A program made the translations under genes and the position numbers. From a bacterium (GTDB lineage Bacteria > Blakebacterota > Blakebacteria > Blakebacterales > Blakebacteraceae): 29,236 bases of DNA. The DNA lies in contig JALGVQ010000014.1 in the NCBI GenBank assembly GCA_025774615.1, positions 1-29,236 of the forward strand, in the 5' to 3' direction. This document shows, in pieces, positions 1-29,236 of the stretch. Each line of letters starts with the position of its first letter. The stretch's first letter is position 1. The notes under the pieces are model-generated. The model saw only the letters and a list, made by a program, of their open reading frames with translations, was not told where the DNA came from and made no database searches.

Positions 1-377
1 TCTGAACGGTCGTTCGAAGGATCGGAGCATTGCGGGAGCTGGATCGGTGTGTTCTTGCATGGGTCCAAGATAGTCATCCGCCTGACATGGTACACCCCGT
101 TTCCGGGGGCAGGAATTCCCCTCTCACCGGTCGATGTACCCCCCGGAAATCAACAGTTTCGTGAGGGGGGCCAGACGCACCTGTGATGTACGATAATGTA
201 ACAAACTATGTTCAATAACGTACTAGTAGTACTATAATGTAACTTATTCTGTGCCTGAGATGAGGAACAATGAGTGTCCAGACAGCGTCGGGACTCTGCT
301 ATTATATCCCGTAATTGCATGTATGACAACTGATTACTGGCTATGGTCAGACGCAGGTCGGGAGGATGCCTGAACGT
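1..377. other. non-coding or unassigned leader region
   Basis: I recognise no gene here. One forward frame is open from base 1 to the stop at 181-183, so the 3' end of an upstream gene is possible. Its translation resembles no family I know and its codon third positions are mixed, unlike the neighbouring genes. From about 181 to 345 the composition turns markedly AT-rich, in contrast with the rest of the window. That is typical of a regulatory region rather than a coding one. Confidence 0.5.
193..243. repeat. direct repeat pair with internal dyad in AT-rich patch
   Basis: The 10-mer ATAATGTAAC occurs at 193-202 and again at 234-243, 41 bp apart start to start. Between them lies an inverted repeat GTACT-AGT-AGTAC at 220-232. 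The second repeat overlaps a perfect TATAAT (233-238), which could also act as a sigma-70 -10 element, although the best -35 candidate (TTCAAT, 211-216, 16-bp spacer) is weak. The patch lies roughly 135-185 bp upstream of the sigma-54 promoter at 378-393. Upstream activator sites for NtrC-family proteins usually sit at about that distance, so a binding-site role is inferred. Confidence 0.45.
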
Positions 378-393
378 TGGCATGCTGATTGCA
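378..393 (+). promoter_or_regulatory. sigma-54 (-24/-12) promoter
   Basis: TGGCATG-CTGA-TTGCA matches the RpoN consensus TGGCACG-N4-TTGCW with one mismatch. The invariant GG (379-380) and GC (391-392) are separated by exactly 10 bp. Transcription would start near 404 and read into the membrane protein at 512, leaving a leader of about 108 nt. A sigma-54 activator gene converges on this locus from 2726 to 1248, which strengthens the call. Confidence 0.65.
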
Positions 394-511
394 TTAGTAG
401 TGTCAGTGAAACGCGAACGAAACGCATGGCAGGTACGGATCGTGGCGGCGCGACAGCGCGGCGACACGGTAGAGCAGCAACAAGCGCGGGATGTGTGGAA
501 GGAGCAATCCG

Positions 512-1102
512 ATGGCGGCGACAGCGACAGCGACAGCGATCTTAACAATAGCTCGGCAGGATCAGGCGCGAAGCCTGCGGTTGCGGGTCGTGGCAGTCTT
601 CGGACTTCTGGTGTCTCTCGGCGGGATCCTGGCCGGTTCTACTCCGCTCACCGACCAGATCCCGCTGCCGACATGGGGACTCGGTGCGGCGGCATTGCTC
701 GGACTGATATTGATGGCGAGTTCCGGCATGCGACTCCTGCAGATGAAGTCCGCGAACGAGGGCAGTGTTGCGAGCAGGAGCAGCGAGAGACCCGAGGATG
801 TGTGGGTGGCGATCACCCATGCGTTCGAGGGACTGCGAACCGGGATCGTGCCTATCATGCTGGCGCCGGATTCGGCAGATGAGGTGGCGCGGACAGCGTT
901 CGCTCAGGGAAATGAAGCATTTCAGTTTCTCGCGAGGCGGCAGAAGGTCGTGAGAGCGGCGGTCGATGATCTTCGGGAGGAACTGAACACGTATCACAAG
1001 TACCTGACCAGGAGTCAGGTTGGTCTTATCGGAGCCAATAGCGTCGCGGATCGTCTTGAGGACCTAGACAAGCGGCTGGCCAAGATTCGTTCTGTGGTGT
1101 GA
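512..1102 (+). CDS. two-TM membrane protein with C-terminal coiled coil, unknown function
   Basis: I do not recognise the family. The 196-aa protein has a short polar N-terminus with alternating Ala-Thr (residues 2-9), encoded by three copies of the hexamer GCGACA at 518-535. Two hydrophobic segments follow, at about residues 25-43 and 56-75. A soluble alpha-helical part comes next, and its end (about 143-194) is rich in heptad-like Leu/Ile/Val with charged residues, suggesting a coiled coil. The ATG at 512 is chosen because GGAAGGAG (497-504) lies 7 nt upstream; an in-frame ATG at 491 lacks a ribosome site. It is alone in its transcription unit, between a sigma-54 promoter and a strong terminator. 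A structural or stress-responsive inner-membrane role is possible but unproven. Confidence 0.7.
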   Translation: MAATATATAILTIARQDQARSLRLRVVAVFGLLVSLGGILAGSTPLTDQIPLPTWGLGAAALLGLILMASSGMRLLQMKSANEGSVASRSSERPEDVWVAITHAFEGLRTGIVPIMLAPDSADEVARTAFAQGNEAFQFLARRQKVVRAAVDDLREELNTYHKYLTRSQVGLIGANSVADRLEDLDKRLAKIRSVV

Positions 1103-1190
1103 GGCTCCGACTTATTAAAGCACGAGCCGGGTAACGGCCCGTCGAGCCCTGGGTGATGGGCCCGCCAGACTCGTGTGACACGTCCCGGAT

Positions 1191-1235
1191 CGGAGAGGAC
1201 TGCACCCCCTCTCCGGCCGGGGCGTTTCTTTTTTT
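1191..1235 (+). terminator. rho-independent terminator
   Basis: An 8-bp perfect stem, CGGAGAGG (1191-1198) with CCTCTCCG (1208-1215), encloses a 9-nt loop. A GC-rich stretch follows, then a T-rich run at 1225-1235. It ends the transcript of the gene at 512-1102. It lies just beyond the stop codon of the convergent regulator (1248), but has no T-tract in that direction. Confidence 0.8.
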
Positions 1236-1247
1236 GATATCCAGATA

Positions 1248-2726
1248 TTATCCAGCGTCCTCCGGCGATTTGGGCGACTCGGAAGCATCGGGAGTATTAA
1301 TCCGCCAGGAACTGTGTGTGATCCTGTATTTGGCGATCCTGTAATTGAGGGCACGCCGGCTGATACCAAGAAGACGCGCAGCTCTGCTCTGGACCCATGC
1401 AGACGTTTCAAGGGCATCAGTGATCGCCTGCTTCTCGATCTCCTCGAGACTGGTTCCCGGTGTCTTCTCTGTGATGACGCTGTCCGCGGCTGCTCCTGCC
1501 CCTGCAGGCACGTCCCGGGCTGTTTCCCTGGCGGTCCGGGATATCGCCAGGTCGTGGAGTTCGATTATCTCACCTTCAGAAAGAAGGACGGCCCTGGCGA
1601 CGGTATTCTCCAGCTCACGTACGTTCCCCGGCCAGGTATATGACTGCATGAATGACATCGCTTCAGCAGAGAAGTCACGAACCTGTTTCCGTTCTTCGAA
1701 CCGGGATTTTTTGAGGAAGAACTGCGCCAGCAGGGGAATGTCCTCGCGTCGCTCCCGCAATGGGGGCAATTGGATGGTCACCACATTCAGCCGGTAGTAG
1801 AGATCCTCCCTGAATCCACCGTCGGCGATCTCCTTTTCGAGCACCCGGTTGGTGGCGGCGATGATGCGGACATTGACCCGGGTCAGCCTGGTCCCTCCCA
1901 GTCGTTCGAATTCCTGGCTCTGAAGTACCCGCAGGACCTTGGCCTGGGTAGCGGGGCTCATATCGCCGATCTCATCAAGGAAGAGGGTGCCGCGGTTGGC
2001 CTGTTCAAAGCGCCCGATCCGCTGCTTGACCGCGCCGGTGAACGCGCCCTTCTCGTGACCGAAGAGCTCTGACTCCAGCAACGTGTCCTGGAGCGCCGCG
2101 CAGTTCACTTTGATGAACGGCTGATCGGTGCGGGGGCTGTTGTAGTGGATGGCTGCCGCGATCAGTTCTTTTCCCGATCCGGTCTCGCCGCTGATCAGGA
2201 CCGGGGTGCGGCTGGAAGCTACCTTGGAGACCTGCTGGAACACATCCTGCATCGATTCACTCTCGCCGATGATGTCCCGCAGGCGGAAGATGTGACCGCT
2301 CTGACCAACGAAATAATTCCGCTGGGAGATCCAGGCATAGGTTTCATTTGCCCGTTCGATCCTGAGGGTGAGTTCTTCCACCGAGAGGGGAGCCCTCACC
2401 ACATCGTGAACACCGGCGGTGATGAGCCTCTTCAGGGTGGTCTCATCAGGCACGTCATACACGACGATCCTGGCCTGGGAACTTCCCTCCAGCGCCTCCT
2501 TGAGAAACTGATCGACCAGTTGATCATCGAGGTCGTCATCTTCTCCGGTGAGCATCGCGAAATCGGTCACCACGATCCCGAATGATATCTGGCCGGTGAT
2601 CTGATGGTAGATATCCCAGCCGGGCGCGTGGGAGAGATACCCCACACTGGCATCGAGCTGGGCGGTCAGAGTCTCCATCATCTCGATGCCGGGAGTGAAG
2701 AGGAGCGTTGGACAGGAGAGGATCAT
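1248..2726 (-). CDS. NtrC-family sigma-54 activator with atypical receiver domain
   Basis: 492-aa bacterial enhancer-binding protein. Residues 1-125 look like a receiver fold: the strand ending VVTDFAML has Asp55 at the usual phospho-site. The N-terminal acidic pair is missing, and the conserved Lys of the KP motif is replaced by Arg111 (RAPLS). The AAA+ domain is intact: Walker A GETGSGKE (180-187), sigma-54 contact loop GAFTGA (227-232), Walker B LFLDE (248-252), FREDLYYRLNV (305-315) and WPGNVREL (365-372). A Fis-type helix-turn-helix lies at about 443-467, followed by a polar tail. Its ATG overlaps the stop of the upstream membrane-protein gene (ATGA) and has GGGAGG just upstream, so translation is coupled. 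No histidine kinase is adjacent. Activation may therefore not need phosphorylation, and the membrane partner may supply the signal (inference). Confidence 0.9.
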   Translation of the reverse strand: MILSCPTLLFTPGIEMMETLTAQLDASVGYLSHAPGWDIYHQITGQISFGIVVTDFAMLTGEDDDLDDQLVDQFLKEALEGSSQARIVVYDVPDETTLKRLITAGVHDVVRAPLSVEELTLRIERANETYAWISQRNYFVGQSGHIFRLRDIIGESESMQDVFQQVSKVASSRTPVLISGETGSGKELIAAAIHYNSPRTDQPFIKVNCAALQDTLLESELFGHEKGAFTGAVKQRIGRFEQANRGTLFLDEIGDMSPATQAKVLRVLQSQEFERLGGTRLTRVNVRIIAATNRVLEKEIADGGFREDLYYRLNVVTIQLPPLRERREDIPLLAQFFLKKSRFEERKQVRDFSAEAMSFMQSYTWPGNVRELENTVARAVLLSEGEIIELHDLAISRTARETARDVPAGAGAAADSVITEKTPGTSLEEIEKQAITDALETSAWVQSRAARLLGISRRALNYRIAKYRITHSSWRINTPDASESPKSPEDAG

Positions 2727-3316
2727 TCTCTTCCTCCCGGGTAGACCATGAAGATCGCTTCAAGCATCGCCGCGCCCAGCAGGAGGGGAACGGTGGCCCG
2801 CAGGAAGAAGGCCCGTGCCCATACAACATCGGAAAGGATGTCGAACCAGTCGAGCCCAAGGGTGGCGGCTGAGGCCTGCAGCGCTACCGCTGACGAAGCG
2901 ATGATGATCGGCAGTTCGATCCAGGAGTGGGGCATCAGTAACACGAGCCAGATCCGCTTCCCTCCTGCGCGCCAGGCCATGACACCGGTGTTGAATCCGG
3001 TGAACATGATGAGGATCACGCTCAACGGAGGCGCCCAGGCGGCCATGATGACGATCAGGATGGTGGCAGCATTGATCAGGGTGATCATCAACGTCAGATA
3101 GACCAGCCCTCCTGGTCTCTCTTCCAGCCATTGCTCCAGTTTGCGCAGGATCCAGCGTCCCCAGGCGGTTGCCCACGTGACCTCCTTCTTCTCAGCCACG
3201 ATACCCAGCCAGAGACCGCCGAAGAAAAGGACCGCCGCCACGGCAACTGCCTGCCAGACGAGTGGACCCCATATGAAAGACCAGGGTCTTGCGAACCACC
3301 ATAAAACCGTTGACAC
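2723..3316 (-). CDS. SpoIIM/DUF95-like integral membrane protein
   Basis: Roughly 197-aa polytopic membrane protein with about five hydrophobic segments. The stretch GFNTGVMAWR followed by LLMPHSWIELPIIIASSAVAL resembles the SpoIIM/DUF95 signature, where an H-x-x-x-E-L-P-like motif precedes a small-residue-rich helix. In sporulators SpoIIM works with SpoIID/P in peptidoglycan remodelling; in non-sporulators the family's role is unknown. I chose GTG at 3316, with GGGAGG (3331-3326) 9 nt upstream. GTG at 3337 is possible but has no ribosome site. The gene overlaps the sigma-54 activator by 4 nt, so the pair is probably one regulatory unit. greA diverges from the same intergenic region. Family assignment is from motif resemblance only. 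Confidence 0.7.
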   Translation of the reverse strand: MSTVLWWFARPWSFIWGPLVWQAVAVAAVLFFGGLWLGIVAEKKEVTWATAWGRWILRKLEQWLEERPGGLVYLTLMITLINAATILIVIMAAWAPPLSVILIMFTGFNTGVMAWRAGGKRIWLVLLMPHSWIELPIIIASSAVALQASAATLGLDWFDILSDVVWARAFFLRATVPLLLGAAMLEAIFMVYPGGRE

Positions 3317-3357
3317 CGGCACGAACCTCCCATTCACTGAAAGTGTCGGTCATGAGG

Positions 3358-3371
3358 GCAATAGCCTGACC
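3358..3371 (-). promoter_or_regulatory. weak candidate sigma-54 promoter for the minus-strand operon
   Basis: Read on the minus strand, GG (3371-3370) and TTGC (3361-3358) have exactly 10 bp between the GG and the GC. The -12 core is good, but the -24 box (CGGTCAG) matches little beyond the GG and the final G. Transcription would start near 3346, just upstream of the membrane-protein/activator operon. If real, the activator operon would be sigma-54 dependent and possibly autoregulated. Confidence 0.3.
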
Positions 3372-3440
3372 GGTGAGGTACACGGCTTTCCCTGGAGAGG
3401 GGGAGCCGTTTTACATTGTTCACCTGACAGGGCTCAAGGC

Positions 3441-3926
3441 ATGGTAAAGCCAACATACCTTAGCAGCAAAGCGATTGAAGAACTCGGGGCAGAACTGCAC
3501 GAACTGAAATTCGTGCGGCAGCCGGCGATAAGCCGGGAGATCGGGACGGCCCGGGAGCATGGAGACATCTCCGAGAACGCGGAATACGACGCGGCGAAGG
3601 AGGAGCAGAGCCACCTTCAGCGCCGGATAGCGCAGCTTGAGGATATCCTGGCTACTGCGCGCCCGGTCGAAGAACTCGAGATGCCGGAAGGAACCTGCTA
3701 CATCGGATGCACAGTAACGCTGGAGGATCTTGAAGACGGCAGTGAGGAGATCTATACACTCGTGGCGCCTCCGGAAGCCGATCCCCGCAAGGGAACACTC
3801 AGTGTCGAGAGTCCGATCGGCAGCGGGTTGCTGGGTAAAGAAGTAGAGGATACCGTGTCGATCCAGATTCCTGCCGGCGAGGTCAGATACCGGATCATTT
3901 CTGTGGAGCGAAATATCGGGAATTGA
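3441..3926 (+). CDS. greA: transcription elongation factor GreA
   Basis: 161-aa cleavage factor that rescues backtracked RNA polymerase by stimulating transcript cleavage through the secondary channel. The N-terminal coiled-coil hairpin carries the tip motif EHGDISENAEYDAAKEEQ, with acidic Asp42 and Glu45 matching the catalytic tip residues of GreA. The C-terminal FKBP-like domain runs from about 80 to the end. Length agrees with the family (about 158 aa). The frame stays open well upstream, but MVKPTYLS is the natural start; CAGGG (3428-3432) lies 8 nt ahead. It is divergent from the SpoIIM-like operon. Two hairpins without a U-tract follow its stop. Confidence 0.95.
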   Translation: MVKPTYLSSKAIEELGAELHELKFVRQPAISREIGTAREHGDISENAEYDAAKEEQSHLQRRIAQLEDILATARPVEELEMPEGTCYIGCTVTLEDLEDGSEEIYTLVAPPEADPRKGTLSVESPIGSGLLGKEVEDTVSIQIPAGEVRYRIISVERNIGN

Positions 3927-3938
3927 CCTATCTTCAGG

Positions 3939-3986
3939 GATGCCGATCACGGCATCGTATGCGATAAGTATCCCGGGCTTCCGGGA
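3939..3986 (+). other. two tandem hairpins after greA
   Basis: The first hairpin is GATGCCG (3939-3945) with CGGCATC (3950-3956) around a 4-nt loop. The second is TCCCGG (3971-3976) with CCGGGA (3981-3986) around GCTT. Neither is followed by a T-tract, so they are not classical terminators. They may stabilise the greA 3' end or be part of the leader of the next gene, which starts at 4098. Nothing else is recognisable in this 171-nt gap; the loops do not match the ACGR loops of mini-ykkC guanidine motifs. Confidence 0.45.
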
Positions 3987-4097
3987 AGGAAAGAGAATCC
4001 GGTTCCAGGTCCTATCCGGGGTGTGAAGGGACGCTGCGGGGACTACGAACAGGCAATCAGGCGGACAACAGCAACCAGAAGGCAGGAGGGTAGCTCC

Positions 4098-5414
4098 GTG
4101 GCAGCTCCCAGACGTGTTGTCATAATGGGCGCGGCAGGCAGGGATTTTCACAATTTCAACTGCAGGTACCGGAATAACAATGCCTTTGAGGTAGTCGCGT
4201 TCACCGCGACCCAGATACCGGATATCGACGGGCGGTCGTATCCCGCTGAACTGGCCGGCGAGCTCTACCCCGATGGTATCCCCATCGTGGGAGAAGAGGA
4301 TCTCTCCACGCTCATCACCGAGCGGGAAGTGGACGAGGTCGTTTTTTCCTACAGCGATGTCGATTACACCCATGTCGGGAACTGCTCATCGATCGTGAAT
4401 GCCGCCGGAGCCGACTTTGTGCTGATGAGCGCGGCTTCGACGATGCTGGAATCCACCGTTCCGGTGGTTGCGATCTGCGCGGTGAGAACGGGCTGCGGAA
4501 AGAGCCAGACCACTCGAGCCGTTGCGAAGGTGCTGAAAGAGGCCGGCAAGCGGGTAGTTGCCATTCGGCACCCGATGCCTTATGGCGATCTGGTAAAACA
4601 GGCCGTCCAGAGATTCGAGACGATCGAGGATCTCGCGAAACACGATTGCACGATCGAAGAGATGGAAGAGTATGAACCGCATATCGTGAGCGGCGTCATC
4701 GTCTACGCCGGTGTGGATTACCACGCGATCCTCAAGGCCGCGGAGCAGGAAGCAGACGTGATACTGTGGGATGGCGGCAACAATGACACGCCTTTCTACA
4801 AGCCTGACGTATTCATCACGGTCGCCGATCCCCATCGCCCCGGACACAGTTCCCTCTATTACCCGGGCGAGACGAATATCAGGATGTCCGATGTGGTGCT
4901 GATCAACAAGGAGGACACCGCGAAGGTCGAGGACATCGAAGCAGTACGGGATGCCATCACTGCCCTCAATCCGGACGCAGTCATCATGGATGCCAATTCT
5001 CCGGTCACGGTGGAGGACCCATCGGTGATCGAGGGGAAGAGGGTTCTGGTGGTCGAGGATGGCCCCACGCTGACCCATGGAGGGATGAAGTACGGCGCGG
5101 GTGTGGTGGCGGCCCGACAGCATGGCGCCGCCGACATGATCGATCCGAGGCCATTCGCCGTGGGGAGCATCGCGGAGACATTCGAGAAGTACCCCGGGAT
5201 CGGCGTTCTCCTGCCGGCCATGGGGTATGGGGCGGAACAGGTGAAGGATCTGGAGGAGACGATCGCCGCCTCAGATGCCGAGGGGGTCGTGATCGGCACA
5301 CCGATCGACCTGCGCCGGATCATCACGATCAATCAGCCCAGCACGCGGGTTCGGTACGACCTCGAGGTGATCGGTACCCCCGATCTCGCAGAGATACTCA
5401 AGCCGGTATTATAG
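4098..5414 (+). CDS. cyclic 2,3-diphosphoglycerate synthetase-like P-loop protein
   Basis: 438-aa protein of the family annotated from archaeal cyclic 2,3-diphosphoglycerate synthetase (CpgS), whose bacterial members have no established reaction. An N-terminal Rossmann-like region begins RRVVIMGAAGRDFHNF. A P-loop follows, AVRTGCGKSQTTR, with Lys135 counted from the chosen start. Further on are RHPMPYGDL, VILWDGGNND, an NKxD-like INKEDTA segment and DGPTLTHGGM. GTG at 4098 is chosen because AGGAGGG (4084-4090) lies 7 nt upstream; a longer frame from 4023 has no such site. Carbamate kinase follows 43 nt downstream, so a link to a carbamoyl-phosphate or acyl-phosphate step is suggested by context. 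I do not claim cDPG synthesis. Confidence 0.85.
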   Translation: MAAPRRVVIMGAAGRDFHNFNCRYRNNNAFEVVAFTATQIPDIDGRSYPAELAGELYPDGIPIVGEEDLSTLITEREVDEVVFSYSDVDYTHVGNCSSIVNAAGADFVLMSAASTMLESTVPVVAICAVRTGCGKSQTTRAVAKVLKEAGKRVVAIRHPMPYGDLVKQAVQRFETIEDLAKHDCTIEEMEEYEPHIVSGVIVYAGVDYHAILKAAEQEADVILWDGGNNDTPFYKPDVFITVADPHRPGHSSLYYPGETNIRMSDVVLINKEDTAKVEDIEAVRDAITALNPDAVIMDANSPVTVEDPSVIEGKRVLVVEDGPTLTHGGMKYGAGVVAARQHGAADMIDPRPFAVGSIAETFEKYPGIGVLLPAMGYGAEQVKDLEETIAASDAEGVVIGTPIDLRRIITINQPSTRVRYDLEVIGTPDLAEILKPVL

Positions 5415-5457
5415 GAGTGGTCCGGATGCGATCCCGATCACGGGAAGAGGTGATGGC

Positions 5458-6411
5458 GTGAGTCAGAGTGACGGTCTGCTGGTAGTCGCGCTCGGCGGGA
5501 ATGCCATAACGCGCCAGAACGACACCGGTGCCATCCCGGAGCAGTTTGTCAACACTCGGGAGAGTCTCGATCCGATCGCCGATGAGATCGCCAGTGGACG
5601 GCAGGTCGTCATCACTCATGGAAACGGGCCACAGGTCGGCAATTACCTGATCCGGGTGGAGCGGGCTCAGGGAGAGGTACCCTACCTGCCCCTGCCGATC
5701 ATCGTGGCCGATCTGCAGGGTGGCATGGGATACATGATTTCACAGGTGATGCAGCGACTTCTTCAGGAGAAGAACTCCCATCACCCGGTGACCACCGTGC
5801 TTACCCAGGTGCTGATCGATACTGATGACCCGTCGCTGACAGATCCGACGAAATTTGTCGGTCCGTTCTACGCCGAAGAGGAAGCCCTTGAACTCGCTTC
5901 GCAGCGGGGATGGACGGTCAAACCTGACAGTAATCGCGGTTGGAGACGGGTCGTGCCCTCTCCGTTGCCTGTCGAGATCATTGAAGCGGGGATCATCCGA
6001 CAGTTGATCGACAGCGGGACGGTTGTTGTGGCGGCAGGTGGGGGAGGGATCCCTGTTCGACGCACCGGGGACGGGTTCCTGGATGGTGTCGACGGCGTGA
6101 TCGACAAGGACCGGGCGTCAGCGGTCCTCGCCCTCGATATCGGGGCCTCGGAACTGCTGATCTTGACCAGTGTCCCGTGTGTCTCACTCGATTTCGGTAC
6201 GCCACAGCAGCGTGATCTTGATCATCTCACCCTGGAAGAAGCCAGGGGATACACAGAAGAAGGACATTTTCCTCCCGGGAATATGGGGCCGAAGATCGAA
6301 TCGGCTCTCTGGTTTCTCGATAGGGGAGGAGAACGAGTGTTTATCGGTGCCGTCGATCAGGCAGGAGCTATCCTGGCGGGTCAGAGCGGCACGGTAATTA
6401 CACAGACGTAG
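5458..6411 (+). CDS. arcC: carbamate kinase
   Basis: 317-aa amino-acid-kinase-fold enzyme that interconverts carbamoyl phosphate plus ADP with carbamate plus ATP. Family marks are VVALGGNAI (residues 9-17), THGNGPQVG (53-61), the glycine-rich AAGGGGIPV, DGVIDKD and the C-terminal PGNMGPKIES. Length matches the family. The start is GTG at 5458 with GAGGTG (5447-5452) 5 nt upstream; an ATG at 5453 is in another frame and stops at once. No arginine deiminase, ornithine carbamoyltransferase or knotted carbamoyltransferase lies in the window, so the usual arginine or purine fermentation context is absent. Its partner here is the CpgS-like P-loop protein just upstream. Confidence 0.95.
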   Translation: MSQSDGLLVVALGGNAITRQNDTGAIPEQFVNTRESLDPIADEIASGRQVVITHGNGPQVGNYLIRVERAQGEVPYLPLPIIVADLQGGMGYMISQVMQRLLQEKNSHHPVTTVLTQVLIDTDDPSLTDPTKFVGPFYAEEEALELASQRGWTVKPDSNRGWRRVVPSPLPVEIIEAGIIRQLIDSGTVVVAAGGGGIPVRRTGDGFLDGVDGVIDKDRASAVLALDIGASELLILTSVPCVSLDFGTPQQRDLDHLTLEEARGYTEEGHFPPGNMGPKIESALWFLDRGGERVFIGAVDQAGAILAGQSGTVITQT

Positions 6412-6517
6412 AATCGCCCCGACAGAAGGAGAGGCCACGGATTCCGGTCCTCCCGGTGGTTCTGTGTCGCATCAGGGAGCTTTCAGCTCCTCTACAGTAC
6501 AAGGAAGGATGATAAGA

Positions 6518-7093
6518 ATGGCTCTGAAAACAGGGCTCTATGTTGATGCAGCAAATCTGTATCGCAAGGATGGACCCTCGATCAACTATCGCGTTCTGAA
6601 GCAGTTCATCTCCAGCGAGAGGGAACTCCTCAGGTGCAACGCGTATGTGACCGTCGATCCGGAGAATCCCAAGCCGGTGAAAGGCTTCATCAGTGCGTTG
6701 CGTGACATCGGTTTCAAGGTGATCGAAAAGGAATGGTCCCGTTCCGCAGATGGCCGGGTAAAGGCCAATATGGACATGGAACTTGCTGTTGACATGCTCA
6801 CCCAGGCTGAGAACCTGGATGTTGTGGTTCTCGCCTCGGGGGACTCTGATTTCGTGCGGCTGGTACGCGCGGTGCAGAATCTCGGGAAACGGGTAGAGGT
6901 GATTGCGTTCCAGGACCGGGTCGGATTTGATCTGATCAAAGAGGCGGATGCGTTCAATGCTCTCGAGTCTCTCGAAGACATTTTCATGGCGACGCCTGAT
7001 CCGCCGCAGCCGATGACGAATGATACACCGACCCTCCAGGGTGGAAACTCAAAGGGGCAGGAGGATCGGGTAACCCGGTTTTTCCGTCGGTAG
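6518..7093 (+). CDS. NYN/LabA-type domain protein, putative RNase
   Basis: 191-aa protein of the NYN (DUF88/LabA) group, a PIN-like metal-dependent nuclease fold. The acidic residues expected for metal binding are visible: Asp10 in LYVDAANLY, Asp86 and Asp92 in MDMELAVDML, and Asp109/Asp111 in ASGDSDFVRLV. The C-terminal 35 residues are polar and end in a basic RVTRFFRR tail that could bind RNA. ATG at 6518 is preferred: AAGGAAGG (6501-6508) is 9 nt upstream, whereas ATG at 6509 directly abuts that site. The substrate is unknown. It stands between carbamate kinase (106 nt) and sucC (115 nt) and is probably a short separate unit. Confidence 0.85.
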   Translation: MALKTGLYVDAANLYRKDGPSINYRVLKQFISSERELLRCNAYVTVDPENPKPVKGFISALRDIGFKVIEKEWSRSADGRVKANMDMELAVDMLTQAENLDVVVLASGDSDFVRLVRAVQNLGKRVEVIAFQDRVGFDLIKEADAFNALESLEDIFMATPDPPQPMTNDTPTLQGGNSKGQEDRVTRFFRR

Positions 7094-7099
7094 TCTCAA

Positions 7100-7178
7100 C
7101 CGGAAAGAGCTGTTACGCCCACCGATCGCTCTTTACCGGGTGGAGGCATGATTCACCCGTCCCGGATAACCGGGCGGG
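7100..7178 (+). other. two stable hairpins in the sucC leader
   Basis: Hairpin 1: CCGG-AAAGAGC (7100-7110) pairs with GCTCTTT-A-CCGG (7128-7139), an 11-bp stem with one bulged A and a 17-nt loop. Hairpin 2: CCCG-T-CCCGG (7156-7165) pairs with CCGGG-CGGG (7170-7178), 9 bp with one bulged T and an ATAA loop. Neither has a T-tract. They fill most of the 115-nt gap before sucC and end 30 nt before its ATG, so leader-mediated control or mRNA protection is possible. I recognise no riboswitch class. Confidence 0.5.
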
Positions 7179-7208
7179 ATATGGATCCACTCGAAAAAGG
7201 ACAGGGGA

Positions 7209-8393
7209 ATGAAGGTCCACGAATTCCAGGCGAAGGAAGTCCTGAGCCGGTACGGTGTGACTGTACCTGACAACCGTGTCGCTTCCACTCCTGAGGAAGC
7301 TGAAGCCGCCGCGATCGAACTCGGAGGTGGCACGGTAGTGGTGAAGGCGCAGATACACGCGGGTGGCCGGGGCAAGGGCGGCGGAGTGAAGGTCGTCAGC
7401 AATCCAGCAGAGGCAAAGGCCGCTGCTGAAGAGATGTTGGGCAAACCGCTCATCACCCACCAGACCGGTCCTGAAGGGCAACTTGTCAGGATCGTCATCG
7501 TTGAGGCGGGCATGTCCATTGCCAGCGAACTCTACGCCGGGATCGTACTCGACCGGGCAGCCGAAAAACCGGCTTTCATGGCCTCCTCGGAGGGTGGCAT
7601 GGAAATCGAGGTGGTCGCGGAGAATTCTCCGGAGAAGATCATCAAGCACTGGTTCGACACCGGGTCCGGGCTCCAGCCATACCAGGCAAGGGATCTGGCC
7701 TACGCGATCGGTCTTGAGGGAAAACAGGCCTCAAGTGCCGCGAAGTTCTTCATTCAACTGGCAAAGGCGTATGTGGAGACCGACGCGAGTCTTGCGGAGA
7801 TCAATCCGCTGGTGGTAACGACCGACGGCGAAGTGATGGCGCTCGACGCGAAGATCAACTTCGACGACAACGCCCTCTATCGACATCCCGATATCGCCGA
7901 GTACCACGATCCGCACGAAGAGGATCCGCTCGAAGTCGAAGCGCAGAAGTTCGATCTGAACTACATCAAGCTCGACGGCAACATCGCCTGTATGGTCAAT
8001 GGTGCCGGTCTTGCGATGGCCACGATGGATCTCATCAAGTATGCGGGCGGAGAACCGGCCAACTTCCTCGATGTCGGGGGAGCGGCTGATGTGGAGACCG
8101 TTTCGAACGGATTCCGCATCCTGATGAGCGATGAGAACGTCAAGGTGGTACTCATCAATATCTTCGGAGGGATCGTACGTTGCGATCGGGTTGCGCTCGG
8201 GGTGGTCGAGGCCATGAGCAATGTCCAGGTCGATGTGCCTGTGGTCGTGCGGCTGGAGGGAACCAACGCCGAACAGGCTTCGCAGATCCTGAACGATTCA
8301 GATTTCGAATTCCTGGTGGCTGCGGACTTCAAAGATGCGGCAGAGAAGGCAGTTGCCGCCCTGGGTATCACACCGGACGGGGAAGGAGCCTGA
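7209..8393 (+). CDS. sucC: succinate-CoA ligase (ADP-forming) beta subunit
   Basis: 394-aa ATP-grasp subunit of succinyl-CoA synthetase, which couples succinyl-CoA hydrolysis to NTP formation in the TCA cycle. The start [17 protein letters not shown] is canonical. [16 protein letters not shown] (46-61) is the nucleotide-binding segment, AEINPLVV the metal-binding region, and GGIVRC (320-325) the loop that meets the phosphohistidine of the alpha subunit. Length is as expected (about 388). AGGGG and an upstream AAAGGA precede the ATG. It is separated from sucD by only 2 nt, so the subunits are co-translated. Confidence 0.97.
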
Positions 8394-8395
8394 GC

Positions 8396-9265
8396 ATGAG
8401 CATTCTCGTCAATAAAGACACCCGGCTCCTCGTACAGGGGATCACCGGTGGAGAAGGTACGTTCCACACCGAGCAGATGCTTGACTATGGAACCAATGTG
8501 GTCGCAGGCGTGACTCCCGGAAAAGGTGGGCAGGCGCACCTCGGGGTTCCGGTCTTCAATACTGTCTCGGAAGCGGTCCGCGAGACCGGGGCGAACACCA
8601 GCATCATCTTCGTGCCGCCTCCCTTCGCCGCCGATGCGGTGATGGAATCGGCCGCTGCCGGGGTGGCGCTGATCGTGTGTATCACCGAGGGTATTCCAAC
8701 CCGCGACATGGTGCAGGCGAAGCGGAAGGTTATCCACACCGGCAGTCGATTGATCGGTCCGAACTGCCCCGGGGTCATCACGCCAGGAGAAGCGAAGGTC
8801 GGGATCATGCCCGGGTTCGTACATCGGCCCGGACGGGTGGGGATCATCAGCAGGAGTGGTACGCTCACCTATGAGGCGGTCGGACAGCTTGTCGCGGCGG
8901 GGTTAGGCCAGTCGACGGCGATCGGTATCGGTGGAGATCCGATCATCGGTTCCACCTTCACCGATCTGCTCGAACTCTTCGCGGCTGACGATGACACCGA
9001 TGCCGTGATCCTGATCGGGGAGATCGGAGGATCGGCTGAACAGGAAGCAGCGGCCTTCATTGCCGAGCACTTCCCGAAACCGGTCATTTCCTTCATCGCC
9101 GGCCAGACGGCGCCTCCCGGTCGCAGGATGGGACACGCCGGCGCCATCATCAGCGGTGGTGGTGGTTCGGCCGCCGAGAAGATGGACGCCCTGCGTGAAG
9201 CGGGAGTTACAGTGTGTGAGAGTCCCGCGATCATCGGTGAGATGGTTGTGAAGGCGCTCCAGTAA
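8396..9265 (+). CDS. sucD: succinate-CoA ligase (ADP-forming) alpha subunit
   Basis: 289-aa alpha subunit. It carries an N-terminal CoA-binding Rossmann domain ([15 protein letters not shown]), [12 protein letters not shown], and the phosphorylated His247 in [10 protein letters not shown]. Length matches the family. The ATG at 8396 follows the sucC stop by 2 nt, with AAGGAG (8383-8388) 7 nt upstream. It acts as a heterodimer or heterotetramer with SucC in the cytoplasm. ndk follows 40 nt downstream, a sensible partner because the kinase re-equilibrates the NTP made here. Confidence 0.97.
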
Positions 9266-9305
9266 TCTGAAGGATTTCTGACTCGGGACACCTGGAAAGG
9301 AACAG

Positions 9306-9737
9306 ATGGAACTGACGTGTCTGCTTGTGAAGCCTGATGGTGTTGCCGACGCACACATCGGGGAGATAGTGGCGAAGGTGGAGCGTGAGGGATTCACCGT
9401 GAGAGGTCTGAGGCTGCTGGTCCTGACCCGGTCTCATGCCGAGGCGTTCTATGCGATCCATCACGGGAGGCCGTTCTTTGAGGACCTCGTGGAGTACATG
9501 ACCGGTGGTCCGATCGTTGCCCTGGCTCTCGAACGTGAAGATGCCGTGAGCCACCTTCGAACGGTGATCGGTGCCACCAATCCGGCCGAGGCAGCCGAAG
9601 GAACGATCAGGGCGCTCTATGGCAGGGATATCGGGACCAATACCGTTCATGGATCCGACTCGGTTGAGAACGGCATCCGTGAAGCACTCTTCTTTTTCTC
9701 CGAGCGAGAACTGGCGGAATCGGGCACGGTCATATAA
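9306..9737 (+). CDS. ndk: nucleoside diphosphate kinase
   Basis: 143-aa enzyme that transfers the gamma-phosphate from NTPs to NDPs through a phosphohistidine. Seen here are the N-terminal LLVKPDGV, the P-G-like segment MTGGPIVALAL and the active-site NTVHGSDS with His115. Length is typical. AAAGG lies about 5 nt before the ATG. The C-terminus FFFSERELAESG is usual for the family. It lies between sucCD and the yceD-rpmF-plsX cluster in the same direction and probably on the same transcript. Confidence 0.97.
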   Translation: MELTCLLVKPDGVADAHIGEIVAKVEREGFTVRGLRLLVLTRSHAEAFYAIHHGRPFFEDLVEYMTGGPIVALALEREDAVSHLRTVIGATNPAEAAEGTIRALYGRDIGTNTVHGSDSVENGIREALFFFSERELAESGTVI

Positions 9738-9789
9738 ATTTTTAGGTTCCGGGTCAGAGGGCCATTGCAGAATCGAGGGAGACATCAGT

Positions 9790-10311
9790 GTGGCTGACCG
9801 TCTTTTCTTTGTAAGTCTCCAGGGGCTGGCCAGTGGTCGTCATCACTATGAGATCACCGAAGCCGGAGCATCCCTCGAGTTGCCGGCTGATGACCTGGTG
9901 ATCGATTCTGATGTCCGTCTCGATCTTGAGCTCGATCGGACGGGCACCATTCTGATGGCCAGGGGGAACATCACCGCCGAGTCGGTAATGACCTGTTCCC
10001 GTTGTCTCGAACCATTCACGACCGGGATGTCCCCGCGGTTCGAGATCGTTATCAGGATGAGTGATGAGAAACATGAGCTCGAGGATGAAGAGGACCCCCC
10101 CGTCGATTTCATGGATAACGGGGTGTCATTTGCAGCTTCGGTGCGAGAGTCGCTCATTCTCGTTGTCCCGATTAAGCCGCTCTGCGATGACGGTTGCAGT
10201 GGGCTCTGCCAGAGATGCGGAGCGAACCTGAACCTCTCATCGTGTGATTGTCCGCAGGAACCTGCCGATCCGAGATGGGACGGCTTGAAGATCCTGTCGG
10301 AAGAAACCTGA
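9790..10311 (+). CDS. yceD: YceD/DUF177 family protein
   Basis: 173-aa DUF177 protein. The family is linked to 23S rRNA accumulation and ribosome biogenesis and is almost always encoded before rpmF, as here. The hallmark cysteines are present: CSRC (69-72), then Cys132, Cys136, Cys140 and Cys143 around CDDGCSGLCQRCG, and CDC (152-154). They are consistent with zinc binding. The frame is open much further upstream into ndk, but GTG at 9790 with GAGGGAG (9775-9781) 8 nt ahead gives the expected length. rpmF begins 13 nt after the stop. Confidence 0.9.
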   Translation: MADRLFFVSLQGLASGRHHYEITEAGASLELPADDLVIDSDVRLDLELDRTGTILMARGNITAESVMTCSRCLEPFTTGMSPRFEIVIRMSDEKHELEDEEDPPVDFMDNGVSFAASVRESLILVVPIKPLCDDGCSGLCQRCGANLNLSSCDCPQEPADPRWDGLKILSEET

Positions 10312-10324
10312 GGAGAACAGGCCA

Positions 10325-10507
10325 ATGGCTGTTCCAAAAAGAAGACATTCAACCTCCCGCCGGGGGAAGAGACGGAGCCATATGGGGCTGACACAGCCGG
10401 CTCTCGGTGTCTGCGATCATTGCAATCATCCGAAACTGTCCCACAGAGCCTGCCCGAACTGTGGTTACTACCGGGGTCGTCAGGTTATTTTCCCGCGCGA
10501 GGTATAG
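10325..10507 (+). CDS. rpmF: large ribosomal subunit protein bL32
   Basis: 60-aa bL32. MAVPKRRHSTSRRGKRRSH is the canonical basic N-terminus and CDHC...CPNC forms a zinc ribbon, so this is the C+ (zinc-containing) form. AGGAG (10311-10315) overlaps the yceD stop and lies 9 nt before the ATG, indicating coupled translation. A 124-nt gap separates it from plsX. Confidence 0.97.
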   Translation: MAVPKRRHSTSRRGKRRSHMGLTQPALGVCDHCNHPKLSHRACPNCGYYRGRQVIFPREV

Positions 10508-10576
10508 TGTCCCGAGTCAGCAATCCGCTTGAATTCGTCCTCCGCGGTACTCGCGCCTGCGGCGTTACTCGTCGTT

Positions 10577-10596
10577 ACAATAGGCACCGCTATTGT
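10577..10596. promoter_or_regulatory. 7-bp inverted repeat upstream of plsX
   Basis: ACAATAG (10577-10583) pairs with CTATTGT (10590-10596) across a 6-nt spacer. The left arm overlaps TACAAT (10576-10581), a good -10 hexamer, although no convincing -35 precedes it. The dyad lies 36 nt before the plsX ATG, where control of phospholipid genes would be expected. It does not resemble the FapR operator. It could be an operator or a short RNA hairpin. Confidence 0.4.
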
Positions 10597-10631
10597 TCCT
10601 TCTCGCGCCTTGCCGGAGCGGCCTCACTATT

Positions 10632-11645
10632 ATGAGGATCGCCCTCGATGCAATGGGGGGGGATTTCGCCCCTGATCGGATCGTGGCCGGAGCTGTGGAA
10701 GCCGCGGCATCTGCCAGGGGCGCCTATGAGGTCGTCCTGGTGGGTGACGAACCTGTACTGAGAGAACGGTTTGGTAAACTGATCCACGGCCTTCCCATCG
10801 AGATTGTCCATGCCGATGAGGTGATCGCCATGGATGAGGCTCCAGCGGCCGCGCTCAGACGCAAGAGGACAAGCTCCATCAATGTGGCCATGGGACTTCA
10901 TCGTTCGGGGGATGTGGACGCGGTAGTCTCGGCCGGGAATACGGGAGCCGCGATGGGTTCCGCGCTCCTTACCCTCGGACGCCTGAAGGGAGTGTCACGA
11001 CCGGCTATAGCCTCACTCTTTCCCTCAACGCGCGGCGCAACCCTGGTCCTGGATGTGGGGGCCAATACCGAAGTCACCGTGCGCAATCTCATGGAATTTG
11101 CGGTAATGGGAAGCCTTTCGGCCGAACGGGTATTCGGCATCTCCAATCCCATGGTTGGATTGCTCTCGATCGGGGAGGAGAGCAGTAAAGGGACTGAGAT
11201 GGTCGTCGAAACCCACCGGAAACTGATCGATTCCGAGCTGAATTTCATCGGGAACGTAGAGGGGCAGGACATCCTGACCGGCGCAGCCGATGTGATCGTC
11301 TGCGACGGTTTTACCGGGAACATCGTGCTGAAATTCACTGAAGGGATCACCTCGTTCTTGACAGCAGGGGTCAAGCGAGGCTTGTCTAAGAGCCCATTTG
11401 CCTATATTGGTGCGTTGTTGATGACTCCGGTTCTCGACGAGATAAAGAAAGACCTTGATTATGAAGAATACGGCGGCGCGCCACTGTTGGGAATCGACGG
11501 GGTGGTCATCATCTGCCATGGCGGTTCATCGGTACGGGCGATCAGGAACGCCGTGGCCATTGCCAGCCGCATGGCTGATGAGCAATTGAACGATCACATC
11601 AAAGCGCGATTGGAAGAGATCGATGTCGCCGACCTTCAGCGATAA
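10632..11645 (+). CDS. plsX: phosphate acyltransferase PlsX
   Basis: 337-aa peripheral membrane enzyme that converts acyl-ACP to acyl-phosphate for phospholipid synthesis. The start MRIALDAMGGDFAP is diagnostic, followed by SAGNTGAAMGSALLTLGRLKG and LLSIGEESSKGTE. ATG 10632 matches the family, but the nearest purine-rich site (GGAG, 10615-10618) is 13 nt away, so translation may be weak or depend on leader folding. It overlaps fabH by 23 nt. An inverted repeat lies in its leader. Confidence 0.97.
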   Translation: MRIALDAMGGDFAPDRIVAGAVEAAASARGAYEVVLVGDEPVLRERFGKLIHGLPIEIVHADEVIAMDEAPAAALRRKRTSSINVAMGLHRSGDVDAVVSAGNTGAAMGSALLTLGRLKGVSRPAIASLFPSTRGATLVLDVGANTEVTVRNLMEFAVMGSLSAERVFGISNPMVGLLSIGEESSKGTEMVVETHRKLIDSELNFIGNVEGQDILTGAADVIVCDGFTGNIVLKFTEGITSFLTAGVKRGLSKSPFAYIGALLMTPVLDEIKKDLDYEEYGGAPLLGIDGVVIICHGGSSVRAIRNAVAIASRMADEQLNDHIKARLEEIDVADLQR

Positions 11646-12630
11646 AGCCCGCGGGGCAAGCCGTATTCTTGGAACAGGCCGCTGTGTTCCTGAAGAAGTG
11701 ATCACGAACGAAGATCTGGAAAAGATCATCGACACCACTGATGAGTGGATCACGACGCGGACCGGTATGAAACGCCGCCACAAGGTCGCCGAAGGAGAGG
11801 CAACAAGTGATCTGGCAGCCGTTGCGCTTCGCCGCGCTGGTGAAGACGCGGGAATCGAGCTCACCGACCTCGACGCGATAATCGTGGGAACCGCCTCTCC
11901 CGACATGCCGTTTCCCAGCACCGCGTGCTTCGTGCAGCAGCATCTCAACCTTCCAGGGATCCCCGTTTTCGATATCTCAGCAGCATGTTCCGGATTCATC
12001 TATGGATCGACACTGGCCAACAGTCTGATCGCTGCCGGTCAGTTCGAGATGGTCGCTGTCATCGGAGCAGAGACGCTGACCCGGATAACCAATTACCAGG
12101 ATCGCAGCACGTGCGTGCTCTTCGGTGATGCCGCCGGTGCCGCGATCTTCGGGCCGAGCGATGGAGAACGGGGTGTGATCGCCGCATATATTGGGGCTGA
12201 CGGGAATCTCAGCCACTTGCTGAATATGCCGGGAGGTGGATCGAGGGAACCTGCTACGCACGAGACGGTAGATGCCAGGCGACATTTCATCCACATGGAA
12301 GGTTCCGAGGTGTTTAAATCCGCGGTGCGGGCGATGGAATCATCCGCGAAAAGAGCGATCGAGATCGCCGGGATCAGGTTGGAAGAAGTCGATCTGCTCA
12401 TTCCCCATCAGGCGAATGTCCGGATCATCAAGGCGTTGACCTCGAGGATCAATATCCCACCCGAGAAGGTATACATAAATGTGCAGGAATACGGTAACAC
12501 CTCTGCTGCCTCGATCCCGATCGCGTTCGATGAAGCCAGGGAACTGGGTATTGTCAGTGAGGGGAGTGTGATAGTGATGGTCGCGTTCGGAGGTGGCTTC
12601 ACGTGGGGTTCACTGGTCGTGAGGCTCTGA
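11623..12630 (+). CDS. fabH: beta-ketoacyl-ACP synthase III
   Basis: 335-aa condensing enzyme that starts fatty-acid synthesis from acetyl-CoA and malonyl-ACP. The catalytic triad is visible: Cys122 in ISAACSGF, His262 in PHQANVRI and Asn292 in YGNTSAAS. WITTRTGM near the N-terminus is part of the CoA/ACP-binding region. The ATG lies inside the plsX end (23-nt overlap), with GGAAGAG about 5 nt upstream. fabD follows after 3 nt. This is the standard plsX-fabH-fabD order. Confidence 0.97.
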   Translation: MSPTFSDKARGASRILGTGRCVPEEVITNEDLEKIIDTTDEWITTRTGMKRRHKVAEGEATSDLAAVALRRAGEDAGIELTDLDAIIVGTASPDMPFPSTACFVQQHLNLPGIPVFDISAACSGFIYGSTLANSLIAAGQFEMVAVIGAETLTRITNYQDRSTCVLFGDAAGAAIFGPSDGERGVIAAYIGADGNLSHLLNMPGGGSREPATHETVDARRHFIHMEGSEVFKSAVRAMESSAKRAIEIAGIRLEEVDLLIPHQANVRIIKALTSRINIPPEKVYINVQEYGNTSAASIPIAFDEARELGIVSEGSVIVMVAFGGGFTWGSLVVRL

Positions 12631-12633
12631 GAA

Positions 12634-13578
12634 ATGAGTGAGAGACGGATCGCGTTCCTCTTTCCCGGTCAGGGGGCCCAGTTTGTCGGTATGGGCGAAA
12701 CGCTTTTCCGGAATGGACCTCCTGTCGTCAGGGAACTCTACCAGGAGGCCTCAGATACTCTGGGCTATGATATCGCGAAGATCTCGTTCAAGGGTCCCGA
12801 GGAGGTACTGCTCCAGACCAGGCACACGCAACCTGCCATCATGGTGCACAGTGTGGCAGTCGCGAAGCTTCTGGCTGAAGAAGGTATCCGGCCCGATTTT
12901 ACCGCTGGACACAGTCTGGGGGAATTCTCGGCGCTGGTGATCGCCGGGGCGCTCAGCTTCACCGACGCGCTTATGGTGGTCAAGGTCAGAGCTGAATCGA
13001 TGCAGGCGGCCGGAGAATTAAATCCGGGTGGAATGTCCGCGGTCATCGGGCTTGAGGCTGAAAAGGTGCGGCAGGCGTGTGAAAAAGCCTCTGCGACCGG
13101 TATCGTTCAGCCTGCCAATTACAATACACCGGCACAGACCGTTATCTCGGGTGAGAAGAAGGCGGTCGAGAAGGCGGGCCAGGAGTGCACCGCGCTGGGT
13201 GCGAAGAAGGTCGTATCACTCAAAGTGCACGGCGCGTTCCACTCTCCACTCATGGAGGGCGCCGTTGAACCGCTGCGGCACATCCTGAGACAGGTAGAAG
13301 TCGGACAGGCGGATGTTCCGGTCGTGAGCAACGTCACATCCCGTCCGGCTGTCAGACCGGAGGAGATCAGGGAGCTTCTGGTGCTCCAGGTGGTCTATCC
13401 CATCCGCTGGGTCGAATCGATGGAAGAACTCGATCGGATGGGATCGTCCATATACGTTGAATGTGGCCCAGGCCAGGTTCTACAGGGACTTCTGAAACGT
13501 TGTGTAAAGGGAGCGCGGGCAGTCGGCGCTTCCGATCCCGATGGTATCCAGAATGTCATCGGAGATCTCGGGTCATAG
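12634..13578 (+). CDS. fabD: malonyl-CoA:ACP transacylase
   Basis: 314-aa transacylase that loads malonyl onto ACP. The nucleophile Ser94 lies in AGHSLGEFSA, Arg119 in VKVRAESMQ holds the malonyl carboxylate, and His203 in HGAFHSPLM is the base. FPGQGAQ (10-16) forms the oxyanion-hole region. Length agrees with the family. It is 3 nt from fabH. In most bacterial clusters fabG comes next; here a 110-nt gap leads directly to acpP, so the 3-ketoacyl-ACP reductase must be encoded elsewhere. Confidence 0.97.
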   Translation: MSERRIAFLFPGQGAQFVGMGETLFRNGPPVVRELYQEASDTLGYDIAKISFKGPEEVLLQTRHTQPAIMVHSVAVAKLLAEEGIRPDFTAGHSLGEFSALVIAGALSFTDALMVVKVRAESMQAAGELNPGGMSAVIGLEAEKVRQACEKASATGIVQPANYNTPAQTVISGEKKAVEKAGQECTALGAKKVVSLKVHGAFHSPLMEGAVEPLRHILRQVEVGQADVPVVSNVTSRPAVRPEEIRELLVLQVVYPIRWVESMEELDRMGSSIYVECGPGQVLQGLLKRCVKGARAVGASDPDGIQNVIGDLGS

Positions 13579-13688
13579 AAGGCTTGACCTGGAGGCTGTT
13601 ACATCACTATCTCAAAAGGCTGGACAGAAGCCCCTGCGGGGGCACAATCGTCTAACATGCGCGTGAACCGGACGCGGGAGGAAAACCG

Positions 13689-13928
13689 ATGGCAACGGTA
13701 GAAGAACGAGTCAAGAACATCATAGTGGAGCAGCTGGGTGTTGACGCCGCTCAGGTCGCACCTGACACTTCGTTTGTTGAGGATCTGGGAGCCGACTCCC
13801 TCGATACCGTCGAGCTGGTCATGGCTTTCGAGGAAGAGTTCGATATCGAGATTCCCGATGAAGAAGCAGAGAAGATGTCGACGGTCGGTGACGCGATCTC
13901 GCACCTCAATTCTGTTTTGAACCAGTAA
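13689..13928 (+). CDS. acpP: acyl carrier protein
   Basis: 79-aa acidic four-helix carrier. Ser37 in [12 protein letters not shown] is the 4'-phosphopantetheine site. Length is typical. GGGAGG lies about 8 nt before the ATG. The 110-nt upstream gap holds TTGACC (13584-13589), which could be a -35 but has only a poor -10, and a 5-bp GC hairpin (13630-13643). A dedicated acpP promoter is plausible because ACP is needed in large excess. fabF begins within 20 nt. Confidence 0.97.
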
Positions 13929-13947
13929 TGTGAATCTGGACGGTCCC

Positions 13948-15195
13948 ATGCGACGCCGTGTCGTGGTCACCGGCCTTGGTTCTGTAGTACCCACCGGTCT
14001 TACCGTACCTGAAGTGTGGCGATCCGCACTTCAGGGCAGGTCGGGTCTCGGTCCCATCAGCCGGTTCGACCCCTCTGATCTACCGACACGTATTGCCGGT
14101 GAGGTCAAGGACTTCGATCCCTCGATGGCGATGGATCAGAAAGAGATCCGCCGGTCGGATCTCTTTCTGCAATTTGCCAATGTGGCCTGCTGTGAAGCTC
14201 TGGAGGACTCCGGTCTCGATATGGCAACTGAGGATCCCTATCGTGTCGGGGTCGTGGTGGCCTCAGGTATCGGAGGGATCCGGATGCTCGAGGATCAGGC
14301 GAAGCATGCGCAGGAGAAAGGCCTGAACAGAGTGAGCCCTTTCTTCGTGCCGATGATGATCATCGATATGGCAGCTGGTGATCTCAGCATCCGTCATGGC
14401 ATGAAGGGGCCGAACTACGCAACGGTGTCAGCGTGCGCCTCGGCAGGACACGCACTCCTGGATTCATTCAATCTGATCCAGCTCGGTTACGCTGATGTCA
14501 TGGTGGCCGGAGGTACCGAGGCTCCCATCACTCCACTGGCAACGGCCGGATTCGCCAGAATGAAGGCGATGAGCACCCGCAATGATGAACCGGAACGTGC
14601 CAGCCGGCCCTTTGATTCCGAGCGTGACGGTTTCGTGATGGGGGAAGGTGCATCCATCATCATTCTGGAAACGCTGGAACACGCCCAGGCCAGGGGAGCT
14701 AAGATCTATGCGGAATTCCTTGGTGGGGGGATGACTGCTGACGCCTACCACATGACGGCCCCCGATGAGAATGGAGCGGGCGGTGAGATGAGCATGCGCA
14801 TCGCCCTCGAGATGGCAGGTCTCGATCCCCCGGATATCGACTATATCAACGCTCACGGCACATCGACGCCGCTGAACGATGCGATCGAGAGTAAGGCGAT
14901 CAGGCGCGTGTTCGGAGATCATGCCGATTCACTATCGATCAGCAGTACCAAATCGATGACCGGACACCTGTTGGGAGCAAGCGGCGCACTGGAATTCATG
15001 CTGCTCACCCTGACGTTACAGGAAGGGGAAATACCACCCACAATCAACTATGAGAATCCGGACCCCGATTGCACGTTGAACTACACCCCTAACGCCTCTG
15101 TGAAGCGGGCGCTGGAGGTGGGGTTGAGCAACAGTTTCGGTTTCGGGGGACACAATGTGACTCTCGCGGCGAGGAAATTTCACGAGGAAGCTTGA
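13948..15195 (+). CDS. fabF: beta-ketoacyl-ACP synthase II
   Basis: 415-aa elongating condensing enzyme. With the ATG at 13948 the catalytic residues are Cys163 (VSACASAG), His303 (NAHGTSTP) and His340 (SMTGHLLGASG). These are the same numbers as in E. coli FabF, which supports this start (MRRRVVVTGLG) over the in-frame GTG at 13930. Neither start has a strong ribosome site, so translation is probably coupled to acpP. The stop overlaps a TTG that may start rnc. Confidence 0.96.
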   Translation: MRRRVVVTGLGSVVPTGLTVPEVWRSALQGRSGLGPISRFDPSDLPTRIAGEVKDFDPSMAMDQKEIRRSDLFLQFANVACCEALEDSGLDMATEDPYRVGVVVASGIGGIRMLEDQAKHAQEKGLNRVSPFFVPMMIIDMAAGDLSIRHGMKGPNYATVSACASAGHALLDSFNLIQLGYADVMVAGGTEAPITPLATAGFARMKAMSTRNDEPERASRPFDSERDGFVMGEGASIIILETLEHAQARGAKIYAEFLGGGMTADAYHMTAPDENGAGGEMSMRIALEMAGLDPPDIDYINAHGTSTPLNDAIESKAIRRVFGDHADSLSISSTKSMTGHLLGASGALEFMLLTLTLQEGEIPPTINYENPDPDCTLNYTPNASVKRALEVGLSNSFGFGGHNVTLAARKFHEEA

Positions 15196-15982
15196 TCCAC
15201 GCCGTCTCTTTCGACGGCAATCTGCTGTCCCGGTTCCCTCCCGATCGATCGATGGAACGCTCGAGAGAGAACTGGGGTATCGATTTCATGATACCGAACT
15301 CCTCCGGGAGGCCCTCTCCCACCGTTCATTTGTAGGAGTAAGAGGTGAGGATCGCCTCGAATCGAACGAGCGGCTCGAATTCCTCGGAGACGCGATCCTC
15401 GATCTGGTGGTCGCTCATGAACTCTTCCGGCTTTTTCCCCGCAAGTCGGAAGGTGAACTCACAGAACTGAAATCCCTGCTTGTATCGAGACCGACCCTTG
15501 AACGTACTGCCTGTGAACTCGGTCTCGGGGAGGCGCTTCTCCTCTCGGAGAACGAGGAGGCAACCGGTGGGCGGACCCGGCCGAGTATCCTGGCCGACGC
15601 ATTCGAGGCGTTGCTCGGCGCGCTCTATCTCGATGGTGGATATGAGGTGGTCAGGATGGTCGTGGTCGACCTGCTCATCCACGAACTCCCGGTGGTTTCG
15701 CGGAATCCGGCACTCGGCAACTACAAGAGTAAATTGCTCGAATACGTCCAGAAAAAGAAGAACGGGCGCCTGATCTATCGGACCACGGGTGAGAAAGGCC
15801 CCGATCACGACAAGACCTTCATCATCCAGGTCATGCTCGACCAGGAGGTTCTGGGAGAGGGAAGGGGAGAATCGAAGAAACAGGCCCAGCAGGAGGCAGC
15901 CCACGCCGCTCTCGAGAAGCTGGGTGTTGTGGACGATAACGGCCAGGCCGTGGACCTTGATGAAGGAGCAGGTCAGCCGTGA
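15192..15982 (+). CDS. rnc: ribonuclease III, apparent frameshift or non-canonical start
   Basis: Double-strand-specific endonuclease for rRNA and mRNA processing. The conserved sequence runs unbroken in one frame: LGYRFHDTELLREALSHRSF (from about 15272), NERLEFLGDAILDLVVA (catalytic acidic cluster), ADAFEALLGALYLDGG, then a dsRNA-binding domain from NYKSKLLEYVQ to the end. That frame is open from 15161 but has no ATG, GTG or TTG before GTG 15407, which would remove the catalytic signature. A TTG at 15192 overlaps the fabF stop (TTGA) and has GAGGAAG just upstream. Its frame is out of phase with the RNase III frame by one base and would be restored by one extra GATC at the tandem GATC repeat 15243-15254. 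The span given starts at that TTG. A sequence error, slippage, or an ATC/CTG start are the alternatives. Confidence 0.85.
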
Positions 15983-16845
15983 ATGGCACATGGCGTCTCA
16001 TCAACCATGGTGCCGGGCCTCCCGACTGGAACATGGCTGTCGATCGGGCCCTGCTTGACACGGCCGTTGCAACAGAGGGGATACCGACATTGCGACTCTT
16101 CTGGTGGGATCCCCACGCGCTCTCCCTCGGTGCGAACCAGAAGGCTGACGATTCGATCGACTGGGCGACCCTCGCGGCCGATGGCTATGGAGTCGTGCGT
16201 CGCCCGACCGGCGGACGGGCCATACTCCATGCCGATGAACTCACCTACAGTGTCATTGCGCCAGCTCCCTCGGGAGGTATTACCGCGGCGTACCGGTGGC
16301 TTGCGGAGGGTCTGATTGGTGGTCTGGCCGAGGCCGGTATCACGGTGGATCTCCAGCGGCAGCATGCCTCCAGCGAAGAGGGCGACCGGTCGGGACAACA
16401 GAGATCGGCCCTGGAGACGCGGCATCCCTGCTTCTCCTCAGCGGGCCGGTATGAACTGATGGCCGGGGGCCGCAAACTTGTTGGATCAGCCCAGTGTCGC
16501 AGCAGGGGGTGGCTCATGCAGCACGGTTCGATCCTGCTCGGCAGCGGGCATGTGAGCCTGCCCCGCTATCTCATCGGTGCCGATATCGAGAAGGAGATGG
16601 CACAGTTGCAGGGGGCCACGGTAGACTGTGCAACCCTCCTCGGGTACGATCTCTCCGCCGGTGACCTTGCCCCGACTTTCGCTGCCGGCTTTGCCCGGGA
16701 ACTCGGAATCTCACTGGAGGATGGCCGGATGAGCGAGGAGGAACTCGAGCGGGCAGATCGTTTACGCACTGACCAGTTCAACACTGAAGAGTGGACCCGA
16801 TTCGGACGACGAAGCAGCGTGACCGATGAGGATACCGTCGACTGA
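15979..16845 (+). CDS. LipM/LplA-family octanoyl- or lipoyl-protein transferase
   Basis: 288-aa member of the biotin/lipoate protein ligase fold. RRPTGGRAILH (74-84) is the lipoyl/octanoyl-adenylate or acyl-binding loop. HPCFSSAGRYEL places Cys151 where LipM-type octanoyltransferases carry their nucleophile, GGRKLVGSAQ holds the conserved Lys166, and QHGSILLGS follows. A polar insertion occupies about 128-148. The Cys and the position beside the acyl-ACP genes favour octanoyl-ACP:protein transfer (LipM) over free-lipoate ligation, but this is inference. GTG 15979 overlaps the rnc stop (GTGA); AAGGAG lies about 10 nt ahead. Residues beyond 250 form an acidic, low-complexity tail. Confidence 0.85.
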   Translation: MNGTWRLINHGAGPPDWNMAVDRALLDTAVATEGIPTLRLFWWDPHALSLGANQKADDSIDWATLAADGYGVVRRPTGGRAILHADELTYSVIAPAPSGGITAAYRWLAEGLIGGLAEAGITVDLQRQHASSEEGDRSGQQRSALETRHPCFSSAGRYELMAGGRKLVGSAQCRSRGWLMQHGSILLGSGHVSLPRYLIGADIEKEMAQLQGATVDCATLLGYDLSAGDLAPTFAAGFARELGISLEDGRMSEEELERADRLRTDQFNTEEWTRFGRRSSVTDEDTVD

Positions 16846-16853
16846 TCGTCGAA

Positions 16854-18629
16854 ATGGACAGGCATACCGGGCATAAGCGACCGCGTACCTTCGCGGTGAC
16901 CGTTCCGCTCATCGCGGCCGCTATCGCTCTGTCCGGATACGGGCTCCGCGGCCCGGTCCAGCCGGCCGGGACCAGCGATTCCGCCGGGCATCTCGGAGAG
17001 AGTATCTTCACCACTGAACGCCAGGGTCCCGGGAGCACACTCCATATCGGGATCGTGTCGACGATGGATTTCATCGCGATGCCGCCGGCGCTGCTTCCCG
17101 ACGGTCCGGAACGCTGGATCATGGAACAGGTGTACGGCCCGGGGCTGATCCTTCCTCCCCTGAAGGGTGTAGTGGAACCGGCACTGATCATTCCACAGGG
17201 TGGATTCATCGAGGGTGAGGCGGCCAACGAGTTCCATTTCAAGCTTGAAAGTGGCATTACCTTTCACGACGGCGAGGAATTGACCGTCGATCACTTCAAA
17301 CGCACCTACGAGCTCTTCAAACGACTTGCCAGTACCAGTTACGGACACTCGGAGGTGGACCCCGCATTCGCCTATATCGATGAGATTGTGATCAACCGTG
17401 ATGAGAACAGCATCATCATCCGAATGCCTGGCCGGATGAGGGATCAGCTTCTGCGGATCGCCGCGACGGCTCCTCTCCACAGCAGATTCCTCGATGCCGC
17501 CCCCGGATCACCGGATGATCCCTGGAACAGTATACTGAGCGAGGCAAACGATCTGGCACTGGGCCTTGGCGCCTACAATTTCGAATATGATCCAGCCAGA
17601 AAGATCATCCACCTTCTGGAGTACAGGAATTATTTCGACGGACGTCCGAACATCCGGCAGATATCGATCCATCTGTATCAGAAGGACCAGGATCTGATCC
17701 AGGCCTTCATCACCGGTGATGTCCAGATGGTGCGCCTTCCGACCTATAAAGCGTACGGGACCATCAGAAGCGAGTCGGAAGGAAGTGGCCTGACCGATAT
17801 TTTCGGTATGGTGAACGAACGGTTCTATCCGCAACCGAACCACTTCTTCTACCTGGCGTTCAACACCACGAAGGAACCGCTGAACATTCCCAATATGCGG
17901 AGGGCGCTGGCATTCGCCATCAAACGCACCGACCTTGAATTTCGGGACGAACCACCAGGCTGGAGTGTTCTGGCCGATGTTCCCCTTCATCCCGACTCCC
18001 GCCTGGGTCAGAAGGCACAGAAGGCCCGGCCGTATTCTCCCCGGTCGGCCGCGCTGCGGATCATCCGGGATATAACTGCCATCCATCGCACCCGGACTGG
18101 TTACCCCCGTAATGCACAGAACGAACGGTATACTCTCGAGCTGATCTATCCCGATCACGTCAGCCACTATGAGACGCTCGCTCGCGGGATCCTGAACGAC
18201 CTGGGAAACCTGGAACTCCAGATCGAGGTGACTCCTCTGTCGCCCCAGGAATTGCGCAAACGGATCGAGACAGGGGATTACGACCTGGCCATATCGGAGA
18301 TGACCCTCCCTCCGACGGTCGATTACTTCCAGCGTCTCTTCATCTCCGTGAATGCTCGCAGCGGTCTGAATTTCACCCGGTACGTGAATGAAGATTTCGA
18401 CACAGCGGTCCAGGGCGCGCTGGCCAGACTGCAGGGAGTCCGGCCTGAGTACAACAGGCGACCCTATATCAGAACCTTTATCGGTCTTCTCTTCCTTGAG
18501 GTGCCGATGCTCCCCCTCTTTTTTCAGGCCAACCAGTATTATTTCTTCAACAACCTCTTCCTCGATGTCGAACAGCTTGGCCCGATCGGGGGACGTCTCG
18601 CCCCGATGAGTGACTGGCGGTTGAAGTAA
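16854..18629 (+). CDS. family 5 extracellular solute-binding protein (orphan)
   Basis: 591-aa SBP_bac_5 (oligopeptide/nickel type) periplasmic binding protein. A basic N-terminus and hydrophobic segment (about 12-30) form a signal peptide or anchor. There is no lipobox cysteine. The family hallmark is at 127-155 (FHFKLESGITFHDGEELTVD). Later FYLAFNTTKEPLNIPNMRRALAFAI and YDLAISEMTLPPTVDYF match conserved blocks of the second lobe. No permease or ATPase gene is nearby. The gene is followed with a 1-nt overlap (TAATG) by a histidine kinase and then a response regulator, so it probably delivers a ligand signal rather than importing it. The ATG has no clear ribosome site, 8 nt after the previous stop. 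The ligand is unknown. Confidence 0.85.
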   Translation: MDRHTGHKRPRTFAVTVPLIAAAIALSGYGLRGPVQPAGTSDSAGHLGESIFTTERQGPGSTLHIGIVSTMDFIAMPPALLPDGPERWIMEQVYGPGLILPPLKGVVEPALIIPQGGFIEGEAANEFHFKLESGITFHDGEELTVDHFKRTYELFKRLASTSYGHSEVDPAFAYIDEIVINRDENSIIIRMPGRMRDQLLRIAATAPLHSRFLDAAPGSPDDPWNSILSEANDLALGLGAYNFEYDPARKIIHLLEYRNYFDGRPNIRQISIHLYQKDQDLIQAFITGDVQMVRLPTYKAYGTIRSESEGSGLTDIFGMVNERFYPQPNHFFYLAFNTTKEPLNIPNMRRALAFAIKRTDLEFRDEPPGWSVLADVPLHPDSRLGQKAQKARPYSPRSAALRIIRDITAIHRTRTGYPRNAQNERYTLELIYPDHVSHYETLARGILNDLGNLELQIEVTPLSPQELRKRIETGDYDLAISEMTLPPTVDYFQRLFISVNARSGLNFTRYVNEDFDTAVQGALARLQGVRPEYNRRPYIRTFIGLLFLEVPMLPLFFQANQYYFFNNLFLDVEQLGPIGGRLAPMSDWRLK

Positions 18630-20512
18630 TGGCCGCGACCTCCCTGCAGCCGCAGCCGGGCCAGCGCCTTCCCCTGGTGGGCGGGCTTTTTCAGCGGCTC
18701 TTTTTCCACCATCTCGTGCTGGTGACGGTGCCGATCGTTGTCCTCGGACTCCTTCTGGTCAGCATCACTGACGGGTCGATCGAAGAAACGCTGAACAGGG
18801 AGAGCACGGAGATCACCACCCAGGTCAGTGGACAGATACAACGCTTCATCACCGATGTGGAGGACCGGCTCGGCGGAATAGCGTTCGCGCTCGGTCAGGC
18901 CTGGACAGACCCGGAAACAGGGGCGCTAAGACCTGAGATGAGCGAGAACTGGCTCAATCAGGCCATGGCGAAAAAAGCGTATAGCCTTTTCAGCCGTCTC
19001 GGCGTTGTCGATACACTGCGGACGCTCGTTGCCACTACCGACTTCTCGGCCGAACCACTCTCTCCACTGGAAGAGGGTCTGGCCGGTTCGATCCTCGACT
19101 CCACTCAGATGATCGCCGCGCGTGAACTGAGGCAGGAGGTGGGCGGGACCTTCAGCATGGTCATGGCCGTGCCGATCACAAGCAGCTTTGATGAGCTCGT
19201 TGGTGCCGTGGTCGCGGTTGTGGATGCCAATGAGATCCGGGAACTGGTTGCCAACATCACTATTGGGGAGCGTGGACGCGCTTTTCTCACCGACGCCCAG
19301 GGACTCCTGATCGCCCATGCCAGTACCGCCCTGGTGTATGCGAAGACCAACTATGCCGATCTCACATCTGTACAGAATGCCCTCGAGACTCCACTGGTTG
19401 AAATAGCCCCTGCGCCGGTGACTGATCTGATCTCGGAGGGTGACAGGCCGGATGTGGTGATGACGGCTCACTGGGCCAACATCGCTTCCGCTTCAGGACT
19501 GCACTGGGTCCTGGTGATCCATCGTCCGACAACGGAAGTGAGTGATACATCCGATCGGATGCGTATCCAGGTACTGATCGTGATCCTTGTCGGGATCGCG
19601 CTCGCGCTGATTTCGACCCTTGTCTACACACGACGGCTTGTAACCCCGATCGGGGCGCTCGTTGAAGGAGCCAACCGGCTGAGTCAGGGGGATCTTTCCT
19701 ACAAGATCCCGGTCGCCGGACACGATGAACTGGGAACTCTTGCCACTGAGTTCAACCTGATGGCGGACCAGCTCTCCCAGATCCAGCTGCGGCTCCGACG
19801 GGTCGAACATCTCGATACCCTGGCGAAGTTCTCTTCTGTCGTCGCGCATGAGATCCGGAACCCGCTCAACGCAATGCAGATCAACCTCCATCTTCTCCGG
19901 GAACGGATCGGCCAGGAGGATCAGGAATACCTCGATGTGATCTCCGGAGAGATCCTTCGGCTCGAGAACCTGGTGCGGGAATTCCAGACGATCTCCCGAC
20001 CGCCTGCCCTGAGTCCGGTCCGTACAGACATGAACATTCTGCTTGATGATCTCGTCCATCTTCAGAAGGGTACTGCCTCAGCCCAGGGTGTCGAACTGGT
20101 CACCGATCTTGAATCGGGACTGCCGATGGTGGAGGTCGACAGGAACCGGATCACTCAGGCGGTCCTGAATGTTGTCTTGAACGCGCTTCAGGCAATGCCC
20201 ACCGGCGGTACCCTCCTGGTGAGGACCAGGAAGAATGAAGAGCGGGGGAGCGGCTGGATCCTGATCGAGGTGACCGACACCGGTGAGGGGATCCCCGAAG
20301 ATGATCTGCCGAATGTATTCGATTTCTACTTCACGTCACGTGATTCCGGTTCCGGGCTGGGGCTCTCGATAGCGTACCGTATCGTATTCGAACACGGTGG
20401 GCAGATAAGTCTTAACAGCAGGCCCGGAGAGGGCACGACGGTTTTGATTTCCCTGTCACCGGGACCACCTCTGACACCGGTCGTAAATGAACCTGCCCCG
20501 GAGGGGGAGTGA
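18629..20512 (+). CDS. dCache-type sensor histidine kinase
   Basis: 627-aa membrane kinase. TM1 is at about 27-46, an extracytoplasmic region of about 265 residues with Cache-like character follows (AVPITSSFDELVGAVVAVVD, GRAFLTDAQGLLIAH), and TM2 is at about 313-333. A HAMP domain (about 334-388) leads to the HisKA dimerisation helix with phospho-accepting His407 in VVAHEIRNPLNAMQ. The catalytic domain has the N box around Asn518, DTGEGI (550-555) and GSGLGLS (574-580). The start overlaps the stop of the binding-protein gene, and the cognate regulator follows 1 nt after its own stop. This is an NtrB-like architecture pairing with an NtrC-type regulator. The large sensor region could contact ligand or the neighbouring binding protein (inference). 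Confidence 0.93.
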   Translation: MAATSLQPQPGQRLPLVGGLFQRLFFHHLVLVTVPIVVLGLLLVSITDGSIEETLNRESTEITTQVSGQIQRFITDVEDRLGGIAFALGQAWTDPETGALRPEMSENWLNQAMAKKAYSLFSRLGVVDTLRTLVATTDFSAEPLSPLEEGLAGSILDSTQMIAARELRQEVGGTFSMVMAVPITSSFDELVGAVVAVVDANEIRELVANITIGERGRAFLTDAQGLLIAHASTALVYAKTNYADLTSVQNALETPLVEIAPAPVTDLISEGDRPDVVMTAHWANIASASGLHWVLVIHRPTTEVSDTSDRMRIQVLIVILVGIALALISTLVYTRRLVTPIGALVEGANRLSQGDLSYKIPVAGHDELGTLATEFNLMADQLSQIQLRLRRVEHLDTLAKFSSVVAHEIRNPLNAMQINLHLLRERIGQEDQEYLDVISGEILRLENLVREFQTISRPPALSPVRTDMNILLDDLVHLQKGTASAQGVELVTDLESGLPMVEVDRNRITQAVLNVVLNALQAMPTGGTLLVRTRKNEERGSGWILIEVTDTGEGIPEDDLPNVFDFYFTSRDSGSGLGLSIAYRIVFEHGGQISLNSRPGEGTTVLISLSPGPPLTPVVNEPAPEGE

Positions 20513-20513
20513 G

Positions 20514-21875
20514 ATGGCGAAGATCCTTATCGCGGAAGACGACCTCAATACTCTGCAGGGGCTCGAGACGATCATCGCCCGGGAAGATCATGAGGTCCTG
20601 ATAGCCGCCGACGGCCGGGAGGCGTATGAACTGATGGTCTCCCACGGGGATGTCGATGTGCTGCTTACCGACCTGAAGATGCCTCATCTCACCGGGCTCG
20701 AATTGAGCAGAAAGGTCCGGGAGGGGTTTCCGGAGACCCAGATCATCGTCATGACGGCGTTTGGAACAGTTGATACAGCGGTAAATGCTATGAAGGACGG
20801 TGTATTCGACTACCTCACCAAGCCGGTGGATATAGAGGAACTGCTCGTTGTACTCGGCAAGGCGCTCCGCTCACGGGAACTGCTCCTTGAGAACCTCGAA
20901 TTGCGGGGTATGGTATCAGAGCGGTACGCGTTCGAGAACATCATCTCCGTTTCGGGTGTGATGCAGAACATCTTCCGCAAGATCCGTAAAGTCGCGCCAA
21001 CCAGCGCAACCGTACTGATCGAAGGGGAATCAGGGACCGGCAAGGAACTGATCGCCCGGGCCATCCACTATAACAGCCCCCGGGAGAAGGAGTCGATGGT
21101 GGAGGTGAACTGTGCCTCCATTCCGGCGACGCTCATCGAATCGGAACTCTTCGGTCACGAGAAAGGCGCTTTCACTGGAGCCTACCGGACCCAGAAAGGA
21201 AAATTTGAGGTCGCAGACGGCGGGACGATCTTCCTTGACGAGATCAGTCTTCTCAGCCCCGACCTGCAGGGCAAACTATTGAGGGTTCTGCAGGAGCGCT
21301 CGTTCCAGCGTGTGGGCGGTAATCGGAATGTCGAAGTGGATGTGCGGGTGGTCGCTGCCACGAATCAGGATCTGAAAGCGATGGTGGACAGGGGTGAGTT
21401 CCGGGAGGACCTCTATTACCGGCTGAATGTGATACCCATACACATCCCCCCCCTTCGCGAACGACCAGAGGATATCACCGCGCTGGTGACTCATTTCATG
21501 AAGGCATTCTCCACCGATCATCCCGGCGCTCCCCGAAGTATCACCCAGGGCGCACTCGATGAACTCGTGGAGTATGACTGGCCGGGTAATGTGAGAGAAC
21601 TTGAGAATGCCATCGAGAGCGCTATCATCACTGCTGACGGGGATGTTATTTCGGAGGATCATCTGAATATCCTGGAGACCTCGGCCTGGGAGCGGACAGA
21701 AACGGCTGATGAGGCCGGGACGTCCCTCTCCATGAAGGAACAGCTCGATCGCGCTGAAAAGAAGATATTAAGGCGGACCCTTGAACAGGTGGATGGGAAT
21801 CGTACCCGGGCCGCGGAAGTCCTTGGATTGAGTACGAGAGCTATCAGGTACAAGATCAAGCAGTACGAACTCTGA
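20514..21875 (+). CDS. NtrC-family sigma-54-dependent response regulator
   Basis: 453-aa regulator. The receiver is complete: Asp9/Asp10, phospho-site Asp53 in LLTDLKMP, Thr81 and Lys103 (LTKP). The AAA+ domain carries GESGTGKE (171-178), GAFTGA (218-223), TIFLDEIS, FREDLYYRLNV and WPGNVREL. A Fis-type helix-turn-helix closes the protein. ATG 20514 is chosen over an upstream in-frame start because the GGAGGGGGAG run (20500-20509) lies 4 nt ahead and the receiver begins there. Phosphorylation by the adjacent kinase should drive ATP-dependent opening of sigma-54 promoters. I found no good -24/-12 site in front of the genes just downstream, so targets may lie elsewhere. Confidence 0.95.
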   Translation: MAKILIAEDDLNTLQGLETIIAREDHEVLIAADGREAYELMVSHGDVDVLLTDLKMPHLTGLELSRKVREGFPETQIIVMTAFGTVDTAVNAMKDGVFDYLTKPVDIEELLVVLGKALRSRELLLENLELRGMVSERYAFENIISVSGVMQNIFRKIRKVAPTSATVLIEGESGTGKELIARAIHYNSPREKESMVEVNCASIPATLIESELFGHEKGAFTGAYRTQKGKFEVADGGTIFLDEISLLSPDLQGKLLRVLQERSFQRVGGNRNVEVDVRVVAATNQDLKAMVDRGEFREDLYYRLNVIPIHIPPLRERPEDITALVTHFMKAFSTDHPGAPRSITQGALDELVEYDWPGNVRELENAIESAIITADGDVISEDHLNILETSAWERTETADEAGTSLSMKEQLDRAEKKILRRTLEQVDGNRTRAAEVLGLSTRAIRYKIKQYEL

Positions 21876-21886
21876 GGTAATAATTC

Positions 21887-22846
21887 ATGGATCGGATGCG
21901 AAAAGGGAACAGCTCAGGGAAGTCGTCATCTCTCCTCCTCTTCCTGCTGACGGCGACGCTCCTCTCTTCGGGAACTGTCCACGCCCAGAATTCCTTTCCA
22001 CTGGCTGACCTGGTGCCCTTTCCCCGGGGTGGAGCGCTCGGCGGACAGGTGTTCAGCGGTGATCTGCTGGCGGCGGGTATCGATCCGACGGTCGCGATTG
22101 GAGAGGGACCCGCTCTGGAACTCGCCGGTGGTTCACATATCCTCGATCTGTCATGGGCCTCGGTGGGAGGACGATTCCGTGTGGGCGGCAGACCGATTGT
22201 GTTTGTGCTCTCTACGCTTTCGTACGGGTCACAGTTCCGTACCGGTATGGATGATCGTCTCGGACTTTTCGGAGGATCATTCACGCCGTCAGATCTGAAT
22301 CTTTCCGGTTCGAGGGTCCTGCTCCAGGATGGAGGCACCACGATCGGCGCCGGCATCACCCTCCTCTACGGCCAGCTCGATGATCTGAGAGCCTTCGGGC
22401 TCTCCGCCTCCCTCGGTGTACGTCAGGAGATAGGTGTGTTGCAGGTGCGTGGCGGGATATCGAACCTCGGCTCCGTGATCTCCGCCTATGGAGTGAAATC
22501 GGGAACCCGAATCCCCCCCCGACTCAGGGCAGGGCTGGGCGTTCCTTTCGGTGGGGATCGCTGGGAGGCCTCGACCGAGATCCTCTACAGGGCGGGTGAC
22601 CGCACTGTGGGCTGGAGTTCCGGTGTAGAATGGCTGCCGACAGAGAACGCGGCTCTCAGGATAGGTTTCATTCAGGGAGATGTGGGTGGTGTGGTCTCTG
22701 ACAACACTCTCTCGGACGCGGGTCTGACGGCAGGACTGGCATTGTGGTTCTCCGAGTGGCGCGTTTCCTGGGTCTACCGGTCTGGAGGACTGCTCGGTTC
22801 CAGTCACCTGCTGGCCCTGGGCTGGAGTCTCGGACCTCTTCGCTGA
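21887..22846 (+). CDS. PorV/PorQ-like outer-membrane beta-barrel protein
   Basis: 319-aa exported protein. Residues 1-34 form a signal peptide (positive start, leucine-rich core, cleavage near VHAQ). The mature part is rich in alternating hydrophobic strands and glycine. Its beginning (GGALGGQVFSGD... then GPALELAGGSHILDLSWAS) recalls the PorV/PorQ/UPF0164 pattern, and the C-terminus HLLALGWSLGPLR is a strand without a terminal Phe. A GAGGTAAT site lies before the ATG, 11 nt after the regulator stop. The position suggests the same transcript as the sensor genes. PorV-type proteins assist type IX secretion in Bacteroidetes, but no other secretion gene is visible, so only the barrel fold is claimed. 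Confidence 0.65.
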   Translation: MDRMRKGNSSGKSSSLLLFLLTATLLSSGTVHAQNSFPLADLVPFPRGGALGGQVFSGDLLAAGIDPTVAIGEGPALELAGGSHILDLSWASVGGRFRVGGRPIVFVLSTLSYGSQFRTGMDDRLGLFGGSFTPSDLNLSGSRVLLQDGGTTIGAGITLLYGQLDDLRAFGLSASLGVRQEIGVLQVRGGISNLGSVISAYGVKSGTRIPPRLRAGLGVPFGGDRWEASTEILYRAGDRTVGWSSGVEWLPTENAALRIGFIQGDVGGVVSDNTLSDAGLTAGLALWFSEWRVSWVYRSGGLLGSSHLLALGWSLGPLR

Positions 22847-22918
22847 TCGAAGAGCAGGCAATCTCCATGAAACCGTGTCGGAAAAATATCGTATCAACTC
22901 AGTGCAGGCTCGCACCTG

Positions 22919-22943
22919 CTCCACTCAGAGAGGGGTGGAGGAG
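22919..22943 (+). promoter_or_regulatory. hairpin overlapping the ribosome-binding site of the next gene
   Basis: CTCCAC (22919-22924) pairs with GTGGAG (22935-22940) around a 10-nt loop. The right arm covers most of the GGAGGAG ribosome site (22937-22943) of the gene starting at 22951. Folding would hide the site, so translation of the small barrel gene could be conditional. No ligand-binding domain is recognised in the 104-nt gap. Confidence 0.35.
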
Positions 22944-22950
22944 CAACATC

Positions 22951-23685
22951 ATGTACAGCATCCACTCGACTGGTTCACATACCATCTGGAACGCCCTTCC
23001 GGTTATCGCTTTCCTCGTACTGCTGGTGCCATCCTCGACTGACGCACAGGCAGTACCTGAGGCATCGATCGCTTTCACGCTCGGTTTTCCCAGCGGTGAA
23101 TTCAGCGATCATGTGCCCGGTACCGGATTCGGGATCGATCTTGTCGGTGGCATCCAGCTGCCGCGGAGCCCTCTCTTCCTGGGAGCTGAGCTTGGGTTCC
23201 TGATACATGGTCGGGAGAGCAGGAGAGAGGCCTTCTCAACCACCATCCAGGAGGTGGAAGTAAGGGTGATCACCACGAACAATATCCTGAATGGTCACCT
23301 CTTCCTGCGTCTTCAGCCGGGTGTCGGGAGTGTCCGGCCGTACTTCGACGCGCTCATCGGTTTCAAATACCTCTTCACCCTGACCGAGATCAGGAATGTC
23401 TGGCATTCCGATGATGACCCGATCGCCCATTCGACCAACCTGGGGGACATCGCCTTCTCACGCGGAGTCGGTTTCGGCATCGCCATCAATCTCTGGGAGG
23501 ACCGTTGGGATTCCGATAAGGGCCGGGAGCGGCCGGTGGCGCTTCAGCTCGATATCGGGCTTCGCTACCTGCTCGGCTCCGAGGCCGACTATCTGAAGAA
23601 GGGTTCGATCGAGCGGGTGGATGGGAACATTCAGTTCACCGATGTCATCCATCCGATGATCGGATTGAGGGCGACCTTCCGGTGA
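22951..23685 (+). CDS. exported outer-membrane barrel-like protein, copy 1 of tandem pair
   Basis: 244-aa protein of unknown function. A signal peptide covers about 1-35 (cleavage near TDAQA). The mature part alternates short hydrophobic strands and ends IHPMIGLRATFR, like small eight-stranded outer-membrane barrels. The ATG at 22951 follows GGAGGAG by 7 nt; the frame is open further upstream without support. It is paralogous to the next gene. Shared blocks include GAELGFLIHG / GGELGFLVYG, IGFKYLFT / VGFKYFYT, HSTNLGDIAFSRGVG / KSTNLSDHAFSYGVG and ADYLKKGSIERVDGN / ADYLRKGSVQRVDGD. The overlap with copy 2 (GTGA) indicates coupled translation. Confidence 0.75.
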   Translation: MYSIHSTGSHTIWNALPVIAFLVLLVPSSTDAQAVPEASIAFTLGFPSGEFSDHVPGTGFGIDLVGGIQLPRSPLFLGAELGFLIHGRESRREAFSTTIQEVEVRVITTNNILNGHLFLRLQPGVGSVRPYFDALIGFKYLFTLTEIRNVWHSDDDPIAHSTNLGDIAFSRGVGFGIAINLWEDRWDSDKGRERPVALQLDIGLRYLLGSEADYLKKGSIERVDGNIQFTDVIHPMIGLRATFR

Positions 23686-24422
23686 ACAGGGGGGTATGGA
23701 GACAGGCGGGAGCTGCCGTTCTTTTCTACCTCTGCTTGACCTCCGGCGCGGTGTCGGGACAGACCACCCTCGAGTTTTCTGTCGATCCGGCGTTCGCCAT
23801 CCCGGTCGGGGCGTTCCGTGATAATGTGCCGGAGAACGGGATCGGAGCCGCGGTATCCCTCGCGACCTGGATCAGGGATCTTCCGGTCATGGTCGGCGGG
23901 GAACTCGGGTTCCTCGTCTATGGGTACGAGAACAGTCAGGAGCCGTACAACACCGCTACACCCGACTTCACGGTCCGGCATACCATCTGGAACAACATCA
24001 TGCAGGCCCACCTCTTCGTGCGCTGGCTGACGACTCGCGATGATCTGCGGTTCTTTGTGGAGGGGCTGGTAGGATTCAAATACTTCTACACCGACAGCCA
24101 CATTGTGAATGTGGGATATGCCGAGGGGTATCCGATCCCGAAGTCGACCAACCTTTCAGATCACGCCTTCAGTTATGGTGTGGGAGCCGGTGCTTCAATC
24201 CGGATCAGGAAGCACCGGGAGGAGACAGATGAGGGAGGGAAACACCGGAAGGAGCGGTCGGGACTCATCCTTGAATGCGGGGCCCGGTACCTGGCGGGAT
24301 CCCATGCCGACTATCTCAGGAAAGGATCGGTCCAGCGGGTTGATGGTGATGTCACCTATGATGTGTACAGTTCCCGCACCTCGGTCGTGGTCCCCTTCAT
24401 CGGCATCCGCTGGGAGTTCTGA
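23682..24422 (+). CDS. exported outer-membrane barrel-like protein, copy 2 of tandem pair
   Basis: 246-aa paralogue of the preceding gene. A signal peptide covers about 1-26 (cleavage near VSGQ). The ARYLAGSHADYLRKGSVQRVDGD block is retained and the C-terminal strand ends in Phe (VPFIGIRWEF), the classic BAM-recognition ending that copy 1 lacks. A charged insertion (KHREETDEGGKHRKERSG) replaces a shorter polar loop in copy 1 and probably faces outward or into the periplasm. GTG at 23682 overlaps the previous stop by 4 nt. Its stop is only 3 nt from the end of the convergent lipoprotein gene. Function is unknown. Confidence 0.75.
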   Translation: MNRGVWRQAGAAVLFYLCLTSGAVSGQTTLEFSVDPAFAIPVGAFRDNVPENGIGAAVSLATWIRDLPVMVGGELGFLVYGYENSQEPYNTATPDFTVRHTIWNNIMQAHLFVRWLTTRDDLRFFVEGLVGFKYFYTDSHIVNVGYAEGYPIPKSTNLSDHAFSYGVGAGASIRIRKHREETDEGGKHRKERSGLILECGARYLAGSHADYLRKGSVQRVDGDVTYDVYSSRTSVVVPFIGIRWEF

Positions 24423-24425
24423 GGG

Positions 24426-24926
24426 TTACATCGACGCGTCCTGCACTATCTGCCACTCCCCGGCGATCCTCCGGAATACGATCAGTGTGAGGCCGGTAGA
24501 CGGTTCCTGATCCGGGTAGGTGAGGGTCCAGCGCGCCACGATCGACATCCCCCCGATCCCCTCAGACTCGATCACGCCGAAGAGCTGTTTCATGGTCACG
24601 TAGGCCGGCCGTATCTCCAGGATGTCGAGGTCCCTGCCCTGCACCAGGCCGGCAGTGGCCGAGATATAGGTGCAGTCCTGGGAGTAGACACTGGTGAAGG
24701 CCTCCACATCTCCCCGACTCCAGTCATCACTCTGCATGTTCAGGATCGCCTCGATCTCACTGATCGCGTCGAGTTCGGCCTGTTCGACCATCTTCTGGTC
24801 TGAGGTGCCGCAACCAGATAGAAGGAGGGGAATAAGGAGGGGAATGACAAGGAGGAGAGGGAGGGACAGGAGCAGTCGCGGGTAGAGTTTCGCGGGAACA
24901 TGTCGATTGTCGTGTCGGGTTCTCAT
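24426..24926 (-). CDS. SnoaL-like/DUF4440 lipoprotein
   Basis: 166-aa protein with a long hydrophobic leader and lipobox LLSGC (Cys39), so it is a lipoprotein. The remainder (from about 45) fits the SnoaL-like NTF2 fold: an N-terminal helix (IEAILNMQSDDWSRGDVEAFTSVY), CTYISATAGLVQGRDLD, then strands ending IAGEWQIVQDASM. Such domains bind small hydrophobic ligands or support partner proteins. No catalytic claim is made. Its ATG overlaps the stop of the upstream serine hydrolase (ATGA), so the two are translationally coupled and probably act in the same compartment. Confidence 0.8.
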   Translation of the reverse strand: MRTRHDNRHVPAKLYPRLLLSLPLLLVIPLLIPLLLSGCGTSDQKMVEQAELDAISEIEAILNMQSDDWSRGDVEAFTSVYSQDCTYISATAGLVQGRDLDILEIRPAYVTMKQLFGVIESEGIGGMSIVARWTLTYPDQEPSTGLTLIVFRRIAGEWQIVQDASM

Positions 24927-26059
24927 CGGTCACCTCCAAATGCCCCGGCCAGGTAGAAGAGGTTGATTACACCATTCGTGATCCGTGAAAGATTGGCGCC
25001 ATGGTTCGCCACGACCGCGATCGCGAACCTCTGGTCGGGGAACCGGATGAAGAGGGTGTTTGCTCCGACACTCCCTCCTGAATGCTGAACCGTCCGCGCG
25101 CTCCTGCCGCCGGGAAGCCGCGCCTGGCCAACCCGCCAGCTCAAGCCATACTGGCCGGGTGTGCCGTCGGCCATCGGCTGGTTGGTGTACATCTGTTCGA
25201 TGGTCCGGGGCTGCAGGAGCCGGCCCGCGGCGTACGCGATATGGAGGCGACAGAGATCCTCAACGGTGGAGGTGATGCCGCCGCCCGCGTACTTGTTGCT
25301 GAGATCGACGTACGGTTCGTTGATCCACTCTCCTCCTCTGGTCGAGTACCACTTCGCGCGGCCCTGCTGGATCGCGGTCAGGTCCTCCAGACCGGTACTG
25401 TTCATCCACGCCGGCTCGTAGACGTGGGTCCGCATGTATTCCCCGATCGGCATACCGCTTACGTTCTCCACCACATTGGCGACCAGGTTGAACCCGTAGG
25501 TGCTGTAGCTGAACCGGGTGCCCGGTTCAAAGAGCAAGGTGTCGGCCGAGAAAATCTTCATCGGTTCGACGAGATCGTCGTAGTGGTGCAGGCTAAGGAA
25601 TTCATCTCCCCGGTAATGTCTGATACCGGAGGTGTGGGTCATCAGATGCCGGATGGTGACTGTCCAGCGTTTGCGCGGGAATTCAGGGATATATGTCCGG
25701 ATATCGGCATCGAGGTCGACACGCCCCTCTTCGACCAGCTGCATGAGGGCCGTCCCGACCACCGGCTTGCTCACGCTCCCGATCCGGTAGATCGTCGATC
25801 CGGTCGCCCGGTCTCCCGCCTCGAGGTCGGCGTATCCGAACCCTTCAGACCAGATGAGCTGATCGTTCACTACGACTGCTACCGAGAGCCCGGGAATATG
25901 CTGCTCTTCGAGTTCACCCTGCACGAATGAGCGGACCGTATCAAGTACGGCGCCGGTCTGGGCTTGTGTGGAGGTCGGACTGAATCCGGTCATCATGATC
26001 GCGGTCACCGCGATGGAGATGGCTGATCGGGATGCGTGGGGAAGGATTGCACTTGGCAA
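24923..26059 (-). CDS. exported LACTB-like serine hydrolase (beta-lactamase class C fold)
   Basis: 378-aa serine hydrolase with a signal peptide (about 1-34, cleavage near TQAQ). The nucleophile motif SVSK places Ser95 and Lys98. The second motif is YST (185-187) rather than the usual YxN, as also remembered for LACTB-type proteins (RFSYSTYGFN). The third motif is HSGG in TVQHSGGSVGAN, replacing KTG. This points to a LACTB-like peptidase or esterase rather than an antibiotic-resistance beta-lactamase. The start is TTG at 26059, supported by AAAGGAGAG 5 nt upstream; no ATG lies nearby in frame. A minus-strand -10 (TATACT) and an 8-bp dyad lie upstream. It heads a two-gene operon with the SnoaL-like lipoprotein. 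Confidence 0.9.
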   Translation of the reverse strand: MPSAILPHASRSAISIAVTAIMMTGFSPTSTQAQTGAVLDTVRSFVQGELEEQHIPGLSVAVVVNDQLIWSEGFGYADLEAGDRATGSTIYRIGSVSKPVVGTALMQLVEEGRVDLDADIRTYIPEFPRKRWTVTIRHLMTHTSGIRHYRGDEFLSLHHYDDLVEPMKIFSADTLLFEPGTRFSYSTYGFNLVANVVENVSGMPIGEYMRTHVYEPAWMNSTGLEDLTAIQQGRAKWYSTRGGEWINEPYVDLSNKYAGGGITSTVEDLCRLHIAYAAGRLLQPRTIEQMYTNQPMADGTPGQYGLSWRVGQARLPGGRSARTVQHSGGSVGANTLFIRFPDQRFAIAVVANHGANLSRITNGVINLFYLAGAFGGDR

Positions 26060-26102
26060 GGATTCTCTCCTTTAACTGGTAGTGGCCTCAGGCAGGAAAC
26101 AG

Positions 26103-26131
26103 AGTATACGATACAGAGGAATCGGTGAAAG
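26103..26131 (-). promoter_or_regulatory. candidate sigma-70-type promoter for the serine hydrolase operon
   Basis: On the minus strand TATACT (26108-26103) matches the -10 consensus at five of six bases. CTTTCA (26131-26126) lies 17 bp upstream as a weak -35 (three of six). Transcription would start near 26096, about 37 nt before the TTG start. The weak -35 sits inside the 8-bp dyad, as expected for a regulated promoter. Confidence 0.35.
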
Positions 26132-26139
26132 TTCCTCTG
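26114..26139. promoter_or_regulatory. 8-bp inverted repeat in the divergent promoter region
   Basis: CAGAGGAA (26114-26121) is perfectly complementary to TTCCTCTG (26132-26139), with a 10-bp spacer. The half-site centres are 18 bp apart, suiting a dimeric repressor. It lies between two divergent exported hydrolases, 20 bp before the ATG at 26160, and overlaps the candidate minus-strand -35. No T-tract follows, so it is not a terminator. Confidence 0.5.
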
Positions 26140-26159
26140 ATCGATAAGGAGAATGAAAG

Positions 26160-27659
26160 ATGTTCCAGATCATCCGCGTGCGCCCGGGCATCCTGTTCCG
26201 GGGATTCCCGGTCCTGCTTCTGCTCCTCCTTCAGCCCCTGCGGGTAGTGGCATGGCAGGCACCGGCAGAATTCGCCGGACACTGGGAAGGCACTATCGAT
26301 CTCCAGGGTACCGAGATGACCTTCATGATCGATCTGACCCTGACGGAGGATGCCTGGTCGGGGACGATGGACATCCCTGCCCAGAACGCTCACGATCTGC
26401 CACTTTCCGGCATCCGGATCGAGGGCGTGTCCATCGAATTCGCACTGGAGGGAGTGCCGGGCGATCCGGTCTGGGCAGGATCGCTGTCGGATGGAAGGAT
26501 CGAGGGGAATCTTTCACAGAGCGGATTCACTTTCCCCTTCTGGCTCGGTCGCGAGGAGATTGGCCCCCCGTCCAGGCCGCAGGAACCGCTGCCGCCCTTC
26601 CCCTATCGTGAGGAAGAGGTCAGCTATCAGAACGGAGAGATCACGCTGGCAGGTACCCTGACACTGCCGCCAGGGGATGGTCCCTTCCCGGCAGCCCTTC
26701 TGATCACCGGCAGTGGAGCCCAGGACCGAAACGAGGAGATCTTCAACCATAAACCGTTCCTGCTGATCGCCGATGTGCTCACCAGAGCCGGTATAGCCGT
26801 GCTCAGAGTCGATGACCGGGGAGTGGGGGGATCGAGCGCCGGTTCCCGTTCGGCGACATCGGCGGATTTCATGCGAGATGTTCTGAGCGGAGTGGATTTC
26901 CTTATCTCACACCCCGGGATCAATCCCCTGAAGGTTGGTCTGATCGGGCACAGTGAGGGGGGGATGATCGCGCCGATGGCGGCCGCTGAATCACACGATG
27001 TGGCGTTCATCGTCCTGCTGGCCGGTACAGGGGTAACGGGAGAGGAAATCCTGCTCGAACAGACCCGACTCATCACGAAGGCTTCCGGTGCGACATCGGA
27101 TCAGCTCGAGGCCCAGTTCACTGCTCAGCAGAAGGCTCTCGGACTGGCCAGAACAGGTGCCGACAGTCTCACCGTTCGGGAGGCGGTCACCGATCTGATA
27201 GACGTGCAGTTCGCCCGACTTTCCGATCTGGAACAGCAGGCGATCACCCCCGAGATCAGGGAGCAGCAGATCACGCAGGCGACCATCCAGGTGCTCCTTC
27301 CCTGGTTCCGCTATTTCCTCGGATTCGATCCCCGCACCGTCCTGCGACAGGTCACCGTCCCCGTGCTGGCCATCAATGGTGGACTCGACCTGCAGGTTCC
27401 GCCCTCCCAGAACCTGCCCGAGATAGCGATTGCACTCGGCGAGGCCGGCAATACCGATATCACCATCAGGGAATTTCCCGGACTCAACCACCTCTTCCAG
27501 ACCGCCGGGTCGGGGAGTCCGGCCGAGTACGCCCTGATCGAAGAGACGATGTCTCCTCTAGTTCTGGAGACGATCCGTGACTGGATTCTCGAACGGTTCG
27601 GTAACGGGCTCCATCAACAGGAACAGGAAGCGGGGATACCGGTTCGAGAAGAGGGATGA
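26160..27659 (+). CDS. exported alpha/beta hydrolase with N-terminal beta domain
   Basis: 499-aa exported hydrolase. The signal peptide is at about 1-34 (LLLLLLQPLRVVAW). Residues 35-135 form a beta-rich domain (FAGHWEGTIDLQGTEMTFMIDL), similar to those preceding many secreted alpha/beta hydrolases. A proline-rich linker (136-149) leads to the catalytic domain. The triad is Ser265 in GHSEGG, Asp410 in NGGLDLQV and His444 in GLNHLF; ITGSGAQDRNE (182-192) is the oxyanion region. The substrate, likely an ester or peptide outside the cytoplasm, is unknown. AAGGAG (26146-26151) lies 8 nt before the ATG. It diverges from the LACTB-like hydrolase across a shared dyad, so the two may be co-regulated. 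Confidence 0.9.
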   Translation: MFQIIRVRPGILFRGFPVLLLLLLQPLRVVAWQAPAEFAGHWEGTIDLQGTEMTFMIDLTLTEDAWSGTMDIPAQNAHDLPLSGIRIEGVSIEFALEGVPGDPVWAGSLSDGRIEGNLSQSGFTFPFWLGREEIGPPSRPQEPLPPFPYREEEVSYQNGEITLAGTLTLPPGDGPFPAALLITGSGAQDRNEEIFNHKPFLLIADVLTRAGIAVLRVDDRGVGGSSAGSRSATSADFMRDVLSGVDFLISHPGINPLKVGLIGHSEGGMIAPMAAAESHDVAFIVLLAGTGVTGEEILLEQTRLITKASGATSDQLEAQFTAQQKALGLARTGADSLTVREAVTDLIDVQFARLSDLEQQAITPEIREQQITQATIQVLLPWFRYFLGFDPRTVLRQVTVPVLAINGGLDLQVPPSQNLPEIAIALGEAGNTDITIREFPGLNHLFQTAGSGSPAEYALIEETMSPLVLETIRDWILERFGNGLHQQEQEAGIPVREEG

Positions 27660-27666
27660 AAGAGAG

Positions 27667-28818
27667 ATGGTGAGCAGAGGAGCGAAGAAAGAACGCGGGA
27701 GAGTGGCTGTTGCCATGAGCGGAGGGGTTGACTCGAGCCTCACGGCGCTGCTGCTGGCGGAACAGGGTTACGAAGTGACCGGGTTCACGCTTCTCCTGCA
27801 TGATGAAGGGGAACGGGGAAGCAGTGAGGCGGTCTCGAAGAATCGTTGCTGCGGATCGGCTGATATGGTCGCGCGGGCCCGTCAGGCGGCCTTGAAGGCC
27901 GGGGGGCGTCATCACGTCATCGACGGACGCTGTGAGTTCGAAGCGATGGTGATAAGGGACTTCGAAATGGAATATGCCGCCGGGCGTACTCCGAATCCGT
28001 GTGTGAGATGCAATACCTGGCTGAAGTGGGGGTTCCTCCGTGAGAAGGCAGAGGAGTTCGGCGCCGATTATTTCGCGACCGGGCACTATGCGCGCGTGAT
28101 CAGGACCGGGGAGGAAACCTGGGGTCTGGCCGCAGGTATCGATCCGCTCAAAGACCAGTCATACGCGCTCTGGGGAATCCCCGGGCGCTTGCTTCAGACC
28201 ACCCTTCTACCGATCGGGGAAATGACGAAAGCAGAGGTGCGGGTACTCGCAGCGCGCCTGGGCCTGAAGGCTGCCGGCGTTCCCGACAGTCAGGATATCT
28301 GTTTTATCATCGGCGATGATTACCGGGTCTTTCTCGAACAGAGAGCGGACCGGGAAGGACGCCGGGATCTTGCCCGTGCCCTGGAACCGGGAGACATCAT
28401 CGACCATGAGGGGAACGTTCTCGGCAGGCATGGCGGAGTGGCACGTTATACTATAGGCCAGCGGCATGGGCTGGGGATCGCAGGCGGACAGCCGCTCTAT
28501 GTGGAGAGGCTGGAACCGGAGAAGCGAATGGTCGTCATGGGTGATGGAAGCGGACTTCTGTCGAATGAACTGCGGGTGACAGACGTAAACTGGGTATCGA
28601 TCACCTCTCTCCGGGAACCGATCCGGGCTGAAGTCAGGATCAGGTATGGTGGTGATTCTGCGCCTGCTCTCATCTCTCCGGAGGGGGAGGGTGCATTCCG
28701 GGTGGTCTTCGATGAGCCGCAGAGATCGATTACACCCGGCCAGTCGGCAGTAGTGTATGATGGTGAGATCGTTCTGGGCGGCGGGGTGATCGCCGGACAG
28801 GTTCGAACCGATGGATGA
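27667..28818 (+). CDS. mnmA: tRNA-specific 2-thiouridylase MnmA
   Basis: 383-aa enzyme that thiolates U34 of Lys, Glu and Gln tRNAs. Seen here are the PP-loop SGGVDSS (18-24), the catalytic Cys112 in NPCVRCNTWLKW, Cys212 in SQDICFI that forms the persulfide/disulfide partner, and the tRNA-binding GRHGGVARYTIGQRHGLGI. The C-terminal beta-barrel domain is complete. ATG 27667 is chosen for length; GAGGGA lies about 10 nt upstream. An extra CC pair (Cys61-Cys62) lies in an insertion near the region that contacts the ATP site. It starts 7 nt after the hydrolase stop and overlaps the next gene by 8 nt. Confidence 0.95.
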   Translation: MVSRGAKKERGRVAVAMSGGVDSSLTALLLAEQGYEVTGFTLLLHDEGERGSSEAVSKNRCCGSADMVARARQAALKAGGRHHVIDGRCEFEAMVIRDFEMEYAAGRTPNPCVRCNTWLKWGFLREKAEEFGADYFATGHYARVIRTGEETWGLAAGIDPLKDQSYALWGIPGRLLQTTLLPIGEMTKAEVRVLAARLGLKAAGVPDSQDICFIIGDDYRVFLEQRADREGRRDLARALEPGDIIDHEGNVLGRHGGVARYTIGQRHGLGIAGGQPLYVERLEPEKRMVVMGDGSGLLSNELRVTDVNWVSITSLREPIRAEVRIRYGGDSAPALISPEGEGAFRVVFDEPQRSITPGQSAVVYDGEIVLGGGVIAGQVRTDG

Positions 28819-29236
28819 AACCAGATCATGGCATAAGCTGACGCAGTTCCTCACCTACCTCTTCATCAGATTGCTGGGGGTAGTGGTGGCGATCCTGCCC
28901 CGTCCAGTGGCGGCCCTTCTCATGAAGATGGCCGGTACCATCGCCTTTGGTGTTCTGCGCATCGGCCGTTCTCTGACGCTGAAAAATCTGGAAGACGCCT
29001 TTCCTGAAAAAACGCTGGCTGAACGCAGGCAGATCGGCCGGGCGGCCATGGCAAACCTGATGGTGGTTGTCATGGACCTGCTCCGGGTGCGATTCCAGAA
29101 GAGGGAGAAGGCTCTCGCACGAATCCAGTTCGACCCGGATAGCGAGGCACTCTGCCGACAGGCCATGCAGGAGGGCAGGGGCGTGGTGTATGTCGCCGGT
29201 CACTACGGAAACTGGGAACTCCTCGGCGGCAGATTG
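28811..29236 (+). CDS. LpxL/HtrB-type lysophospholipid or lipid A acyltransferase, 5' part
   Basis: The first 142 residues of a gene cut by the window end. One N-terminal membrane helix (about 14-30) is followed by SLTLKNLEDAFPEKTLAERR, a typical LpxL/HtrB-family segment. AGHYGNWELLGG supplies the HX4E catalytic motif (His131, Glu136). The family transfers secondary acyl chains to Kdo-lipid A or similar lipids at the inner membrane. The ATG at 28811 lies inside the mnmA end (8-nt overlap), with ACAGG about 9 nt upstream. The product supports a diderm envelope. Confidence 0.88.
   Translation, partial: MDETRSWHKLTQFLTYLFIRLLGVVVAILPRPVAALLMKMAGTIAFGVLRIGRSLTLKNLEDAFPEKTLAERRQIGRAAMANLMVVVMDLLRVRFQKREKALARIQFDPDSEALCRQAMQEGRGVVYVAGHYGNWELLGGRL

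Follow-up and report, generated by a model that had tools for sequence, protein, structure and literature searches.

The left part of the window, by which we mean the whole 29,236-nt stretch of DNA that was analysed, probably encodes a dedicated sigma-54 module, in which an activator is predicted to switch on the gene of a 196-amino-acid protein with two TM segments (P196) and a SpoIIM-like membrane protein would serve as controller. The window corresponds to contig C221 in a MAG of 3.30 Mb that is 82% complete. It was compared within a set of four genomes of its taxonomic family, which belong to two genera and are 63–85% complete; beyond those four, the nearest kin listed are related at the level of 'same domain' only.

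P196, the presumed target gene (512–1102, + strand), has homologues in the three relatives and converges tail-to-tail with an operon on the − strand (3337–1248), where the gene of the SpoIIM-like integral membrane protein (2723–3337) is followed by that of the sigma-54 activator (1248–2726). An earlier sequence-only reading had described this arrangement, a convergent activator operon facing the gene of a two-TM protein, and had named conservation of the gene trio beforehand as a test. Our comparison confirms the layout, and the three genes keep their convergent order in 4/4 family genomes. One of these loci (G001) is divided between contigs C126 and C142, both of which carry the same P196 3′ end. 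The greA gene, which starts at 3441 and is divergent from the SpoIIM-like operon, is a conserved neighbour of the trio. Just 5′ of its start codon, all four genomes harbor a hairpin followed by TTTT (3382–3413, + strand), possibly a leader terminator of greA. At the other side, the left end of the window reads as the start of a purL gene, judged from L015 and L008.

The predicted promoter of P196 corresponds to the −24/−12 element TGGCATGCTGATTGCA at 378–393 (+ strand), which matches TGGCAYRNNNNTTGCW with zero mismatches. Allowing for zero or one mismatch, two −24/−12 matches were detected in the window, compared to 0.41 expected. Equivalent elements are present in the relatives, and the four versions (TTGGCATGCTGATTGCA in the window, then TTGGCACGATGATTGCG, TTGGCACGGGGATTGCG and TTGGCACGGGTGTTGCG) share the exact GG–GC spacing amid otherwise diverged DNA, so that the near-consensus promoter previously read at this position is kept in all genomes of the set. 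The window's genome also contains rpoN, whose presence had been proposed as a check. We consider the assignment of this promoter to its target well supported at the level of sequence. By contrast, the second, weaker −24/−12 site that had been placed before the SpoIIM-like operon did not hold up, being unconserved and no better than chance: its best match is 9/13, a value routinely reached by shuffled sequence. Another operon-side candidate that is kept within the genus was rejected as well, as it overlaps the first greA codons and has the wrong GG–GC spacing.

Sites matching the strict −24/−12 pattern are rare, numbering 7, 6, 5 and 3 across the four genomes, none of which contains the reversed control pattern. 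Several of the other strict sites precede genes which, named by eye, are pilC-like, pilus-type, surface/envelope-type or lipoprotein-like, in keeping with a published account in which sigma-54 controls the exterior of bacterial cells (PMC3162934). Strict sites were also observed upstream of a protein with a tandem 15-aa repeat (EELQEKEAPRRAP[MILV]G) at L053 1446–1934, in the same context at L042, and at L051 before a protein with a repeat related to that of L053 and L042.

The protein encoded at 1248–2726 is a sigma-54 activator both by its AAA+ domain with a GAFTGA-type loop and by its C-terminal Fis-type HTH (Pfam Sigma54_activat, PF00158, 246.5 bits; AAA lid; HTH_8, 60.1 bits). The AAA+ domain is intact, with the loop sequence GAFTGA in the window and GSFTGA in the relatives, whose activators are 81, 69 and 68% identical to that of the window. 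Although a Pfam search of the N-terminus returned no receiver match, hhalign aligned it to seven receivers of the same genome with a probability of 88% (E 2.9e-6). This alignment confirms that the residues reported missing in the sequence-only reading are indeed lost: the acidic pair is absent in all four activators, with LLFTP or LLFAP in its place at the start of the domain, and the position of the KP Lys is occupied by Ala in each of them. Among the residues that define canonical response regulators (acidic pair, phospho-Asp, Lys), only D55 is kept, which places the activator outside this class. Likewise, the reported lack of a kinase neighbour was borne out, as the genes adjoining the operon are greA and P196. 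No relatives of the receiver-like domain were detected outside the family among 386 genomes.

The domain plan of the activator, receiver-like domain followed by AAA+ and Fis-type HTH, is that of NtrC/AtoC-type proteins, from which it differs by the loss of the acidic pair and Lys, the missing adjacent kinase and the coupling to a membrane protein. In FleQ and VpsR, a degenerate receiver precedes the AAA+ and HTH domains; both proteins are among the sequence matches and have a similar domain plan, while, as regards the c-di-GMP contacts of FleQ, the residues after Walker A presumably differ here. Within the same genome, one further activator, at L031 416–2029, has a receiver-like N-terminus in which, judged by eye, the acidic pair likewise appears to be missing. 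The window itself encodes a second sigma-54 activator with a canonical receiver (20487–21875, + strand).

The SpoIIM-like protein scores 34.8 bits against the Pfam SpoIIM family (PF01944, also known as DUF95), above the cut-off of 26.9, and is 84, 58 and 61% identical to the window in the three relatives; its AlphaFold model has a pLDDT of 44. Its gene overlaps that of the activator by 4 nt in all four genomes, in agreement with the translational coupling proposed before. By itself, such coupling in an operon implies co-expression only. The published descriptions of SpoIIM/DUF95 proteins that we consulted assign them roles in engulfment and within circular-bacteriocin clusters, and among the papers searched, SpoIIM was named together with sigma-54 in broad transcriptome studies only.

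The loss of receiver residues, the lack of an adjacent kinase and the translational coupling together make direct control by the SpoIIM-like protein the most likely mode of regulation, in which it would hold or release the activator depending on the state of the membrane or envelope, without phosphotransfer. Kinase-free, membrane-linked control of this kind is known from the Psp system, where PspF, a sigma-54 activator that is controlled without phosphotransfer and linked to membrane proteins, acts via upstream sites on the sigma-54 promoter of a membrane-associated protein. By this analogy, the best candidate for a controller of the activator would be the SpoIIM-like protein, and we infer that this protein may sense an envelope state. 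The two systems differ in that PspF has no receiver-like domain, whereas the activator described here carries one, and in that PspB/PspC take the place of the SpoIIM-like protein. PspA (PF04012) gave no match over the cut-off in the four family genomes, which are 63–85% complete.

Alternatively, the activator could be an orphan response regulator, with D55 phosphorylated by a distant kinase or a small phosphodonor and the SpoIIM-like partner having no sensory role. D55 is invariant and aligned with the phospho-Asp of receivers, so that the activator might still be phosphorylated, and many activators of this genome resemble typical response regulators: most of the twelve that we read by eye have an ordinary receiver. 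However, the absent Mg2+-binding acidic pair and the Lys-to-Ala replacement in 4/4 genomes speak against a phosphorylated receiver, as does the lack of an adjacent kinase gene, and we consider this explanation unlikely.

Upstream of the promoter, we identified two candidate activator sites that the sequence-only reading does not mention. Both are 15 bp long and related to GTAC-N6-GTAAC: site 1 (GTACGATAATGTAAC) at 188–202, with an aligned site in all four genomes, and site 2 (GTACTATAATGTAAC) at 229–243, both on the + strand. The distance between the two sites is exactly 41 bp in each of the four genomes; here the anchors were picked by eye in each genome, so that the spacing is a measurement and the site borders are a reading. 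A distance of 41 bp corresponds to about four helical turns. From site 2 to the GG of the −24 box, the distance varies between 134 and 141 bp. When the window's own genome was searched with up to one mismatch, the motif was found only at 188–202 and 229–243; the site sequence of G003 is too different for a one-mismatch search to find it. This uniqueness strongly favours a dedicated enhancer-type activator at the P196 promoter, for which the paired sites are the strongest evidence, and the conservation of both promoter and sites in 4/4 genomes looks like that of a real, dedicated regulatory switch. In the interval between the paired sites and the −24/−12 box, there is also a sigma-70-like promoter match (11/12) at 329–301 on the − strand, pointing toward the leftward gene.

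In the model that best explains this arrangement, the activator would bind to the paired sites, loop to the RNA polymerase–sigma54 complex at 378–393 and remodel this complex via ATP hydrolysis, whereby P196 would be switched on. That it is the adjacent activator which acts on these sites is suggested by adjacency, shared distribution and site uniqueness. The genome contains 17 PF00158 matches, 16 of them strong, making the adjacent activator the best candidate for the sites rather than a proven one. These numbers also qualify the earlier description of the module as self-contained, which the adjacency and co-conservation of the trio support and the 16 strong activator domains weaken. Another of these activators might drive the sigma-54 promoter of P196, with the neighbouring operon being a separate unit that lies nearby by an accident of gene order; since greA is a conserved neighbour too, the gene block may simply be stable. 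Against this, the paired sites occur nowhere else in the genome and keep their exact 41-bp spacing, and the narrow distribution of P196 is also that of the receiver-like domain, leaving little probability for a foreign activator. Of the interpretation given in the sequence-only reading, the promoter–target part is well supported, based on the trio, the promoter in 4/4 genomes, rpoN and the paired sites, and envelope sensing by the SpoIIM-like protein is a reasonable conjecture; the second −24/−12 site found no support.

P196 has two hydrophobic segments, at about residues 21–46 and 50–76, followed by a C-terminal region of ∼115 residues that is predicted to be helical (AlphaFold, all-helical at low confidence, pLDDT 52). 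The Arg-rich flanks of the segments suggest that both ends of the protein face the cytosol, and the helical domain is probably cytosolic. The homologues in the relatives are 73, 57 and 55% identical to the window. Searches of Pfam and NCBIfam returned no match over the cut-off and those of the PDB none, with matches at chance level at most, and relatives outside the family were found neither in a GTDB r220 scan nor among 386 genomes, a restricted distribution that P196 has in common with the receiver-like domain of the activator. Downstream of the gene, an 8+8 bp stem at 1181–1224 is followed by a T-rich tract at 1225–1235. The description of P196 as an unknown two-TM protein that has its own terminator remains valid.

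The earlier reading did not include the 3′ end of P196, which is conserved beyond its protein sequence. In the last 34 codons (coding tail, 1001–1102, + strand), synonymous identity between the genera exceeds that of the remaining codons (pairwise Fisher p from 5e-5 to 9e-3, for genome pairs that are not independent and a tail border that was set after viewing the alignment). The tail contains an inverted repeat, ACCTGAC-N5-GTCAGGT at 1002–1020, whose TGAC-N5-GTCA core is identical in all four genomes. Conservation extends into the 3′UTR (1103–1235, + strand), which comprises a hairpin at 1121–1175 and the terminator hairpin, and the DNA from 1000 to 1240 matches the relatives at 78–89% identity. 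Compared to shuffled sequences, 998–1240 folds with a z of −4.3. In the hairpin at 1121–1175, CACGAG/CTCGTG in one genus is replaced by CACCGG/CCGGTG in the other with pairing kept, as read from the alignment by hand; G001 and G003 each have one mismatch. A strong RNA structure within the coding tail was also considered but found little backing in comparison with synonymous-codon shuffles, which the tail surpasses in stability by a small margin only (z −1.1 to −3.0).

We take the sequence constraint at the 3′ end of P196 to be real. Its structured part might act as a 3′UTR-derived regulatory RNA or pair in antisense with the convergent activator mRNA, which would be compatible with the dedicated sigma-54 module and would fit the synonymous constraint, the conserved and stably folding 3′UTR and the compensatory changes in its hairpin, but we regard this as doubtful given that the coding part is only weakly special under synonymous shuffling, that the opposite strand folds well too (z −4.0), that Rfam yielded nothing at the gathering score (two chance-level matches lie elsewhere) and that the comparison comprises four sequences from two genera only. 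A more far-reaching version, in which the SpoIIM-like protein directly gates an activator whose receiver is dead, while a single transcript provides both a new helical two-TM protein and a structured 3′ regulatory RNA, has a slim chance of being correct.

If the proposed sigma-54 module is right, SpoIIM/DUF95 proteins, known from sporulation and bacteriocin clusters, would be possible controllers of sigma-54 activators. Moreover, promoter, paired sites, activator, candidate controller and target would all lie within 3.2 kb, a unit that could be moved to a laboratory host.
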